NCBI RefSeq assembly: GCF_007993755.1
Contig: NZ_CP042467.1
Location: forward strand, 2,504,001 to 2,568,000
Source: Microvenator marinus
Lineage (GTDB): Bacteria; Myxococcota_A; Bradymonadia; Bradymonadales; Bradymonadaceae
Length of the DNA stretch: 64,000 bases
Direction: 5' to 3'
How positions within the stretch are numbered: position 1 is the first letter of the stretch; each line of letters opens with the position of its first letter. Under the pieces are notes generated by a model. That model was not told the origin of the DNA and made no database searches. It saw only the letters and a program-made list of their open reading frames with translations. This document shows, in pieces, positions 1 through 64,000 of this stretch. Both the position numbers and the translations under genes were made by a program.

Positions 1-2529
1 ACGACGAATCTCCAGATCAAAACCAAGGATCCGCTGATCTTCCTCGATATTTCCGAAGTAGACGCGACCCTCATCATCATTGGGGACCGGCAGGGTTCCG
101 ATGAAGTTCTGGCCGAGCAGGCCGTGCGCCGAGGCCAGCAACGTCCACTGATCGTCGATAGCCCATGAATACTCGACCTCAGCCTGATAGAAGGTCTCAG
201 GGGTCAGAGTCCCGCAACACGCAGATGGGAGAGTCGTGAACGATCCGTCGGTATAAAACAGCTCGTACACACTCGGGGCACGGAACGCTCGGCCGCCCAT
301 GACCTTGACGTTATGACCGTTAGAAGGCTTTAGAATCAGCGCAAGTCGCGGGTTGACCGACGAGAAGCTCTCGCCCTCGGAGCGGTCCCAAACGTCCATA
401 CGTGCACCAGCGGAAATCCGTGCCCACTCAGCGAGTTTCCAGTCTACGAGGCCATAGAATGCGTAGACGTTGTAGGTTGGGTTTACATCCAAAAGGTCAG
501 TGCGAGCGCGGTCAAACTCCGTTTGATAGACCTCCATCTTGGTCAGCGGATTGAAGGTCAACTCGGATCCCAGCGACAAACGCAGGGTCTCAATCGGCCG
601 CCAGCTAAGGCGCGCCTCGCCGCCAACCGCCAAGCCCTCGTAGACCTCAACATACGGTTGCAGGAACTCTTCACCCGATGGCCCCTCACCCTCGTAGAGA
701 TAGTCGAGGTCGAAAAGAGTGAGATTTGCCCGACCGCGCGCCAAAATCTCCAAGTCCTTGGCGATCTCGGTCTGAAGCCGAAGCTCCGCCATCATATTCT
801 GGTCGATGTAACGATTTCGAGGGTCGTTGAACACGGTGTCGAATGAACCCGTTGGAATGGCAATATCTCGGTGCGAATAATGCCACTGCGCGCTCAGCGG
901 TCCTACCCACGCGCGGCCAGAAGTCGAGACCGCATCAAAGGCGTCAATGCCCTCAGCGACATTTCCCTCCGTAGTCCCGTCCCCGTCTAAATCAAAGAAA
1001 AGCTCACCATCTCTGCCTTCGGAGCGTGCCGCAGAGACTGAACCGCGGACACCTGCGCTCGCGTCATCGTTGCGCAACACGAAGCCTGCTCTGCCACGTC
1101 CTACGCCGGCATCAAAGGTTCCAAAACTCGCTTGCAAGGCGGTCGGCTCTTCTTTGGCGTGCGGCACGAGGTTGACCACGCCCGAAACAGCACCCGTACC
1201 GTAGATCACCGAACCCGGACCACGAATGACCTCGATGGACTGAACCTCTCCGAGATCCACACGACCGTCATAACCAATGAACGCCTGATAGAGGATATTA
1301 TCGTTGAGGATCGCGCCATCCGAGAGCAAAAGCAGACGATTGTTCATATCGTTCGGCTGACCGAGGCCTCGGATAGAAACCATGCCGTAAATCGAGTCAT
1401 TGGCCAGCGACACACCGCGCGTTCCGCGCAGCGCCTCGTAAATCGTGGGATATTGGAAAGCCTCGATCTCCTGAGCGCTGATCACGCTAATCGAAGCAGG
1501 TGCGTCCTCAATCGCCTCAACATTACGCGATGCCGCTGCAACTTCTCTGAGCGGAATCATCTCAATCATGTCCAGATTGAGCTGCTCTCCCTGTTTGACC
1601 TCGATCTCCATGGTCACCGGCTTGAAACCGCGCCGAGTTACGCGGAGCTGATGTTTTCCAGCAGGAAGGTTCGGAATCACAGCAGGCGTAAAGCCCCGAA
1701 GCTTCCCGTCGATCTCAATGCTCGCCTCTGTTTCGTCCGCCGTCACCAGAACCGATCCCATCGGAATAGGAAGTGCCACGTCCACTGAGTACGCCTCACC
1801 TTCTTCCACGATGAGCTGGCGCGACTGCGTAGCGCGCCCTTCCATAGAGAAAATCAGGGTGCGCATGCCAACAATGAGGTCAGTGTCACACGGGACCCTA
1901 CAGATCGGCTCGGAATTCTCGGAATCCACTCGAATATCTGCCGGATCTCCCTTAAAACTCACGCGTCCAGTGATCGGCTCGAGCTTCAGGTTCACGTCCT
2001 GTGACTCACCCCGACCCACTTTGATCGCGTCGGAAGTAGCCGGCCGGTAGCCCTCCATCTCAACGATGATCTTGTGCTCTCCCGGCGCGAGACCCAAAGG
2101 GCGAGGCGTCTGGCCTACGGATCCGAGATCCTTCCTGCCTACGTAGATCGAGGCGCCCGGAGGATCGCTGACCACCTGAATCACAGCGACCTTCTTTGCA
2201 AGGCGCGCGAGGGCTTTGTCGATCTCCTTCTGGTCGTCTTCTGGTGCGCCAACGCGGGCATCCACATAGTAGCGATAGGCCTCGGCATCTTTATCGATCT
2301 GCTCGAAACTACGCGCGATGTTGTAGAGCACGTTTCGATTAGGAACCAAGCGGTTAGACTGCAAGAAGTGCTCGAGCGCGGACCAATAGTCACCGTCCTG
2401 ATAAGCTCGTGCGCCGAGCTGAAACTGCACCTCGGCTTCATCCGCATTATTATCTGCCCAGGCGCCACTCATGGGACCGAAGGTCACCATCAACGCCAAC
2501 ACCATTGTTTTGAGGAACTTGCACTTCAT
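1..2529 (-). CDS. TonB-dependent outer-membrane receptor with TPR and PEGA N-terminal extension (partial, 3' end outside window)
   Basis: The frame is open from the ATG at 2529 to the left edge, giving 843 codons with no stop. It begins with a signal peptide ending in SGAWA (about residue 25). A TPR-like stretch follows (LGARAYQDGDYWSALEHF, about residues 38-60). Three PEGA-type beta repeats lie at about residues 115-335, with motifs such as DPPGASIYV and GFTPAVIPNLPAGKH. Then comes a TonB plug (EDAPASISVIS, EALRGTRGVSL, IRGPGSVIYGTGAVSGVVNLV region) and the start of a beta barrel (YVEVYEGLAVGGEARLSWRP region). Plug and barrel proteins import siderophores, vitamins or glycans across the outer membrane. 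The periplasmic PEGA/TPR extension is unusual and may bind peptidoglycan or a partner. The barrel is incomplete here and the substrate cannot be told. Confidence 0.9.
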   Translation of the reverse strand, partial: MKCKFLKTMVLALMVTFGPMSGAWADNNADEAEVQFQLGARAYQDGDYWSALEHFLQSNRLVPNRNVLYNIARSFEQIDKDAEAYRYYVDARVGAPEDDQKEIDKALARLAKKVAVIQVVSDPPGASIYVGRKDLGSVGQTPRPLGLAPGEHKIIVEMEGYRPATSDAIKVGRGESQDVNLKLEPITGRVSFKGDPADIRVDSENSEPICRVPCDTDLIVGMRTLIFSMEGRATQSRQLIVEEGEAYSVDVALPIPMGSVLVTADETEASIEIDGKLRGFTPAVIPNLPAGKHQLRVTRRGFKPVTMEIEVKQGEQLNLDMIEMIPLREVAAASRNVEAIEDAPASISVISAQEIEAFQYPTIYEALRGTRGVSLANDSIYGMVSIRGLGQPNDMNNRLLLLSDGAILNDNILYQAFIGYDGRVDLGEVQSIEVIRGPGSVIYGTGAVSGVVNLVPHAKEEPTALQASFGTFDAGVGRGRAGFVLRNDDASAGVRGSVSAARSEGRDGELFFDLDGDGTTEGNVAEGIDAFDAVSTSGRAWVGPLSAQWHYSHRDIAIPTGSFDTVFNDPRNRYIDQNMMAELRLQTEIAKDLEILARGRANLTLFDLDYLYEGEGPSGEEFLQPYVEVYEGLAVGGEARLSWRPIETLRLSLGSELTFNPLTKMEVYQTEFDRARTDLLDVNPTYNVYAFYGLVDWKLAEWARISAGARMDVWDRSEGESFSSVNPRLALILKPSNGHNVKVMGGRAFRAPSVYELFYTDGSFTTLPSACCGTLTPETFYQAEVEYSWAIDDQWTLLASAHGLLGQNFIGTLPVPNDDEGRVYFGNIEEDQRILGFDLEIRR

Positions 2530-2621
2530 AGGTCGCTGCCTGCATCTATATGCGTGAGTTGGTGCATTGCTTCTACACCACCCAAGGTGAACCCTAAAGT
2601 CATATTCGAGAGCAAAAACAC

Positions 2622-2651
2622 TTGACACTCGCAAACAAGGTTGGCAAGGTT
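2622..2651 (+). promoter_or_regulatory. Possible promoter upstream of rpmB
   Basis: A perfect TTGACA lies at 2622-2627. A hexamer at the usual 17-base spacing begins at 2645 (CAAGGT), which is a poor match to TATAAT. The -35 box is convincing and the -10 is weak, so this is tentative. It would give a short leader before the rpmB ribosome site TAAGGAGA at 2686-2693. Confidence 0.35.
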
Positions 2652-2698
2652 CCGCGTCCTATCGCCCGAAGGTGATGGAAACTAGTAAGGAGATCGAC

Positions 2699-2941
2699 AT
2701 GGCTCGCCGTTGTAAACTCTCGAAGAAAGGTCGCCTCGTAGGTATGCAGGTGTCCCACTCGCACGTTCGCACCAAAAAGGTGCAACTCCCTAATCTTCAG
2801 ATGAAGCGAATCTTCATCCCTGAAGAGAACAGATGGGTCCGAGTGCGACTGACTGCACGTGCACTTCGAACCGTCAGCAAAAAGGGACTCTTGCAATACG
2901 TCAAGGACGAGGGCCTTCGCCTTCAAGACGTGATTTGCTAA
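2699..2941 (+). CDS. rpmB: 50S ribosomal protein L28
   Basis: An 80-residue basic protein with the L28 signature: VSHSHVRTKKVQLPNLQMKR, then FIPEENRWVRVRLTARALRT. It is a structural component of the large ribosomal subunit and matches the usual family length. The start at 2699 (MARRCKLSKKG) is chosen because a strong TAAGGAGA sits 5-12 bases upstream; the frame also extends back to a GTG at 2672, but those extra residues are not L28-like. Only one cysteine is present near the N-terminus, so this looks like the non-zinc form. No rpmG follows; a small membrane-peptide gene does. Confidence 0.96.
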   Translation: MARRCKLSKKGRLVGMQVSHSHVRTKKVQLPNLQMKRIFIPEENRWVRVRLTARALRTVSKKGLLQYVKDEGLRLQDVIC

Positions 2942-2972
2942 AGTCCCCATAACCCCCCTTTAGGAGGACGTC

Positions 2973-3092
2973 ATGGGTGATCATCACGAAGAAGAACTTC
3001 CGCATCAGGCCCCCTGGGTGATGTGGCTTACTCTGGGCGCGGTTGCGGCTTTCTTGACCGTTTTCTTCACGGTTAAGTTCCTCAGCGCATAG
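2973..3092 (+). CDS. 39-residue single-pass membrane peptide
   Basis: A short reading frame starts at an ATG preceded by a near-perfect ribosome site (TAGGAGGA at 2961-2968) and ends in TAG just before a terminator. The product has an acidic, histidine-rich head (MGDHHEEELPHQAPW). One hydrophobic helix follows (about residues 15-37, VMWLTLGAVAAFLTVFFTVK). It sits 31 bases after rpmB on the same strand, so it may be co-transcribed. Size and layout resemble small accessory subunits of membrane complexes, but I recognise no family. The ribosome site, helix and terminator make it likely to be a real gene. Confidence 0.7.
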   Translation: MGDHHEEELPHQAPWVMWLTLGAVAAFLTVFFTVKFLSA

Positions 3093-3118
3093 ACCCTTTG
3101 TAGATCCGGGTTCGGACT

Positions 3119-3147
3119 GGCCTCGCGTGTGCGCGGGGCCTTTTTTT
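3119..3147 (+). terminator. Rho-independent terminator after rpmB and the small membrane peptide
   Basis: A hairpin with a 9-base stem (GGCCTCGCG at 3119-3127 with CGCGGGGCC at 3132-3140, one G-U pair, TGTG loop) is followed by seven T residues at 3141-3147. It lies 27 bases past the small-peptide stop and just before the permease start. Confidence 0.85.
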
Positions 3148-3160
3148 ATGGTGGTATGCC

Positions 3161-3904
3161 GTGGAAACCTGGTTGCTCTTGGCCATCTTCGGCATCGTGC
3201 TCCTCGCGTTTTTCACGGAATCTGTGGTGGGCTTTGGGGCGACCGTGATCACGGTCTCTTTTGGCGCGCACCTCGTTCCTCTGGACGTACTCCTTCCCGC
3301 CTTTGTACCGCTTAGCGCCATGCTCTCGCTGGTCCTCGTGACCCGACATTGGCGCCAGGTGGACCTAAAGTTCTTACTCCAAAAAGTCGCACTTCCCGTC
3401 GGACTTGGCACATTGCTCGGCATGGGACTCTTCCGTGTGCTCGATTCTGCGGCCCTCCTAACCACTTTTGCGGGCTTTGTGCTTCTTATGTCGGGGAGAG
3501 AGCTAAAGCGCATCTGGGCGCGCGCTGAGGCCGCTAAACCATTAAAAACATGGCTAGGCCGCACCCTTCTCGGCGCAGGTGGCATAGTTCACGGTATGTT
3601 CGGCTCGGGCGGCCCCATGATCGTCTACGTGCTCGGCCGTGAAATGACCGAGAAAGGCCGATTCAGAGCCACACTCTCCGCCCTCTGGTTGGTTCTAAAC
3701 GCGACGCTAGTAACCGGCTACCTTTTGGACGGTACTCTCAATCCCGTCACCATTGAGCTCAGCACCACCATGGCCCCCGCGCTTTTCTTCGGCATTCTGC
3801 TAGGGGAGCGCGTTCATGGTGCAATCGACGAATCCACGTTCAAGACTGCCACGTGGCTCATTCTCTTTTTCGGCGCTGCCGCCCTATTCCTACGTGCCCT
3901 TTAG
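3161..3904 (+). CDS. TauE/SafE-family sulfite exporter-like permease
   Basis: A 247-residue, highly hydrophobic protein with about eight predicted transmembrane helices. It has TauE/SafE (DUF81) features: an N-terminal FTESVVGFGATVITVSFG segment and the mid-protein repeat GAGGIVHGMFGSGGPMIVYV. The two glycine-rich segments mark the internal duplication of the family. These proteins export sulfite or sulfonate-related anions, but the substrate cannot be assigned here. The start is a GTG at 3161, directly after the T-tract of the terminator, with no clear ribosome site. It may be expressed from a leaderless or weak transcript. Confidence 0.85.
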   Translation: METWLLLAIFGIVLLAFFTESVVGFGATVITVSFGAHLVPLDVLLPAFVPLSAMLSLVLVTRHWRQVDLKFLLQKVALPVGLGTLLGMGLFRVLDSAALLTTFAGFVLLMSGRELKRIWARAEAAKPLKTWLGRTLLGAGGIVHGMFGSGGPMIVYVLGREMTEKGRFRATLSALWLVLNATLVTGYLLDGTLNPVTIELSTTMAPALFFGILLGERVHGAIDESTFKTATWLILFFGAAALFLRAL

Positions 3905-3911
3905 GTCCAAT

Positions 3912-3940
3912 AAAAAAGGGCCAGCCTTTCGGCTGACCCT
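3912..3940 (-). terminator. Rho-independent terminator for the large lipoprotein gene
   Basis: Read on the minus strand, AGGGTCAGCC pairs with GGCTGGCCCT across a GAAA tetraloop (one mismatch), followed by a run of six T residues. It lies 26 bases beyond the stop of the 3966-9320 gene. It may also stop the convergent permease transcript. Confidence 0.75.
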
Positions 3941-3965
3941 GAGTATCTCCGCCCCTAGATCCGAA

Positions 3966-6900
3966 TTATTGGATCACAAAATCAACCGTGAAGTCACCAG
4001 TCAACCCAGTGAAGTAAGAGTCGACTATGACGAATACCGACTCATTGGCGGTAGCCGTATAGGTCACGGTCTCGGCTCCAAGAGTCGAAACATCTGATCC
4101 ATCAATACACGTCGCAGGAAGGAACTCGCACACGTCGGTAATGTAGATAGCCAAGTCTTCTCCATCAGAACTCGTGACGGTGGCGGTCAAGGTTTGATTC
4201 GCAAGTAGTTGAACTTCGTAGACCGCGTCACTTCCCGGGGTTCGCGACGAGGTACATGCGTTCGTTACGGGCAAATCGTAGTCATCCGCATAGTCGAGGA
4301 AACTACCTTGAGCGACCGAAGAAGTTGATACAACGATCGGGTCTTGACAGGTCTCACCCGCCGGATTGAGGCAACGATCTGTTGCGAGGTCGCAACTACA
4401 TCCAAACTCGCGCCAGAAACCTGTAGAATCGCAGTATTCAAGAGCCGACGCATCGGCCAAACAACGATTCGGATCCACACCTGGAATGCATACAGGGTTG
4501 AGGTACTCTACTTCGAAAAGAACCACACGATCCGATGTCGAGGTCGAGGTGTCCACTCCCAGGTAGATGGTTTCCGGCTGTGAACCAGCTTGATAGTTCA
4601 TCATCACATCGTTGTTGGATGTGGACGTTACTTCCGCAGCTACGCATGTCCCCTCGGCATCAGAACAACTACTGAACAAGTAGAACAACGAAGTGTTAGG
4701 CGCAGCACGCTGCATTCGAACCTCGATGTAATCATTCGGCTCAAGCGATATCGCGTAGAAGAAGTCTGAACCGGGAGAAGTGGTCCCAGCACAAGAGCCG
4801 CTCGTCAGGGCAACCTCGTTCGATTCTTGATCGTGGCTCCCGTAGGCAGCAAACGAGTCTGTAATCACCGGCGCAGTAGCACACGAATTCACTTGAGAAG
4901 GTGGAGCTGGACGGCACCGTCCAAATGCTTGGTTACATCCCCACGGACAATCATAGAGCGCGCCAGAAGTCTGTCCGTCTTCATTACACCGCTGAGACGT
5001 ATCGGCATCCAAGCAGACGTAACGACCAGGGGTACAGGATCCACTCGTAGGTGTGATCGTGTAGTTGATAGTAGATGTGGTGCTAGTTGGGGTGGTGCTA
5101 GTTCGATCAATCACCAGATAAACCGTCTGATTAACCGGAGCCACATAGTCTACACTTCGCCTTAGGACTGGCTCATGTGCGAGACAGGAATCGAAATCAC
5201 ACCCTTCGAAGAGGAAGAGATAAGCGGTGGTGAGCCCGCTGAGCTCGGCTTGCAATCGCTCGCCAGCCAACAAATCTACCGAGTAGAAAACATCGATTCC
5301 GTTATACGTGTAGCTTAGCTGACATTGATTCGTCACGCCCGCTTTCGGATTGACAGCAAAGTTATTCCCTTGAAAATCAATTGGTTGAGTTGATGTCTCA
5401 TTTCTGTCCAGCGCAATCGCATCGAAACACGAATCGCCTTTGGGATTCGCACAGGCGCCATTGAAGCACCCCCCATCACAAGGAAGCGTGATTTCTTGTC
5501 CTTTGATACAGGAAACAAGAGCCGTTTGGTCGGGGGTACATGCGGTAACACCGGACGTACAAGATGGACTCACGAGCTCAATGCTACCAAAGAGGCGACT
5601 CGTGGCAGTGCTGGAGGTAGCGTCAACGCTAATCAGCACGGTTTGGTCCACGGGGGACTGATATCGAACGCTTGGCCTTCGGTTCGTTGAGAGTCCCCGG
5701 TCGAACGCCAAACACCCACCCGCGGGGTCAGAACAGTCCTCGAAAAGTGAGATCACTGGATAGTGCGTGGTGGTTTCATGTCGCGCATTGACTTCGAGAA
5801 TATCGCCAGCCAACATATCGACTTTAAAGTAGGAGTCTCTCCCTGTGGAAGTTCCACCGCAAGAGAGCGATGGGAAGGAATAGTCCCCGTTTATATCGGA
5901 CGGGTCGTAGGTGAATGTCAAACCAGCGCCAACATCGATTGCGTCGGCACACAAGTCCCCCGGCGTGATTTCACAAGCGCCTTGATTACATCCTTCGGGA
6001 CACGACACTAGCTCATAACCAGTCCCATCCGCCCGACAACGCTCGACCGTGAACTCGTCAGCACATGTGGAGCTGCCTGGCAAACACGCAAAACTAGTTT
6101 GCCTAATGTCCCAATTGAGATTGTATGTGGTGGAGGTTGTCGAGCTTGAAAGTCCATATTGTACGACAAAATATATGGTCTCGGCCTGTTCAGCCAGATA
6201 CGCGAAATTGTCGTTTGTGGACGATGGCACTCCAAAACAGGTGCCCATATCGCCACAGGTTCTAACTGCGTAGAACCTCAGATACGAAGACGTTGTGGAA
6301 ATATTTGCTGTGAAGACCTCTCCAGCTTCTAGGTCGACCCTAAAGATGCGATCGAACCCTGGCGCATCTTCCAAGGTGCACTCACCATAGACACCATCAA
6401 CTGGGACGAAGTGTTGCTTGACTGCGCCGTTGAACGCGTATGTTTGCGAACCAGTCCCAGACAGCGGAATAGGGTCTGCGCAGATATCTCCCAAAGGATC
6501 TACACAAGCACCGTCCTGACAACCACTAGAACAGGTGTACTCTGTTGGCATTGCCAGGTCCGAACAAAATGACAAGGTATTGGGACCCGTACATCCAAGA
6601 CCCTCCCCCGGAACACATTCAGCAGGAAGCACTTCTGCAGAAATGGTGAATGTTCCGCTGGAAGTCGTGCTACTACTTGCATCAACCACGACATAGAACT
6701 CGCCTGGGCCGTCAGTAATGAACTGGAGAGTTTCTTCCCCGGTCGTTGTGGTAGTTTGGTTTACGCGCGCGAGGCAGGTGTTGAGGGCATCGTTGGTGCA
6801 GGTATCGGTGTACCAAAGCACAGCATTATAAGAGGAATTGACCGTCACAGTCGCGATGCCAGGCTCGGTTAGAACAAGACGATAAACCGCCTCTCTCCCG

Positions 6901-9320
6901 GCTGCTGAACTTGTCGTGCTGCCAGTATTTTGGCAAGTGCCTGTTGAGTAGTCAGCGCTAAGATAGCGGAGGTCGCCTTGAATTGTGGTGCCCGGCGTTA
7001 AGAGTTCAGCGGCACCACATAGGGAATTTGGTGCCAGATTACACGCATCGCTTCCGACTTCACACCCATACGGACAAAACTCGGATTCGTCCCATCCTGT
7101 GCCCAAGTCGTTGCATGTCTGAATCTCTCTTTCGAGCACGCAACGGGTCGTCTCGGGTAAACACTGGATCTCGCGAGTCGTAATCGTTATCGTCCCAGGA
7201 TTGCTCGAATTGTTTGTCCCTCCCCTATCCGCCACTAAGAATAGTGTCAGGTCTTGACCTGTTTGGTTTTCGTAGATCAACTCCTCATCGTCAAATGTGC
7301 CAGAGTTCACTCCAGCAACACACGCCGCCTCCAATCCTGGACATGCGTCCGAGATAAACAAGCTCACATAGGAGCCATTGCGAGGCAGCGTAGCTACGAG
7401 GGCTTCACCCGGTGGAACTGTAACCTGAAAGACCAGGTCCGGACCTGACTTATCAGAGATGCTGTCATCTGGAACACAGGAGTCTGCTGCTTCGTAGTCC
7501 GCCCCGAAATCTCCCCAAGTAAATGTCTCGACATGCGGGAAACTGGACACGACTATCGGTCGATCACAAGTATCCCCCAGTTTATCCAGACAACGACCTG
7601 TCCCCGCGTCACATCCATTCTCGCAAACGATATCATTTGTTCCGGTACCGCGAGGATCGCACACACGAGCCTGAGTTTCGTCAAGACAGGTCGACTCGTT
7701 GGGCACGCATGTAACGGATTCCACTGTGTAAGTGAGTCCATAGGAACCGCCGCTTGTCGCGCTCGCACCCTCAACTACGATGAAATATCGGCCTGGCTCA
7801 AGATAGGTGGCCAAAGTCTCTACGCCTCCGCTAAGGGCAGAATCCACACACGAAACCTCTGTTTCGTCTCTCGCACACTCTCGCCGAATTGAAACCGCAA
7901 GGTTGACTTGAGTTGCTGGCACGGCCACCACGCTCACATAGCCAGCTTCAGTCAATTCGAATTGATAGAGGTCTTCTGGTGTTGAGGCACCGTCATCCGC
8001 ACAGCTCGAAGATGCACTAAGGCTCTCTCCGGAAGAGGTGATTCCTGTAACTCCCTCGCCCTCTTCGAGCAGTTGAGCGTTGGAACAGGCACTAACGATT
8101 TCATTATCCAAAAGGTCCACAGATAGACTGTAGGTGAGACCGGCAGTACTCAGATCCGAGCCCTCGATTACGATTGTGTAGACCCCGCGGCCGAGGTTGG
8201 TCACGCCAAAATCCGCGCGCGCTATATTAGTCTGCACACCGTTAACCACATTGCGGCCACTTGCCACTTCATTGCCATTTGGTCCGATCAAACTTACTTC
8301 GATGACGCCCTGACCGACCATCGAAGAAGCAATCTCAACCTCGGCACGCAGCGTACCCAAATCATCCAAATCAAGACGGGTATCGAAGGTGAAACGGTCA
8401 ACGTCTGCGTCGCATACACTAAGGTCCGAGAGTCGACCCGCGGCTCCCGCGATTTGGTAATCTACTGCATCCTCCTCAGTATCATTGGGCTCGAATTCAT
8501 CCGCGACACATGCTTCAGGCGCCACGCAGGCACCTTCCACACACACATCAGCTCCTAGACAGTCGTAGGCATTGCCGCATCCCTCAGGATTGACTTCGCA
8601 CGATACGCTGAGTGTGCCTTCATCGTATTGGCAAATCTGGTTTCCTGGGCACTCACATGCTTCACTTGCAGGTGTACACGCGCCGCCAACGCAAAGGTTG
8701 TCGTCTAGACATTCGGTAGCGGCAGCACAGCTCTCAGGGTTTACGCACTCCCCGGTTGCTGCGTCACAGACGCCACGTGCGCAGTCCACCATGTTGGCGT
8801 CGCATGTGTTGGCTGCGCATGTGCCATCGTCGCAGTAGTTGCCGGCGAGGCAATCGCTGTCGGCTTCGCACGTCTCGGAGTCTACACACTCGAGTTCTTC
8901 GAATGAGCACTCGCCGCGTTGGCAGTCGAGGTCTTCGCAGAAGGACGCTTCGTCAGTACAGACGGCGCTTACACAACGGAAGCCTTCGAGGCAGCGAACT
9001 TCCTCACTACCCGCGGTACACGAGCCTGCGTTGACGCACTCGCCACTTCCGTTATCGCATTCACCGCGTTCGCAGCCATCCAAACGGCAATCGTTCGTCA
9101 CGGCTTCGACACACGCGTTGTCTTCGCAAACGAAGCCGCTTAGGCAGTCATCTGCGTCTTCGCAGGACGCGGGGTTGATGCATTCACCGGTGGCTGAATC
9201 GCATACACCGCCTTCGCATTCCACGTCTGCGCATCTGTTTGTCGGTTCCGGATCGTCACTACACGCACCTGCGAATAAAGTGAGGACCAGAAGTGCATTG
9301 AGAACCTGCTTAAAGTTCAT
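3966..9320 (-). CDS. Giant modular cysteine-rich/PPC-like surface lipoprotein
   Basis: A 1784-residue protein. The ATG at 9320 is preferred over an upstream in-frame start at 9395 because AAGGAG precedes it and it begins a signal peptide ending in TLFAGAC-SDDPEPTN. The first ~270 residues are short cysteine-rich units (for example CLSGFVCEDNACV). After this, PPC-like beta-sandwich domains (motifs such as GRYFIVVEGAS) alternate with cysteine-rich linkers. Seven linkers are recognisable: CVPNESTC, CLPETTRC, CVPGEGLGC, CLPGSSTC, CTSGVTAC, CTPGRYVC and CIPGVDPNRC. Most end in a G(D/E)-x-C-x-(D/A)-(P/A)-I turn. This implies a long, disulfide-stapled rod on the outer membrane. No enzymatic motif was seen. 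An adhesin, predation or matrix role is possible but unproven. Confidence 0.85.
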   Translation of the reverse strand: MNFKQVLNALLVLTLFAGACSDDPEPTNRCADVECEGGVCDSATGECINPASCEDADDCLSGFVCEDNACVEAVTNDCRLDGCERGECDNGSGECVNAGSCTAGSEEVRCLEGFRCVSAVCTDEASFCEDLDCQRGECSFEELECVDSETCEADSDCLAGNYCDDGTCAANTCDANMVDCARGVCDAATGECVNPESCAAATECLDDNLCVGGACTPASEACECPGNQICQYDEGTLSVSCEVNPEGCGNAYDCLGADVCVEGACVAPEACVADEFEPNDTEEDAVDYQIAGAAGRLSDLSVCDADVDRFTFDTRLDLDDLGTLRAEVEIASSMVGQGVIEVSLIGPNGNEVASGRNVVNGVQTNIARADFGVTNLGRGVYTIVIEGSDLSTAGLTYSLSVDLLDNEIVSACSNAQLLEEGEGVTGITSSGESLSASSSCADDGASTPEDLYQFELTEAGYVSVVAVPATQVNLAVSIRRECARDETEVSCVDSALSGGVETLATYLEPGRYFIVVEGASATSGGSYGLTYTVESVTCVPNESTCLDETQARVCDPRGTGTNDIVCENGCDAGTGRCLDKLGDTCDRPIVVSSFPHVETFTWGDFGADYEAADSCVPDDSISDKSGPDLVFQVTVPPGEALVATLPRNGSYVSLFISDACPGLEAACVAGVNSGTFDDEELIYENQTGQDLTLFLVADRGGTNNSSNPGTITITTREIQCLPETTRCVLEREIQTCNDLGTGWDESEFCPYGCEVGSDACNLAPNSLCGAAELLTPGTTIQGDLRYLSADYSTGTCQNTGSTTSSAAGREAVYRLVLTEPGIATVTVNSSYNAVLWYTDTCTNDALNTCLARVNQTTTTTGEETLQFITDGPGEFYVVVDASSSTTSSGTFTISAEVLPAECVPGEGLGCTGPNTLSFCSDLAMPTEYTCSSGCQDGACVDPLGDICADPIPLSGTGSQTYAFNGAVKQHFVPVDGVYGECTLEDAPGFDRIFRVDLEAGEVFTANISTTSSYLRFYAVRTCGDMGTCFGVPSSTNDNFAYLAEQAETIYFVVQYGLSSSTTSTTYNLNWDIRQTSFACLPGSSTCADEFTVERCRADGTGYELVSCPEGCNQGACEITPGDLCADAIDVGAGLTFTYDPSDINGDYSFPSLSCGGTSTGRDSYFKVDMLAGDILEVNARHETTTHYPVISLFEDCSDPAGGCLAFDRGLSTNRRPSVRYQSPVDQTVLISVDATSSTATSRLFGSIELVSPSCTSGVTACTPDQTALVSCIKGQEITLPCDGGCFNGACANPKGDSCFDAIALDRNETSTQPIDFQGNNFAVNPKAGVTNQCQLSYTYNGIDVFYSVDLLAGERLQAELSGLTTAYLFLFEGCDFDSCLAHEPVLRRSVDYVAPVNQTVYLVIDRTSTTPTSTTSTINYTITPTSGSCTPGRYVCLDADTSQRCNEDGQTSGALYDCPWGCNQAFGRCRPAPPSQVNSCATAPVITDSFAAYGSHDQESNEVALTSGSCAGTTSPGSDFFYAISLEPNDYIEVRMQRAAPNTSLFYLFSSCSDAEGTCVAAEVTSTSNNDVMMNYQAGSQPETIYLGVDTSTSTSDRVVLFEVEYLNPVCIPGVDPNRCLADASALEYCDSTGFWREFGCSCDLATDRCLNPAGETCQDPIVVSTSSVAQGSFLDYADDYDLPVTNACTSSRTPGSDAVYEVQLLANQTLTATVTSSDGEDLAIYITDVCEFLPATCIDGSDVSTLGAETVTYTATANESVFVIVDSYFTGLTGDFTVDFVIQ

Positions 9321-9634
9321 TTGGATTGCTCCTTCAGGGTATAAAATCGGGGTACTTCCTGCCGGCACACTAGACACCTTCCAATTATTTATCAATCACT
9401 TTGATTTGCAACAACGATGACGAAAGCGCAAAGATTGCGTGTCAGTTCTGCGCAAAGAATTGCACAAAGCAACACCCACATGTAGGTGTGTATTTGGAGC
9501 AACAAACGTTAAATTTGATTGCCTTAAACACAGGGTGACTTGTGGTTTTTTGAAAACCATGGCATTTTGCGTCAGTTTGTGAAGCATCCGCTTTACACAC
9601 TTGTGTAAGCAACTCAGTGGGTTATATTTCCCCA
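9321..9634. other. Divergent intergenic region between the modular lipoprotein and the kinase operon
   Basis: These 314 bases hold no convincing gene. They are visibly more AT-rich than the flanks and must carry both divergent promoters. Two small inverted repeats are visible: ACACC...GGTGT around 9474-9491, and TTACACA-CT-TGTGTAA at 9593-9608. No unambiguous -35/-10 pair was found. Confidence 0.5.
9593..9608. promoter_or_regulatory. Inverted repeat before the kinase/ATPase gene (possible operator)
   Basis: TTACACA and TGTGTAA form a perfect 7-base dyad separated by CT. It ends 26 bases before the ATG at 9635, where a repressor or activator would overlap the promoter or leader. No regulator is assigned. 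Confidence 0.35.
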
Positions 9635-12600
9635 ATGAAGCTTGGCGCGTTTGAGATAGGGACTCGGTTTGCAACTGGTGGGATGGGGCAAGTCTGGAAA
9701 GGCTCGTACGCGACGCTTGGTACACCCGTGGCCATCAAGGTCATGACGGGCCCTACCGCGTCTAGCGAGACGTTCAGAACCGGCTTCAAGCGCGAAGTTC
9801 AGGCCACCGCCAAACTCAACCACCCCGGCATCGTTGACGTTTATGATTTCGGGGTGCTTCCCCCCGACGCCCGCAACTTCGGGCTCATGCCGGGCTCACC
9901 GTACTTCGTGATGGAGTTTGTGCAAGGCGCGTCACCCCTTGAAGTTGTTCAGTCTTGGGCAGACCTCAAGCATATTCTCACGGGAACCCTCGCCTCCCTT
10001 GCCCACGCGCACGCGCACGGCCTGATCCACCGTGATATCAAGCCTGATAACGTGATCGTGGAACGGAGCTCCGGAGGTCTCGGGCGCGTAGTCCTCACCG
10101 ACTTCGGCGTGGTCCACACCCTTGACCGCAACACCAGCACGCATGGCGAGGATATCACGGCGCGGAGTATTGAAGAGGTGAGTGGCACCCCACTCTACAT
10201 GGCTCCCGAGCAATTTCGCGGGGAGTTTAGAGATTATGGACCGTGGACCGATATCTACGCTGTGGGGATCATGGCCTGGCACCTTGCGTGCGGCGCGCCC
10301 CCCTTCAATGGGAAGAATCCCTACAAGCTCGCGCGCATGCACTTGGCTGATCCAGTGCCCGAGCTCGACCCTGAATTCGAAGTCCCAATCGGACTCAACG
10401 CGTGGGTTCATGAACTGACTGAGAAGGATTTCGTAAAGAGACCGGCGTCGGCTGCTGAGGCGCTCGAGGCATTGTTGGGCCTTGAAGACCCGGAGGACTT
10501 GAGACAAACGTCGGTGCAAGAATCCGTACGCAGTGGGTTTGATTTTGATGACGCACCGACCATGTTCGTGCCCACCGCCGAACAAGCGGAACCCTCCGTG
10601 GCACGGCGCTTTCCGCCACAAGCGTGGACACAAGCCACCGAGGTATCTGGCCCTCTCGCGGTGCGCCAAGGCCTTGGGCTTCTGGCACTAAAGACGGTAC
10701 CGCTGACGGGCCGACATGCCGAGCGTGACATGCTCTGGCGTACGTTCACGGATGCCTGGGAAACCCGAATCCCACATACTACAATCATTCGTGGGCTCGC
10801 TGGCACCGGTAAGAGTAGGCTTGCGCAATGGCTCACACAGCTCGCACTCGAAGGTGGGCACGCCGCTGTTTTTCACGCCACACACCAGCCAGAACCCGGA
10901 CAAATGAACGGCATCAGCTGGATGCTTCGCCAGTATTTTCGGGCCGCTGGACTCAGGGGCGAGACCTTGGTGGAACGCATTCGCGAGGTGCTTGAGCGCC
11001 AAGGCGTTGTTGACGATTACGAAGTTCGCGGACTCGCAGAAATCATGCGCGAGGACATTCAAAAACGCGAAGGCGTCCCTACCACCCAGATTCTCCTTTC
11101 GATCGAACAACGTTTCGAGTTGGTGCGCCGTGTATTTGCGCGCGCAGCGAAAGACCAGGTCGCGATCGTCTGGCTCGATGACGGGATTTGGGACCGCGAA
11201 GCTACATCGCTCATCGAGTATATCCACGGCCACGATGAAGACACGCCCGTGCTCTTTTTGCTTACGGTGCGGGAAGAATCGTTGGACGAAGACCCGAAGT
11301 ACAGACAAGCGCTCGAGAAAATAGAAAATAAGCCCCATATCGATACGCTTTTCCTCGATTTCATGGATCCCGAATCCTTTGATCTCCTGATTCAAAGCGG
11401 GCTTGGGGTTACGGGGAAAGCCGCGGATATCCTGAGGGAACGCTGCGACGGAAGTCCTCTTTTTGCCACGCAGGTCGTTGAGTTCTGGCTAGCTCAGGGC
11501 GTGCTAGCCGAAGAAAACGGCCAGGTGGTCCTAAAAGATGAGAACATCGCTCCGCCAGACACCATCGGAGGGCTCTGGCGCTCAAGGCTTGAACATCTAG
11601 TGGAGGAACTGGCTCAGTCGCGCGAGCTTGAACACAAGACCTTCAGCGCCCCTTCAGACCCCGATACGGTCTGGCGTTGGCTGGAGTTTGCGGCGGCGCT
11701 TGGACGTGATGTTGACGAGTCCGAATGGCTGCATGCCGGCGAGATGGCTGGTCTCAAGGCCGTTGGTGGGCTTGCTGAGGCCCTGGTGGACACTCGCCTC
11801 GCCGAATCCCGTGAGCGTGGATTCTCGTTCGTACACGGACTCTTGCGGGACTCGATTCACGCGCATTCAGTGGAGATGAAGCGTTGGAAACGAATCAACC
11901 TGACGTGTGCGCGGATGTTGACGAGTCGCTATGCGCAAAACCATCCGGGACTCTCAACGCGTGTGGCCCGTCATTTCATGGAAGGCGGGCAGCTTCCGCT
12001 TGCGCAAATGTGTCTAATGGAGGCGCTCAAACGCGAGCGCGCCACCGGGCTCCTCTCCAATGTTGTGGCCGTTTGCGAGATGCTCGAGTACACGCTGAAA
12101 CGCTCGAGAGTGCCGGAATCCGACGCGGTCTGGGTCGACATAAAGGCGGCCCATGGGCGAGTCCTGCTCGAGAGTGCACGCCGCCACGATTTGGAAGACG
12201 GCACCCGCTTGCTAAACGAGGCTGTGCAAGCCGGACGCGCACATCCACCTAGCGCCGCCATGGCCAGAGCCCTTGCGGGTTTTGGGCTTTCACACGTGCA
12301 TCAAAGCATGGCGGTCCATGGCATCCCGTTTGTGAAAGAGGGGCTCGAGATGGCCCCCGACGATGAGACTCGCGGCGAATGCTTGTTGGAAATGGCCGAG
12401 ATTTACAAGGGATTCAATCGCCACAGCGAGAGCCTTGAGAACGCTGAAATCGCACTCGCCCTTGTGAACGACCCACTCAAGAATGCACGTGCGTACCTCT
12501 TGATAGGGCAAGCTCTTCTAGGTCTTGAGCACCCTGATGCGGAATCGACGCTCTCTAGAGGCGTAGAACTCTGCCGCACGCACGGCTTCTTCCTGCACGA

Positions 12601-13105
12601 GGCGCGGTTTAAGACGCTGAATGGGTTTCTCGCGGATCAGAGAAATGATTTCCAGCTCGCGCTCCAGGAACATTTGGGCGCGTGGAATATCTTTAGGACG
12701 TTTGAGCCCGAGGCGCATTTTGCGCTCGATGCAGCTCAGAATACGGCTCGCGCCATGTTGCAGTGCCGGCGTTGGGACGAAGCGTTGCAGATTCTTTTGC
12801 AGCTCGAGCGGCGACTCGTTGCAGAAGAGCAAATCCACGTACAGATTCACGACGCCTTGCTCTGGGCGAGCGCAGCCACCCGCCAATGGACCCATTTTGA
12901 GCGTGCGATGGCTCGCGCATTCGATTTTGAGAAACGGGCGCCGACAAGGTACAACGCACGAGCCCTCAAAGGCACACTCGAAGAGCTCCTCAAAGTTCGA
13001 GAGCGAAACCGCGCAAGTCGCGTGACTGAACTCTCTCTTGAAGCCCTCCAAGGAGTGCCCGGACTCAAGGACGACTACGATTATTTTGCGGAGAAGGCAC
13101 GATGA
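9635..13105 (+). CDS. Hanks-type Ser/Thr kinase fused to AAA ATPase and TPR-like region
   Basis: 1156 residues. The N-terminal kinase has the glycine loop GTRFATGGMGQVWKG, lysine in VAIKVM, HRDIKPDN (H132-D134), DFG (D156) and GTPLYMAPEQF, so it looks catalytically complete. From about residue 380 an AAA/STAND-like ATPase follows, with Walker A GLAGTGKS (387-394) and Walker B AIVWLDDG (about 510-517). The rest, roughly 680-1150, is helical and TPR-like. This architecture is common in Myxococcota signalling proteins, where the ATPase/TPR part likely senses or scaffolds partners. The ATG at 9635 is preferred over the GTG at 9617 because MKLGAFEIG leads straight into the kinase fold. Its stop overlaps the next kinase start by 4 bases, so the two are probably translated together. 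Confidence 0.93.
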   Translation: MKLGAFEIGTRFATGGMGQVWKGSYATLGTPVAIKVMTGPTASSETFRTGFKREVQATAKLNHPGIVDVYDFGVLPPDARNFGLMPGSPYFVMEFVQGASPLEVVQSWADLKHILTGTLASLAHAHAHGLIHRDIKPDNVIVERSSGGLGRVVLTDFGVVHTLDRNTSTHGEDITARSIEEVSGTPLYMAPEQFRGEFRDYGPWTDIYAVGIMAWHLACGAPPFNGKNPYKLARMHLADPVPELDPEFEVPIGLNAWVHELTEKDFVKRPASAAEALEALLGLEDPEDLRQTSVQESVRSGFDFDDAPTMFVPTAEQAEPSVARRFPPQAWTQATEVSGPLAVRQGLGLLALKTVPLTGRHAERDMLWRTFTDAWETRIPHTTIIRGLAGTGKSRLAQWLTQLALEGGHAAVFHATHQPEPGQMNGISWMLRQYFRAAGLRGETLVERIREVLERQGVVDDYEVRGLAEIMREDIQKREGVPTTQILLSIEQRFELVRRVFARAAKDQVAIVWLDDGIWDREATSLIEYIHGHDEDTPVLFLLTVREESLDEDPKYRQALEKIENKPHIDTLFLDFMDPESFDLLIQSGLGVTGKAADILRERCDGSPLFATQVVEFWLAQGVLAEENGQVVLKDENIAPPDTIGGLWRSRLEHLVEELAQSRELEHKTFSAPSDPDTVWRWLEFAAALGRDVDESEWLHAGEMAGLKAVGGLAEALVDTRLAESRERGFSFVHGLLRDSIHAHSVEMKRWKRINLTCARMLTSRYAQNHPGLSTRVARHFMEGGQLPLAQMCLMEALKRERATGLLSNVVAVCEMLEYTLKRSRVPESDAVWVDIKAAHGRVLLESARRHDLEDGTRLLNEAVQAGRAHPPSAAMARALAGFGLSHVHQSMAVHGIPFVKEGLEMAPDDETRGECLLEMAEIYKGFNRHSESLENAEIALALVNDPLKNARAYLLIGQALLGLEHPDAESTLSRGVELCRTHGFFLHEARFKTLNGFLADQRNDFQLALQEHLGAWNIFRTFEPEAHFALDAAQNTARAMLQCRRWDEALQILLQLERRLVAEEQIHVQIHDALLWASAATRQWTHFERAMARAFDFEKRAPTRYNARALKGTLEELLKVRERNRASRVTELSLEALQGVPGLKDDYDYFAEKAR

Positions 13106-14796
13106 CCCCACTCGACCCGAACGATCCCCAAAGCCTTCAAAACGGGCGATATCAGCTCAAAGGCATTCTGGGCGAAGGCGCGATGGGCCGCACCTACCTC
13201 GCCGTGGACACTCAGACACATACCGAGCTGGCCATCAAGGCACTCTATCCGTCGCGCCTTGCCACCATCAAGGACCTCGAGATGTTTGAGCGCGAGGCCG
13301 CTGTCCTCAAGCGCCTTGACCACCCCCAAATCCCCAAATATCTAGACGCGTTTCACGAGGGTGAAGGCGAGTCGATGTGTTACTTTCTCGCCCAAACCTA
13401 CGTGAAGGGGCGGACTTTGAGGGATATGATCGACTCGGGGCATCGATTCGACGACGACGAATTCATCCAGCTCGCGGAACACTTGCTTGAGGTGGCCTCA
13501 TATCTACACACGAGCACTCCGCCGGTCGTCCATCGCGATTTGAAACCCGCCAATATCATCATCAACCCCAAAGAAACGCCGGTCGTGGTGGATTTCGGGG
13601 CCGTGCGTGAAGTGGTGAGACTCACCATGGGCGGCGGCTCAACGATCATCGGCACTTATGGATATATGCCACCCGAGCAGCTCATGGGGCGCTCACTCCC
13701 CGCCACTGACGTCTATGCGCTCGGTGTGACGCTCGTGGAGTGCCTGACTCGCCAAACGCCTACCGACTTGCACGGCGATGATATCAAGCGACTCATTGAG
13801 GGCGTTCGGGGAACCGACAATCTCAAACGCTTGCTTTCACGCATGTGTGCACCCTCTTTGGAAGATAGGTTCAAGAGCGCCAACGAAGTCTTGGAAGACT
13901 TGCGCGGGCTCAAAGGCGGGGTCCTCGTTCACACTGCAAAGCTCGAACAAGAGATTCTCGACCGTGAGCGCGAACGCATCAAGGAACTGAAGAAGAAAGG
14001 GTCGCAGCGAGCCCATATCGGCTATCTCCTCTTGGTTTTGATAGCACTCAGCACCGCAGTTGTAGCGATAGCATACGTAGGTCAAGCACTTCTCGTTGGA
14101 GTCAACACGTCTATACAGCTCGCGCTATTCATCGGTGGCGCGGGCCTCCTGATGAACCTCGGTCTTGTTGGGACGAGGGTCAATCACGACGCGTGGAATG
14201 CGCCTCAACCCGACTGGAAAAAGGCCACCGCCAAGGTCAAGAGCGTGCGCCAGGAACAGGTCATGACCGAAAATGGCACTCTGGATACAGTCAACATCCT
14301 GACCTATGTGTTTGCGGCAGGTTCTTCGCTGCGCGAGCATAAGCGGGTGCTAAGCCGTGCCGACTATGCCGCGCTTGAGAGGATTCGAGACCAGGAAGAG
14401 ATGCCGAAGCGTCAAAAGGCCCTGATCGACTATATCGTCGCGCAATTCAAAGAAGATCATGGCATCGATATTCGCGAGAACGAAGCGGCCATGAAGCGCG
14501 TCAAAGAAGGCGCGAGAATCGGAGCGCTTGACCGTGAAGTCACTCAGAAATCCTATGTCGTAATCTTCATTCCCGGCGTGACTCTCGAGCCTCGGAAGGA
14601 CTTCAGGGTTCAGCTGACTTTGAGTGAGTACAAAGATCTTTTCCCCTTGCGTGGGGTCATCCCCAAGGGCTACGAATTCAGCGTCTGGTACCCTCCTGGC
14701 AAGCCTGAACTCCACGATTTGAGAGACATCAGGAAGCCAGGGACCGACGTGATGGAAAACCTCTTTTCACACCTAGAGATTCACACTCCCGAATAA
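13102..14796 (+). CDS. Membrane-anchored Hanks-type Ser/Thr protein kinase
   Basis: 564 residues. The kinase domain (about 15-275) has GEGAMGRTY, lysine in LAIKAL, HRDLKPAN (H144-D146), DFG (D164) and GTYGYMPPEQ, so all catalytic motifs are present. Two hydrophobic helices follow (about 304-327 and 333-355). The C-terminal ~200-residue soluble part (ATAKVKSVRQEQ..., GVTLEPRKDFRVQL) is recalled as similar to DUF3592-type beta domains, with limited certainty. It starts inside the stop of the upstream kinase/ATPase gene (ATGA overlap). This paired arrangement suggests a cascade or shared substrate; the targets are unknown. Confidence 0.93.
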   Translation: MTPLDPNDPQSLQNGRYQLKGILGEGAMGRTYLAVDTQTHTELAIKALYPSRLATIKDLEMFEREAAVLKRLDHPQIPKYLDAFHEGEGESMCYFLAQTYVKGRTLRDMIDSGHRFDDDEFIQLAEHLLEVASYLHTSTPPVVHRDLKPANIIINPKETPVVVDFGAVREVVRLTMGGGSTIIGTYGYMPPEQLMGRSLPATDVYALGVTLVECLTRQTPTDLHGDDIKRLIEGVRGTDNLKRLLSRMCAPSLEDRFKSANEVLEDLRGLKGGVLVHTAKLEQEILDRERERIKELKKKGSQRAHIGYLLLVLIALSTAVVAIAYVGQALLVGVNTSIQLALFIGGAGLLMNLGLVGTRVNHDAWNAPQPDWKKATAKVKSVRQEQVMTENGTLDTVNILTYVFAAGSSLREHKRVLSRADYAALERIRDQEEMPKRQKALIDYIVAQFKEDHGIDIRENEAAMKRVKEGARIGALDREVTQKSYVVIFIPGVTLEPRKDFRVQLTLSEYKDLFPLRGVIPKGYEFSVWYPPGKPELHDLRDIRKPGTDVMENLFSHLEIHTPE

Positions 14797-14809
14797 GAGC
14801 ACGCGCAGT

Positions 14810-15211
14810 ATGGATGAGCTCAAAATCACCACCGAATTCGATGTCCCTCCAGAACAGGTCTACAAGGCCTGGCTTAGCTCCAAACTACATTCTGAAATGA
14901 CCGGTGTGGCTTGCGAGATTTCGGGGAAGGTTGGCGGCAAGTTTCGTGCGGGAGACGGCTACATCGAGGGCGTCACCGTGGAGCTCGAGCCAAATCGCCG
15001 AATCGTCCAGAAGTGGCGCTCCAAAGACTTCCCCGCGGATGCACCCGATTCCACGGTGGAGATCTTGCTCTTCCCTATCGATGATGACGGCTGCCTCTTC
15101 CAACTCTTCCACACGGGCCTTCCAGCCGGCGACGGCGACGACTACCTCGAGGGCTGGGAAGAACACTACCTCGAGCCAATGCGCGAATTCTTTGGAGAAT
15201 TCGAATACTAG
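14810..15211 (+). CDS. SRPBCC/AHSA1-like domain protein
   Basis: 133 residues forming a single START/Bet v 1-like domain. The opening ITTEFDVPPEQVYKAWLSSKL and the central EPNRRIVQKWRSKDF are typical of the AHSA1 (activator of Hsp90 ATPase) family in bacteria. The end GWEEHYLEPMREFFGE fits the family's closing helix. It follows the membrane kinase by 13 bases, so co-transcription is likely. Members bind small hydrophobic ligands or act as enzyme or chaperone helpers. No specific ligand can be deduced and it carries no membrane segment. Confidence 0.85.
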   Translation: MDELKITTEFDVPPEQVYKAWLSSKLHSEMTGVACEISGKVGGKFRAGDGYIEGVTVELEPNRRIVQKWRSKDFPADAPDSTVEILLFPIDDDGCLFQLFHTGLPAGDGDDYLEGWEEHYLEPMREFFGEFEY

Positions 15212-15229
15212 GTCTGCTAGAATCCTCGA

Positions 15230-16672
15230 ATGCAGATCTTCAAGTTAAGCGCGGAACTCTCGTCCGAAGCCATCGGTATTGTGGCCTCCGAGGTGGAAAA
15301 ACGCCTCGAGGTGCCTCTCCGGGCGGCTGATATCGCTGCGACCACGGGTCTCCCTTTAGAGACAACTCGCGAAGCACTCGTCTCGTTGGCACTCCGAAAC
15401 CGGGCGACGATCACCGAGATTGGTGCCGATACAGCCTATATTTTCAAGAAGGCCACTCCGAGCGGACGACGACGCCTGGGCCCCAAGGTTCGCGTCGCCC
15501 TAAGTTATGTGGCGGACCTCTTTACAAGCCAACTCAGCTACCTGATCGGCCTCGGAATCCTGATCGGCCCGGCATTTGTGGGGGCACGCATGGTTGAGCT
15601 TGGGCTCGAAGGCGACCTCTTCTACCTCATTGGTGGTGGCACCCTGTGTTTCGCCGCGGTGGCTCTCATCCTGAAGCTCGTTGTTCGAAGTATCTCCGTT
15701 GTGCTGCCACCGCTAGTCTTGGCCGGGATTGCGCTCGGCTGGGAAAGGTGGACGGCCGAAGACCTCTACTGGATACCCCTGGCAGTTTTGGTGGCAATCG
15801 GACTGCAGATCGAGGTTTTGCGAAACTACCGAAAGCTTCGCCCACAAGACCCAGTGGCCCTCTTCCTATGGGGGCGAGCGTTCACCTCGCCGGTAAGTGA
15901 ACTCAAGCGAGTCGTGGATTTGATTCGTGCTCAAAATGGCGTGATAACGACCGCTGATCTAGTCCGCGTTTTTGGCTGGAGTCTCGATCACGCATCTGAA
16001 CAGCTCTCGGAAGTCATTGCCGAGTACGGCGGAGATGTGGCGGTAGACGAAGACGGCCATCTGCACGTCTGGTTCGAGGAGCTCTCGCGCGCCGAGGAAA
16101 AGGCTGAGGTTCCAGAGGCAGCGTGGGCTCGCGAGACCTCGCCGCCCGGACCTTTTGAAGGCCTGGACTTGCGTTGGGTGAGTGCGGCTAGCGTTGCGTG
16201 CTGGTTGGGAATCGTGGCTTCGCCCTTCAACCCGGCCTATATCAATTTTGTAGCCGACCTCGATTTTACGCTGAGCGGCATTCCGTTCATCTTGCGTTTT
16301 ATCTTCGCCGGCTTCTGCGCGTTCCCGCTCATGCTCTACTTCGGACGAATCGTCTTGAACCTGATCGAGCGCGATGACTTTAAGAAGCGGCGCAGGTTTT
16401 TGGAGCAGCTAGAATACGCGACCAAACACGCGAGCGGCTCCTTTGTGGGCCTCGACAAGTTCACCAATCAAGAGCTTGTGGAGTTCGGCGCCGAGATCGA
16501 CCACGAAAAAGGCGTACAAGGGTCAATCTGGGTCAGCTTCCCGGAGTTGACCCGTAGAGGAGGGCTTCGTCCTCCACAGATGAACGCAGCCTGGTTTGAG
16601 CAAAACCAAGTCTTAGAAAACCCGACAGAAGAAAGACAAACTGAAGTCGCAGAAGCGCATGCGCGGACATAA
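15230..16672 (+). CDS. Multi-pass membrane protein with N-terminal winged-helix-like segment, unknown function
   Basis: 480 residues, last gene of the kinase run. Residues 1-75 look like a compact helix-turn-helix (EVEKRLEVPLRAADIAATTG, LETTREALVSLAL). Four to five hydrophobic segments follow (about 95-190). A cytoplasmic helical region comes next, with a second HTH-like unit (VVDLIRAQNGVITTADLVRV). A final pair of hydrophobic segments sits near 325-375. The tail is polar. Repeated winged-helix-like elements on the cytoplasmic side suggest protein contacts or membrane-tethered regulation. I recognise no family and propose no function. It starts 18 bases after the AHSA1-like gene. Confidence 0.7.
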   Translation: MQIFKLSAELSSEAIGIVASEVEKRLEVPLRAADIAATTGLPLETTREALVSLALRNRATITEIGADTAYIFKKATPSGRRRLGPKVRVALSYVADLFTSQLSYLIGLGILIGPAFVGARMVELGLEGDLFYLIGGGTLCFAAVALILKLVVRSISVVLPPLVLAGIALGWERWTAEDLYWIPLAVLVAIGLQIEVLRNYRKLRPQDPVALFLWGRAFTSPVSELKRVVDLIRAQNGVITTADLVRVFGWSLDHASEQLSEVIAEYGGDVAVDEDGHLHVWFEELSRAEEKAEVPEAAWARETSPPGPFEGLDLRWVSAASVACWLGIVASPFNPAYINFVADLDFTLSGIPFILRFIFAGFCAFPLMLYFGRIVLNLIERDDFKKRRRFLEQLEYATKHASGSFVGLDKFTNQELVEFGAEIDHEKGVQGSIWVSFPELTRRGGLRPPQMNAAWFEQNQVLENPTEERQTEVAEAHART

Positions 16673-16762
16673 ACTTTCAGATTCGTTCAGTTGAACCATC
16701 AGCCCATCCCGAGTAGAGCTAAAACCAAGAAGATTCTGTTATTTTTGCGCTAGAGATAATCC

Positions 16763-18676
16763 ATGAAACTCAACACAGTTCTTTTGGTCATCGCCGCCGG
16801 CACCTTTCAATTGATCAGCGGTTGTGGCGACTCAGTCACAAAAAAAACTCCCACACAAGAACCCCCTGTCGAAGGCTGCGCGCCTGAGTGTGAGGAAGGT
16901 TTCACCTGCGTACAATCCGAGTGCGTGGAGACTCAAGACCCTGACGCGTGTGAAGAAGACGAAGAGTACAATGAGATGCTCAAGGTCTGCCTGGTTCCCT
17001 CGTGTACGAATGGCATCAAAGACAGCGCTGAGGAAGGTCCCGACTGTGGAGGCCCCTGCGAACTTGAGTGTTCGATAGACGAGCCTTCCTGCGACGACGG
17101 CGTCAGAAACGGCGACGAGATTGGGGTAGATTGCGGAGGAAGTTGTGAGGCTTGCGAAGTCCCAGCAACCTGCGGAAATGACACCATTGAAGCGGGCGAA
17201 GACTGCGACCATGGAGGCACCCTCCAGCTCAATTGCGCATACGGCGAGACCTCTTGCCAGGTGTGCTCGGCCTCGTGTACGTGGGTTGAAGGGACGGTAT
17301 CGGGCTTTTGCGGTGATTTGACTGTACAAGGAGGTGCCGGCGAGGAGTGTGACGAAGGCCAAGACCCCGTAAGGTTATGCGACTATGGGCTAATGTCGTG
17401 CCAAGTTTGCAACTCAAACTGCCGATTCACCGCTGGCCTAACCGCGTATTGCGGTGATGGGATCCGCCAAGCACCCGAGAACTGCGATGGAACAGACCTC
17501 GATGGCGGAACATGTACAGGCCTTGGAGAACCGGCCGGCACACTGAGTTGTTCGAGCTCATGCACTTGGGATACGAGTGGCTGCCAAGCGCAACCGTCGG
17601 GACCTGCGCCCGTAACTCTCTCAGTCGGCTACTCACATACCTGCACAGTCATGGACGATGACTCGGTGCGTTGTTGGGGTGAGAATACCGACGGTCGAAT
17701 CGGAGATGGCACGCGAACCCAACGCACGACCCCAACCGTGGTCCCAGGCCTCCAAGCCGAGTACGTGGTCGCGGGCGGCTATCACACATGCGCGCTACTC
17801 TTGAACGGCACAGTTTCTTGCTGGGGCTCAAATCTAAAGGGACAAGTTGGAGTGACCACTACAGGCGATGTCCTTACTCCTACGCCTGTAGCGGGTCTGA
17901 CAAACATTACTGCCATCGACGCCGGAACCGGCCATGTCTGCGCGCTGACTGCCAACGGAGACGTCTACTGCTGGGGTGATGCTGAATACGGCCAGACCGG
18001 TTACGGAAGTTTGGGTACTTTTTCTTCCACTCCAATCCGAGTCACCGATTCCAACGGATTCGCGATCAGCAACGTGACGCAGATCTCCGCCGGTTTGGCT
18101 CACACGTGCGCTCGGCATGCGGATGGCACCATCTCGTGTTGGGGCCGAAACGATTACAACCAACTCGGGCGCTATCCGCAAACTACATTCTCGCAACCGT
18201 ACGCAGGGAAGGTCTACAATTCCGCAGGGTCTGTGGTGTCGAACGCCCAATATGTGGGAGTAGGAGGGGACTTCACTTGCCTAAGAGACGGGGCATCGAT
18301 CTCGTGTTGGGGCGGCAATGTGTACGGCCAGCTGGGACTCAGCGATACACTTGACCGACCCTACCCAAGCACCATCTTCAGCTCCCTTGGGTTCCTAAAC
18401 GTCGGCGAACGCCATGCGTGTTCGTCCAATGCGTCTCGCGAGCTCTTTTGCTGGGGATTCGGCCAAGACGGTCGCCTCGGAACGGGGAGCACTCTGAACC
18501 AATCGAGCCCCACATTCGTGAGCTTACCCGCCAACACCACCTTCGATGTTGGAGGCACTCACACCTGCGCACTTCTGCAAGACGGCAGTCTGCAATGTTG
18601 GGGAAGAAACAACCGAGGTCAGCTTGGAAACGGGACGACGCTTAACGCATCAACCCCAACTCCAGTAACCTTCTAA
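16763..18676 (+). CDS. Cysteine-rich lipoprotein with a seven-repeat RCC1 beta-propeller
   Basis: 637 residues. The lipoprotein signal is MKLNTVLLVIAAGTFQLISGC, cleaved before the cysteine. Residues ~30-275 contain myxobacterial-type disulfide repeats (CGDGIRQAPENCDG, CGDLTVQGGAGEECDEG). The rest has seven RCC1-like repeats. Each carries a CWG-x(3-5)-G-x-(L/I/V/T)-G turn: CWGENTDGRIG, CWGSNLKGQVG, CWGDAEYGQTG, CWGRNDYNQLG, CWGGNVYGQLG, CWGFGQDGRLG and CWGRNNRGQLG. Seven repeats suit one closed propeller, and most repeats also have a HTCA-type cysteine that could pair with the CWG cysteine. The protein is probably exposed at the outer membrane; its ligand is unknown. Its stop overlaps the convergent FKBP stop by 4 bases. 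Confidence 0.9.
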   Translation: MKLNTVLLVIAAGTFQLISGCGDSVTKKTPTQEPPVEGCAPECEEGFTCVQSECVETQDPDACEEDEEYNEMLKVCLVPSCTNGIKDSAEEGPDCGGPCELECSIDEPSCDDGVRNGDEIGVDCGGSCEACEVPATCGNDTIEAGEDCDHGGTLQLNCAYGETSCQVCSASCTWVEGTVSGFCGDLTVQGGAGEECDEGQDPVRLCDYGLMSCQVCNSNCRFTAGLTAYCGDGIRQAPENCDGTDLDGGTCTGLGEPAGTLSCSSSCTWDTSGCQAQPSGPAPVTLSVGYSHTCTVMDDDSVRCWGENTDGRIGDGTRTQRTTPTVVPGLQAEYVVAGGYHTCALLLNGTVSCWGSNLKGQVGVTTTGDVLTPTPVAGLTNITAIDAGTGHVCALTANGDVYCWGDAEYGQTGYGSLGTFSSTPIRVTDSNGFAISNVTQISAGLAHTCARHADGTISCWGRNDYNQLGRYPQTTFSQPYAGKVYNSAGSVVSNAQYVGVGGDFTCLRDGASISCWGGNVYGQLGLSDTLDRPYPSTIFSSLGFLNVGERHACSSNASRELFCWGFGQDGRLGTGSTLNQSSPTFVSLPANTTFDVGGTHTCALLQDGSLQCWGRNNRGQLGNGTTLNASTPTPVTF

Positions 18677-19050
18677 CCGATCGAAAGAAGTTCGACGTCA
18701 AAAACCAGCATTCCTGCTGGAACACCAGGTGCGCCCTTGTACGCAAGGTCCTGTGGGATCCAGAGGCGACGACGCTCGCCCTCGACCATCAACTGAAGCC
18801 CCTCGGTCCACCCGGCGATCACGCGATTGAGTGGGAAGGAAGCAGGCTTTCCACGCTTGTACGAGGCGTCAAAGAGCTTTCCGTCTGTGGTCCATCCGGC
18901 ATAGTGCACGGTGACCGTTGACGTCGCCTTAGGGTGCTCTGAGCCGTGCCCTGCGGTCAGGACTTTGGTCGCGAGGCCAGATGCCGTGGTCTCTGCGTCT
19001 GCGGGTGGGGCGGCGACATCAGATGGTGTTGCTGTAGGATCGTTAGACAT
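18673..19050 (-). CDS. FKBP-type peptidyl-prolyl cis-trans isomerase
   Basis: 125 residues with one FKBP domain: VTVHYAGWTTDGKLFDASYK, then FPLNRVIAGWTEGLQLMVEG, and AGMLVFDVELLSI at the end. These form the proline-isomerase active site of the family, including the conserved Y, FD, VI and W positions. The first ~25 residues are Ala/Pro/Thr-rich and not a signal peptide, so the enzyme is probably cytoplasmic, although a poorly cleaved export signal cannot be excluded. It catalyses prolyl bond rotation during folding. It is followed, 10 bases away, by the upstream end of the spermidine-synthase-like gene on the same strand. Confidence 0.92.
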   Translation of the reverse strand: MSNDPTATPSDVAAPPADAETTASGLATKVLTAGHGSEHPKATSTVTVHYAGWTTDGKLFDASYKRGKPASFPLNRVIAGWTEGLQLMVEGERRRLWIPQDLAYKGAPGVPAGMLVFDVELLSIG

Positions 19051-19060
19051 GACGTACTCC

Positions 19061-21592
19061 TTAAGGTTGTGATTTTTCGGCCTGCCACTGCAGGAACGCG
19101 TTGTCTGGTCTTAACTCAAGTGCCTCGTTTGCCAAAGCCCCCTTCTTCACCGCATCCTTCTCCACGAAGACTCGGTGGCTGAGCATCACGGCCTGCCGGG
19201 CGGCTTCCAAAGCAGCGGGATCAGATGGCGGAGCCGTCAAATACTTGCTCACGTCTTCCCGAATCCCCAGAAGATCGTCGGGCTGGAGGGCTCGTAGCTC
19301 AAAGCTTCGGTGGTACTCAATGGTGGGATTGTTATCGGTGACGCTCGGCACGTCTTCCACCCAGGCACGCAGTGCGTCATCGGCGGCGATGAAGGTGCCG
19401 AGAAGGTCTTCGGGTTCTTCCAGTCCAATAGCCTTGAGATTTTCATAAACGCCCGGCTCCTTCATTCGAAGCGCCAGCGCCGCCTCATCGATTTTCAATG
19501 GGTGCTTCGAGGCAATCGCAACCCCCTCCATCCGATTTGTCGCCCACAAAGACACGTGGTCGAAGTTTGCAAACATCGCTTTGATGAGAATTTTAGAGAG
19601 GTCGCCCCGCGCCATGGTCATCGGTACCCATTGAGCGATTACACTCTGATCGTCCATGCGCTCTTTCGCGATTTGATAAAACTCCTCCGAATAGAGATTG
19701 ACCACGCCGGCATCCATCGGTGGGGGTGGCTCAAAGGTCAACACATCGAACGTTTGCTGGGTCGAAAGCAGATAATGGCGACCATCTGCAGCAATTTTCC
19801 GCACCGCAGAATTTGTGTGGAAACTCTCGTTCACCGGCACAAAATGGGGCGCAAACTCAAAGACCTCCTTAGAGAGGTCCACGGCGTGAATTTCGCTCAA
19901 ACTCTGATAGGTCGTAAGTGCCCCCACCGTCGTCCCCGTGCCGATGCAAATCACGACTGCGTTCTTAGGCTCCGGATGCAGAAGCACAGGAAGGTGCGCC
20001 AACGCGCCCATGTAGCGCCTCCCGATCATCGAGTTGTTGGCATAGCTCGTGCCGTTGGCGAGGAGCTGAACAAAAGGCTCCGGGCCATCCATGTCGTAGC
20101 CGAGGACCACAAAGGTGGCGTCCTTTGACTCCCTGAGTTCGAGCACCTCAGCGTGATTGAAGGCTGTGAGTTGCGCGTTGATATAGCCAGGCCCAAGGGT
20201 GGCTACCACTGCGATACTGGCTAAGAGCGCTACCGCGAGCTCGCGCTTCATGACCGCGTCTTTAAGGCGCGCGCCCCAAATCACAAGTGCGGCGAGACCA
20301 AGGTTTAGCGCCACCATAGACACCAGCGCCCAAAAACTTCCGATGGTTGGAAGGAGTAAAAAACCAGCTCCGAGCGAACCCAAAACGCCACCAAGCGTGT
20401 TCCACGAATAGAGCCTTCCAAGCCCACTTCCCACAACCCCAACACGATGGATCGTCAGCTCGCTCGCCAGAGGAAACGCGATGCCAATGAGGGTAGTGGG
20501 TAGCCCAAACACTGCCAGACTGACGAGATTCACCGACAAAATATCAGCGAGGTGGAGCTCTAGGCTCTGTGGCAATAGCGCAAGAGACGCATTCACGCTC
20601 AACGCCTTGATCGTGTTGAGTTTGCCCATCATCGCAAGACTTAGAAGCGCACTTGCACCAATCAGGATCTGGACGCGCGCGAAACTCGAGAGCAGGGCAT
20701 CCTTCTTATGAGCGAGAAATCGAGCACAAATGAAGGATCCTAAGACGAGGCCCAGAAGGTAGACGGCGAGCATGCTCGAGAAAGCGTAGACTGACCGGGC
20801 CGACACCAGGCTGAGCATCCGAAACCAGATGACCTCGTAGGCGATCGCGACAAAACCACTCAGGCCGAAAATCCCTACCAACATGCCTCGGGTGCGGGCA
20901 TCGAGCGTGTTCTGGGCGTCTTCTTCGGCCTCACCTGTTCCGACTTCTGCCTGGGGTGCGCGGCTCAAAAGGAAGGCCAGGGCTGAAATCCCGAGATAAA
21001 GCGCGCTTGCGAGAAGTCCGCTTCCCATGACTCCGAGCCACTCGATGAGCACGAAACCCACCGCCAGCGCACCGGTTGCCGCACCCAGAGTATTGATGCC
21101 GTAAAGCACCCCGATTTTGGCGGCGAGCTCATCGCGTGCGGCTACCACAAATCGAGCGAGGAACGGCAAGGTCGCCCCCATACCCATAGTCGGAAGAAGG
21201 AGCGTTCCAAAGCCGATCAAAACCGTCATGGGCAGTTTGAGCGCCGAATCCGCAGCGAGGAGTCCGAGAAGAGGCCCCACCCATGCTGCCCAATTGCTCA
21301 GGAGCACCGTAATTCCGAGCGCCAGAACGCTGATGAATGCTTCCACACCCGCATACGCACGAAGCGGGTTTGTAGTTCGGTCCGCGAAACTTCCTCCAAG
21401 CCTCGCCCCAAGCGAGAGCCCTAGAAAAAAGCTCGCGATGGTCACTGAGACCGCGCCCGTAGAGCTACCGAGCACAAACTGAAGGTATTTGAACCAGACG
21501 ACCTGCAGCGTCAGGGAGGCGACCCCTGAGCTAAAGAACATCAGATAGATCAGCGTGCCCCTCGTTTGTACAATTCCCTTAGGACTCGGCAT
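19061..21592 (-). CDS. Membrane protein fused to spermidine-synthase-like domain
   Basis: 843 residues. About 14 hydrophobic helices fill the first ~480 residues (start LIYLMFFSSGVASLTLQVVW, typical of the fused MFS/spermidine synthase-like family). A Rossmann methyltransferase-like domain then has the glycine loop VICIGTGTTVGALT and the acidic AVDLSKEV strand. Classical spermidine synthases transfer aminopropyl groups to putrescine. In this fused family the activity and substrate are not established, and the usual catalytic aspartate context is replaced by VLTFEPPPPMDAG. Probably inner-membrane. The ATG at 21592 lies 30 bases from the divergent peroxidase start. Confidence 0.85.
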   Translation of the reverse strand: MPSPKGIVQTRGTLIYLMFFSSGVASLTLQVVWFKYLQFVLGSSTGAVSVTIASFFLGLSLGARLGGSFADRTTNPLRAYAGVEAFISVLALGITVLLSNWAAWVGPLLGLLAADSALKLPMTVLIGFGTLLLPTMGMGATLPFLARFVVAARDELAAKIGVLYGINTLGAATGALAVGFVLIEWLGVMGSGLLASALYLGISALAFLLSRAPQAEVGTGEAEEDAQNTLDARTRGMLVGIFGLSGFVAIAYEVIWFRMLSLVSARSVYAFSSMLAVYLLGLVLGSFICARFLAHKKDALLSSFARVQILIGASALLSLAMMGKLNTIKALSVNASLALLPQSLELHLADILSVNLVSLAVFGLPTTLIGIAFPLASELTIHRVGVVGSGLGRLYSWNTLGGVLGSLGAGFLLLPTIGSFWALVSMVALNLGLAALVIWGARLKDAVMKRELAVALLASIAVVATLGPGYINAQLTAFNHAEVLELRESKDATFVVLGYDMDGPEPFVQLLANGTSYANNSMIGRRYMGALAHLPVLLHPEPKNAVVICIGTGTTVGALTTYQSLSEIHAVDLSKEVFEFAPHFVPVNESFHTNSAVRKIAADGRHYLLSTQQTFDVLTFEPPPPMDAGVVNLYSEEFYQIAKERMDDQSVIAQWVPMTMARGDLSKILIKAMFANFDHVSLWATNRMEGVAIASKHPLKIDEAALALRMKEPGVYENLKAIGLEEPEDLLGTFIAADDALRAWVEDVPSVTDNNPTIEYHRSFELRALQPDDLLGIREDVSKYLTAPPSDPAALEAARQAVMLSHRVFVEKDAVKKGALANEALELRPDNAFLQWQAEKSQP

Positions 21593-21622
21593 AAATCTTC
21601 AAGTCTGATAGTTCTTTTGGCT

Positions 21623-22750
21623 ATGAACCGATGGTTGATGATTCTAGCGCTACTCTCTTTGTCCTGTACAGACGACACGACCTCCGAGGTTGAAAAGTCG
21701 GGTACATTTGATTGGGACGAGGTCCTTCCCGGGCATTTTCCGAAGCCAAAGATCCCTGCGGACAACCCCATGACGTATGAAAAAGTAGAGCTAGGCAGGC
21801 ACCTTTTTTACGACACGCGTCTTTCTGGAAACCAGACGCAGAGTTGTGCGAGTTGCCACGTCCAAGAAAACGCATTTTCGGACCCAAGGGCCCGCGCTGT
21901 GGGTAGCACAGGTGAGGTCCATCCTCGCGGCTCCATGAGCCTCGCCAATGTGGTCTATGCGTCAGTGCTGACGTGGGGAAACCCGCTCATGGTTGAACTC
22001 GAAGACCAGATGCTCGTACCCCTTTTTGGAGAAGACCCTGTTGAATTGGGGCTTGGTGCTCAAGAAGAAGTCTTAGGGAGGCTCTCCGAAGATCCTATCT
22101 ATGAGGACCTCTTCGAACGCGCATTTCCGGGGGAAGGCATCACTCTGGTCACCATGACCAAGGCCATCGGCTCTTTCCAACGGTCTTTGATTTCGGCGGG
22201 TGCTCCCTATGACCGCTATCAAGCGGGCGAATCAGATGCCCTCTCAGAGTCCGAAAAACGCGGAATGGACCTCTTCTTCTCGGAGCGTCTTGAGTGCTTC
22301 CACTGTCACGGTGGGTTCTCGCTAGCGGACGCTGTGACGCATGAGGGATTGGTCTTTGACGAGCCGAGTTTCCACAACAACGGCCTCTACAACGTAGACG
22401 GCTTCGGAGCGTACCCACCTGAAAATGGTGGCGTGTTTGAAATCACGGGAATCCTCGAGGATTCCGGGCGTTTCAAGGCCCCTACCCTGCGCAATATCGC
22501 GGTAACGGCTCCCTATATGCACGATGGAAGTCTCGAGACTTTGGACGACGTGATCGACCATTATGCGCGTGGTGGCACGCTCACGGAAGATGGCCCCAAT
22601 GCTGGGGACGGCGCGCAAAACCGATTTAAGAGTGAGTTTGTCAACGGTTTCGAATTGAGCGAGTCCGAACGTGAAGATCTGCTGAACTTCCTTCGCGCCC
22701 TAACCGACGAAGAGTTCCTCAATAACCCTGCCCATTCCGACCCCTGGTAG
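21623..22750 (+). CDS. Di-haem cytochrome c peroxidase/MauG-family lipoprotein
   Basis: 375 residues. The signal is MNRWLMILALLSLSC, a lipobox that anchors it to a membrane. Two haem c motifs are present: CASCH (C75-H79) and CFHCH (C225-H229). RNIAVTAPYMHDGS, typical of bacterial cytochrome c peroxidases, lies near residue 300. The family reduces hydrogen peroxide with electrons from cytochromes or, in MauG-like members, oxidises protein residues. The ATG at 21623 is chosen over an upstream non-ATG start because it begins the lipoprotein signal. The 3' end overlaps the convergent temptin-like gene by 32 bases. Confidence 0.93.
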   Translation: MNRWLMILALLSLSCTDDTTSEVEKSGTFDWDEVLPGHFPKPKIPADNPMTYEKVELGRHLFYDTRLSGNQTQSCASCHVQENAFSDPRARAVGSTGEVHPRGSMSLANVVYASVLTWGNPLMVELEDQMLVPLFGEDPVELGLGAQEEVLGRLSEDPIYEDLFERAFPGEGITLVTMTKAIGSFQRSLISAGAPYDRYQAGESDALSESEKRGMDLFFSERLECFHCHGGFSLADAVTHEGLVFDEPSFHNNGLYNVDGFGAYPPENGGVFEITGILEDSGRFKAPTLRNIAVTAPYMHDGSLETLDDVIDHYARGGTLTEDGPNAGDGAQNRFKSEFVNGFELSESEREDLLNFLRALTDEEFLNNPAHSDPW

Positions 22751-23747
22751 CCCTTAGGTTGCGGGTAAACACGAAGACTAGCAGCCACCACAAAGAAGCA
22801 TGTCGGCCAGTTTGAGTGCATCCAGAGCCTGATTCACTCTCAGGCTCTTCAGGAGCCTCGGGCGAGCCCATATCTTCCCCAACCTCAACGTCTATGTCCG
22901 GCGAGTCGTAATCTCTCTCGATGCAGCGCTCTACGTTCCACTTGCAATCCGCGGTGCAGAGCAGATCGCCACCCAAAAAGTTCAGACGGGCGCAATCTAC
23001 CTCTCCAAAAAGGTCACCATCACACTGCTCACCCCGCGAAAGAACGCCATCACCACACACCGCCGGAGCCTCGTCGCCACATTCGGTGGTTTCGATTCTG
23101 CACCTATCGGAACACGTCAGTTCACCGCTTCGGAAATTGTAGTCAGCACACGTCCTCTCACCAAAATTGGAGCCATCGCACTCCTCTTTCTCCGGATTGA
23201 TGATGCCGTCGCCACAGGTGCCGCAGTACCACGTGTCCCATTTACAGTCCTTGCACTCCACCTCACCCGAACCCAGGCCAAGTTCGCCACACTGGATCAG
23301 CTCATTCCCTTCACAAATTTCCTCGCCCTCCAGAACGCCATCCCCACAGATCCCCACATTTGGAATCCCGGGATTCGAAATGGGTCCCACCGGATTGGGT
23401 TGACCTCGGCGCCACTGGCCGTTCGGGTCGTTGAGCTCCAACCCGTTGGAGTAGCCATCTGAGTCAGAATCCAACATCCAGATGTTCTGCCATTGCACTA
23501 CGCCGGCATCCATATTCTGCAAAACGTCTTGCCCAAACGGTGTCAAATGTTCTGGCTCTAGACTCTGCAAGCCGTGGCAGGAATCACACGAAAACGCGCC
23601 TCCATTGGGGATGTGTCCCTGACGGTTGGACCTCGCCTCCACTAGGCTTGGTGCGGCAGATAAAAAAACTGCTACAGCGAAACTTGACGCAAAAAACTTC
23701 GTGCTAAGGGTTTTTCTTGGTGGCCGAAACGGCCACACCACAAACAT
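22719..23747 (-). CDS. Temptin-like, cysteine-rich secreted protein with CxxCH and MYXO-CTERM-like tail
   Basis: 342 residues if started at the ATG at 23747 (no strong ribosome site; start uncertain). A signal peptide (KFFASSFAVAVFLSAAPSLVEA) leads to a ~75-residue domain: HIPNGGAFSCDSCHG, LTPFGQDVL, W...W and LDSDSDGYSNGLELNDPNG. That order of IPNG, NPFG-like, and DSDxDGxxNGxELxDP matches the temptin fold known from molluscs. The CDSCHG replaces the usual cysteine context and could bind haem c. Three disulfide repeats with CGDG...GE(E/Q)C follow. An acidic linker leads to SGSGC, a hydrophobic helix and basic residues, like MYXO-CTERM. It is convergent with the di-haem peroxidase and divergent from Hsp20. 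Confidence 0.75.
   Translation of the reverse strand: MFVVWPFRPPRKTLSTKFFASSFAVAVFLSAAPSLVEARSNRQGHIPNGGAFSCDSCHGLQSLEPEHLTPFGQDVLQNMDAGVVQWQNIWMLDSDSDGYSNGLELNDPNGQWRRGQPNPVGPISNPGIPNVGICGDGVLEGEEICEGNELIQCGELGLGSGEVECKDCKWDTWYCGTCGDGIINPEKEECDGSNFGERTCADYNFRSGELTCSDRCRIETTECGDEAPAVCGDGVLSRGEQCDGDLFGEVDCARLNFLGGDLLCTADCKWNVERCIERDYDSPDIDVEVGEDMGSPEAPEEPESESGSGCTQTGRHASLWWLLVFVFTRNLRATRGRNGQGY
23720..23736 (+). promoter_or_regulatory. Hairpin upstream of the Hsp20 gene
   Basis: GTGGCCG and CGGCCAC form a perfect 7-base stem with an AAA loop. It ends 27 bases before the Hsp20 ATG and 15 bases before its ribosome site. It could be part of a leader or an operator. The same bases are also inside or next to the start of the divergent temptin-like gene. 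Confidence 0.35.
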
Positions 23748-23763
23748 CACAAAGGAGGAAATT

Positions 23764-24318
23764 ATGAGTGATCTGAGCAAATGGAATCCGTTCAAATTCA
23801 ACCGTCATTCTGACAAAGCAAAAACCGCCGATCAAGCGGTGGCCAAGCGACAAGAATCGTGGGACCAGTTCTCAGCGTTTGACCGAGACATGCAGCATAT
23901 CATGCGCTCGTTCTTCGGCAATGACGAGTGGTTCGCACCCATGGCTCGGAGTGCCAGAAACCAGAGCTGGTTCGGCAATTTTAGCCCCAGCGCCTTCAGG
24001 CCGAGTGTCGACGTAACCGACAACGGGACACATCTTGTTGTGAGCGCTGAACTTCCGGGACTCGCGAAGGAAAACGTCGAGCTCCATGTTCACGAAAACA
24101 CCTTGCACCTCAAAGGTCAAAAGGTTCTCCACAACGAAAATGAAGAACACGGGTGCTATCGGACCGAACGATTCTTCGGGTCTTTCCAACGCACTATTCC
24201 ATTACCTCAAGATGTAGATGCGAACGGAGCAGAAGCAAAATTTGAGGATGGCGTACTCACTGTCAAGTTGCCAAAACTGCCGGAACAAAAGTCGGAACCG
24301 AAGAAAATTGAGTTCTGA
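23764..24318 (+). CDS. Hsp20/alpha-crystallin small heat-shock protein
   Basis: 184 residues. The alpha-crystallin domain runs from about residue 75 to 170: FRPSVDVTDNGTHLVVSAEL, PGLAKENVELHVHENTLHLKG, ending with FEDGVLTVKLPKLP. The N-terminal arm is longer than usual and aromatic-rich (WNPFKF, WDQFSAFDRDMQ). It is an ATP-independent holdase that keeps damaged proteins soluble. The ATG at 23764 is set by the excellent ribosome site AAGGAGG at 23752-23758; the frame extends back to 23626 but that part is antisense to the neighbour. No CIRCE element was seen. Confidence 0.95.
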   Translation: MSDLSKWNPFKFNRHSDKAKTADQAVAKRQESWDQFSAFDRDMQHIMRSFFGNDEWFAPMARSARNQSWFGNFSPSAFRPSVDVTDNGTHLVVSAELPGLAKENVELHVHENTLHLKGQKVLHNENEEHGCYRTERFFGSFQRTIPLPQDVDANGAEAKFEDGVLTVKLPKLPEQKSEPKKIEF

Positions 24319-24334
24319 GCACTAATCGGCGGGG

Positions 24335-25660
24335 CTAAACCGCGGATTGGGTTTGAGCGTAAAGGGCCGGGCGGCCTAAGAGGAAGCCCTGCCCAAGCTC
24401 CATTCCAAGCGTCAAACACATGTCGTGGTCGGCCTGATTTTCAATGCCTTCAGCAATGAGCTTGGCTTCGCATTTCCCGGCGAGTTCTAAGAGATAGGTG
24501 CCGAGAGCCTGTTTGCGAGCACTCGTGGCGATGCCACGAGTCAACGAGATGTCCATCTTGATATAGTCGGGCTCTACATCGGCCAAGAGCTGTAGGTTTG
24601 ATGCGCCCGTGCCCACATCGTCCACCGCAAACCGGAAGCCCTGACTTCGGAGTTTTCTCAAGTTGGGTAAGATACGGCGCAATTGTTCGAGCGTGATGTT
24701 CTCCGTAATCTCGAATACCAATTGCTCCGGTCTTAAACCGTCATCTATCCACTGCTCCAACATGCCTTCGAGCTCACGCATCGGGTCAAAGAACGTGGAG
24801 GGAAGCGTGTTGATAAAGAGTTGGACGTCCGTCTCAAGTTCGGGACGACGCCGAATCGAGAGATGCCTGCACGTTTGGTCTAGCTCGCCGTCGAGCTCGG
24901 CCTTAGCAGCTGCCACGAAGAGGTGCACACCAAGTCTGTCGGCATCTACGGGTTCGGCGCGCGAAAGCGCCTCGTACCCAACTACGGCACCCGTTCGCAT
25001 ATGCACAATCGGCTGATAGAGCGTGGTGATCTTTCGCTGAGCGATCATACTCCCCACAACCCTATGCCGTTGGCGCTGTACCTCTTTCTGCGCAAGTTGC
25101 GCATCGTGGCGCGCCTGACGTGTGGCGCGGTAGATCTCGCGTCTCGGGTCCACAGAATCGTTGCGGATGATGAGCGCGCTGCCAATAGCCATTTGCTCGA
25201 GGGCCTGATGATACCACCACTCAGCGGTCAAGAAGTGGGAGAAAATGAGGCGCTTGAGCTTGGTACAAATCGTCTCGAAATCAACCGCTGGCCCCAAAGA
25301 CTCATCGGGTGAACGGGTTAGGAATATCAGGATAGAGTCGCCGTGGTCAGCATCAAGACAGACCACATCATTCATCCTCAGGACGCTGCCTCTTGATTCT
25401 TCGATGGCCGCAGAAACACGGTTCATGAAGGCACGGAACGATGCCGCACCATAATGCCGCTCCCAGATATCGAGATTAGAACCATCCAGGACGATGAGGC
25501 CCGCACAGGTGCGCTCCAGCACGCGTTCCGCAAGATCTTCCATGTGGTGGTGAAGGGGCTCAAGTGCCACAACATGAAGCCGCGCATCTTCATCGCGAAC
25601 AGCTTCCGAAAGCTCCTCCAATTCGGCTCGATCTGCACTCTCGAACGGGTCGTCCAGCAT
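24335..25660 (-). CDS. EAL-domain cyclic-di-GMP phosphodiesterase with degenerate GGDEF-like region
   Basis: 441 residues from the ATG at 25660. The C-terminal EAL domain (about 205-435) has YEAL (E230), FEITEN, DDVGTGASNL (D347-D348), YIKMD, AEGIEN and GQGFLLGRP. These keep the metal-binding and catalytic residues, so it should hydrolyse c-di-GMP. The N-terminal half (about 30-170) resembles a GGDEF domain in which the signature is lost (the equivalent loop reads DHGDSI), so it would sense or regulate rather than synthesise. No transmembrane segment is present. An alternative non-ATG start at 25738 adds a stretch that looks untranslated. It ends 16 bases from the convergent Hsp20 stop. Confidence 0.9.
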   Translation of the reverse strand: MLDDPFESADRAELEELSEAVRDEDARLHVVALEPLHHHMEDLAERVLERTCAGLIVLDGSNLDIWERHYGAASFRAFMNRVSAAIEESRGSVLRMNDVVCLDADHGDSILIFLTRSPDESLGPAVDFETICTKLKRLIFSHFLTAEWWYHQALEQMAIGSALIIRNDSVDPRREIYRATRQARHDAQLAQKEVQRQRHRVVGSMIAQRKITTLYQPIVHMRTGAVVGYEALSRAEPVDADRLGVHLFVAAAKAELDGELDQTCRHLSIRRRPELETDVQLFINTLPSTFFDPMRELEGMLEQWIDDGLRPEQLVFEITENITLEQLRRILPNLRKLRSQGFRFAVDDVGTGASNLQLLADVEPDYIKMDISLTRGIATSARKQALGTYLLELAGKCEAKLIAEGIENQADHDMCLTLGMELGQGFLLGRPALYAQTQSAV

Positions 25661-25750
25661 ACGGCTCCGGGGCGCCCAAAGGGGATTCACCTTAGTGATT
25701 AGGCCTGAAATACTACGCGTCCGGAGCCAGAGTGTCAATTTTCCAACGCC

Positions 25751-27025
25751 TCAGCCCGGAGGTATTCTGTATTCGACTAGTGCGTCTTTGGTTACCCCAT
25801 CCGCACACGAGATTTCTCGCACTACCACGCCCTTTCGCCAGACCACATATTCGGTCACCGGACATGAGGCGTGTCGCCAAATCGCAAATGACTGAGGAAA
25901 AACGCCGGCAGGAACATCGATCTGTCCAAACGCTTCTACCTTCACGGCTCCCTGAGCCCAGGTATCGGCGCCGAATGGGAATTTGAACACGGGAGTCGCG
26001 GACGAAAAGTGGCGCAACAACCACGTAGTGTCCTCGATATTTCTGCGGCAGATGGAATCACACTCGAAAACCCTAAGAGGCGTCAAAACCCAGAACCGCT
26101 CCTGGATGGTTGGCTCCGGCGTCTCCACGGTCTGCCTCAAGTGAACGAGGTGCACGCCAGAGAGGTGATCCACCGTCACCACCTCTTCGATGACATTCAG
26201 GTCAGGCAGCCCTTCTTTGGTGCGCCGATACCGCCAGAATGTCCCGACTTTCAACGGCAGCGGGTACTCGCTGCTACTCAGAAGCTCCGGACGAAGGTGC
26301 AGACCCGTCTCAAAGATGGCGCGCATCAGAAGATCCGACTCAGGTGCCGATGCCAGACGGTGAATCGGCCCGCCCTCGGTTTGAACCACCAAAAGCTTCG
26401 GGATCCGAACATCCACCAGAGCATCACGGGGCTTAAACTTAAGCTTCAGAAGCACATTCCAATACTGCGCCACGTCCTCCGGAGCCTTCGCTACCTTTCC
26501 ATCCACACTTCTCGGGTCCCCAACGACGATGGAATCAAACTCGAAAACCTCGGACCACCCGTTCGGACGCGCGTCCGTGGGCGATAGCGGCGTAAAGCTC
26601 TGCCAAAAGCCTTCCGATTGCGCGATCAAATCATCCACGTAGGTCTTTGCCCGCTCCACGGGCATATGCACCATCGCGTTATACTCTTCGGGCTGGATGA
26701 AGAGCTCTTCCCATAGCGCGCGGTCTCGCGCCAACACGGCGTCTGTCAGCACGCGGCCGAGGTCGTCGGGGGTCCCAAGATCTGGCGGTTCTTCAACCGC
26801 GGCCTGCATCTGACCCCATTTGCCTGATGCCCCACCACTCTCGAGCTCCCTCAAGAGCCGTGATTCGCGGACGGCCGCCACTTCCGGGGAAACGTCAGGA
26901 TTCTCGGTATAGAGAAGAGGACGAAGCGGAGGTTCTGCCTCGACGCTGACCTCGCATCCACCGAGAACGAGAACCCCCAAGAAAAAAAGAAAGCGGCTTG
27001 CGCCGCTCTGCAAAGAGGAAATCAT
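25751..27025 (-). CDS. Lipoprotein of unknown function
   Basis: 424 residues. The signal is FLFFLGVLVLGGC with cleavage before the cysteine. The rest is a soluble alpha/beta protein. Its N-terminal half is helical (LTDAVLARDRALWEELF), and a C-terminal beta-rich half contains paired strands such as VGTFWRYRRTKEGL and VEAFGQIDVPAGVFPQSFAI. The latter resembles beta structures seen in secreted proteins of unknown function in Myxococcota. No enzyme motif was seen. It starts 2 bases after the stop of the upstream lipoprotein gene, so the two form an operon and may make a complex. Confidence 0.7.
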   Translation of the reverse strand: MISSLQSGASRFLFFLGVLVLGGCEVSVEAEPPLRPLLYTENPDVSPEVAAVRESRLLRELESGGASGKWGQMQAAVEEPPDLGTPDDLGRVLTDAVLARDRALWEELFIQPEEYNAMVHMPVERAKTYVDDLIAQSEGFWQSFTPLSPTDARPNGWSEVFEFDSIVVGDPRSVDGKVAKAPEDVAQYWNVLLKLKFKPRDALVDVRIPKLLVVQTEGGPIHRLASAPESDLLMRAIFETGLHLRPELLSSSEYPLPLKVGTFWRYRRTKEGLPDLNVIEEVVTVDHLSGVHLVHLRQTVETPEPTIQERFWVLTPLRVFECDSICRRNIEDTTWLLRHFSSATPVFKFPFGADTWAQGAVKVEAFGQIDVPAGVFPQSFAIWRHASCPVTEYVVWRKGVVVREISCADGVTKDALVEYRIPPG

Positions 27026-27027
27026 GA

Positions 27028-28281
27028 CTACTCTGGGAAGTCCGTATCCCCAATTCTCTCGTTCTGACCGTTGAAATATGGATACGCAGCCAGATCGACA
27101 AAGTTCGAGCCGGAATCCCACTGCCAAACCAAAGGATTCACAGGACGTCCAAAGAGAATGTAGAAGTGTTCGCTACCTGGAGAAATCTCCGCGGTCGTCT
27201 CAACAAAATCTCCATCCTGGTGCTTACCCAGTGCGTCGCCGTCTTCGGGACCGAAGATCGTTTGAAGTCCAGGTGTAACGATTCTAAATGTGTGGGTGCA
27301 CTTACCGCTAAAGAAGTAGATGGACTCTGTATTGTTAGACTCGGCTCCAGGCGCGACGGTGACCGTCTCGTAGACTTTCTTTTCCTGACAATCCAAAATC
27401 GCACTCTCGGGCAGATTCACATCATCCCAAGTCAATGGTCCTGGAGGGCATTGTACTTGAGCATCGTCCGGAGGGAACGGCAGTGGAGGATCGACTTCCG
27501 GCTGTTTGATCTCAACTGCTTGCGAGAGGCAATTCCGGTACTCCGCCGTGGTTGGACGACCGAGAACGTTAGTTGTGAGATCGACACCGTAGTCACCCCA
27601 CACATGGCAAAGTTGGTTTTCCAGAATCGTATCCTCACAAGGTGTCATGAAGAAGTAGGGATCCGATTGAATATCACCAAAGTCCCTTGGAATTCGTGAA
27701 CCCGCAGGCGGCGACGGCAAAGGTCCGCATTCCGTTTGAATTGTAAGGTCTTGCTCAGGAAAGTAACCACCCTCTTGGATATCGTCTAAGCGAAACTCTG
27801 GTGAGTACGTAAACTGACTGGGGAACGAAAGATACGTTTCGTTCAGTGAAAGCGCATTTTCGAAGGTCAACTGACAAGAAGGGCTGATCGTTTGTACGTG
27901 TCTGTACAAAGATACTGCCACTTCAGCATCATCAGAACGTCGCTTTAAGAAGAGCGTTCCCGTTTCCTGTGGATACATGGAGAAGAGTTCCAGATCCAAG
28001 TCGATGGCTTCAGGAGTTCCGTCCAGTAGAACGGTAAACTCAGTGCCAAGCGCTCTGTTCACTTCCACAGGTCCAACGCGGTCACCAAAAGCCAAGCTTG
28101 AGGCAACGGTGCCGGTGGGCCCGATGATGGTGAGGGAGTTAGAGCCGGTGTAGCCGTTGATAACGAAGAGAAATACGGACTCAGCCGCCGCCGAATCACC
28201 ACAACTTGTGAGTGGTGCGATCATGGCGATCAGACTTACGAGGGTCGCATTTCGTACTCTTGAGGAAAGCTTCTGCTTCAT
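27028..28281 (-). CDS. Lipoprotein of unknown function (first gene of a two-gene operon)
   Basis: 417 residues from the ATG at 28281. The signal ends LIAMIAPLTSC, followed by an Ala-rich linker. The body is beta-rich, starting with VFLFVINGYTGSNSLTIIGP. It has scattered cysteines (SPSCQLTF, QTECGPLP, TPCEDTILENQLCH), which suggest several disulfides outside the cytoplasm. No known motif was recognised. The frame continues back to a non-ATG codon at 28308, but the ATG at 28281 opens the hydrophobic signal. The downstream lipoprotein follows at 2 bases. Confidence 0.7.
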   Translation of the reverse strand: MKQKLSSRVRNATLVSLIAMIAPLTSCGDSAAAESVFLFVINGYTGSNSLTIIGPTGTVASSLAFGDRVGPVEVNRALGTEFTVLLDGTPEAIDLDLELFSMYPQETGTLFLKRRSDDAEVAVSLYRHVQTISPSCQLTFENALSLNETYLSFPSQFTYSPEFRLDDIQEGGYFPEQDLTIQTECGPLPSPPAGSRIPRDFGDIQSDPYFFMTPCEDTILENQLCHVWGDYGVDLTTNVLGRPTTAEYRNCLSQAVEIKQPEVDPPLPFPPDDAQVQCPPGPLTWDDVNLPESAILDCQEKKVYETVTVAPGAESNNTESIYFFSGKCTHTFRIVTPGLQTIFGPEDGDALGKHQDGDFVETTAEISPGSEHFYILFGRPVNPLVWQWDSGSNFVDLAAYPYFNGQNERIGDTDFPE

Positions 28282-28374
28282 CAAAGTTCTCTCAGAGAAA
28301 TTAGGCAAAACGTGGGTACGTGCAAACGTTAGTCTACAACCCGAAGACCGTCAACCAAGCTGAGTGAATGGGCA

Positions 28375-28405
28375 ATAAAAAACCCGAAGCGTGAAGCTTC
28401 GGGTT
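28375..28405 (-). terminator. Rho-independent terminator of the tRNA Val-Asp-Asp operon
   Basis: AACCCGAAGC (28381-28390) pairs perfectly with GCTTCGGGTT (28396-28405) over a 5-base loop. On the minus strand the stem is followed by a run of T residues (28375-28380). There are also T residues on the plus strand (28404-28409), so it may act both ways. Confidence 0.9.
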
Positions 28406-28411
28406 TTTTGA

Positions 28412-28485
28412 CGGGGTGGACGGGGCTCGAACCCGCGACCTCCGGCGTGACAGGCCGGCATTCTGACCAACTGAACTACCACCCC
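28412..28485 (-). tRNA. tRNA-Asp (anticodon GTC), copy 1
   Basis: 74-base cloverleaf on the minus strand. The acceptor stem GGGGTGG pairs with CCACCCC and the discriminator is G. The anticodon loop CTGTCAC reads GTC. The T arm contains GGTTCGAGC. No CCA is encoded. It is identical to the copy at 28540-28613. Confidence 0.95.
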
Positions 28486-28490
28486 GTTTA

Positions 28491-28508
28491 TCCAGAATTT
28501 CTTCTGGA
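28491..28508 (-). other. GAAA-capped spacer hairpin between two tRNA-Asp genes
   Basis: On the transcribed strand TCCAGAA and TTCTGGA form a 7-base stem with a GAAA loop. It lies entirely in the spacer between the tRNA genes and could guide processing of the joint transcript. It lacks a following T-tract, so it is not a terminator. Confidence 0.5.
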
Positions 28509-28539
28509 ATCGGTTTGCTCAACGAGCGATTTTCTAAAG

Positions 28540-28613
28540 CGGGGTGGACGGGGCTCGAACCCGCGACCTCCGGCGTGACAGGCCGGCATTCTGACCAACT
28601 GAACTACCACCCC
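28540..28613 (-). tRNA. tRNA-Asp (anticodon GTC), copy 2
   Basis: 74-base cloverleaf, sequence-identical to the copy at 28412-28485, with the same anticodon GTC. Tandem duplication raises tRNA-Asp dosage. It lies in the same operon between tRNA-Val and the first copy. Confidence 0.95.
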
Positions 28614-28624
28614 TTGTGGTACTT

Positions 28625-28638
28625 CCCTCTTTCGAGGG
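28625..28638 (-). other. GAAA-capped spacer hairpin between tRNA-Val and tRNA-Asp
   Basis: CCCTC and GAGGG form a 5-base stem around a loop that reads GAAA on the transcribed strand. Its position in the spacer and its loop match the hairpin at 28491-28508. Confidence 0.45.
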
Positions 28639-28644
28639 TCGTGA

Positions 28645-28716
28645 TGGGCGCAACAGGATTTGAACCTGTGACCCGCTGCTTGTAAGGCAGCTGCTCTCCC
28701 GCTGAGCTATACGCCC
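28645..28716 (-). tRNA. tRNA-Val (anticodon TAC)
   Basis: 72-base cloverleaf on the minus strand. The acceptor stem GGGCGTA pairs with TGCGCCC (one G-U) and the discriminator is A. The anticodon loop CTTACAA reads TAC. The T arm contains GGTTCAAAT. It is the first gene of the Val-Asp-Asp operon. Confidence 0.95.
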
Positions 28717-28743
28717 GCATGATCACCGCCAAACGGAGTGCGG

Positions 28744-28772
28744 AAGTTATAGATAGTCCTAAGGGTCGTCAA
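28744..28772 (-). promoter_or_regulatory. Probable promoter of the tRNA Val-Asp-Asp operon
   Basis: On the minus strand a -35 box TTGACG (28772-28767) is followed by TATAAC at 15-base spacing or TAACTT at 17-base spacing. Transcription would begin about 10-20 bases before tRNA-Val. It lies downstream of the lon stop, so the tRNAs may be transcribed independently of lon. Confidence 0.5.
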
Positions 28773-28797
28773 GTAAAAATCGACCACAAAAATTCGT

Positions 28798-31218
28798 TTA
28801 ATGAACCTTGGAATCGTCGAGTACAGGCTGTCCTGCGACAACATGGTCGATCGAAACATCAGGTGGAAGGAGAGGCTTTTCTAGACGTGCTCGAAAAACC
28901 TCAGGATTTTCAATCGCAAGCGCGTGTTGAAGCACCTCATCCATATGATCCACGGCGATAATCGTCATGGCTTTGCGCACGGCCTTGGGGATTTCCCGAA
29001 TATCTTTGGCATTGTCTTTGGGGATAATAAGGGTCTTTACGCCGCCCCTATGAGCCGCAAGCCCCTTCTCTTTGAGCCCACCAATCGGAAGAACACGGCC
29101 ACGCAAGGTGATCTCTCCAGTCATCGCCACGTTATGTCGAACGGGAATCTGAGTCAGGGCGCTCACAATCGAGGTTACCATCGTAATCCCTGCGGATGGC
29201 CCATCCTTCGGGAGCGCACCTTCTGGGAAGTGGACGTGGATATCCACCTTCTGGTGGAAGTCCGGTGAAAGGCCGAGATTCATGGCGCGCGAGCGCACAT
29301 AGGTCATCGCTGCCTGCGCGGACTCCTGCATCACATCACCTAGCTTACCCGTGATGATAAACTTGCCCTTCCCAGGGATCACGCTCGCCTCGGAGATCAA
29401 CATCACACCGCCGTACTGTGTCCATGCCACACCGTTGGTGATACCGACCTGATCTTCCTCTTCGATCGTATCGTGTTTAAATCGGGGCGGGCCGAGGTAT
29501 TTCGGAATCGAACGCGCATCGACCTCAAACTCTTGCTCTTTGCCATTCTCCACAACCTGACGCGCAATCTTCCGGCACACGGTGCCGATCTCTCGCTCAA
29601 GACTTCTGACGCCAGCTTCTCGTGTGTACTGGCCAATGATTCGGCCGATCGCACCCTGAGCGAAGCTCACTTCAACATCTTCGATGCCGTTGTTTTTCCG
29701 CTGCTTTGGAATCAGATAACGCTTCGAGATCTCGAGCTTTTCAAAGTCTGTGTAGCCCGGGATCTGAATGACCTCCATACGGTCCAACAAAGGACCTGGA
29801 ATCTGCTGAAGGCTGTTGGCTGTGCAGATAAACATGACCTTTGAGAGATCGTAGTCGAGGTCCAGATAGTGGTCATTGAAGGTCGAGTTTTGTTCGGGAT
29901 CTAAGACCTCGAGCAAAGCACTCGACGGATCGCCCCTAAAATCCGTGGACATCTTATCGATCTCGTCGAGAAGAAACACGGGGTTGTTCGACCCAGCTTT
30001 TCTGAGGCTTTGAACGATCTTTCCGGGCATCGCGCCGATATACGTACGACGGTGGCCACGAATTTCAGCCTCATCGCGCACACCACCGAGACTCAAACGG
30101 ATGAAATTCCGATTCGTCGCGGTAGCAATGGAGCGCCCAAGACTCGTCTTACCCACACCTGGAGGGCCTACGAGGCAGAGGATGGGGCCCTTATGCTCGG
30201 TCACCAACGACTGCACCGAGAGATACTCAAGGATGCGTTCTTTAGGTTTATCGAGCCCGTAATGGTCGTCTTCGAGCGTTTGGTGAGCTTCGGCGACATC
30301 AAGCCTTTCTTCGGTGACCTCATCCCATGGCAGAGAGATCACCCAGTCGATGTAGTTTCGCACCACGGTGGCTTCGGCGCTCATTGGGCTCATCATCTTG
30401 AGCTTCTTGAGCTCCCGAGAGAGCTTGTCGTGAGCCTCATCGCTCATCGCCTTTTGGGAGATCTTCTCTTCGAGTTCATCGATCTCGTTTTTGAACTCGT
30501 TCGGATCTCCACCCATCTCTTTGTTCTGCGGATTGTCGTAGAAGTCTTTCTGCGACTTCTCCATCTGCTTTTTGACACGGGTGCGGATCTTTCGCTCCAC
30601 CTGGAGGATATCGATTTCCTCCTTCAAGATGGTGTCGAGTTTCTCGAGCCGTTGGAGCACGTCCTCATTCTCCAAGATCTCTTGCTTGTCGCGGAGTTTG
30701 AGGGCGAGCTGGGCCACGATTGTATCGCCGAGCCGCGCTGGATCTTCGGCCTTTTCTTCGATCTTGGCCACGAGGCTCAACATCTCTGGAGGTATGCGCT
30801 TATTGAGCGCTACATAGGCTTCAAAGGTCTCACGCAGTTGCTTCATCAGGGCGGCCACGTCCTTGGCCGGGTCGATGAAATCCTGGATCGGCGTGATCTC
30901 TACCTCAAAATAGGCATCATTCTCCTGATACCCCTCGATCTTCACGCGTTGTTTTCCACGCACCAAGACCTTGACGGTCCCGTCGGGAAGTTGAAAGAGC
31001 TGGTCGATGATACCTACGGTACCGACACGGAAGATATCGTCGGCCGAAGGCTCATTGGTCTTAGCCTTCTTCTGGGCCGAGAGTACGACCTCCTTGTCCT
31101 GCGCCATGGCGGCTTCGAGAGCTTTGATGCTGCGCTCGCGCCCGACGAAGAGCGGAAGAACCATGTTTGGAAATACAATAATGTCCCGAAGCGGCAGAAG
31201 TGGGATTCTTCTCGACAT
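28798..31218 (-). CDS. lon: ATP-dependent Lon protease
   Basis: 806 residues, standard for LonA. It has the N-terminal substrate-binding domain ([20 protein letters not shown]) and AAA+ Walker A GPPGVGKT (352-359 region). Walker B is [10 protein letters not shown] and a sensor region follows. The C-terminal serine-lysine protease dyad is S675 in DGPSAG and K716 in GGLKEK. It degrades misfolded and regulatory proteins in the cytoplasm. It is the last protein gene of the tig-clpP-clpX-lon series, 27 bases after clpX, and is followed by the tRNA operon. Confidence 0.98.
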
Positions 31219-31245
31219 GCGTGTCCTCTGGTGGTGATCAGGCTT

Positions 31246-32505
31246 TCAGGCTGATTCAGCCGTGGTTTCCGAGAACGGAATCGCAGATTCATCCGCCTCG
31301 TTGATCATCTCTTCCGTGATCGTGATCTCGTCAATATCGGTGCGGCCTGGGAGCTCGTACATAAAGGTGAGCATGATGCGCTCGAGAATCGAGCGGAGGC
31401 CGCGCGCGCCTGTTTTCTGCTTGAGCGCAAGCTGTGCAATGGCCATGAGTGCGCCATCATCAAATTTGAGCGTTACGCCATCCATCTTAAAGAGACGGCG
31501 ATACTGGCGTGTCAGCGCGTTCTTTGGCTGGGTCAAAATCTGCATCAATGCGTCTTCGTCGAGCTCATCGAGCGTGGCGACCACAGGAAGGCGCCCCACG
31601 AACTCGGGAATCAATCCATAACGCATCAGATCTTCGGGCTGTACCTCACCGAGAAGCTCGGTCAGATTTTCTTCGACCTTTTTCTGTGCGGTCTCCGAGC
31701 CAAAGCCCATACGCTTCTCGCCCACGCGGCCGGACACGATATCGGTCAAACCGACAAAGGCGCCGCCGCAGATGAAGAGAATATTGGTCGTGTCGATCTG
31801 CAAAAAGTCTTGCTGAGGGTGCTTTCGGCCGCCTTTTGGAGGAACAGACGCGACCGTCCCCTCAACGATTTTGAGAAGAGCTTGCTGAACGCCTTCACCC
31901 GACACATCACGCGTGATGGACGGGTTCTCGGACTTTCGAGCGATCTTGTCGATCTCATCGATGTAAATGATGCCGCGACTTGCGCGCTCAACATCGCCAT
32001 CGGCCGCCTGCAGAAGGTTGACGATCACATTTTCGACGTCTTCACCGACGTAGCCAGCTTCCGTGAGGCTTGTGGCATCAGCAATGGTGAATGGGACGTT
32101 CAAAATTCGGGCGAGCGTCTGTGCGAGGAGGGTCTTACCTGAGCCCGTCGGTCCGATGAGCAAAATATTGGACTTTTGGAGCTCAACCTCGCTCTGATCA
32201 ACCTTACTCTCGATACGCTTGTAATGGTTGTGAACCGCGACCGCGAGGATCTTCTTCGCGCGCTCTTGGCCGATCACATAATTGTCCAAGACTTCTTTAA
32301 TCTCAGCCGGCTTTGGGATGGAGCTCATGCCGGTGGAGAATTCCTCGCGCTCGAGCTCCTCATCGATGATATCGCCACAAAGGCTGATGCACTCATCACA
32401 TATGTAGACGGTAGGCCCGGCAATGAGCTTTTGAACCTCTTTCTGGTTCTTCCCACAGAAGGAACAGCAGAGGTTTGGGGGATTTGTTTGACCTTTCTTC
32501 GCCAT
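31246..32505 (-). CDS. clpX: ATP-dependent Clp protease ATP-binding subunit ClpX
   Basis: 419 residues. The N-terminal zinc-binding domain has CCSFCGK followed by [11 protein letters not shown]. The AAA+ module contains Walker A GPTGSGKT (118-125), Walker [10 protein letters not shown] and the pore loop GYVGEDV. It unfolds tagged proteins and feeds them to ClpP in the cytoplasm. Length and order match the family. It is placed between clpP and lon on the same strand. Confidence 0.98.
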
Positions 32506-32587
32506 AACGCTTTCCTGAGGTCATGAGTTCACGACCAATCATACTTCAAACGTGTGCCACGAGGAGCGAATTCCCATGGCCCGGTTC

Positions 32588-33178
32588 TTAAGTTTTCGAT
32601 CTTTCGAAGACCTGGTCAATGATTCCGTAATCTTTTGCTTCTGATGCGCTCATGAAGTAGTCGCGATCGGTATCCTTCTGGATACGCGCGAGCTCTTGGC
32701 CGGTATGCCGAACCAGCACATCATTGAGCACGTCGCGGATCTTGATGATTTCGCGCGCTTGAATATCGATATCAGTCGCCTGACCGCTCAAACCGCCCAT
32801 TAGAGGCTGGTGGATGAGGATTCGCGAGTTCGGGAGGCTCATTCGACGACCGGGCTCACCTGCGGCCAAAAGCACCGCGCCCATCGAAGCCGCCTGACCG
32901 AGGCAAATCGTGCTGATCTTAGGCCTGATATATTGCATCGTGTCGTAGATGGCCAAACCAGCCGTGACACTACCACCGGGCGAGTTGATGTAGAGTGAGA
33001 TTTCCTTTTCGGGATCTTCACTCTCGAGGAAGAGCAACTGCGCGATGATGCTATTTGCGATCTGATCGTTAACCGGCGTACCCAAAAAGATAATTCGATC
33101 TTTGAGAAGGCGGCTGAAGATGTCCCATCCGCGCTCTCCGCGATGGGTTTGTTCCACTACACTGGGGATGAATGCCAT
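32588..33178 (-). CDS. clpP: ATP-dependent Clp protease proteolytic subunit ClpP
   Basis: 196 residues with the complete catalytic triad: S98 in GQAASMGA, H123 in [10 protein letters not shown], and the aspartate in QKDTDRD near 172. The start of the mature domain ([20 protein letters not shown]) is typical, so the propeptide is very short. It forms the tetradecameric protease chamber with ClpX as partner. A promoter-like pair lies upstream (see 33222-33250). Confidence 0.98.
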
Positions 33179-33221
33179 ACAGCTATCCGTTAAGTCTTAG
33201 GTGAAAATCGGCTCGACGGGG

Positions 33222-33250
33222 ACTATGGTACGAGCCTCGGATAAGTTCAA
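33222..33250 (-). promoter_or_regulatory. Candidate promoter for clpP-clpX-lon
   Basis: On the minus strand TTGAAC (33250-33245), a 17-base spacer and CATAGT (33227-33222) form a near-consensus sigma-70 type promoter, starting transcripts about 35-40 bases before the clpP ATG. It lies in the 168-base tig-clpP spacer. It may give clpP, clpX and lon expression separate from tig. Confidence 0.45.
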
Positions 33251-33346
33251 CAAAGAACGCTCCGGGCTATTCCCAAGAGGCCCCTCAAAACATAGAAGTG
33301 TTAATAGATGCCTCGGAATGAGGCAAGTTTGACGTGATAAAGAAGC

Positions 33347-34951
33347 TCAGGGGTTGACTTCAGCTTCGATGAGTCGCTCGATGAGCTCGTCCTTCTTGCC
33401 CGAGACTTTGAGGTCATTGGCTTTGCAGAGGTCTTTGAGGTCGCTGACGGTCATGGCAGCGAATGCTTCGTTCGCAGCATCGGCATCATAGCCTTTAGCC
33501 TTGGACTTCTTGGCTTTTGGAGCCTCAGCCGTAGCCTCTGCGGCAACTTCAGCTACGTCTGCAGCCTCGGCTTGCTCTTGCATCGCACTCAAGTCGGGCA
33601 TGGCAGCCTGTTGAGCTTCTTGCTTGGCTTTCTCGCGTGCATCACGCTTTCGCTCGGCCTTCTCCCAAGAGATGTCCACGATCGTCGCGTTCTCGACAAG
33701 CCAAGTCACGGTCTTCTCTACGCGAGCCGTGCTCATCATCTGACGAAGAGCGTCTTGGTTCTGCCTCAAGAAGTTCATGAGCTGAGTCGGCGTTGCATTC
33801 ATATGCATAGCCTGATGCTCGATGGTCTTTTGAAGGTCTTCGTTCTCGACCTTGACTTCTTCTTTGTCCGCGATGGCGTGGATGAGGAAATCACTCTTGA
33901 GTGCGCGCTCGCGCTCGTAGCGCACGGTTTCCTTCATGGACATCGCGAGTTGATTGAGAATCTGCTCGTCCATATTTTGGAATTGCTGCAGCTGGCGCTT
34001 CACCGTCTGCATCAAGTCCTGGTCGAGGAATCGAGGAGGAAGATCAAAAGCGTTTTGCTCGAGCAATCTATCCAGAAGGTCTTCTTCGGCGTGATGACGC
34101 GCATCGTGTGCGAGTCTGTCTTCGAGGCGCTCACGGATGTTCGCCTTGAGCTCGTCAACGGTCTCACCCATTTTGACTTTCTTGGCGAGCTCGTCGTTGA
34201 GGTCGTGAAGGGTTTGAGCGACGACTTTCTTGACGGTGATTTCCACGTCAAAGGTCTTGTTGCGAAGTGATTCCACGCGGAATTTGTCGTCGGTCTTGAC
34301 GTTCGCAACTACCGTTGCATCAAATTTTGCGCCGGTGAGGGCTTCTTCGATACCAGGCATCGCCACGCTATCGCCGATGCGAACTTCAGCGTTTTCGCCT
34401 TGGAAGTCTTGAAGTTCTTCGTCGTCGGCAAGCGCCTTGAAGTCAAAGGTTACGAGGTCGCCTTCCTGAATGGTGTCACGGCCCTCGATCGGGGTTGATA
34501 CGCCTTGTTGGCGGCGAATCGCCATGAGTTCAAGATTGACCTCTTCGTCGCCGATCGTGATCGCGGGACGCTCGACCTCAATGCCTTTGTATCCAATCGG
34601 ATCGATATTTGGTCGAACCTCGAGCTCAACCGTGAACTTGAAGTCGTCGTTTCCACCGATAGGTAGAGACTGGATATTAGGTTGGTCGACGTAGATGACC
34701 TCTTTGAGGTCTTCCATCACGGTTTGGATGGATTTATTGAGGAGTTCGTCGAGCACATCCGACTGAACGGCTTGCCCGTAGTGCTGCTTCATCACATTTA
34801 AAGGAATCTTTCCTTTGCGGAAGCCACGCAGCTTGACACGGTTCGAGAGTTTTCGAAGCGCGCGGTTAACCCCGGCCTCGTAATCAGAGCGCGGGATCTC
34901 AACGCTAGCTTTGCGGGTGGTTTCACTGGTGACTTCTACTTGGTGCGCCAT
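33347..34951 (-). CDS. tig: Trigger factor with C-terminal SAP-like domain
   Basis: 534 residues, longer than the usual ~430-450. The N-terminal ribosome-binding domain has the conserved motif GFRKGKIPLN (about residues 43-52). The PPIase-like domain (EGDLVTFDFKA, about 160-245) and the helical chaperone domain follow. After an Ala/Glu/Lys-rich linker (about 440-495) a SAP-like helix pair appears: TVSDLKDLCKANDLKVSGKK (about 500-520) then DELIERLIEAE. SAP folds usually contact DNA or RNA, which is unexpected on a ribosome chaperone. It is the first protein gene of the tig-clpP-clpX-lon series and lies 58 bases after tRNA-Leu. Confidence 0.95.
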   Translation of the reverse strand: MAHQVEVTSETTRKASVEIPRSDYEAGVNRALRKLSNRVKLRGFRKGKIPLNVMKQHYGQAVQSDVLDELLNKSIQTVMEDLKEVIYVDQPNIQSLPIGGNDDFKFTVELEVRPNIDPIGYKGIEVERPAITIGDEEVNLELMAIRRQQGVSTPIEGRDTIQEGDLVTFDFKALADDEELQDFQGENAEVRIGDSVAMPGIEEALTGAKFDATVVANVKTDDKFRVESLRNKTFDVEITVKKVVAQTLHDLNDELAKKVKMGETVDELKANIRERLEDRLAHDARHHAEEDLLDRLLEQNAFDLPPRFLDQDLMQTVKRQLQQFQNMDEQILNQLAMSMKETVRYERERALKSDFLIHAIADKEEVKVENEDLQKTIEHQAMHMNATPTQLMNFLRQNQDALRQMMSTARVEKTVTWLVENATIVDISWEKAERKRDAREKAKQEAQQAAMPDLSAMQEQAEAADVAEVAAEATAEAPKAKKSKAKGYDADAANEAFAAMTVSDLKDLCKANDLKVSGKKDELIERLIEAEVNP

Positions 34952-35009
34952 TGATTTGCCTCTTTACGATCGCGTGGACAAGCGGGGTTCACGTCAAATT
35001 TATAAGGAA

Positions 35010-35093
<84 letters not shown>

Positions 35094-35102
35094 ATAAAGA
35101 GA

Positions 35103-35131
35103 CCGAGCCGAGTCCAGAAGACCCGGCTCGG
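35103..35131 (-). other. Spacer hairpin between tRNA-Arg and tRNA-Leu
   Basis: CCGAGCCG (35103-35110) and CGGCTCGG (35124-35131) form a perfect 8-base stem in the spacer. On the transcribed strand it is followed by a short T-containing run (TCTCTTTAT), so it might attenuate transcription into tRNA-Leu and tig or mark a processing site. Confidence 0.5.
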
Positions 35132-35143
35132 AATCTTTATTTA

Positions 35144-35217
<74 letters not shown>

Positions 35218-35261
35218 ATGCGGCTATACCGCCGCCAGCCAAGCGTCCATGCTCGGCAAGG

Positions 35262-35336
35262 GGTGGATGACGGGACTTGAACCCGCGGCCTCTGGTACCA
35301 CAAACCAGCGCTCTAACCGACTGAGCTACACCCACC
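35262..35336 (-). tRNA. tRNA-His (anticodon GTG)
   Basis: 75-base tRNA on the minus strand with the extra 5' G (position -1) opposite a C discriminator, the hallmark of tRNA-His. The anticodon loop TTGTGGT reads GTG. It is the first gene of the His-Arg-Leu cluster. Confidence 0.95.
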
Positions 35337-35366
35337 GCAACAACCTCACTCGAGGTTGGGGAGCGG

Positions 35367-35395
35367 ACGTTAATGAGGGCGGCCTAAGGTGTCAA
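35367..35395 (-). promoter_or_regulatory. Probable promoter of the tRNA His-Arg-Leu (and tig) operon
   Basis: On the minus strand a perfect TTGACA (35395-35390), a 17-base spacer and TAACGT (35372-35367) lie about 31 bases upstream of tRNA-His. No strong terminator separates tRNA-Leu from tig, so the same transcript could reach tig. Confidence 0.55.
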
Positions 35396-35502
35396 TACCT
35401 TTTCTGCGACTCTCGCACAGAATATCGCGCTCCAAAGTTGCCTTGAGGCCGGATGTTGTCTAGAACGAAGCGGTTCATTCAAGGCAAAACTGGAGAATTC
35501 TT

Positions 35503-38175
35503 ATGGTTACTAAACGTTTAATCACTGGCGTACTGGCCAGCCTTTTGATGGTCGGCGCATGTTCAGATGACTCGGATCCGCCGACAAATCCGAATAACGC
35601 CAACAATACCAACAACAATAACTCGAATAACTCGAACAATACGACCGGCACCAATGGCTCCAATAATATGGACGACATGGGTCCAGATATGGACGAGGAA
35701 GGCATCAACATTCCTGGCTTGAGCGCTCCGGTTGAGGTGCGTCGTGATGAAAACGGGATGATGCATATACAATGCGCCTCGGACTCCGATTGTTTCGCAG
35801 CCCAGGGTTATGTGCACGCGATGGATCGATTTGCCCAGATGGACTTGAGGCGCCGAATCGCGCGTGGTCGTGTGGCCGAGATTGCTGGAAATCTGGCGCT
35901 CTCGGTGGACGAAGGCTACCGCACACGCTTTATGTCTCGCGACGGCGAGTACCTTGAAGAGGCCTTCTACGACCGCATGTCTCCTGAATCGAAAGCTGTG
36001 GTGGACGCCTATACCGTAGGTGTGAACGCGTGGCTCGACGATATGCGCAACGAGCGAAATGGCGCGCGACTCTCCGAGGAATACGACTTTCCGTTCCTGA
36101 CGACGGATGTGATTCCAGACTGGGAACCACAAGATACAGCAGCGTGCGCCCTGCTCCTCATGGACGACCTCTCGAACAGCTCAGGCGTGGACTTGCGCCA
36201 GGCGACGTACACCGAGGATCTGGAAGCCGACGTAATTTACGAAGTTCTCGGCCAAATCTCGGCAACGGGTAACTCGACTTTGATCGATCTTCCGTACACC
36301 GGACAAAACCTTCTGACCCAGCTTCCCGACCTGCAAGCGTTCCGGCGCGCAATTGAGCGTGTTCGCCCTACGACAGGCCTTATTCGCAAAGCACAAGACA
36401 GACTCGCTCCTTCGGATGTTTTCCGTCAGCAAGACGGATTTGGCTCCAATAACTGGGTCATCAATGGCTCCACGTCCGCCACAGGCAAGGCGATGTTGGC
36501 GAACGACCCACACCTTGGTCTTACCAATCCTGCGCTCTGGTATCTGGTTTCGCTCGACACCAAGACGCAGGGCGGAGATTTGCGTGTAGCCGGCGTCTCG
36601 TTCGCTGGTATCCCATCGATTCTGATTGGACAGAACGACAATATCGCGTGGGGCGCCACCGTCGTGTTCTACGACATGGCTGATATTTATGTAGAATCGC
36701 TGGATGAAACTGGCACCAAGGTCAACTTTGATGGTGGCCAGGTCGATATCATCGAGGTCGAGCACACGTATCAGATTGCGAACGCAGATCCGGTAACCAG
36801 GACGATCCGCGTGGTGCCGCACCACGGTCCAGTCATCGAGTATGATGCAGCGAACTCGGAAGCGTTGACGCTTCGATGGACCGGCCACGAGGTTTCGAGC
36901 GATTTCGACGCCTTCTTCGGTCTCGCGAAGGCCGAGAATATTGATGATGCGAAGGCGGCATTGCTCAATGCCCGCTCCACGAACCAGAACTTCGTCGTGA
37001 TCGACACCGAGGACAATATTGCGTGGTTCCCTTATAGCCTTGTGCCGCTGCGCCCATGGGCAAGTCTTGAGAATCCGACATGGATGCCACTTGATGGCAC
37101 CGGTGGATTCGAATGGGAAGGATTCATGGACTACGAAGACCTCCCACAGCTCGTAAACCCTGAGCGCGGCCATATCATCACGGCCAACCAAGACGCGACC
37201 GGTTCGCTCTCCGATGGCGACCCGACGAACAACGGGCACAACATGCTTCAGTCATTCCCAGCCCCAGGCTACCGGCATCAGCGAATCGTGGACCTCATCG
37301 CCGGCGAGTCGTTGACCGCTGAAGACATGGTTTCGGCTCAGGGAGATGACTATCTCTTTTACGGCCGCGCGATCGCCGATGCCGTGGAGAACTTGACTTC
37401 GACAGCACTAGTGGACTTCAATGAAGACGAGCTCCGGGTGCTGAACGCACTCCGGGCGTGGGACGGAACCTGCCCGACAGGCCTTTCGAGCTCGGACCCG
37501 GATAGCGACGCAAGTGCAGATGCGGACGAGGTGGCAAACGCCGTAGGATGCACCGTCTCTCACAAGCTGCTCTACCATCTCGCGGACTCGATTTTTGGTG
37601 ATGAACTCAAGACCGTGCCTGCTTCTCGCGCTTATGCAGCAGTCTATATCCAGATGATTACGCCTGAGCGTTTTACTCGGAGTTACTGGGATGACGTCAG
37701 CACGGAAGAGACGGTTGAAGAGCCACTTGAGATCGTGTTGCGTGCCATCACGGCCACAGCCGCATCGTTGAAGCAAGAGCTCACCACCGATACCGACGCA
37801 TGGATCTGGGGCCGCTTGCACGTGGTTTCGTTTGCTGCGGACCTTCTGTCGAATATCACATCGGACTTCAACAACGGGCCTTTCGCTGCCCCAGGCGGCC
37901 TATGGGCGGTCAATGTTTCCAACCCTAGCAACATCCGTGATGGCAACTACAGCTTTGGCGCGGGCCCATCGATGCGATTGGTGGTTGAGAACACTGAAGA
38001 TGGTCTCAAGGGTCAGATTTCGTTCCCAGGTGGACAATCACACTTCCGCGATTCGGAATATTACGACAATCTTGTTGAGGGCTGGCTGAATAACGAGCCG
38101 ATCGCTCTGCCGCTCCTCGCTGAGGATATCGCCGAAGTCACCGTGGAAACCATGACGTTAACCGCTCCCGAGTAA
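35503..38175 (+). CDS. Penicillin acylase-family (N-terminal nucleophile hydrolase) lipoprotein
   Basis: 890 residues. The signal ends LLMVGAC, followed by a long Asn/Thr linker and an Asp/Met stretch (DDMGPDMDEEG) typical of this genome's lipoproteins. The acylase fold starts near residue 72 (PVEVRRDENGMMHIQCAS). The autocatalytic nucleophile is probably S315 in GFGSNNWVING, with downstream ANDPHLGL and GIPSILIGQNDNIAWG, both conserved in the family. Self-cleavage at S315 would give alpha and beta chains. Members cleave amide bonds in beta-lactams, acyl-homoserine lactones or other N-acyl compounds; the true substrate is unknown. A coupled lipoprotein gene begins 1 base after its stop. Confidence 0.93.
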   Translation: MVTKRLITGVLASLLMVGACSDDSDPPTNPNNANNTNNNNSNNSNNTTGTNGSNNMDDMGPDMDEEGINIPGLSAPVEVRRDENGMMHIQCASDSDCFAAQGYVHAMDRFAQMDLRRRIARGRVAEIAGNLALSVDEGYRTRFMSRDGEYLEEAFYDRMSPESKAVVDAYTVGVNAWLDDMRNERNGARLSEEYDFPFLTTDVIPDWEPQDTAACALLLMDDLSNSSGVDLRQATYTEDLEADVIYEVLGQISATGNSTLIDLPYTGQNLLTQLPDLQAFRRAIERVRPTTGLIRKAQDRLAPSDVFRQQDGFGSNNWVINGSTSATGKAMLANDPHLGLTNPALWYLVSLDTKTQGGDLRVAGVSFAGIPSILIGQNDNIAWGATVVFYDMADIYVESLDETGTKVNFDGGQVDIIEVEHTYQIANADPVTRTIRVVPHHGPVIEYDAANSEALTLRWTGHEVSSDFDAFFGLAKAENIDDAKAALLNARSTNQNFVVIDTEDNIAWFPYSLVPLRPWASLENPTWMPLDGTGGFEWEGFMDYEDLPQLVNPERGHIITANQDATGSLSDGDPTNNGHNMLQSFPAPGYRHQRIVDLIAGESLTAEDMVSAQGDDYLFYGRAIADAVENLTSTALVDFNEDELRVLNALRAWDGTCPTGLSSSDPDSDASADADEVANAVGCTVSHKLLYHLADSIFGDELKTVPASRAYAAVYIQMITPERFTRSYWDDVSTEETVEEPLEIVLRAITATAASLKQELTTDTDAWIWGRLHVVSFAADLLSNITSDFNNGPFAAPGGLWAVNVSNPSNIRDGNYSFGAGPSMRLVVENTEDGLKGQISFPGGQSHFRDSEYYDNLVEGWLNNEPIALPLLAEDIAEVTVETMTLTAPE

Positions 38176-38176
38176 G

Positions 38177-39331
38177 ATGAAGAACCTGCTTCCCACACTG
38201 CTGCTCGCATCAGGCCTTACGGGCTGTGTCTTCGCTGAGCTGAGCGATTTGCCTCCGGCTATCGCCACTCCTAATAACGAAGTCGACATGTCGGATGACA
38301 CGTCCCCAGACGTGGGGACGGCCGACATGGAGGATATGGAGACCGAGTGCAACCTTAACCCTGTCGAGCTTACGAGTGGTGGGTTTAATCACCTTGAAGT
38401 CGACCAATTGGGTGACACCATCTTCTACGCCATTACCTCGGCGTCGGGGGACATCAAGGTGGGTCGTATCACCGAAGAGGTGGACCACGACATTCTAGAC
38501 GAGTCTTATCCAACCACGAACGTCAGGGATATGGCCATTCTTGCGCTCTCCGAGGATCGATTCCTCCTGGGCGTGGTTCGAAACTTAGGGGCGATTGAAG
38601 TCTACAACTGCACGTTGAATGGCTGTGTGGACATTCCTGTGGACAACAACCCGGTTGAAGCCGTTGACTTCTATCGCGATGGAATCCCGATTTTGGCGCT
38701 GACCTATCGCGACACCCAAACCGTTCGCTACACAGCCTACCCCATCAACGTGGAGAGCAACGCGCTCAACGAGGGTGTGGCGCTATCTCTCGCCGACCTA
38801 GATGTGGCGGGGGCAGAGATTTCGACCATCGGCACTCAGAAGAGGGTGGTCTATGGAGCACCATTGTTCGGTTTTAAAGTAGCTCAGGGGTCGATGGGTG
38901 AGTTAGATGGGACGGAGTGTACGTTGGCCGATCGGCGTGCGACAACGCCGTATATTGCTCGCTCGCTGGACGATACAACGACATTCCTGGCGCGGACAAC
39001 GGACGGTCTGATGATGTCAGATTGTTCGGTTTCGGCCGAGATTACTCCTCGATACCCGGTTGATTTTGACTATATCCAGCTTTCGTCAAACCAATTCTTC
39101 GTGGTCTGGTCGGTTGGCACTCCGAACGATCCTGTTCCTGTTCTGCGTGGAGCCTATGTAGACAACATGGAACCTCAGTCGTTTGTGGACTTTGGGGCTA
39201 GCCGTGTGGCCAACGTACGTATTCTTCGAAACGGTAATGGAATTCACGCCCTTTTTGGCGGGCCAGACCTGACGCTTCGATACGTCAAGACCAACGTGAT
39301 AGCGTTGGCTCGATGCGCCCAAACCCTTTAA
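38177..39331 (+). CDS. Lipoprotein of unknown function, partner of the acylase
   Basis: 384 residues. The signal ends in LASGLTGC, followed by an acidic Asp/Met/Thr linker (DMSDDTSPDVGTADMEDME). The body has about 12 beta-rich repeats with hydrophobic strands (DRFLLGVVRNLGAIEVYNC, ILALTYRDTQTVRYTAY), suggesting a propeller-like or beta-solenoid extracellular domain. No sequence signature was recognised. The ATG is separated from the acylase stop by one base, so co-translation and joint function at the outer membrane are likely. Confidence 0.72.
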   Translation: MKNLLPTLLLASGLTGCVFAELSDLPPAIATPNNEVDMSDDTSPDVGTADMEDMETECNLNPVELTSGGFNHLEVDQLGDTIFYAITSASGDIKVGRITEEVDHDILDESYPTTNVRDMAILALSEDRFLLGVVRNLGAIEVYNCTLNGCVDIPVDNNPVEAVDFYRDGIPILALTYRDTQTVRYTAYPINVESNALNEGVALSLADLDVAGAEISTIGTQKRVVYGAPLFGFKVAQGSMGELDGTECTLADRRATTPYIARSLDDTTTFLARTTDGLMMSDCSVSAEITPRYPVDFDYIQLSSNQFFVVWSVGTPNDPVPVLRGAYVDNMEPQSFVDFGASRVANVRILRNGNGIHALFGGPDLTLRYVKTNVIALARCAQTL

Positions 39332-39365
39332 AATCTGCGGCCATTTTTGGCTCAAGAGTGTGTTG

Positions 39366-40748
39366 ATGAGTGATATTACCAGAACGATTCTGCTCGACGA
39401 TGGCGACGAAAAGCTGGAGTTGCGCAAATACTCGATTCGCGTGAACTCAGGCGCCAATGCGGGTCTAACGCAGGTTGGAGCCGGACGGAGGCTCGAGATT
39501 GGCAGCTCACCCGAGAACGGACTTTGCCTGGACGACCCACTGGTGAGTCGTTTCCACGCGGAGATCGAGGTCGGGCCACGTGGCTACCTGCTTCGCGACC
39601 GTGAGAGCAAGAACGGGACATGGGTTCACGGCCTTCAGGTCGGGTCTGTGTTTTTGGAAGACGGGACGGTCTTTAAGCTCGGGGACACGGAGTGCGAGTT
39701 CAAGCTCGAGAACGAAGCCGTTGAAGTGCGTTTCAGCGGCAAGAATAAGTTCGGCAAGATGTTGGGCAAGAGCCTTGCGATGCGCGAGATTTTTGCCCTA
39801 CTGGAACGGGTAGCCCCGACCGACGCAACCGTGCTCATCGAGGGTGAATCGGGAACGGGTAAAGAGTTGGTGGCGGAAGGCATTCACGCGTCGAGTCCGC
39901 GCGCCAAGGGTCCGTTCATCGTGGTGGATTGTTCGGCGATCGCCCGCGACATCATCGAATCCGAGCTCTTCGGGCATGTGAAAGGCGCATTCACGGGCGC
40001 TTCGGGTTCGCGCAAAGGTGCGTTCGAAGCGGCCAATGGCGGCACGTTGTTTCTGGACGAGCTCGGGGAGCTTCCGATCGACCTTCAACCAAAACTCTTG
40101 CGGGCGCTGGAAAAGCGTGAAGTCAAGCCGGTGGGCGGCAACGAGACCCTTAAGACTAACGTTCGAATCGTGGCTGCGACCAATCGAAACCTCCTCCAAG
40201 AGGTTAAAGACGGTAATTTCCGCGAAGACCTCTACTATCGTTTTGCGGTCATCAAGGTTGAGCTTCCGCCGCTTCGTGAGCGCCCAGACGACATCCCGAT
40301 GCTCGTTGAGGCCTTCCTTGAGCAGGCAGCGCAGCTGACTGGCCGGACCGGCGTGGATATCGCCTACAAGACCATGGAGAAGCTCAAGCGCCACCGATGG
40401 CCGGGCAATGTGCGTGAGCTCAAGAATTTTGTGGAACGCGCAGTCCTTCTGACTCAGGGCGACCAGATCGAGACCAAATTCCTGAACTCGCAAGAAATCC
40501 CGACCGAGGAGACCAGCGTAGACATGGGGTCTGACTCGATGGCCAAGACCGCACTCGACGAAAACCTTCCGTTTAAGGACGCAAAGAGCCGGATGATTGA
40601 AGAGTTTGAGGTCGCGTATTGGCGAGGCCTCTTGGAGCGAACAGACGGCAATATATCTAAGGCTGCGCGGATCGCAGGGGTTCATAGAAAGAGCGTGGAA
40701 TATATCCTCAAGAAGCTCGACCTGACGCGTGAGGACCTGCTCGGATGA
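39366..40748 (+). CDS. FHA-domain sigma-54-dependent transcriptional activator
   Basis: 460 residues. The N-terminal FHA domain (about 28-110) has [24 protein letters not shown] and SKNGTWVHG, which bind phosphothreonine. The central AAA+ activator domain has Walker A GESGTGKE (160-167), the sigma-54 loop GAFTGA (207-212) and [16 protein letters not shown] Fis-type HTH lies at the C-terminus ([20 protein letters not shown]). It should link Ser/Thr kinase signalling to sigma-54 promoters; the kinases at 9635-14796 are possible partners but this is inference. It overlaps the next gene by 4 bases. The ATG at 39366 is preferred over the GTG two codons upstream. Confidence 0.94.
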
Positions 40749-41443
40749 AGACTCTAATTTGCATGCCCACATACAATGAGGCTGGCAATATTCGTCGGAT
40801 TACAGCGGCGATTCACGAGGTCGTCCCCGAGGTTGGAATCCTCATCATCGACGACGCATCTCCCGACGGAACGGGCGAAATCGCCGATGAATTGGCCGCC
40901 TCGGATTCCAGAATCCACGTTCTGCACCGCAAGGGCAAAGAGGGTCTCGGGCCTGCATATCTGGCGGGATTTGCGTGGGGCCTTGAGCGCGATTGGGATG
41001 CGCTCATCGAGATGGACGCGGACTTTTCCCACCAACCAAAATACCTGAGCGGGATGATTCAGAATCTAGAGAAATGGGACGTGGTGGTGGGTTCGCGCTA
41101 CGTAGACGGCGGCGGAACGGAGAACTGGGGCCCGGTGCGCAAACTCATCTCGAGGGGTGGCGGACTCTATGCGCGTAGTATCCTCGGTATCCCCATCAAG
41201 GATCTGACCGCCGGCTTTGTGGCTTGGCGGCGACACGTCTTGGAAGGCATTGATTTGAGCGGCATTGAGGCGTCTGGCTACGTCTTTCAAATCGAGATGA
41301 AATACCGCGCCTATCAAGCGGGCTACTCGATCCACGAGATGCCCATCACTTTTCCTGACCGCGAAGTCGGCGAATCCAAGATGACTCCTTCGATTGCAGC
41401 GGAGGCGTTGACTCGGGTCTGGCGAATTCGGCTGAAGTCGTGA
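40745..41443 (+). CDS. Polyprenol monophosphomannose synthase-like glycosyltransferase (GT2)
   Basis: 232 residues. GT-A fold with MPTYNEAGNIRRI, the nucleotide-binding IIDDASPDGTGEIAD and the metal-binding EMDADFSHQPKYL. These match dolichol/polyprenol phosphate mannose synthases. It lacks the C-terminal membrane segments of some members, so it should be a peripheral inner-membrane enzyme that makes a lipid-linked sugar donor. It overlaps the FHA activator by 4 bases (ATGA) and the MurJ gene by 4 bases. The coupling puts it in an envelope precursor pathway; the sugar is inferred from the family only. Confidence 0.9.
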   Translation: MKTLICMPTYNEAGNIRRITAAIHEVVPEVGILIIDDASPDGTGEIADELAASDSRIHVLHRKGKEGLGPAYLAGFAWGLERDWDALIEMDADFSHQPKYLSGMIQNLEKWDVVVGSRYVDGGGTENWGPVRKLISRGGGLYARSILGIPIKDLTAGFVAWRRHVLEGIDLSGIEASGYVFQIEMKYRAYQAGYSIHEMPITFPDREVGESKMTPSIAAEALTRVWRIRLKS

Positions 41444-42984
41444 ACAAGCTCGCTATTGCCACACTCATACTCGCGGCGAGCACGCTATTGAGCCGTGTGT
41501 TGGGGTTCTTGCGCGAAGTGTTTATCGCGTATTTGCACGGCGCCACAGCGGCTACGGACGCTTATTACGCGGCGTTCACCCTGCCCGACTTGATGAACTA
41601 CTTCTTGGCTGGTGGTGCCCTTTCGGTGACCTTCATCCCCATGTTTTCGGCGTACCTCGCCCGCGAGGACGAGGCCGGAGGGTGGCGGCTCTTCTCCATA
41701 GTGGCGACCACGATGGGCATGCTGATGTTGGCGCTCACTGTGGTGCTGATCGTCTTCACACCGCAGATCGTGCCACATCTTTTCCCTGGATTTGATGACC
41801 CAGCGCAGATGGATCTTTTGGTCCGAATGACTCGGATCGTGATGCCGGCGCAGCTCGCTTTCTATGTGGGTGGCGTCCTGAACGCTTCATTGATGGCGCG
41901 CCAGATCTTTTGGCCTTCGGCGCTGATGCCGCTCGTCTACAACCTCTTCATCATTCTGGGCGGCGTGGCCCTTCACCCGTGGATCGGGGTTGAGGGGTTT
42001 GCAGTGGGCGTGGTGGCGGGCGCATTTCTGGGGCCTTTGGCCATCCCGCTCTGGGCCTCGCGAAAGTCCATCTCCTATCAGTTTCGTTTTGCGCCTTTTG
42101 ATCCCGAGTTCAAAAAGTTCGTCTGGGTGACGCTGCCGCTGATGATCGGCGTTTCGCTTGTCACGGTGGACGAATGGCTGCTCCGCTACTTCGGGTCTAT
42201 GCACGAGTCCGGAGCAATCTCGTGGCTCACGAACTCTAGAAAACTCATGATGTTCGCGTTTGCGGTGATTGGGCAGGCAGCCGGGCAGGCTGCGTTGCCG
42301 TTCTTTGCCAGGCTCTATCACGAAGGCAAAGAAGACGAGCTCGGACAGACGCTGAGCGCGAGTTTACAACGCGTCATGTTCTTCTCTCTAATCGCGAGCG
42401 CGGGCCTGTTTGTCGTGGCTGAGCCGCTGGTGTTTCTGGTGTTTCAGCGTGGTGCGTTTAGCGTGGAAGACGCCGCAATCACAGCCGAACTACTCATGTA
42501 CTTCTCGATCGGACTCGCCGCGTGGGGCGCACAAACACTGGCGGTACGGGGATTCTACGCCCGAGAAGATACCTGGACCCCAATGATCATTAGCTCGGTG
42601 GTGACTGTGGCGGCCTTGCCCGCCTACTGGTTGTTGAACGAGAGCATGGGGATTCAGGGGCTCGCGCTCGCGACAAGCGTGGGCATGGTGATGAACGTGG
42701 TCGCGACGGTTGGCTTTTACCGGTTTAAGGGGCATTCGCTGCCGCTGAAGCCTGTGGGGCTCGGGTCCCTGCGAGGCGTGGGACTTGGACTCCCTGCAGC
42801 ACTCGGCGCATGGTTGGTCTTAGAGCAATTTGATTTCGGCGAAGGCGCGCTTGGTTACGCCTTGAGTTTTGGTAGTTCTGGCCTGGTCTTTTTAGGCGTG
42901 TTACTGGCGCTGATCGCGTTGATCAAACCGCCGGAAGTCGAGGTCTTGAGGGCGAAGATCGCAAGAAAACTGAGACGTAAATGA
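41440..42984 (+). CDS. murJ: Lipid II flippase MurJ/MviN family
   Basis: 514 residues with about 14 transmembrane helices. The start (LILAASTLLSRVLGFLREVF) is a typical MurJ N-terminal helix with the conserved arginines. The following ATDAYYAAFTLPDLMNYFLA and GGALSVTFIPMFS also match. MurJ carries lipid II across the inner membrane for peptidoglycan synthesis. It starts at a GTG inside the previous stop (GTGA). The next transporter starts inside its stop (ATGA), so all four genes of this run are translationally coupled. Confidence 0.93.
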   Translation: MNKLAIATLILAASTLLSRVLGFLREVFIAYLHGATAATDAYYAAFTLPDLMNYFLAGGALSVTFIPMFSAYLAREDEAGGWRLFSIVATTMGMLMLALTVVLIVFTPQIVPHLFPGFDDPAQMDLLVRMTRIVMPAQLAFYVGGVLNASLMARQIFWPSALMPLVYNLFIILGGVALHPWIGVEGFAVGVVAGAFLGPLAIPLWASRKSISYQFRFAPFDPEFKKFVWVTLPLMIGVSLVTVDEWLLRYFGSMHESGAISWLTNSRKLMMFAFAVIGQAAGQAALPFFARLYHEGKEDELGQTLSASLQRVMFFSLIASAGLFVVAEPLVFLVFQRGAFSVEDAAITAELLMYFSIGLAAWGAQTLAVRGFYAREDTWTPMIISSVVTVAALPAYWLLNESMGIQGLALATSVGMVMNVVATVGFYRFKGHSLPLKPVGLGSLRGVGLGLPAALGAWLVLEQFDFGEGALGYALSFGSSGLVFLGVLLALIALIKPPEVEVLRAKIARKLRRK

Positions 42985-44186
42985 TAAGTTCCGCTGAGCG
43001 TTGGCGAAGGTTCGGTATTCTGAGTGCGCTCTATTTTGCGCAAGGTGTACCCTTCGGGCTCTTTTCTCAGGCTGTTCCTTCGATCTTGCGGCAGGGGAAT
43101 GTTTCACTTCAGGTCATCGGGCTTACGTCGTTGTTGGCCGCGCCATGGGCTCTGAAGTTCTTGTGGAGTCCCTGGCTCGACCGCGCCCCGTTTTGGGCGC
43201 CGGGGCATAGGCGCAGAGGCTGGTTAATCCCGATCCAATCCCTGGTGGTCTTGGCGCTCGTGATCTTGGCCTTTGTAGATCCCTGGAAGACCCCTGAAGC
43301 CTTGATGGCCATGGTCTTGGTGGTGAACTTTCTGAATGCGAGCCAGGATATCCCTACCGATGGCCTTGCCGTGGATATTCTTCCGGCCGAGGAACGTGGG
43401 CGAGGCAATGGCATTCAGGTAGGGGGCTATCGGCTTGGCATGTTGGTGGGCGGGGCCGCAACCCTTTGGGTCATCGATGCATTCGGCTGGCAGACTGGGC
43501 TCTTGGCTACGGCATTTGTGGCTGCGCTCTGTGTGGTACCGATCATCTTCATGAAGGAGCCGGAGTCCTTGGGCATTGAGCGCAAGATTGGGCTAGGTTC
43601 TGGGCTTGGTTCCATGTGGAAGTTCTTGTCCAATCGGGCCGTATTGCGGTTCATCGGCCTGATCGCGGCTTTCAAACTCGGGGACGCCTTGGCGAACGGC
43701 ATGATCAAACCGATGTTGATAGACCTCGGCCTTAGCCTTGGGGACATCGGCCGAATCTCGGGTGGAATCGGATTTTCCGCGGCGCTTGCCGGCACCGTGG
43801 CGGGTGCGTTTTTGGCTGACCGACTGACGCGAAATCGCGCATTGATGGTCACGGCGATTTTTCAGGCCATCGGTGCTCTCATCTACGTTGGAGTGCTTGG
43901 CGGAGAGGTCAACCTAACGTTCATCGCGATCGCGATCGGCGTTGAGAACTTCCTCGGCTCAGTGGCTACCGTTGTTCTCTTTGCGTGCATGATGGACTGG
44001 AGTGACTCAGACAACTCGGGAATGAACTACACCGTGCTGGCCTCGGCCGTTGTGGCGGTGCAAGGCGTGGGCTCAATCTTGAGTGGGTTTAGCGCGTCCG
44101 GTCTTGGCTACACCATGCATCATGTGGTGGCGGGCGTGATCGCCTTGGTTGGCGGGCTTCTCGCGGCGAAGATGTACCGAGTTTAG
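42981..44186 (+). CDS. AmpG-like MFS transporter (muropeptide permease family)
   Basis: 401 residues with 12 predicted helices. The start (ILSALYFAQGVPFGLFSQ) and the motif LLAAPWALKFLWSPWLDRAP are typical of the AmpG/acetyl-CoA transporter branch of MFS. VNFLNASQDIPTDGLAVDIL is the conserved helix 4 region. AmpG imports anhydro-muropeptides for cell-wall recycling, which fits the overlapping murJ. A different small solute cannot be excluded. Its stop abuts the stop of the convergent sigma-54 regulator with no base between. Confidence 0.85.
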   Translation: MISSAERWRRFGILSALYFAQGVPFGLFSQAVPSILRQGNVSLQVIGLTSLLAAPWALKFLWSPWLDRAPFWAPGHRRRGWLIPIQSLVVLALVILAFVDPWKTPEALMAMVLVVNFLNASQDIPTDGLAVDILPAEERGRGNGIQVGGYRLGMLVGGAATLWVIDAFGWQTGLLATAFVAALCVVPIIFMKEPESLGIERKIGLGSGLGSMWKFLSNRAVLRFIGLIAAFKLGDALANGMIKPMLIDLGLSLGDIGRISGGIGFSAALAGTVAGAFLADRLTRNRALMVTAIFQAIGALIYVGVLGGEVNLTFIAIAIGVENFLGSVATVVLFACMMDWSDSDNSGMNYTVLASAVVAVQGVGSILSGFSASGLGYTMHHVVAGVIALVGGLLAAKMYRV

Positions 44187-45854
44187 CTACGACAAAGAAT
44201 CCAAGATGGATTGAAGCTCTGGCGAGTGCTGCGCGAGAAGTTTGAGCGACTCCAACTCACGACTATAGGTCCGTTGATGGTTGCGATTCTTGACCAGAGA
44301 CTCCTTGCCAAGGAGGCAGTAGATCTCACCCACGTCAAACTCTTGCCTCAGCTCCAAGAGTACCAGCGCGCGAAGCGCATCCACAGCCTCCAACGGCAGG
44401 CTTCCCGGCTCATGTTGGTTGCTGATCTTGATCTGCTGAGCAATGACTTTAGCGGCCCTCAAGAGGATATAACCCAAACGCTCATCGTAGCTAGAATCTT
44501 CGCGGGCGAGCGCCTGTTCGACGTGGAACTCCTCGATGACTACGTAGTCGCCACGAGCACCGATTCCCGCGAGCGCCATGGTACGCCGGATGACGTTATG
44601 GAGTTGACGAAGGTTGCCCGGCCAACGTTGCACGGCAAGCCGCCTGAATGCGCCCTCCGTGAGTTGAACGTCGCGGCCGCGCGTTTCCTGGTCGACCATA
44701 AAGTCTACCCAGTCGCGAAGCTCATCGGTGCGTTCAATCAAGGCAGGGATCTCGACCGTTAGGACATTGATTCGCCAGTAGAGGTCGTCGCGGAACGCGC
44801 CTTTGGCTACCTGTTCCTTGAGATCTACGTTGGTGCCGATGATGAACCTGACGTCCGCCTCTTGTGCGCCTCCGCGGAATCCGAGCGGGCGGTACATCTT
44901 CTCTTCAAAAATGCGAAGCAGGCCGGCCTGCGTTTCACGCGAGAGCTTGTCGATTTCGTCTACAAAGAGTGTTCCGCCGCGCGCACGGCCGAGCGCGCCC
45001 GGGTTGTCTTGCATTGCCCCCGTGAAGGCGCCCTTCTGCCAGCCTACGAGTTCCGCCATCTGCATCTCAGGGGGAACGGACATGAGGTCCAAGACCTCAA
45101 ATGGCCCGTCCTTCCTGGGCGATTGAAGGTGGCACCACTTGGCGAGTCGGGACTTCCCGGCACCTGTTGGGCCGCCGATAAGAAGGATTTCCTCGGTGAC
45201 GGCAAAATGCTGCGCGACTTGAATTCTACGCTGCATCGACGGCCCAATCACCGGCAGATACTCGTCAGGCTCCACCAACTGCGCGCTCGCCTGCGAGCTT
45301 ATCAGGTAGGGCGTCACCAACTCCAGGAGTAGGGAGAGCTCGTAGGCGAGCTCGTCCCAGATGAAGCGGGTATTCATGGCATCTGGGGCTTCGAAGAAGA
45401 TGGAGAGCATGCCTTCGAGCGAGCCATTGTGTCCGTTCAGCGGCGCAAGGAACACGTGCGTGACGCCGTGCTCAAAGACCTTGGAGAGGCTGGCCGAGAC
45501 TTCGATCCCGTCATGCGTGTTGATGCGCTCAGAACCGTCGTCTTCAAAGGTCAGGTAGGCTTGATGCAAGTCTGCATCGAGACCTATCGGCTCATTAAAA
45601 TCTTCCACCCAACGCCAGAGACCGGCAGTCGTAGCGAGGGAGACCCCGTCATGACTTCGTGATATCGGCTGGTGAAGCGCACCCGTATACCCACGCTCAT
45701 TTCTGAGGTGGATGTCCGCAGAACACACCTGTCCATGCGGCCAATCCGACCCCTCAAGACAATTCTGAGCGACGGCCAGGCACGTTTTCAGCAGGACTTT
45801 TCCCCGAGCATCAAAGCCCTGCAACTCCCTTATTTTTCGGATCACACGTTTCAC
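44187..45854 (-). CDS. Sigma-54-dependent activator with GAF-like sensor and no Fis-type HTH
   Basis: 555 residues from a GTG. The N-terminal ~190 residues resemble a GAF-like sensor region (DWPHGQVCSADIHLRNERG, FLAPLNGHNGSLEGMLSIFF). The AAA+ domain has Walker A GGPTGAGKS (227-235), the loop GAFTGA (275-280), Walker B GGTLFVDEIDKL and WPGNLRQLHNVIRR. The C-terminus is helical (LPLEAVDALRALVLLELRQE) and lacks a recognisable Fis HTH. It may bind DNA through another fold or activate from solution. It is followed convergently by the AmpG-like gene. Confidence 0.85.
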   Translation of the reverse strand: MKRVIRKIRELQGFDARGKVLLKTCLAVAQNCLEGSDWPHGQVCSADIHLRNERGYTGALHQPISRSHDGVSLATTAGLWRWVEDFNEPIGLDADLHQAYLTFEDDGSERINTHDGIEVSASLSKVFEHGVTHVFLAPLNGHNGSLEGMLSIFFEAPDAMNTRFIWDELAYELSLLLELVTPYLISSQASAQLVEPDEYLPVIGPSMQRRIQVAQHFAVTEEILLIGGPTGAGKSRLAKWCHLQSPRKDGPFEVLDLMSVPPEMQMAELVGWQKGAFTGAMQDNPGALGRARGGTLFVDEIDKLSRETQAGLLRIFEEKMYRPLGFRGGAQEADVRFIIGTNVDLKEQVAKGAFRDDLYWRINVLTVEIPALIERTDELRDWVDFMVDQETRGRDVQLTEGAFRRLAVQRWPGNLRQLHNVIRRTMALAGIGARGDYVVIEEFHVEQALAREDSSYDERLGYILLRAAKVIAQQIKISNQHEPGSLPLEAVDALRALVLLELRQEFDVGEIYCLLGKESLVKNRNHQRTYSRELESLKLLAQHSPELQSILDSLS

Positions 45855-45965
45855 CCCATATCCCCACGCTGTGACTGTAAAATTATAGTGGGATGAAAAG
45901 TGTTTTGTCGAGAATAAATTTTTCTAGTTTGAGGCCCCTCTTTCAACTCCTCTGCCCGTTGCACA
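45855..45965. other. Short spacer upstream of the GAF/sigma-54 activator gene
   Basis: This 111-base AT-rich spacer lies between the start of the activator and the end of the small overlapping frame. It presumably holds the activator's promoter; I see no clear -35/-10 or -24/-12 element and no gene. Confidence 0.4.
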
Positions 45966-46115
45966 CTAGCGATCTTTGCATCCCGCCAGGAGTTCGCTGA
46001 GATCAGTATGCAATTCGTTTCGGTCAAACCAAGCGATATCGACTTCGTAACGGGAATTCGGATTCTGCAGCCAACTCAAAAGTCGCTCGAGGCCGACACA
46101 CCGGAATGTGTACAA
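45966..46115 (-). CDS. Small overlapping reading frame (possible 49-residue protein or frameshifted tail of the HTH gene)
   Basis: A minus-strand frame starts at a TTG 1 base after the stop of the HTH gene (TGA-G-TTG) and ends in TAG. It encodes a protein-like sequence of balanced composition (YTFRCVGLERLLSWLQNPNS, RYEVDIAWFDRNELHTDLSE). In the same frame, protein-like residues continue upstream for ~23 codons (SEWRTLEQVRAASTQLVGEL) inside the HTH gene before a TAA. No ATG or GTG exists there. It could be a coupled second cistron, or the true C-terminus after a +1 frameshift. I cannot decide from one sequence. Confidence 0.4.
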   Translation of the reverse strand: MYTFRCVGLERLLSWLQNPNSRYEVDIAWFDRNELHTDLSELLAGCKDR

Positions 46116-46116
46116 C

Positions 46117-46437
46117 TCACCGACGAGTTGTGTACTCGCTGCTCGAACCTGCTCGAGCGTCCGCCACTCGCTTTGACTTAGATTTTAGCGCACGTTGGGC
46201 TTCATTTAGGAGCACCGAGTAGACGTGACGACGCACGACGCGGCGAGGTGCGGTTGCTCCGTTTCTCCAACGGTTGACGGAAGAACGGCTCACATCAAAA
46301 AGCTCGGCGCAGCGATCGTCATCTATCACCAAGATCTCTTGTGCAACTAGCAGCACATCCTGAAACGATTGGTCGTCATCAAGGCTTGGGTTGGTGCAAT
46401 CCTGGACGAGTTTTTCAAGATTTTCGATACTAGCCAT
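46117..46437 (-). CDS. Small helix-turn-helix DNA-binding protein
   Basis: 106 residues from the ATG at 46437 (MASIENLEKLVQ); the frame extends upstream to 46545 but those residues look non-coding. A helix-turn-helix is visible at about residues 42-65 (DDRCAELFDVSRSSVNRWRN), of the Xre/MerR-like type with a basic following strand (GATAPRRVVRRHVYS). The last ~20 residues are Ser/Arg-rich and low complexity (KSKSKRVADARAGSSSEYTT). This unusual tail lies where another frame is protein-like (see 45966-46115). It lies 129 bases downstream of the protease gene end on the same strand. Likely a transcription regulator of unknown target. Confidence 0.75.
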   Translation of the reverse strand: MASIENLEKLVQDCTNPSLDDDQSFQDVLLVAQEILVIDDDRCAELFDVSRSSVNRWRNGATAPRRVVRRHVYSVLLNEAQRALKSKSKRVADARAGSSSEYTTRR

Positions 46438-46566
46438 AGCGCTAATGCCTGATTTGACACCATGCGATCTCGACTGTGAACATTGGCAAGAGTACCCTGT
46501 ATCAAGAGCAACGACTGGAAGATGTTGCCTTGGGAGCGGTTCCATATGGACCCGAGGAATCGGGAG

Positions 46567-47997
46567 CTACCGTTCATCTGCAAGGCTGAGAAGACCATTC
46601 AGTTTACGACGCCGATTGAGCCTTAGGTGACCAACCACGAAGAGCAGGAAGCCAAGGTAGCCCAAAGGGTTTCCGGTGGTCGCGCATCCACCGGAATCTG
46701 ACTCGGCTTGTGGTTCTGGCTCAGGTTCGGGGCCTGGCTCTGGGGCTGGTTCGGGTTCAGGCTCCGGTTCGGCTTCAGGGGCCTTTCGGAACTCCACACG
46801 ACCATCCAAAGTATCTAGGTGGCCATTCGCGACCATGATCATCCACCGCGTGCCCTGAGTCAGAATGGCTTCGTCTGTCTGCACTGAGAGCTCGCCGGCA
46901 TCAAGGTCAAGTACCACTATACTCAAACTCGATTCGGACTCGGAGAGGTTTACAAACCGGGCCTGTGTGTCACGTGAAGGCCTCATGAATCCGTAGCGGG
47001 TGCTAAGTCTTGGGAGCGACAAGTCCCAGTTGATGTTCTGTGTGCCGTCCAACGAAAAGGGCTCTATCACCGGAAAATCAGCAGCCTGAGGATAGCCTGT
47101 ACCCGCGATGGTTCGCGGCCCTGTCAGGGCGTTCCACATGGCGAATTGCACGAAGGTGTCGGTGAGCGTGGTCCCCTCTTCCAGAAGCGTCGTTTGAATG
47201 GCCTCGATAGGGTCGTCAGTGGTCATGCGCTCAAAGATGCGGCGCACAAGTTCGGGGCCATGAACGAGCGAAAGTGCGTATGGAAAGAGCCCGGCGTGAT
47301 AAGCAAAGCCGTCCGTTGGACCGCGTGTCCTGTCGTTGAGCGAGCGTTCGTGCTCCTCAAAAAAGCCCGAGACGAGCGCCTCAAAGTCGCGCTGTTCAGG
47401 ATTGTACATCTCTTCGAACCACGTTGCCGTCCCTTCGGACCACCAACCCTGCATTTCGCCCACGTAGGAGAACTGCACGCCGTGGAAAAACTCGTGCGAA
47501 AGGACCACACCTACAGCCTCTTCAACGCTGGCATAATACGTGCCGGTGAAATCGTTCTCCAACCGCATATGGCCCGCGCACCGTTGCGGTGAGTTGGCGG
47601 TCGCAGGCAGACACGCATCCCGCACAAATTGGCCGTCTCCCGCTGGGAAATTCACCAGGAAGACGTCCATCAGACCGTCCCCGCCGTAGAGGTCTGGATT
47701 GGTCAAGACCTCGGAATCCGAGAGCGGCAGGCGCCACTGATTCTCCTCCAGATACGCGTAGATCGCGTCACCTTCAGCAGCCACGAGCTCCACCAAATCC
47801 GGGACGTTGTTCCCGTCATCGTCGGCCGGAAGTACGGCGTGGTCACCCGACTCTACATACCAGACTTTGACGCGGTTCTCGGGCGATGTGTAGGACTTTG
47901 CCTCCACCCCGTCCCACGTACCATCCAAATTAGGCCGGGCTTGCACCACACCTGTGGCAAACATGGCTGCGAGAATGACTGGAATTGTTAGTTTCAT
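46567..47997 (-). CDS. MXAN_6640-like secreted metalloprotease with MYXO-CTERM-like anchor
   Basis: 476 residues. The signal is MKLTIPVILAAMFATGVVQA. A zinc motif HEFFH (H168-E169-H172) is followed by GWWSEGTATWFEE, where the glutamate should be the third ligand. This fits the putative MXAN_6640-type metalloproteases of Myxococcota. An early DDDGNNVPDLVE stretch resembles a calcium-binding repeat. The C-terminus has a Pro/Glu repeat linker (EPEPEPAPEPGP), then SGGC, a hydrophobic helix (GNPLGYLGFLLFVVGHL) and RLNRRRK. That is a MYXO-CTERM-type sorting tail for outer-membrane anchoring. The ATG at 47997 lies inside the stop of the upstream nuclease gene (ATGA). Confidence 0.85.
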   Translation of the reverse strand: MKLTIPVILAAMFATGVVQARPNLDGTWDGVEAKSYTSPENRVKVWYVESGDHAVLPADDDGNNVPDLVELVAAEGDAIYAYLEENQWRLPLSDSEVLTNPDLYGGDGLMDVFLVNFPAGDGQFVRDACLPATANSPQRCAGHMRLENDFTGTYYASVEEAVGVVLSHEFFHGVQFSYVGEMQGWWSEGTATWFEEMYNPEQRDFEALVSGFFEEHERSLNDRTRGPTDGFAYHAGLFPYALSLVHGPELVRRIFERMTTDDPIEAIQTTLLEEGTTLTDTFVQFAMWNALTGPRTIAGTGYPQAADFPVIEPFSLDGTQNINWDLSLPRLSTRYGFMRPSRDTQARFVNLSESESSLSIVVLDLDAGELSVQTDEAILTQGTRWMIMVANGHLDTLDGRVEFRKAPEAEPEPEPEPAPEPGPEPEPEPQAESDSGGCATTGNPLGYLGFLLFVVGHLRLNRRRKLNGLLSLADER

Positions 47998-49228
47998 GGT
48001 GCGTCTAGATAGAGGTCGACCCAAACGAGTCTATGGTCCGACGGCTGCCTCAGCTCGGCGCCCTCGCCGCCTCCAGCTGGCCAGAACACGCCGCTTTCGA
48101 TGATCTCAAAATGCGTGGATGGAAGTACGTAATCCACGCGCAGATTACCGACCTGATTGTCCGAGAAATCCGCTGTATCAAGGGCGGGATCGCCTTCGTG
48201 GGAATCGTTGGCGCGCCCATCTTCTTCGGCTTTCGCTACGGCGCCATCACTCTTGGGTTCAGGGTCTTGAACCTTTGGGTGCTCGAGCAGTCCAAGCAGA
48301 GCACCACGCTCGGAATCGCCGTCTTTCGGGTCCGAATTCAAGTCTCCGAGGATCACAAACGCTTCATCAGCTAGGCCGCCTTCGGTGCCGGCATCATCCA
48401 CGAGATACGTCTCATTGTTGATATAATCGAGCCAGAGTCTGATCTCGTCGTGATTTCGCCGCCCGTTCCTGTCTTCAGGACCATCAAACGACGGAGGGGT
48501 CGGGTGAGAGGCCAGTACATGAACCGGAACACCTGCGACATTGACCGTCACATCCACGTGGTTCTTCGAGCTCAAACGCAGCGCATCCGAAGCCTCGCCG
48601 TAATAGTCCCGCGGCAAGAGAGAATCCGGCATATCGGACCAGAGAAACTCTTTAAACTCACGCGTACCAGTGATTGGAAAACGCGAGAGCACCACAAAGC
48701 TGTACTGGCCTTCGAAGAGGCCGAAACCAAAGGAGTCATTCCCGTACGCCTGCGAGCCTGGCACCGTTACGACCTCGCCATTTTGGTCCAAATCGAACCC
48801 GGAAGGTAGGCCCGTGTTGGAAGACGCGATGAACACAAAATCGAAGGGTTGAAGGCCGGCAGGCTCTAGAAATCTCTCTTGAAACCGTGCGATGCCGAGG
48901 CCTTCAACGTCCCAGTCAAACTCGTTGAGAAGGACCACATCCGGGTTAATCCTGGCGAGTATTCGCGCGACTTCGTCTGCCTGAGGGCTAGCGCCTTCGA
49001 GCTGATTAGAGAGTCCGTTCGCCTGGTCTCGGAAGAGCGAGGTGTTAAACGTGGCGACTCGGAGCCGAGTTCTGGTGTCCATATCGGGCTGAGCATCCTC
49101 TTGAGCTTGCATATCTGGCTCAGAGTTATTGGTCTCAGCCGGTGGATTGGATGGTGGGTCTTCGCCCTGACATGCCGTCAAAGAGAGCGCCACCAGAGGC
49201 AGCAGAATCACGTTTTTTTGAAAGGTCA

Positions 49229-49229
<1 letters not shown>
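47994..49229 (-). CDS. Endonuclease/exonuclease/phosphatase-family lipoprotein
   Basis: 411 residues. The lipobox signal is LLPLVALSLTAC, followed by an Asn/Asp/Gln linker. The EEP fold (from about residue 55) shows LRVATFNTSLFRDQ, NPDVVLLNEFDW, ASHPTPPS, ILGDLNSDP and a final DHRLVWVDLYL. These hold the metal-binding and catalytic E/D/N/H residues. The family cleaves phosphodiester or phosphoester bonds; the target here (DNA, lipid or sugar phosphate) is unknown. It acts outside the cytoplasm. It overlaps acs by 1 base upstream and the metalloprotease by 4 bases downstream. Confidence 0.88.
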
Positions 49230-51169
<1,940 letters not shown>

Positions 51170-51212
51170 GCTGTTTCTCTCCGCATTGAGTCATGTCCAC
51201 GTGTGCCGGGAC

Positions 51213-52163
51213 CTATGTCAGAGCCCGCGTTGCCAATTCCTCGACTATATCATCAATCGTGAACTTTGGCTTGAACCCCAAGACGGTCCTAGCGGCGGCA
51301 TCATCCACCATACAGATGTACTTGATATGTTCGAGCTCCGGCGTGGGCCAATCGCTAAACTTTAGCGACCATGCGGCACCGAGCGCGGCCTTGAGGACTG
51401 GTTCTGGAACGGGAATTGGCGAGCGGCCGAGCTTTTCAAACATCAACGATAGTGGCACCGGACTAGGGCCAGCAACGTTATAAACACCGCGAATTCCGGG
51501 CGTCAGTGCGCGTTCAATGGCGCTCACCACATCTTCCACGTGGATGAGCTGAATCATGGGGTCGAAACCCATGAGTGTGAACGGCCGCTCAAGTCGCAAG
51601 TACCTTGAAGGCGCGTTATCAACCTGCCCCACAATGTGGACGGGCCTCAGGATGACGGTCTCGATCTCGGGATGGCGCCAGAAAAAGGTGTTGCAAAACA
51701 TATCCAACGCGATGAGGTCGCGGATACCTCCGAACTTGGTTCCGGCCAAAAGTGGCGCGTCTTCCTGCAAAAACTGGGGGTTTCTCGGGTCGGGACCGTA
51801 GACATTTGCGCTCGAAAGAACCACGACCTTTGGGACTTGATGTTCTGAGCAGAGTTCAAAGACCCGTTTGGTGCCGACGATATTGAAGTCGTGGTGCAGA
51901 GCCGAACTTTCGCGCGGATTGTGCATGATATTGAGGTGTACCACGGCGTCGATTTTCTCGCGCCGAAACACATCCTCGAACTTTCGGCGACGAATATCTG
52001 CGCGCTCAAAGATCACATCTTTCGGCATGTTTCGTGCCGGTCTTCTGTCCACACCTATGACTTCACATGTCCTGTGTAGTCGGCGTGCCAGAGCTCGGCC
52101 AAATCTGCCAGAGATCCCGGTGATGAGGATTCGTTCTTTTCGTTTTTGAAGGCGCCAATTCAA
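51213..52163 (-). CDS. NAD-dependent epimerase/dehydratase-family protein lacking the YxxxK motif
   Basis: 316 residues. Rossmann fold with ERILITGISGRFGRALARRL (GxxGxxG) and the second-strand VIGVDRRP. VVVLSSANVYGP and NVAGPSPVPL are also typical of the extended SDR family. Where the catalytic YxxxK is expected the sequence reads GTKFGGIRDLIALD, so the catalytic pair seems lost. It may bind nucleotide without classical epimerase activity. Its start overlaps the stop of the acyltransferase gene by 4 bases, which suggests a shared role in lipid or envelope metabolism. Confidence 0.85.
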   Translation of the reverse strand: MNWRLQKRKERILITGISGRFGRALARRLHRTCEVIGVDRRPARNMPKDVIFERADIRRRKFEDVFRREKIDAVVHLNIMHNPRESSALHHDFNIVGTKRVFELCSEHQVPKVVVLSSANVYGPDPRNPQFLQEDAPLLAGTKFGGIRDLIALDMFCNTFFWRHPEIETVILRPVHIVGQVDNAPSRYLRLERPFTLMGFDPMIQLIHVEDVVSAIERALTPGIRGVYNVAGPSPVPLSLMFEKLGRSPIPVPEPVLKAALGAAWSLKFSDWPTPELEHIKYICMVDDAAARTVLGFKPKFTIDDIVEELATRALT

Positions 52164-53017
52164 AAGAACTCTCCGTTTCGATCTTCGAGTCCACGTTCGA
52201 TGAGTTTTGCGATCTCGGCCTGAACAACTTCTACTTTTTGCCTCACCACACGGTCTTCGTCATCGGGTTTGCCTTCAAAAGTCAGAGGTTCTCCGAAATG
52301 AAGGCGGTATTTGACGGGTAGGGGCAAGGCGCCGATAGGTCCGAGCATCAACATCGCAGGTGTCACGGGAAACGCCGGCATCCCCAGTAATTTAGCGACG
52401 CTTTTGACATTGTAGACCGCGGGCATCTGCTCTTCCGCACCGACGATTCCAACGGGGACGATCGGCGTCCCCGTCTCAAGCGCGAGTCGCATGAACCCAA
52501 GCCCAAAGTCCACCATCTGGTAGGCTTTATCATACGTTTTGGAGATGCCACGAACACCTTCGGGAAAGACGGCGAGACAACCTTCTCGCTCGAGCAAAAG
52601 GCGTGCGTTCTCCCGCGTTCCTACGACCTGCCCGGCCCTCGCCATAAACGTGGAGATAAAGGGGAGCGTAGGCACCCAATGCTCAACCATGGCGCGCACC
52701 ATACGCGGCGGGCGCCTGTCAAAGAGCAACGCGCTCCCAAGCATCATGCCGTCGAGCGCGATTTGCCCCGAATGGTTCGCGATCAACATCACGCGGCCTT
52801 TCTCGGGGACTTGCTGAATGCCACTGGTCTCGACCCGGAAGTACGAGCGATAGAGCCATTGCGCCACCGGTCCCACGTACTTCAGGTACTCGGGATCAAA
52901 GCCGAACGGGTCGTAGCCGTACTCGTTCTGCCCGGCATCCATCGAGCGAATACGCTCCCAGACTCCAGGCTCAAGGGTATCTACACACCACTGATCAACT
53001 CGGTCCCGAATGGACAT
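52160..53017 (-). CDS. Lysophospholipid acyltransferase-family protein
   Basis: 285 residues. The acyltransferase motif NHSGQIALDGMMLG (around residues 77-90) and the second motif AVFPEGVRGISKTY (around 150-163) match the PlsC-like family. Here the histidine and aspartate are separated by six residues, as in the NHSG...DG subgroup. A nearby GIVGAEEQMP is also typical. It likely transfers an acyl chain to a lyso-lipid at the inner face of the inner membrane. It is coupled to the epimerase-like gene (ATGA overlap) and follows the large protease gene by 14 bases. Confidence 0.88.
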   Translation of the reverse strand: MSIRDRVDQWCVDTLEPGVWERIRSMDAGQNEYGYDPFGFDPEYLKYVGPVAQWLYRSYFRVETSGIQQVPEKGRVMLIANHSGQIALDGMMLGSALLFDRRPPRMVRAMVEHWVPTLPFISTFMARAGQVVGTRENARLLLEREGCLAVFPEGVRGISKTYDKAYQMVDFGLGFMRLALETGTPIVPVGIVGAEEQMPAVYNVKSVAKLLGMPAFPVTPAMLMLGPIGALPLPVKYRLHFGEPLTFEGKPDDEDRVVRQKVEVVQAEIAKLIERGLEDRNGEFF

Positions 53018-53031
53018 CTAAATGCTCCGGC

Positions 53032-56000
53032 TCAAAACGACACGCCAAAATATGTGTACATCGCGCGCGCCAGATTGATAAGGTCGATCGTCTCTTGGAG
53101 CTCCCAATAGGCGTCGTTTGCGGCGTCGTCGTCGGTGGCATTGGCGTAGGCGTCGGCCCAGCGCTGGCCCTGCTCCACAAGTCTGGCAGCTCCTGTGTAC
53201 GAATCTTCGCCGACTGGTTTGAGCGCGCCGTACTCAAAGCCGTTGAATGGGTCCGTAAAGGTCACGAGCTCGTAGCCCGCGCCAGCTGTCACGGACTCGC
53301 CGTTTCCTAGCCTGAAAATCTTGAGCTGGTCTGGGAAATTCAACGAGTAGTTGGATGTAAAGAACGCCATTCCATAAAGCACGGTGTAGAGCTGCTGTGT
53401 GAACGAGGAGTCCATGTCTACCGGGTTTCCTTGCAACACAGCAGGGAGTTCTTCACCGGTTTCGGGGTCAAAGAGCACCTCGTTATCGTTCTCGTCGTAG
53501 GAGACAAGCGGCGACATCTTAGGCATCACGATCTCCCCGTTGACTTCGCGCGCCCCGGCGAGTTCTGGGTCCTGAAGGAAGATACCGTTGAACATATCGG
53601 TGAGTTCGAACTCAAAGAAGAGGTACCAGGGAATGGAGTAGGTGAGTTCGTCGGCGCTATCATCCACACCGAGTCGCGTGGTCTCGTAATCTGTGAGCGC
53701 GAAGCTCGCCGCGAGGAAGTCCCAGAAATGCCCGACTTCACTGACACGGTCGAAGTAATAATAGCCGCTCTCGTACTCGTATTCCGTGTAGAGGTTTCGG
53801 CCTTGCGCGTAGTCCACGTTCAAGTCGTATGAAGGGTCCGTGGCGTAGTCCACAAGGCGCCAAACGCCCTCTTCATCCTGCTCGTAGCCGCCCATCTGGG
53901 GCATCATCATCACGTCTGCGAGTTGGTTGAACGCAGCGGTCGCGGCAAAAAGATAGTAGTTATCCATGCGAACATCGTCGGTCCCATAGAAGTAAGAGAA
54001 CACCCAGTTCTGGTAGACGTTGGTCAGCGCCGAGAAGTACCTCATGTACATGCTGGCGAAGACATCTTCCGACCAGTGGAATGGGCGGTCGCGGCGGTAG
54101 TGATGGAGCGGGTAGTAATTGCGGTACGTAGTGTTCACATTTCGCACGATTTCAAACGGGTCAGCACCCGAATCCCATACGTCACAGGATACAAGCGCGC
54201 CTGCCCACTCGTCCGAACAGAACATGTAGTGAACCTCAACCGGCGCATCCGAAGCACCGCGCGCCTCCTTGACCTCATCGTATTTCATGAGCGTTCGCTC
54301 ACGCATATTGTCCAGCGAGTCAAAGGTCTGAACCACGCTCGTGTAGTGCATTTCTTCAAGAAGGCTTGGATAGGCGAGCGAGTCGGGGTCTTCATAACGT
54401 CTAAGAAGCGTGCGTGCGTTTCCAGGGTTTGTAAAGGTCTCAACGAATCCGGGCTCGATGCCTTTCTCGGCACGGTACGTACCGGCGCTGTACCCAAAAA
54501 TAATGGCCGCCTCATCGTATTTACCCAACCCGTGTATGTCCGAGTTGAACCTCATGCCGTAGTCCATGATCGAGGAGTACTGGTACTCGGACATTCGGCC
54601 GTCTTTTTGGGCCTGAGTCATCTCGGCCATTTCGTAGAGGTCGTCCAGATTTGAGGAGTTTATGAGGTTTTCTTGGCGCAAGTCCCAGTATTGGTCCTGA
54701 TAGTTGATGGAGTCGTAGGACCCTTGGAAATTGTGCCGAAGGCCAATCGTGTGGCCAATCTCGTGCTCCATCACGGCACGGAACACAGCCGACTGAACTT
54801 TCTCACGGACGCTATCATCATCTTCGTCCTTGAGTTGTGTGGCAAAGCCAAGAATCGCGTCGTCAGCGAAGGCCGAGAGATAGACGTTCTTGCGAGCGGC
54901 CTGCATCATGGTGGCTTCGCGACGGCGTAGCGCGCGGCTGTTCGCCCAATTCGAAGGCTTGACGTCTTCCTTCATATGCTCGGGCACGTCTCGGCCTGGT
55001 CCAGCCTGCCCGCGAGTTTTGCCAATCATCATCTCGTGGTCGAGCATCAGGTCATCGAGGCCCTCCTCCCGAATCTTTGTGCGTACGCGCTCGGCGCGGT
55101 CGTGCGTAAGCTTTTCGATGCCGTGGCGCTTGAGTTGGCGAAGTTTGCCAGCCTTCTTGGGCGCAAGGCGGCTGATGCCGCCCTCGATGGGCATGTTCTT
55201 CAGCGCTGCCGAGCGCACCTTGGGGCGCGAGGGGTCAGAGTTCAGGTTACGCCGCAATTCTTCGGAGATATACTCGGCATCCTGCAGGTCGGTATTGTCC
55301 AAATCACCGTTGATGAGACGGACAATATCCTTGGCGTAGTTCGCATAGGTGTTGATTTCAGCGCCGTAGACATAGGCCGAGCCGAAGACGATTTCTCCGG
55401 TCAGCGGGTCGGCGCCTGAAGGTCCGTAACCGAGCAATCCAGCCTGCGTGAGTTGGTCTACCCAGTAGAGGTGGTTGTAGCGAATATCGCCCGTGTTCGG
55501 GCTTAAGCCCGGCCCGCCGCAAACTTTGGGGTCTTCCTCCAAAACAGGATTATGGCAGACCACAAACATCTGAGGCATGTCTGCAGGGTCATCCCCTTTC
55601 ACGGCTGCCACCGCGCGTCTGAACGCCTGATCCCAACCGCGGCCGACCTCAAGCGCCTCATCCCATAGGTTCTCGGGGAGCTCTCGAGACATATAGTAGA
55701 CCACGGGTTTGGGCGTACGCTCCTCCATAGGAATCGCGATTGGGCGGCCGTCGGAATCAGTCGAAAGCTCGCCCGACTCGTCTCTTTGCCAGACCTTTTC
55801 CCAGATCGCGAATCGGTTGGCGAGCTGTAGGCGGTTGGTCTGGCGAATGCCCAACCAGTCGTCGAAGCCAAAACGTTCGGTTCTGAAGTACCCGAATTTG
55901 GACATCCATCGGTCGTCGTATTGAACGGGCTCGTATTCGCGAACTTCTGGCGTCTTCATGTACGCGGTTCGAACCTTGATGCGTGCACTGGTGCAGTCTT

Positions 56001-56649
56001 CGGCTGCGTAGCCCCACCACGAATACACACAACCCCAGAGGTCAGGCTCCACAATCATTGAGACGTTGAAGTCGAAGTAGTTGAGTGAGCCGTCTTCGTC
56101 GCGCCCTTCTACGATGGCGTCGCCGTCTAGCCCGCGCTCACGATCCACAAAGTACGAGAAGTCCGAATAACCAAGCCAGACCGAAAGGAAGTCGAAGTTC
56201 GTGACGTGGTTTGTGGACCAGTCCACGCGCATATACTCGCGCTCATACCATGGGCGGTCGCTTGAGTTTTCCACAATCACGTTGGTCTGCTCGCCAGTGG
56301 CCGCATTGTACTGGCGCTGAACATCGAAGTGCGACGCGATTCGATAGGCTGCGACGGGGCTTTCCGTGTAGTCGTCGGTGACTTCCTGAGAGCCTGCGAT
56401 TTTAGGGTAGGTACGATAGGCGATCAGAAACTCTTCCTCGATCTCCCAACGAATTCGCTCCATGGAGCTCGTGTCGCCCACGAAGGTATACCACGCCGTG
56501 GTTGGCGTTTCTGTCACCGTTTGGGCCACGAACCACTGTCCGTCCAAGTCCGTCTTTTTGAGGCGGTTGGGTTGGGTGCGGTCAATATCGGTGACGTCCT
56601 GAGCACAGGCGCTCAGCAGAAGGACTAGGGCAATCAGAAGGCGTTTCAT
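53032..56649 (-). CDS. Large zinc-dependent metalloprotease lipoprotein
   Basis: 1205 residues. The lipoprotein signal is LLIALVLLLSAC. The zinc motif HEIGHTIGLRHNFQGS (H629-E630-H633, third ligand H639) defines a metzincin-like HExxHxxGxxH protease. Flanking sequence (VMEHEIGH, YSSIMDYGMRFNSD) gives the Met-turn expected after the motif. The ~600 residues before it are beta-rich and hold AYIKTPEVREYEPVQYDD-type repeats of unknown role. It is surface-anchored and may digest extracellular or prey proteins; the target is unknown. A dyad at 56655-56685 lies directly upstream of its start. Confidence 0.9.
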   Translation of the reverse strand: MKRLLIALVLLLSACAQDVTDIDRTQPNRLKKTDLDGQWFVAQTVTETPTTAWYTFVGDTSSMERIRWEIEEEFLIAYRTYPKIAGSQEVTDDYTESPVAAYRIASHFDVQRQYNAATGEQTNVIVENSSDRPWYEREYMRVDWSTNHVTNFDFLSVWLGYSDFSYFVDRERGLDGDAIVEGRDEDGSLNYFDFNVSMIVEPDLWGCVYSWWGYAAEDCTSARIKVRTAYMKTPEVREYEPVQYDDRWMSKFGYFRTERFGFDDWLGIRQTNRLQLANRFAIWEKVWQRDESGELSTDSDGRPIAIPMEERTPKPVVYYMSRELPENLWDEALEVGRGWDQAFRRAVAAVKGDDPADMPQMFVVCHNPVLEEDPKVCGGPGLSPNTGDIRYNHLYWVDQLTQAGLLGYGPSGADPLTGEIVFGSAYVYGAEINTYANYAKDIVRLINGDLDNTDLQDAEYISEELRRNLNSDPSRPKVRSAALKNMPIEGGISRLAPKKAGKLRQLKRHGIEKLTHDRAERVRTKIREEGLDDLMLDHEMMIGKTRGQAGPGRDVPEHMKEDVKPSNWANSRALRRREATMMQAARKNVYLSAFADDAILGFATQLKDEDDDSVREKVQSAVFRAVMEHEIGHTIGLRHNFQGSYDSINYQDQYWDLRQENLINSSNLDDLYEMAEMTQAQKDGRMSEYQYSSIMDYGMRFNSDIHGLGKYDEAAIIFGYSAGTYRAEKGIEPGFVETFTNPGNARTLLRRYEDPDSLAYPSLLEEMHYTSVVQTFDSLDNMRERTLMKYDEVKEARGASDAPVEVHYMFCSDEWAGALVSCDVWDSGADPFEIVRNVNTTYRNYYPLHHYRRDRPFHWSEDVFASMYMRYFSALTNVYQNWVFSYFYGTDDVRMDNYYLFAATAAFNQLADVMMMPQMGGYEQDEEGVWRLVDYATDPSYDLNVDYAQGRNLYTEYEYESGYYYFDRVSEVGHFWDFLAASFALTDYETTRLGVDDSADELTYSIPWYLFFEFELTDMFNGIFLQDPELAGAREVNGEIVMPKMSPLVSYDENDNEVLFDPETGEELPAVLQGNPVDMDSSFTQQLYTVLYGMAFFTSNYSLNFPDQLKIFRLGNGESVTAGAGYELVTFTDPFNGFEYGALKPVGEDSYTGAARLVEQGQRWADAYANATDDDAANDAYWELQETIDLINLARAMYTYFGVSF

Positions 56650-56654
56650 TTGAG

Positions 56655-56685
56655 CTCCAGCGATTCATTTAGCGAAACGCTGGAG
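56655..56685. promoter_or_regulatory. Inverted repeat upstream of the large metalloprotease gene (possible operator)
   Basis: CTCCAGCG (56655-56662) and CGCTGGAG (56678-56685) are perfect 8-base inverted copies with a 15-base centre. The repeat begins 6 bases upstream of the ATG at 56649, in the gap to the divergent gene at 56761. It could be a binding site or form a leader hairpin covering the ribosome site. Confidence 0.4.
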
Positions 56686-56760
56686 TTTGCGACTGCTCGA
56701 TGTCGAAGTCAACAAGTCAGTGAATTGTGTTTAGTTCTGGATTCGACTAACCAGATAGGC

Positions 56761-57375
56761 ATGAAGAAAACGTTGATACTTTTTAGTGCTGGGCTCGTGC
56801 TCGGATTTGTATTCTCCCGAGCTGAGGGACAGTCGCCTCCAGAGGATATGGACGAGGTGACGCGTCAATCCAACGCCCAACGCATCGCCACCAACAAGGC
56901 GGGCATGCTTGTGCTCGGTGGCTGGGCTCTGACGAATATAGGGGTTGGCACCGCTGGGTACCTGCTTTCCGAAGACGATGAGTGGCGATATTTCCATCAG
57001 ATGAACGCGGGCTGGAATATCGTTAACTTGGCCATCGCCACGTTTGGATACCTTGGAGAGGCAGGCAAGGAGCCGTCGGGGTTCAATTGGCTAGAAACAA
57101 TTCAAGAGGGCGAGTTCATGCAAAAGGCGTTATTGCTTAACGCCGGTCTGGACGTTGGATATATGGCCCTTGGCGGGCTGCTCTGGCAGAAGGGGCATAG
57201 CGAAGATAGCCCGCGCTTTGTGGGCTACGGGCAATCCTTAATCGTCCAGGGCGCATTCCTTATGGTCTTCGACCTCACGTTATTCGCCTTAAATCATCGC
57301 ATTTCCGCCGATTATATGATGATGCTTTCACCGAACGAGAATGGTGGACAGATTAGCGTTCTTGGGACGTTTTGA
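56761..57375 (+). CDS. Small integral membrane protein, possibly DUF6992-like
   Basis: 204 residues. The ATG at 56761 opens a hydrophobic segment (MKKTLILFSAGLVLGFVFSR), which may be a signal peptide ending near AEGQ. Later helices contain MLVLGGWALTNIGVGTAGYL, NAGWNIVNLAIATFGYLG, LNAGLDVGYMALGGLLW and a final segment. I recall DUF6992 proteins with a similar GGWA-N-G opening, but with limited certainty. The frame continues upstream to 56650, which is not chosen because it runs through the promoter region. The stop overlaps the convergent heptad-repeat gene by 23 bases. Confidence 0.65.
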   Translation: MKKTLILFSAGLVLGFVFSRAEGQSPPEDMDEVTRQSNAQRIATNKAGMLVLGGWALTNIGVGTAGYLLSEDDEWRYFHQMNAGWNIVNLAIATFGYLGEAGKEPSGFNWLETIQEGEFMQKALLLNAGLDVGYMALGGLLWQKGHSEDSPRFVGYGQSLIVQGAFLMVFDLTLFALNHRISADYMMMLSPNENGGQISVLGTF

Positions 57376-58300
57376 ACTTTCGAAACTCTTCCCGCAACTC
57401 GTCTAAGGCAGCCTTTGTCGCAGCTAGCTCGGCCTTTGTCGCAGCTAGCTCGGCCTTTGTCGCAGCTAGCTCGGCCTTTGTCGCAGCTAGCTCGGCCTTT
57501 GTCGCAGCTAGCTCGGCCTTTGTCGCAGCTAGCTCGGCCTTTGTCGCAGCTAGCTCGGCCTCGGTCGCCGCCAACTTCTCCCTAGTGAGCCGGTGCGCCT
57601 CAAGTTCGGCGTCAATATCGGCGAACTCTTCACGCATCGCCTGAACGAGGCTGAAGGCGCGCACTTTGTCCACGTTCTTGTCATTATCCCCGATTTTCAT
57701 CATGTCCTCCATTAGCTGTTTCTTGGATTCAACTCTAAGGTTTTTGGTCCGCAATAGCAACTCCAACGAATCGACGAAATCCTCGCCGCTACTTGGAATG
57801 CGCGCAGATCGGCGCAGCCACTCGTACCGCGGAACGTTTGGCAGTTCGGTGGTGACAATGAGTAAAATGGGGCCAAACTCCGGTGGTCCAAAACGCCAAA
57901 TTCCTGGTGTACCGGTGCCATGAAAAAAGTGGGGGGTCCGAAGAATGTCCGTAGGTTTTCGGTAGCACACAATGACCATGGCAGGCGCAAATGGATGGGG
58001 CCGATCCTTGATACGAATCGAGGCAAACCTCTCAAGAGCGGTCGCGAGCTTTAGCCAACTCTTCGCAATGTCGACGAATCCTGGGGCGTCTGAAAGGTGC
58101 TCCACCAGAACTTCGCGCTGGGAAAGGTAGAGCGCCAGATCCCCCCAAAACGTGATGGGTGAGTTCGAGGTGAATGAAGCATTTACGCGGCGGCGGCCCT
58201 TTTTGGTGTGGGTTGAAAGCTCTGGGATAAAGGCTCGAAGAATCGCCAAAAACCAGAACTGATGCGGATATCTTATATCTAAGTTGTTTAAGTCTGACAT
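57353..58300 (-). CDS. Protein of unknown function with a perfect heptad-repeat tail
   Basis: 315 residues. The first ~240 residues form a compact domain (YPHQFWFLAILRAFIPELST, FVDSLELLLRTKNLRVESKK). I see no confident family; a distant link to Rpn/PD-(D/E)XK-type proteins is only a guess. Then come eight heptads, AATEAEL, six AATKAEL and AATKAAL (about residues 240-295), predicted to form a rigid coiled coil. At DNA level the tail is a run of near-identical 21-base units (57421-57567), typical of recent slippage expansion. The C-terminus is basic and charged. It overlaps the convergent membrane-protein gene by 23 bases. Confidence 0.7.
   Translation of the reverse strand: MSDLNNLDIRYPHQFWFLAILRAFIPELSTHTKKGRRRVNASFTSNSPITFWGDLALYLSQREVLVEHLSDAPGFVDIAKSWLKLATALERFASIRIKDRPHPFAPAMVIVCYRKPTDILRTPHFFHGTGTPGIWRFGPPEFGPILLIVTTELPNVPRYEWLRRSARIPSSGEDFVDSLELLLRTKNLRVESKKQLMEDMMKIGDNDKNVDKVRAFSLVQAMREEFADIDAELEAHRLTREKLAATEAELAATKAELAATKAELAATKAELAATKAELAATKAELAATKAELAATKAALDELREEFRKFKTSQER
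57412..57567 (-). repeat. 21-bp in-frame tandem repeat within the heptad-repeat gene
   Basis: Six perfect copies of a 21-base unit, CAGCTAGCTCGGCCTTTGTC plus G, run from 57421 to 57546, with a degenerate seventh copy at 57547-57567 and a partial copy upstream. Each unit codes one AATKAEL heptad on the minus strand. Copy number is likely to vary between strains. Confidence 0.92.
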
Positions 58301-58454
58301 AGGTTCCCTCCTTCTGAATGGGAAAGTGGTTACCTATATTTTCGGACGATTTGCCGAAGTGTTGCGAAAATAATTCAAAAAAGTTGGGCCTGTGGACGGC
58401 GCCACGTGGTTTTAGTAGGTTCCAACCGTACAATCCGAGAACGAGGAACGACTT

Positions 58455-60158
58455 ATGAGACACGATAGACCTGCCAATGAAGCCGGCCGAGACGCGCTCA
58501 ATGCGTGGCGCGCTGATCACCCCGAAAATGCTTATCTTGCGGACGGATTTTTCCGGAGGATTTTGGGGCTCTATGCAGGCGAGAAAACCAAAGGTCTGGA
58601 AGAAGATCTGATTAGGTTTGGGGCTGAGGTGGCAGGCCCCTTAGACACTCTCGTTCGCGAGAACAACCTGCATACGAACTTGCCGAGACTTGAGAAGTTC
58701 GACGGTCTTGGAAACAGGCAAGAGAAGATCGAACACCACCCCACCTACCATCAGGCGGGTCGATATATCTACGGCTCCGGCGTCATGGAAGCCTATGGCG
58801 ACCACCCCAATCATCTTGGTGCGCTCGCCCGGTTTTACGTGTCTTCGTACAATGGTGAGGCGGGGCACAATTGCCCGTTGGCCTGTACGGCAGGGGTGAT
58901 TCGGGTGCTCCAAGAGCTTGGGTCAGATGAGCTCAAGCAGCGATTTTTGCAACGTCTTTTGGACCGCGACTACGATATTCACTACGAGGGCGCTCAATTC
59001 CTGACGGAAGTTCAGGGCGGCAGCGACGTCGGGGCGAATGCATGCGTGGCACGAAACATGCCGGACGGATCGTGGCGACTTAGCGGCGAGAAGTGGTTTT
59101 GTTCCAATATCGACGCGGACCTCTACTTGATGACTGCGCGCCCGGACGGTGCTGACGCAGGCACCCGAGGTCTTGGGCTTTTCCTGGTCCCAAGGCTTCT
59201 TGAAGACGGCCAAGTCAACGGGGTGCACGTGCGTCGCCTCAAGGACAAGCTCGGCACCCGCTCAATGGCTAGTGGTGAAGCCGACTTTGTAGATGCGGTC
59301 GCCTACCATATGGGCGAGGTGGGTCATGGGTTCAAACATATGATGGAGCTCGTGATCAACACGTCGAGACTCTACAACGCCGTGGGTTGCTCGGGCGTGG
59401 CTCGGCGTGCGTATGTCACGGCGCAGCTCTACGCCAAACATCGCGAGGCATTCGGTCAACCCGTCCTCAACTACCCTCTCATGCAGGAACACCTGGCGAA
59501 TATGCGCGCTGACCTGCAAGCCATGACCTCGGGCACCTTCTATCTGGTGGCGACCCAGGACGCGATCGAGCGCGAAGAGGCAGACGAGAGTGCACGCGGA
59601 TTCCAACGCATGAGCATTAATCTGAACAAACTCGTGACCGCAAAATGGGCGCGTCAGATGACCGTGGACGCCATCGAGGTCTTGGGTGGAAATGGCGCAA
59701 TAGAGTCGTTCTCAGTGCTCCCGCGACTTCTGCGAGACGCGATCGTCTACGAGAACTGGGAAGGCACGCATAACACGCTGATCATGCAAATTTATCGCGA
59801 TATGAAGCGCTACAAGGTCCACGAGGCGTTCTTCGAGCATACGCGTTCACTACTGCGTTCACCCGCGGTTTGTGAGCGACGTGGTCCCGAAGTTGAGCGT
59901 GCTCTCAACGACGTTGAAAGCAAGGTCAATCAGGCGCTCGAGTTGCACGAGGTTGCCGGCCCGGTGGTTCTTCGAAATCTCTGTGAACCCATCGCTGCGG
60001 CCTACTACTCGGCCGTGCGACTCTCAGAACTTGCGAAGCTTGAAAAGGACGCCACCGAAGATCAGGTTTTGGAACATTTCATGGACCGACACCTCAGAAC
60101 CCCAACGCTCAATGAGGCCTACTTCAAACGGGTGGCCTCGATTTCTCAAGGCGTCTAG
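58455..60158 (+). CDS. AidB-like acyl-CoA dehydrogenase family protein
   Basis: 567 residues. It contains FLTEVQGGSDVGANA, an acyl-CoA dehydrogenase flavin-binding motif, and VYENWEGTHNTLIMQIYRD, in which the glutamate sits where the family's catalytic or FAD-contact residue lies. An early IEHHPTYHQAGRYIYGSGVM segment and LEVLGGNGAIESF-type loop are typical of the AidB branch. AidB proteins protect DNA or act on acyl-CoA-like substrates; the substrate here is unknown. It begins downstream of a 154-base gap after the heptad gene start and its stop is 3 bases from the convergent DUF4143 ATPase stop. Confidence 0.9.
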   Translation: MRHDRPANEAGRDALNAWRADHPENAYLADGFFRRILGLYAGEKTKGLEEDLIRFGAEVAGPLDTLVRENNLHTNLPRLEKFDGLGNRQEKIEHHPTYHQAGRYIYGSGVMEAYGDHPNHLGALARFYVSSYNGEAGHNCPLACTAGVIRVLQELGSDELKQRFLQRLLDRDYDIHYEGAQFLTEVQGGSDVGANACVARNMPDGSWRLSGEKWFCSNIDADLYLMTARPDGADAGTRGLGLFLVPRLLEDGQVNGVHVRRLKDKLGTRSMASGEADFVDAVAYHMGEVGHGFKHMMELVINTSRLYNAVGCSGVARRAYVTAQLYAKHREAFGQPVLNYPLMQEHLANMRADLQAMTSGTFYLVATQDAIEREEADESARGFQRMSINLNKLVTAKWARQMTVDAIEVLGGNGAIESFSVLPRLLRDAIVYENWEGTHNTLIMQIYRDMKRYKVHEAFFEHTRSLLRSPAVCERRGPEVERALNDVESKVNQALELHEVAGPVVLRNLCEPIAAAYYSAVRLSELAKLEKDATEDQVLEHFMDRHLRTPTLNEAYFKRVASISQGV

Positions 60159-60161
60159 CCG

Positions 60162-61412
60162 TCAGGGGCCAAGCATACTGATGGGAATGACTTGGATGCC
60201 GTCCTCACGCGTGTAACCGTAGCCAGTTCCGACAATCACCCCTAGCGCCGCAGGCGGCCCACAGCGCTTTTTATCCACTCTCTCGGCAAGGGTTTGCAAC
60301 GACTTGACACCAGCCGGCACCTGCGAAGGTGCCAACTTGACTTCGAAAGCAGCCCAAGTTCCATCTGGTTGCTCGATGATGCAATCCACCTCCAAACCGG
60401 TATTGTCTCGATAATGGCACACCCGAGCCTCCAATGACTGTGCATAAATTCGTAAATCGCGCACGATAAGAGACTCGAAGAACATTCCCATGGTCTTCAA
60501 GTCCTGCAAAAGTTTATGGTGCGTAATCCCAATCGCCGCCGCCGCAAGCGAAGGATCAACAAAATGGCGCTTTGGCGAGTTTCGGAGAATCGATTTCGAC
60601 CTGAGGTGAGGAGACCATGCAGGCTGATCTTCAATCACCATGAGCCTTTCTAGAGCCTGCAAATAGTCTCGCACTGTGTCATGGCTTAAGCTACCACCTG
60701 CTCCACCGGCGTCTTGGGCCAAAGTAGTCATCGCGACCTCAGTTGAGACGTTTCTCGCGAGTGAGTTCATCAAGGCTCCTACCTTGATAGGGTCGCGCGA
60801 TTTTTCATCAACGCGGTGCACATCAGTGCGCCGAATTTCCTCCACATAGGCACGATTGAATCGCTCTGCGGCGGCTGTAGTGATCTCCAAATTTGCAGGC
60901 CAACCGCCCCTACAAATATATTCCGCTAAATCGTTCACGCGAACGCCTGTATCGGCCAAACTTGAAACCCGACCCCCGCTGAGTAGCGACGCCATTGAGA
61001 TATCACCATTAGAGTGACCACTCTCGAACAAAGACATTGGCCTCATTCGCATACGCACCAACCTCCCCGCTCCCGTATGTCTTGTAATGTCGTCTGCGGG
61101 CGCTGCCGAACCCGTCAGAATGAACTGTCCGGGCTTCCCTCTCTCGTCAACCTCTCTACGAATGTGGTTCCAGATCTTTGGTTCGATTTGCCACTCGTCC
61201 AATAGCCTGGGGGAGGCACCATTGAGAACCAGTTTAGGGTCAACATTCAAAGCCATACGCGCGTTTTCATCCGTATCGAGGAAAACCGTGGATTTTGAGT
61301 ACCGCCTAGCCGTCTCAGTTTTCCCGCAAGCTTTTGGTCCTTCTATCACCACCGCTCCAAAGGTCTTGAGCAGATCCTCAAGCTCTTTTTCTACCACTCG
61401 CTCTTTGTACAT
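60162..61412 (-). CDS. DUF4143-type AAA ATPase
   Basis: 416 residues. The N-terminal ATPase has Walker A GPKACGKT (25-32), a Walker B-like RLLDEWQIEP and a sensor-like QFILTGSAAP. The C-terminal DUF4143-like domain has FFESLIVRDLRIYAQSLEA and a nuclease-like DNTGLEVDCIIEQPDGTWAAFEVKL stretch (D...E-x-K) typical of these families. Such ATPases occur in many bacteria, often singly with variable distribution; their function is not settled. A 23-bp tandem repeat array lies 38 bases upstream of its start. Neighbours are unrelated, which suggests a mobile or accessory insertion. Confidence 0.92.
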   Translation of the reverse strand: MYKERVVEKELEDLLKTFGAVVIEGPKACGKTETARRYSKSTVFLDTDENARMALNVDPKLVLNGASPRLLDEWQIEPKIWNHIRREVDERGKPGQFILTGSAAPADDITRHTGAGRLVRMRMRPMSLFESGHSNGDISMASLLSGGRVSSLADTGVRVNDLAEYICRGGWPANLEITTAAAERFNRAYVEEIRRTDVHRVDEKSRDPIKVGALMNSLARNVSTEVAMTTLAQDAGGAGGSLSHDTVRDYLQALERLMVIEDQPAWSPHLRSKSILRNSPKRHFVDPSLAAAAIGITHHKLLQDLKTMGMFFESLIVRDLRIYAQSLEARVCHYRDNTGLEVDCIIEQPDGTWAAFEVKLAPSQVPAGVKSLQTLAERVDKKRCGPPAALGVIVGTGYGYTREDGIQVIPISMLGP

Positions 61413-61450
61413 TTTGCCTCACATTCGGTCGCCATCAACAACAGAATAGC

Positions 61451-61537
61451 AGAATTGTAACGCTTTCAGTAGTGAAGTTGTAACGCTTTCAGTAGTGAAA
61501 TTGTAACGCTTTCAGTAGTGAAATTGTAACGCTTTCA
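61451..61537. repeat. 23-bp tandem direct repeats upstream of the DUF4143 ATPase
   Basis: Three full copies (61451-61473, 61474-61496, 61497-61519) and one partial copy (61520-61537) of a 23-base unit containing TTGTAACGCTTTCAGTAGTG. Only the second copy differs, at one base. The array lies between the divergent ATPase start (61412) and the VWA lipoprotein start (61578), so it could control either. There are no spacers, so it is not a CRISPR array. Confidence 0.9.
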
Positions 61538-61577
61538 GATGGTGTGTTTGGCTGAAGTCTGGGTTAGTCTTGCCGCC

Positions 61578-62891
61578 ATGCAGTCTTGGAACGTGAACAA
61601 TCTTCGCACGCGCAACTCGCATCACAAGCGAACCAAGCTCGCTTGTACGCTTATGCTCCTGCTTGGATGTGGGACGGACGCCCAAACTCCGGCGGAGCCT
61701 GGGCCCGAGGCCCCGGTTAAATTGGCCGACACGGATGGGGATGGCATCTTTGATGCTACCGAAACCATCCTTGGGACAAACCCAGATTCGCCGTCCTCAG
61801 TGTGCGTGACGGAGTCATGGCAGGCGGGCCTTCAAACCCGACCTGTGGACATCATCTTCGTAATCGATAACTCGGGCTCGATGCGTGAAGAGATTGCGGC
61901 GATTCGGGCCAATATCAACACGAACTTCGCGCAGGTTATGGAGAACGCTGGGGTCGACTACCGTGTGATTGTGATCTCGTCTCACGGTGAAGGAAACGCG
62001 TTTGACGCCGATATCTGTGTGGAAGCCCCCCTTTCGGGGACGCAGTGCAATCCTGTTCCCGACACTCCTGCAAACTCAGAACGCCTTTTTCATTACGACA
62101 CTCGCATAGGCAGCGATGATTCGTTGCGCCGCGTCCTGAGCACCTATTCGCAATCAGACCCGCATGGGCTCGCACCAGGAGGTTGGGGAGGCTGGCTTCG
62201 CGAGAACGCGTTCAAAGTCTTCATCGAGTTTACTGACGATGACTCCTCGATGAGCGCCCTGGCTTTCGACGAGGCGTTGCTGGCTCTGGCTGGCTCTCCT
62301 TTTGGAACGGCGGGTTCTAGAAACTACGTCTTTCATTCTGTAGTCGGGCTCTCACCGAAGGAAACCGCGGCACCCTACGTGCCTGGGGAGCCCCTACAGC
62401 CTTTTGTCTGTGGCACAGCTGAGAACAACGGCGAAGAGTATCAAAGGCTGAGTTTGGTGACGGGTGGACTTAGGTATCCGGTGTGTGACGCTGAGAGCTA
62501 CAACGCCATTTTTAACGCAGCTGCACTAGAGATTGTTGAGGTCTCTTCCATCGCCTGCTCACTACCGTTCCTAAGCCCACCCGAGGGCTTTCGAATCGAC
62601 GACTCTCGACTGGCCTTTGAGCTTCGTTTGCCGACCTCGGAGTTCACGATCAGCCGAGTCGACTCGGCCTCCTCATGTACCGAACACGCCTTCTACCTGA
62701 GCGACTTCGGCATGGAACTCTGCCCCCAGACTTGCGCTTTGATAAAGGCCGCTCAATCAGGCGAGCTGCGGGCATTGGCAGAGTGTGACGTGCAAACCTG
62801 CGATTCCCCAACCCCCGAAGTCTGCAACGACGGCATCGATAACGACTGCAACGGCTTCACGGACACCCAAGACCTCAACTGCTTCTTGTAG
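61578..62891 (+). CDS. VWA-domain cysteine-rich lipoprotein with MopE-like end motif
   Basis: 437 residues. The signal is TLMLLLGC with cleavage before the cysteine. A thrombospondin-type calcium repeat follows (DTDGDGIFDATETILGTNPD). The von Willebrand A domain starts near residue 90 with the MIDAS motif FVIDNSGSM. The protein ends with CNDGIDNDCNGFTDTQDLNC, a short motif seen in myxobacterial putative metal-binding (MopE-type) proteins. Cysteines along the chain suggest disulfides. It would bind metal-dependent protein ligands outside the cell. The ATG at 61578 follows a longer frame from 61539 that lacks a better signal. Confidence 0.88.
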   Translation: MQSWNVNNLRTRNSHHKRTKLACTLMLLLGCGTDAQTPAEPGPEAPVKLADTDGDGIFDATETILGTNPDSPSSVCVTESWQAGLQTRPVDIIFVIDNSGSMREEIAAIRANINTNFAQVMENAGVDYRVIVISSHGEGNAFDADICVEAPLSGTQCNPVPDTPANSERLFHYDTRIGSDDSLRRVLSTYSQSDPHGLAPGGWGGWLRENAFKVFIEFTDDDSSMSALAFDEALLALAGSPFGTAGSRNYVFHSVVGLSPKETAAPYVPGEPLQPFVCGTAENNGEEYQRLSLVTGGLRYPVCDAESYNAIFNAAALEIVEVSSIACSLPFLSPPEGFRIDDSRLAFELRLPTSEFTISRVDSASSCTEHAFYLSDFGMELCPQTCALIKAAQSGELRALAECDVQTCDSPTPEVCNDGIDNDCNGFTDTQDLNCFL

Positions 62892-62953
62892 GGGTTAGAT
62901 TCTTCTTCGGAACCTCGTTAGTATCCTCGGCACGTTGCTTACACGGGATACCT

Positions 62954-63328
62954 ATGCGCCCAACTTTCATACTTATTTTTCAACTTTCAGCATCTGCCTT
63001 GCTTTTAGCTTGTGGGACATCGAACCAAGATTCATCCAGCAAGAATCCGGAGCAAGCTGACTGCTTCTCGCTCACACAAGCAGAATGCCATACCACCTGC
63101 ATGCCGTTTGTGGCGCATATCTACGATGAGGTAGAACAATGCTATGAGAGAGAACCAACATTCATCTCATGCGAACCCCCTCAAGGTACCCTAAACACCA
63201 CCACCTTGGCGCGACACGTTGACGGGAGGTGCGCAGAGTTTCCCAGCACCGAGCTACCGTCGAATGGCCAATGGACCGAGGACGAAGAATGCAACGAGTT
63301 GTTGACTGAGAAAGGCGTCTGCGAGTGA
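62954..63328 (+). CDS. Small cysteine-rich lipoprotein, unknown function
   Basis: 124 residues. The signal is LIFQLSASALLLAC with an acceptable lipobox. About eight further cysteines (CFSLTQAECHTTCMPF, QCYERE, ISCEPP, GRCAEF, EECNELL, GVCE) suggest a compact disulfide-bonded domain. I recognise no family. It lies 62 bases after the VWA gene on the same strand and may be co-transcribed. Its stop lies 3 bases from the convergent partial gene. Confidence 0.7.
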   Translation: MRPTFILIFQLSASALLLACGTSNQDSSSKNPEQADCFSLTQAECHTTCMPFVAHIYDEVEQCYEREPTFISCEPPQGTLNTTTLARHVDGRCAEFPSTELPSNGQWTEDEECNELLTEKGVCE

Positions 63329-63331
63329 TGA

Positions 63332-64000
63332 TCAATCACTGATTAGCTGGACAATCTCGGTGAATGGGTCTCCGAAATCCGCGTCGCAAATCAAACCCCG
63401 CAAGGGGGTCGAAGGATCGTTTTCTGGTGCTTGAGGATAGTGTTGGCCCACTGGAAAGGTGCGCAGAAAGGCCTCGTATCGGTCGCCGGATTTTGCGGAT
63501 CCATGTTGAGTAAGACAGGTAGGCGTGATTAGCGGTTCGTCTGTTGCTCCACAGTTTTCCGGAACTTCTCCGGTGTAGGGCCCATGAACGCCGTGAAACG
63601 ATGCCACAAAGATGTCCGCCGGCCCGAGGCTTCGTGCCTTTGATGCCGTCAGATTTGCCACGAATTGATCGCTGAGTGTTTGGACTGGAATCAACGGTGA
63701 AGTGGCTTCCGTACCCGGTTTGGCGGCGAAGGCGCATACTTGATCACCGCAGCCATTGACGATGAGTTGGGGGCGATTCGGGTCACTCACTTCGGTGACA
63801 TTTCGAGCCCCTTCGTGCGAACAGTCGTTCTCGTCGGACACGAAGATCACAGCAAACTCGGCGCCATGCCTGATGAATCCGTGATTCGGTGCCGACGTAT
63901 CCAAAGTAGTGCCCTCGGGCGCGTTCAAGGGTCCACCAGTGTTTGCGGGTGAAACAGCCTCAACGGCCGCGATTAAGCCCGTTTCAATTCGGACACCACG
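63332..64000 (-). CDS. VWA-like secreted protein (partial, 5' end outside window)
   Basis: The frame is open from the right edge to a stop at 63332 (222 visible codons). The visible part has AEFAVIFVSDENDCSHEG, a strand-turn motif common in the VWA-type lipoproteins of Myxococcota, and cysteine pairs (NGCGDQVCAF, NCGATDE, LICDADFG). It ends with DPFTEIVQLISD. The preceding residues RGVRIETGLIAAVEAVSPAN look like the helix before it. The domain's N-terminal part, with any MIDAS motif, lies beyond the window. It is convergent with the small cysteine-rich lipoprotein. Confidence 0.7.
   Translation of the reverse strand, partial: RGVRIETGLIAAVEAVSPANTGGPLNAPEGTTLDTSAPNHGFIRHGAEFAVIFVSDENDCSHEGARNVTEVSDPNRPQLIVNGCGDQVCAFAAKPGTEATSPLIPVQTLSDQFVANLTASKARSLGPADIFVASFHGVHGPYTGEVPENCGATDEPLITPTCLTQHGSAKSGDRYEAFLRTFPVGQHYPQAPENDPSTPLRGLICDADFGDPFTEIVQLISD

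Follow-up and report, generated by a model that had tools for sequence, protein, structure and literature searches.

Periscope Proteins are rod-like, surface-attached monomers built from highly identical tandem repeats whose number varies within populations (PMC9704523). Fibrillar adhesins are long, multidomain proteins with tandem stalk-like domains, and the main text of their survey does not name the PPC domain (PMC8286594). Bradymonadales prey via cell contact, for which adhesion to the prey has been proposed as a prerequisite (PMC7460792, PMC11509652); in the papers considered here, type IV pili and type III-like secretion systems have been proposed as their predation devices. Here we analyze a giant lipoprotein encoded in a 64,000-nucleotide stretch of the Microvenator marinus genome ('the window', to which all positions refer), whose layout is like that of Periscope Proteins and fibrillar adhesins but which, by our comparison, would belong to neither class. 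With Periscope Proteins it shares tandem domains between conserved ends and a repeat number that is variable among homologues, whereas it is predicted to be lipid-anchored and disulfide-rich, the module number of its relatives is constant in three congeneric species, and the identity among its own repeats (25% on average, 32% at most) is too low for membership by the published definition (PMC9704523). Fibrillar adhesins offer the same great length and tandem arrangement (here seven modules plus two PPC-fold domains), yet the published sense of the term does not apply (PMC8286594), as Pfam and NCBIfam searches found no known adhesive domain.

The original prediction had placed the lipoprotein gene at 3966-9320. 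These coordinates are correct, and we add that the gene is encoded on the minus strand, with its ATG at 9320, its last sense codon at 3969 and its stop at 3966-3968; the plus strand over the same interval holds many stops. A Shine-Dalgarno-like GAAGGAG stands 8 bases upstream of the ATG. The precursor begins MNFKQVLNALLVLTLFAGAC, in which the signal peptide (MNFKQVLNALLVLTLFAGA) is followed by C20, and the predicted lipobox LFAG-C at its end bears out the lipoprotein assignment; a signal peptide whose lipobox ends in cysteine is what defines a signal peptidase II substrate, and most relatives begin likewise. The protein has 116 cysteines after the predicted lipidation site, a mature pI of about 4.05 and 0.4% lysine. 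The gene stands alone: a kinase gene starting at 9617 is divergent from it, and a TauE-like gene (3161-3904) runs convergently towards it. Elsewhere in the window we noted a TonB-dependent receptor with PEGA domains (1-2634, minus strand) with weak TPR matches ahead of the plug, a Ser/Thr kinase (13102-14796, plus strand) whose C-terminal part weakly matches an HSP70 segment (aa 439-513), and an RCC1-repeat protein (16763-18676, plus strand) with 7.4% cysteine.

The mature protein runs from five 8-cysteine units through two PPC-fold domains to seven modules, with nine beta sandwiches in total (Table 1). Each module is 174-182 aa long and consists of a 6-cysteine linker of ~40 aa followed by a beta domain that contains another four. 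The seven similar cysteine linkers first recognized between repeated beta domains were recovered at the module starts given in Table 1, and the many shorter cysteine units described for the N-terminus resolve into the five units of eight cysteines each. Beyond what had been described, we found the two extra PPC-fold domains (aa 271-537) ahead of the first linker, and four cysteines belonging to the beta domain of every module.

Table 1. Coordinates of the lipoprotein gene and its parts in the window
Feature	Position	Strand	Basis
Whole gene, 1784 aa lipoprotein precursor	3966..9320	-	ORF and translation; composition
Shine-Dalgarno-like GAAGGAG	9329..9335	-	direct sequence reading
Signal peptide, aa 1-19, lipobox LFAG-C at end	9264..9320	-	sequence
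Cys20, predicted lipidation site, then S-D-D-P-E	9261..9263	-	sequence; comparison with other lipoproteins
Base at the N-terminus, made of five 8-cysteine units (aa 30-77, 78-127, 128-172, 173-221, 222-270)	8511..9233	-	alignment of the units with cysteine counts
beta1, fold of PPC/collagen-binding-domain type with EPND motif and a single predicted disulfide (C271-C303); approximate boundary to beta2	8097..8510	-	AlphaFold2 and VIA-align
beta2, four cysteines (412, 440, 482, 491) in a PPC fold, no preceding linker	7710..8096	-	VIA-align; profile match to collagenase CBD
Module 1 (aa 538-719), 6-Cys linker and 4-Cys beta domain, conserved 'first' class	7164..7709	-	repeat alignment, module tree
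Module 2 (aa 720-901), position likewise conserved in relatives	6618..7163	-	repeat alignment, module tree
Module 3 (aa 902-1078)	6087..6617	-	repeat alignment, AlphaFold2, VIA-align
Module 4 (aa 1079-1253)	5562..6086	-	repeat alignment, AlphaFold2, VIA-align
Module 5 (aa 1254-1428)	5037..5561	-	repeat alignment, AlphaFold2, VIA-align
Module 6 (aa 1429-1610)	4491..5036	-	repeat alignment
Module 7 (aa 1611-1784), 'last' class, presumably the end distal to the membrane; stop codon 3966-3968 next	3969..4490	-	repeat alignment, module tree

The linkers and beta units align as repeats. Local alignment scores of module pairs, compared with shuffled sequences, gave z values of 2.4 to 30, exceeding 6 in 20 of 21 pairs; with the cysteines masked, the same pairs still reached 1.9 to 15, so the repetition is more than a cysteine pattern alone. 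All 116 cysteines after Cys20 could be assigned, with 40 in the 8-cysteine units, 2 in beta1, 4 in beta2 and 70 in the modules. Across 208 modules from 30 proteins, with a mean pairwise identity of 27%, ten cysteine columns are all kept in 202 modules and account for 2074 of 2088 cysteines. Beta1 has equivalents of cysteines 7-8 only and beta2, which no linker precedes, has 7-10, and therefore the six cysteines of the linker and the four of the sandwich probably pair within themselves. Within the sandwich, cysteine 7 would pair with 8 and 9 with 10, the linker would hold three disulfides of its own, and the even module-wise cysteine count points to ~58 intramodular disulfides.

The original prediction described the beta domains as PPC-like, which the predicted fold supports and the PF04151 profile does not for the window protein itself (11 bits, E 0.83, against a gathering cut-off of 25.9 bits). 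AlphaFold2 predicted modules 3-5 (25 sequences) as nearly all beta with a mean pLDDT of 82 and a pTM of 0.51, and an N-terminal stretch of 699 residues starting near aa 20 (9 sequences) with a mean pLDDT of 80 and a pTM of 0.43; at these pTM values the domain-domain angles are left unfixed, despite confident single domains, and the long surface rod to which the original prediction likened the protein is thus a putative shape. In VIA-align searches, beta1 matched 3jqw (Z 13.3, 2.2 A, 111 residues), beta2 matched 1nqj (Z 13.1, 2.1 A, 95 residues) and module 4 matched collagen-binding domains (Z 11.5), where the rows for the N-terminal model cover mainly its beta domains. Module 5 aligned to the lysozyme inhibitor PliG (4dzg; Z 11.0, 2.4 A, 103 residues). 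Additionally, a profile of the head alignment matches a PDB collagenase chain at E 1e-4, and PF04151 matches 17 of 25 relatives' triplets at E <= 0.1, the best at 2e-13. On these models, the beta domains are diverged, disulfide-bearing units of the collagenase collagen-binding/PPC fold, and repeat alignment and predicted fold agree on the alternation of cysteine linkers with PPC-like beta sandwiches. The beta domains tested share their fold, and a weak profile similarity, with the PPC (PF04151) and collagenase collagen-binding domains (3jqw, 1nqj, 5iku) at Z 11-13 and 2.1-2.8 A over 95-115 residues; the window protein differs from them in its two predicted disulfides per module domain, its cysteine linkers, its repetition and the lack of a peptidase.

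No Pfam or NCBIfam domain, a peptidase domain included, scores above cut-off in the protein. PPC domains are also found in non-peptidases, attachment to a peptidase being typical of them and not essential. Initially no name could be given to this architecture, and indeed no family in Pfam, NCBIfam or PHROGs covers the whole length. A search for the myxo disulfide repeat (TIGR02232) had been proposed as a check, and the searches did not uphold this repeat as the source of the cysteine units: the protein gave no match at E <= 1 (cut-off 20.8 bits), and a genome-wide search placed 40 matches elsewhere and none within the gene. TIGR02232/DUF4215 is similar in being a short cysteine-rich repeat of the same phylum, and differs in that the window protein does not match it.

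Copy-number variation of the modules among relatives, raised as a check in the original prediction, is borne out. Complete proteins carry 1 to 13 full modules in precursors of 1150-2990 aa, and their base nearly always holds 40 or 48 cysteines, corresponding to 5 or 6 units (exceptions are 16 cysteines in one protein, 38 in two and 49 in one). When all modules are placed on one tree, those in first position require 3 changes against 28 in shuffles. When only proteins with at least 5 modules are considered, the numbers are 5 against 22 for first, 7 against 22 for second and 10 against 20 for last modules, while the fourth to sixth positions, counted from the N-terminus, come close to random; the shuffles ignore protein kinship, so the contrast of ends and middle weighs more than the absolute values. 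On these data, the base is almost constant, the first, second and last modules retain their identity and the middle modules vary in number, which would amount to a variable-length shaft between a fixed base and a fixed tip.

Length probably changes slowly, since two orthologues have constant module numbers across three congeneric species (full modules 13/13/13 and 12/12/12, with sequence identities of 83-93%), a comparison at the species level only. In one orthologous trio, module 4 (p about 1e-6) and module 7 (1.6e-3; both values uncorrected for the number of modules) are sharply divergent at amino-acid and four-fold sites, and most of their neighbours lack such divergence. This suggests that whole modules may have been exchanged as units in that trio; the signal is absent from the second orthologous trio. 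Module-sized tracts of low amino-acid identity between congeneric species were noted in modules 4, 7 and 12 of the 2.9 kaa protein (L051, L052 and L068), where four-fold-site identity is clearly low in modules 4 and 7 and weakly so in 12, a pattern suggestive of whole-module exchange.

The best-supported explanation, which we consider somewhat more probable than not, is that the protein is a surface stalk, lipid-anchored, monomer-encoded and stiffened by disulfides, that serves in cell contact or adhesion. Its N-terminal cysteine would be lipidated in the outer membrane, and the conserved base would be formed by the five compact 8-cysteine units and the two PPC-fold domains. The seven repeats of linker and sandwich would project outward in an extended chain with the C-terminal module as its tip, every unit being stabilized by the predicted intramodular disulfides. 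Evolution would alter the length through gain or loss of middle modules with retention of base and tip, and this pattern of changing middle and constant ends makes a spacing job likely: the stalk may position a tip that binds, or several sandwiches in a row that each bind weakly, at a defined distance from the membrane. Its targets may be other cells, matrix or prey. Given that predation in Bradymonadales is contact-dependent and that adhesion has been proposed as necessary for it (PMC7460792, PMC11509652), cell contact is the most likely use. A more specific form of this explanation seems rather doubtful to us, namely a contact device common to the whole lineage of predatory Bradymonadales, in the form of a disulfide-armoured molecular ruler whose reach is set by middle modules that are exchanged as units, whose conserved C-terminal tip recognizes prey or kin and whose conserved base docks in the outer membrane.

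Surface exposure itself could be questioned. In Bacteroidota, surface export is signalled by polar and then acidic residues at +2 to +6, such as SDDDD or SDDFE (PMC5080379), which the SDDPE after Cys20 and similar motifs in many relatives resemble. However, at least two acidic residues occupy that place also in 17 of 33 sampled lipoprotein-like ORFs of the same genome; acidic starts being so common, SDDPE proves nothing about surface export. A structural lipoprotein that never leaves the periplasm, for example a spacer between outer membrane and wall, would be equally well served by lipobox and disulfides, and the phylum has no proven surface-export signal. We nevertheless hold this to be quite improbable, because precursors of 1150-2990 aa, changing internal modules and tandem paralogues suit the surface better, and a chain of 13 modules, if extended, would be too long for the usual periplasm.

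If the protein does reach the surface, it may be a passive coat or armour, a dense, acidic, disulfide-locked lipoprotein layer against salt, proteases or phage with no specific ligand. This would fit the saline habitat (PMC7460792), the strong acidity, the several paralogues and further Cys-rich lipoproteins in the genome, and a lysine content of 0.2-1.9% in the family against a mean of 3.8% in 268 sampled ORFs. Low lysine is, however, common to other secreted Cys-rich proteins of the genome, and the conserved first, second and last positions together with module-wise divergence suggest specialized ends and changing binding surfaces, so that we think a coat unlikely. We give a similarly low chance to a substrate receptor or binding protein, in which each domain of PPC/CBD fold would bind a collagen-like protein, a polysaccharide or the prey wall and module number would set avidity: among solved structures the nearest folds are those of collagen-binding domains, and PliG (4dzg) is a further match for module 5, but this is fold likeness alone, at 7-21% identity, and a generic PPC similarity only. 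Under the favored explanation, a lipid-anchored modular stalk whose modules occur in every examined genome of the family would be a concrete and testable candidate contact device. It would also indicate how very long secreted proteins can be assembled in a diderm out of PPC-fold units that have diverged and carry disulfides, in contrast to the near-identical repeats of Periscope Proteins.

The modules are present (E <= 1e-82) in 21 of 21 genomes examined from this taxonomic family, to which Lujinxingia vulgaris TMQ2 (L068) also belongs. Only this family yielded the complete N-terminal head (profile positions 1-317), and within it five genomes gave no match to it and three more a weak one. In the same class outside the family, two genomes (G031 and G226) encode related linker-plus-sandwich proteins with different N-termini. 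Many Myxococcota and deltaproteobacterial MAGs (L069-L090) share a cysteine-containing N-terminal part and several tandem PPC-type domains; here the domains mostly abut, and both the alternating 6-Cys linker and the N-terminal head of the window family are absent. Taken alone, the 6-cysteine linker turned up in 54 genomes out of a phylum-wide sample of 140. The parts are therefore widespread, and what is lineage-specific is their alternating assembly in combination with this head. A scan of GTDB contigs with the single protein returned no relative, and a profile scan returned relatives only in Lujinxingia, in Myxococcota or proteobacterial MAGs, or in less finely classified MAGs; aa 225-719 had no match on plasmids in PLSDB.

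Across 20 neighbourhoods there were no conserved partner genes, and tandem paralogues were frequent. About 142-243 kb into one contig (G003:C4; L057, L058) we observed a dozen or so lipoprotein paralogues, mostly of 1.15-1.37 kaa with few modules each, several of them in direct tandem. Further cysteine-rich ORFs were also noted. One at about 2.186-2.190 Mb of G000:C1 (L106 6388-9885, minus strand) is lipoprotein-like, with 191 cysteines in 1166 aa (16.4%), and weakly resembles the window protein in its N-terminal 8-Cys units. Two others in the same genome (L098 14075-15637, plus strand, and L113 4043-5296, minus strand) encode 521 and 418 aa with ~15% cysteine.

What the first reader, a model, noticed from the sequence alone, without database searches (positions are those of the whole stretch)
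60162..61537. DUF4143 ATPase with a 23-bp iteron-like array in the divergent promoter region
Nearly identical 23-base direct repeats sit 38 bases before the ATPase start and 40 before the VWA lipoprotein. Such arrays often bind a repressor or initiator. The function of DUF4143 ATPases is unsettled, and self-regulation through iterons would be informative.
Basis: partly seen in the sequence, partly recalled or inferred. Interest (0 to 1): 0.58.

Follow-up and report, generated by a model that had tools for sequence, protein, structure and literature searches.

The report
Self-addressed repeat arrays of DUF4143 ATPases
A very common bacterial ATPase of unknown function has, in front of its own gene, a row of short DNA repeats whose spacing (23 bases) stays fixed from phylum to phylum while their spelling changes from gene to gene, which suggests that each of these proteins reads its own private address label and controls itself.

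Summary
The array is real: 3.7 copies of a 23-bp unit at 61453-61538, 40 bp before the DUF4143 ATPase (60162-61412, minus) and 39 bp before a VWA lipoprotein. Its core occurs nowhere else in the 5.85-Mb genome. The ATPase is AAA_14 + winged helix + PD-(D/E)XK-like, PADLOC family PDC-S01, an unvalidated phage-defence candidate. The exact 23-mer is private, but the architecture is general. In the ATPase's clade, upstream direct repeats have 23 bp (or a multiple) as best period in 43 of 46 genes, across many phyla. A prediction noted before looking held in 16 of 16 plasmid/phage homologues (15 at 23, one at 46). In a later set it held in 52 of 66 genes; several misses have late-called starts. Repeat sequence differs from gene to gene and tracks protein relatedness; seven paralogues in one genome have seven different cores. 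Other DUF4143 clades use 22, 32-33 or 60-74 bp spacing, or palindromes. Controls lack this. Best reading: each ATPase binds its own private operator array through its winged helix and regulates its own promoter, probably by repression. Binding and repression are inferred; array, periodicity, conservation and uniqueness are shown.

The parts
61453..61538 (.). Array of 3.7 direct repeats, period 23 bp; proposed private operator of the ATPase gene
   Evidence: TRF, the repeat finder; core unique in genome; same period in the clade
60162..61412 (-). DUF4143 ATPase, 416 aa: AAA_14, winged helix (about residues 208-284), PD-(D/E)XK-like C-terminal domain; PADLOC PDC-S01
   Evidence: Pfam, PADLOC, AlphaFold2 model, structural matches
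61413..61452 (-). 40-bp stretch between array and ATPase start; holds a weak TATTCT -10-like box right after the last repeat (by eye)
   Evidence: sequence; the consensus scan found no sigma-70 promoter here
61578..62891 (+). Divergent VWA-like lipoprotein with MopE-like C-terminal motif; probably a bystander
   Evidence: ORF; weak family matches; neighbours differ in other loci

Best explanation
The array is a private operator of the DUF4143/PDC-S01 ATPase. Each protein recognises its own repeat unit through its winged helix. AAA+ protomers sit side by side on the array, one about every 23 bp (about two helical turns), over or next to the -35 region, and set, most likely repress, transcription of their own gene. 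Protein and array change together, so paralogues in one cell stay insulated from each other. When the ATPase is engaged elsewhere or changes its nucleotide state (for example on phage attack), the operator would be freed and the gene induced. SHOWN: the array, its uniqueness in the genome, the clade-fixed period, conservation over phyla, gene-specific spelling that tracks the protein, conserved ATPase and nuclease-like residues.
For: Period 23, 46 or 69 is best in 43 of 46 clade genes; a prediction noted held in 16 of 16 new loci, 15 at 23 and one at 46; 52 of 66 in a later set. Controls: high repeat score in 59 of 159 DUF4143 upstream regions, 6 of 151 downstream regions, 6 of 183 neighbour genes, 0.25% of 1590 shuffles. 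Period follows the protein tree. Array similarity follows protein identity (Mantel r 0.43, 0 of 2000 permutations). Shared weak skeleton and fixed orientation relative to the gene. Seven paralogues of one genome have seven cores. The core is found only at the array in 4 of 4 genomes. The fold contains a winged helix and resembles archaeal ATPases and, more weakly, Orc1/Cdc6. Repeats run into -10-like boxes in several loci.
Against: No binding or expression data. The consensus scan found no sigma-70 promoter between array and gene in the window. The correlation with array sequence is not stronger for the winged-helix region than for other domains. 14 of 66 genes in the later set miss, only 4 of them explained by late starts. 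The three Acidimicrobiia genes in the 46-gene clade miss. The distance from array to -10 box is not constant (by eye). In three plasmid loci a small HTH gene lies just upstream, which leaves room for another reader there.
Confidence: 0.66

Rival explanations
1. The array is a working site of the ATPase/nuclease, as iterons are for an initiator or centromere repeats for a partition protein: the protein assembles on it to do something other than regulate its own transcription (sense, mark or process DNA), and the place near the promoter is secondary.
For: Fold resembles Orc1/Cdc6 and oligomeric NLR ATPases; nuclease-like residues conserved; helically phased repeats of fixed spacing; gene on plasmids and rarely on phages.
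Against: The site always studied here is the gene's own upstream region, often running into a -10-like box, and is unique in the genome in 4 of 4 tests. Genes are mostly chromosomal; no replication function was seen next to the window gene.
Confidence: 0.2
2. The array is bound by a separate regulator (a host or neighbouring HTH protein) that controls the ATPase gene.
For: A small HTH gene lies directly upstream in L250, L251 and L263.
Against: No regulator next to the window gene. No such neighbour in the other annotated loci among, where the array is present too. A shared host regulator cannot explain seven cores in one genome or tracking of the array by the ATPase sequence across phyla.
Confidence: 0.08
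3. The array controls the divergent VWA lipoprotein and only happens to lie next to the ATPase.
For: In the window the array is as near to the lipoprotein as to the ATPase.
Against: In relatives the array stays with the ATPase while the other neighbour changes.
Confidence: 0.02
4. The repeats are chance tandem duplications without function.
For: The window array alone is nearly perfect, as recent slippage could produce.
Against: The same period recurs over phyla with unlike sequences and neighbours; shuffles, downstream regions and neighbour genes do not show it.
Confidence: 0.02

Closest known systems
PDC-S01 / COG1373 / AAA_14-DUF4143 ATPases
   Same: The window protein is a member: PF13173 + PF13635, PDLC04790 E 8.2e-74. 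Described as ATPase plus PD-(D/E)XK, fourth most common defence candidate, validation pending for most such candidates (PMC12988326, passages).
   Different: The passages read and section 7 of PMC4406477 mention no upstream repeats; the private array is the new element.
RptR-controlled restriction-modification promoters (PMC12255303; abstract and passages)
   Same: A defence locus repressed by a protein that binds a series of direct repeats in its own promoter, overlapping the -10 box.
   Different: RptR is a separate 9-kDa repressor with 9-bp repeats of one conserved sequence; here the proposed reader is the AAA+ ATPase itself and the repeat sequence differs from gene to gene.
Iteron plasmids: initiator with autorepression (general knowledge; PMC4980987 seen only in a search listing)
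   Same: Direct repeats of about two helical turns near the gene of the protein that reads them.
   Different: No replication initiator family and no origin features were found at the window locus; genes are mostly chromosomal.
Archaeal ATPases 2qen and 2fna
   Same: Shared fold of ATPase, lid and winged helix over residues 1-295 (Z 15.4 and 14.0).
   Different: These matches end at residue 295 and do not cover the C-terminal PD-(D/E)XK-like domain. That the two belong to PF01637 is recalled, not tested.

Membership tests
DUF4143 / PDC-S01 ATPase | AAA_14 ATPase domain followed by DUF4143 | tested here: met
   PF13173 44.5 bits (cut-off 27) and PF13635 125 bits (cut-off 28.1); PDC-S01 E 8.2e-74
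DUF4143 / PDC-S01 ATPase | Walker A/B and PD-(D/E)XK-like residues | tested here: met
   K31, D72, E73 in 46 of 46; E341, D343, E357 in 45 of 46; K359 in 44 of 46 clade proteins
DUF4143 / PDC-S01 ATPase | Protects against phage | not testable with these tools
   Candidate only; validation pending for most such candidates (PMC12988326)
Autoregulatory direct-repeat operator | Repeats conserved next to the gene of the proposed reader | tested here: met
   43 of 46, 16 of 16, 52 of 66
Autoregulatory direct-repeat operator | Repeats overlap or flank the gene's promoter | tested here: inconclusive
   -10-like boxes in or after the array in several loci by eye; no consensus promoter in the window
Autoregulatory direct-repeat operator | The protein binds the site and changes transcription | not testable with these tools
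   Needs gel shift, footprint and reporter
Iteron replication initiator (Rep) | Rep initiator domain | tested here: not met
   Pfam gives only AAA_14 and DUF4143 for the window protein
Iteron replication initiator (Rep) | Drives replication of the replicon | not tested
   The window lies in a 5.85-Mb contig

The most novel reading that the evidence does not exclude
DUF4143/PDC-S01 is a large family of self-addressed AAA+ nuclease-like proteins: each carries a private, helically phased DNA array on which it assembles, and the occupied array is itself the sensor. An invader that displaces or titrates the protein, or blocks the promoter, releases an armed ATPase-nuclease and induces it at once. 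Many mutually insulated copies can then coexist in one cell.
Probability: 0.2. Interest if true: 0.92.

Novelty: new variant of a known kind. Interest (0 to 1): 0.77.

Why it matters
PDC-S01 is reported as the fourth most common defence candidate across prokaryotes, with validation pending for most candidates of its kind (PMC12988326, passages). A conserved private array gives each protein a ready DNA ligand, so binding, specificity, oligomer geometry and regulation of a major family of unknown function become directly testable. The repeat spacing (22, 23, 32-33 bp) predicts how far apart the protomers sit. Pairs of array and winged helix from many genes are a natural data set for learning a recognition code and a possible source of insulated regulators.

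Tried and rejected
Rejected: a 23-mer shared among DUF4143 genes (its core is private to this genome's array; the other five DUF4143 genes of the genome have other repeats or none clear). An array that belongs to the lipoprotein (neighbours change). Chance. A general feature of ATPase/PD-(D/E)XK genes: of 25 PF09820 genes none has 22 or 23 as best period, though 6 of 25 score 13 or more with other periods, one of them through a run of N and one (L223) from an ORF that need not be the family's gene.

Inconclusive: a fixed distance between array and -10 box was looked at by eye and not found to be constant. The winged-helix region does not correlate with the array better than other domains. The first skeleton alignment and the non-redundant one settle on different registers, so only its existence and polarity are claimed. 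The plasmid gene of Thermus HB27 that is probably TT_P0211 has no 23-bp array, its best lag being 46 with score 8.5. In the Bacteroidota PF13635 sample of 25 genes, 1 had 23 as best period with a chance-level score of 6, and 5 scored 13 or more at 32-34 bp. Not followed: 2 of 183 neighbour-gene controls had a high score at period 23; they may share an array with a divergent DUF4143 gene. Of 31 plasmid and phage hits listed were used for the test and 6 more, all under 31% identity, (best period 23 in 1, 22 in 3 of which one is weak, unclear in 2); 9 were not fetched. The VIA-align rows list no match that covers the C-terminal nuclease-like domain alone.

Full report
WHAT IS THERE. The array spans 61453-61538: period 23, 3.7 copies, 96% matches. 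The copies differ at one position. It lies 40 bp from the start of the DUF4143 ATPase (60162-61412, minus) and 39 bp from the likely ATG (61578) of a divergent lipoprotein gene. In the single 5.85-Mb contig of the genome the 15-base core occurs only at these 4 places with up to 1 mismatch.

THE PROTEIN. Pfam gives AAA_14 and DUF4143. PADLOC gives PDC-S01, E 8.2e-74, and 17 of 17 members of the alignment (the window protein included) match that model. An AlphaFold2 model (mean pLDDT 89.7, pTM 0.90) shows an ATPase, a winged helix at about 208-284 and a C-terminal domain with the order of elements of a PD-(D/E)XK fold; these domain names are my reading of the model. Over residues 1-295 the best structural matches are the archaeal ATPases 2qen (Z 15.4, rmsd 4.0, 251 aligned) and 2fna (Z 14.0, rmsd 3.9, 248 aligned), then NLR and CED-4 proteins. 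Foldseek also lists Orc1/Cdc6. ATPase and nuclease-like residues are nearly invariant in the clade (K31, D72, E73 46 of 46; E341, D343, E357 45 of 46; K359 44 of 46).

FIRST CLUE. This genome has six DUF4143 genes. One other has a different 22-bp array of about four copies ending just before a TATAAT. Three have two copies of a dyad-like element 61 or 74 bp apart, and one has a weak 32-bp repeat. The architecture recurs while the letters differ.

HOMOLOGUES OF THE WINDOW ATPASE. A scan of GTDB genomes gave 23 relatives, 43-62% identical, from Acidimicrobiia, Acidobacteria, Gemmatimonadota, Cyanobium/Synechococcus, Elusimicrobia, Flavobacteriales, Saccharimonadia and others. Most have upstream direct repeats whose best period is 23 or 46, with unlike sequences; two of the 23 (L060, L061) are fragments without the gene's start.

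SURVEY AND CONTROLS. I gathered 159 distinct DUF4143 genes with at least 170 bp upstream. In the 160 bp before the start, the best self-match period was 23 in 34, 32 in 18, 33 in 16 and 22 in 10 of 159. A high score (13 or more) was reached in 59 of 159, against 6 of 151 downstream regions and 6 of 183 upstream regions of neighbouring genes, and in 0.25% of 1590 dinucleotide-preserving shuffles. Binomial p against the shuffles is about 1e-25 for period 23, 5e-11 for 32, 5e-10 for 33 and 0.009 for 22; these ignore relatedness. On a FastTree tree of the 159 proteins the period class needs 41 changes, against a mean of 75 for shuffled labels, 0 of 200 as low. Inverted repeats are enriched too: score 10 or more in 26 of 184 DUF4143 upstream regions, 6 of 736 shuffles, 1 of 183 control genes, and 10 of 178 downstream regions, where terminators are expected. 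A second family of ATPase plus nuclease-like genes, PF09820, has no best period of 22 or 23 in 25 genes.

PREDICTION TEST. Before looking at their upstream DNA I noted that plasmid and phage homologues of the clade should show period 23. Of these 16, 15 had 23 as the best period and one had 46 (180 bp upstream; in 160 bp that one, L263, reads 45). They come from Collinsella (3), Bacteroides (2), Prosthecochloris, Actinomyces, Lentilactobacillus, Mycobacterium riyadhense, Rhizobium, Azotobacter, Spartinivicinus and four gut phage scaffolds. With these added, the fully supported clade of 46 genes (13 of them from this test) has 23, 46 or 69 as best period in 43; the three misses are all Acidimicrobiia, and in one of them lag 23 ranks second. 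In six more distant plasmid homologues the best period was 23 in one, 22 in three (one weak) and unclear in two.

LATER SET. Genes from viral contigs, 150 genomes of the phylum of G059 (which holds the Longimicrobiales locus L041) and 148 of the phylum of G070 (which holds the Flavobacteriales locus L052), plus 20 fetched regions, gave 66 genes from 67 loci after dropping two duplicates. Two of the 66 repeat genes seen before (L292, L311). Best period was 23, 46 or 69 in 52 of 66. Of the 14 misses, four (L323, L324, L332, L334) show 23 as top period further upstream, where the start codon had been called too late.

PRIVATE SPELLING. In genome G134 (one 4.47-Mb contig) seven clade members, 52-70% identical to each other, all show a 23-bp lattice upstream, each with its own core. 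The stretch with the best lag-23 match was picked after the fact (26 to 36 of 46 positions alike), and lag 23 was not the top period for all seven in the automatic call. Over 31 clade genes the similarity of arrays follows protein identity (Mantel r 0.43, 0 of 2000 permutations; r 0.28 for the 457 pairs under 80% identity). The same core recurs with proteins 56-68% identical in an Endomicrobium, Flavobacteriales and a Saccharimonadia bacterium. Thirty non-redundant arrays share a weak skeleton and keep one orientation relative to the gene better than mirrored, reverse-complemented or permuted sets (0 of 40 each). In four of four genomes tested, the core of the array is found only there.

MECHANISM. 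The array belongs to the ATPase gene, since it follows the gene across phyla with changing neighbours. Spacings of 22-23 and 32-33 bp are close to two and three helical turns, as for protomers on one face of the helix. The place near or over the -35 side of putative promoters (repeats that run into TATAAT-like boxes) suggests control of the gene's own transcription, most likely repression. Binding, sign of regulation and trigger are inferred.

LITERATURE. In the held library the word DUF4143 occurs in 1 paper, COG1373 in 7 and PDC-S01 in 3. I read passages of four of the first eight, PDC-S01 passages of two and section 7 of the Thermus paper. None of these mentions upstream repeats. PDC-S01 is called the fourth most common defence across prokaryotes, with validation pending for most such candidates (PMC12988326). 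Searches for autoregulation by direct repeats together with AAA ATPases gave RptR as the nearest case and an iteron review (listing only). Most subscription papers are not in the library, so a prior description there cannot be excluded.

VERDICT. I file it as a new variant of a known kind (a self-regulating protein with an iteron-like operator) in a large family whose function is open.

Noticed in passing
window 57411-57568: A 21-bp tandem repeat of 7.5 copies (98% matches) inside ORF 57353-58300 (minus) codes for a repeated ELAATKA stretch, likely a coiled coil; no Pfam family was found for the protein.
   Followed up: no
L226, L228, L231, L232, L234, L243 and others, upstream of PF09820 genes in G034, G040 and G048: Many PF09820 (AAA-ATPase_like) paralogues share one inverted repeat around ACTCGCC / GGCGAGTT upstream of the gene; here the letters are shared among paralogues, unlike the private DUF4143 arrays.
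   Followed up: no
L010, L026, L027, L030, L213 and others: Another DUF4143 clade keeps TGACTATTTT-like elements about 32 bp apart, partly as inverted copies, over its putative promoters.
   Followed up: partly
L193, L194, L198, L200, L201, L205-L207: Other DUF4143 genes lack direct repeats but have long palindromes at or next to the putative -10 box.
   Followed up: partly
L250, L251, L263: A small helix-turn-helix gene lies directly upstream of the ATPase on the same strand in Collinsella and Rhizobium plasmids.
   Followed up: no
L266 14854-16074 (Thermus thermophilus HB27 pTT27): A DUF4143 gene of this plasmid, TT_P0211, is reported 6.6-fold up in plasmid-bearing cells with Argonaute (PMC4406477, section 7). 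The gene at this place is probably it; it has a short palindrome TGAATGACTATCATTCA just before the start and no 23-bp array.
   Followed up: partly
G048, G034: Some genomes hold very many ATPase/nuclease-like genes: 17 DUF4143 matches in G048, and 24 and 39 PF09820 matches in G048 and G034.
   Followed up: no
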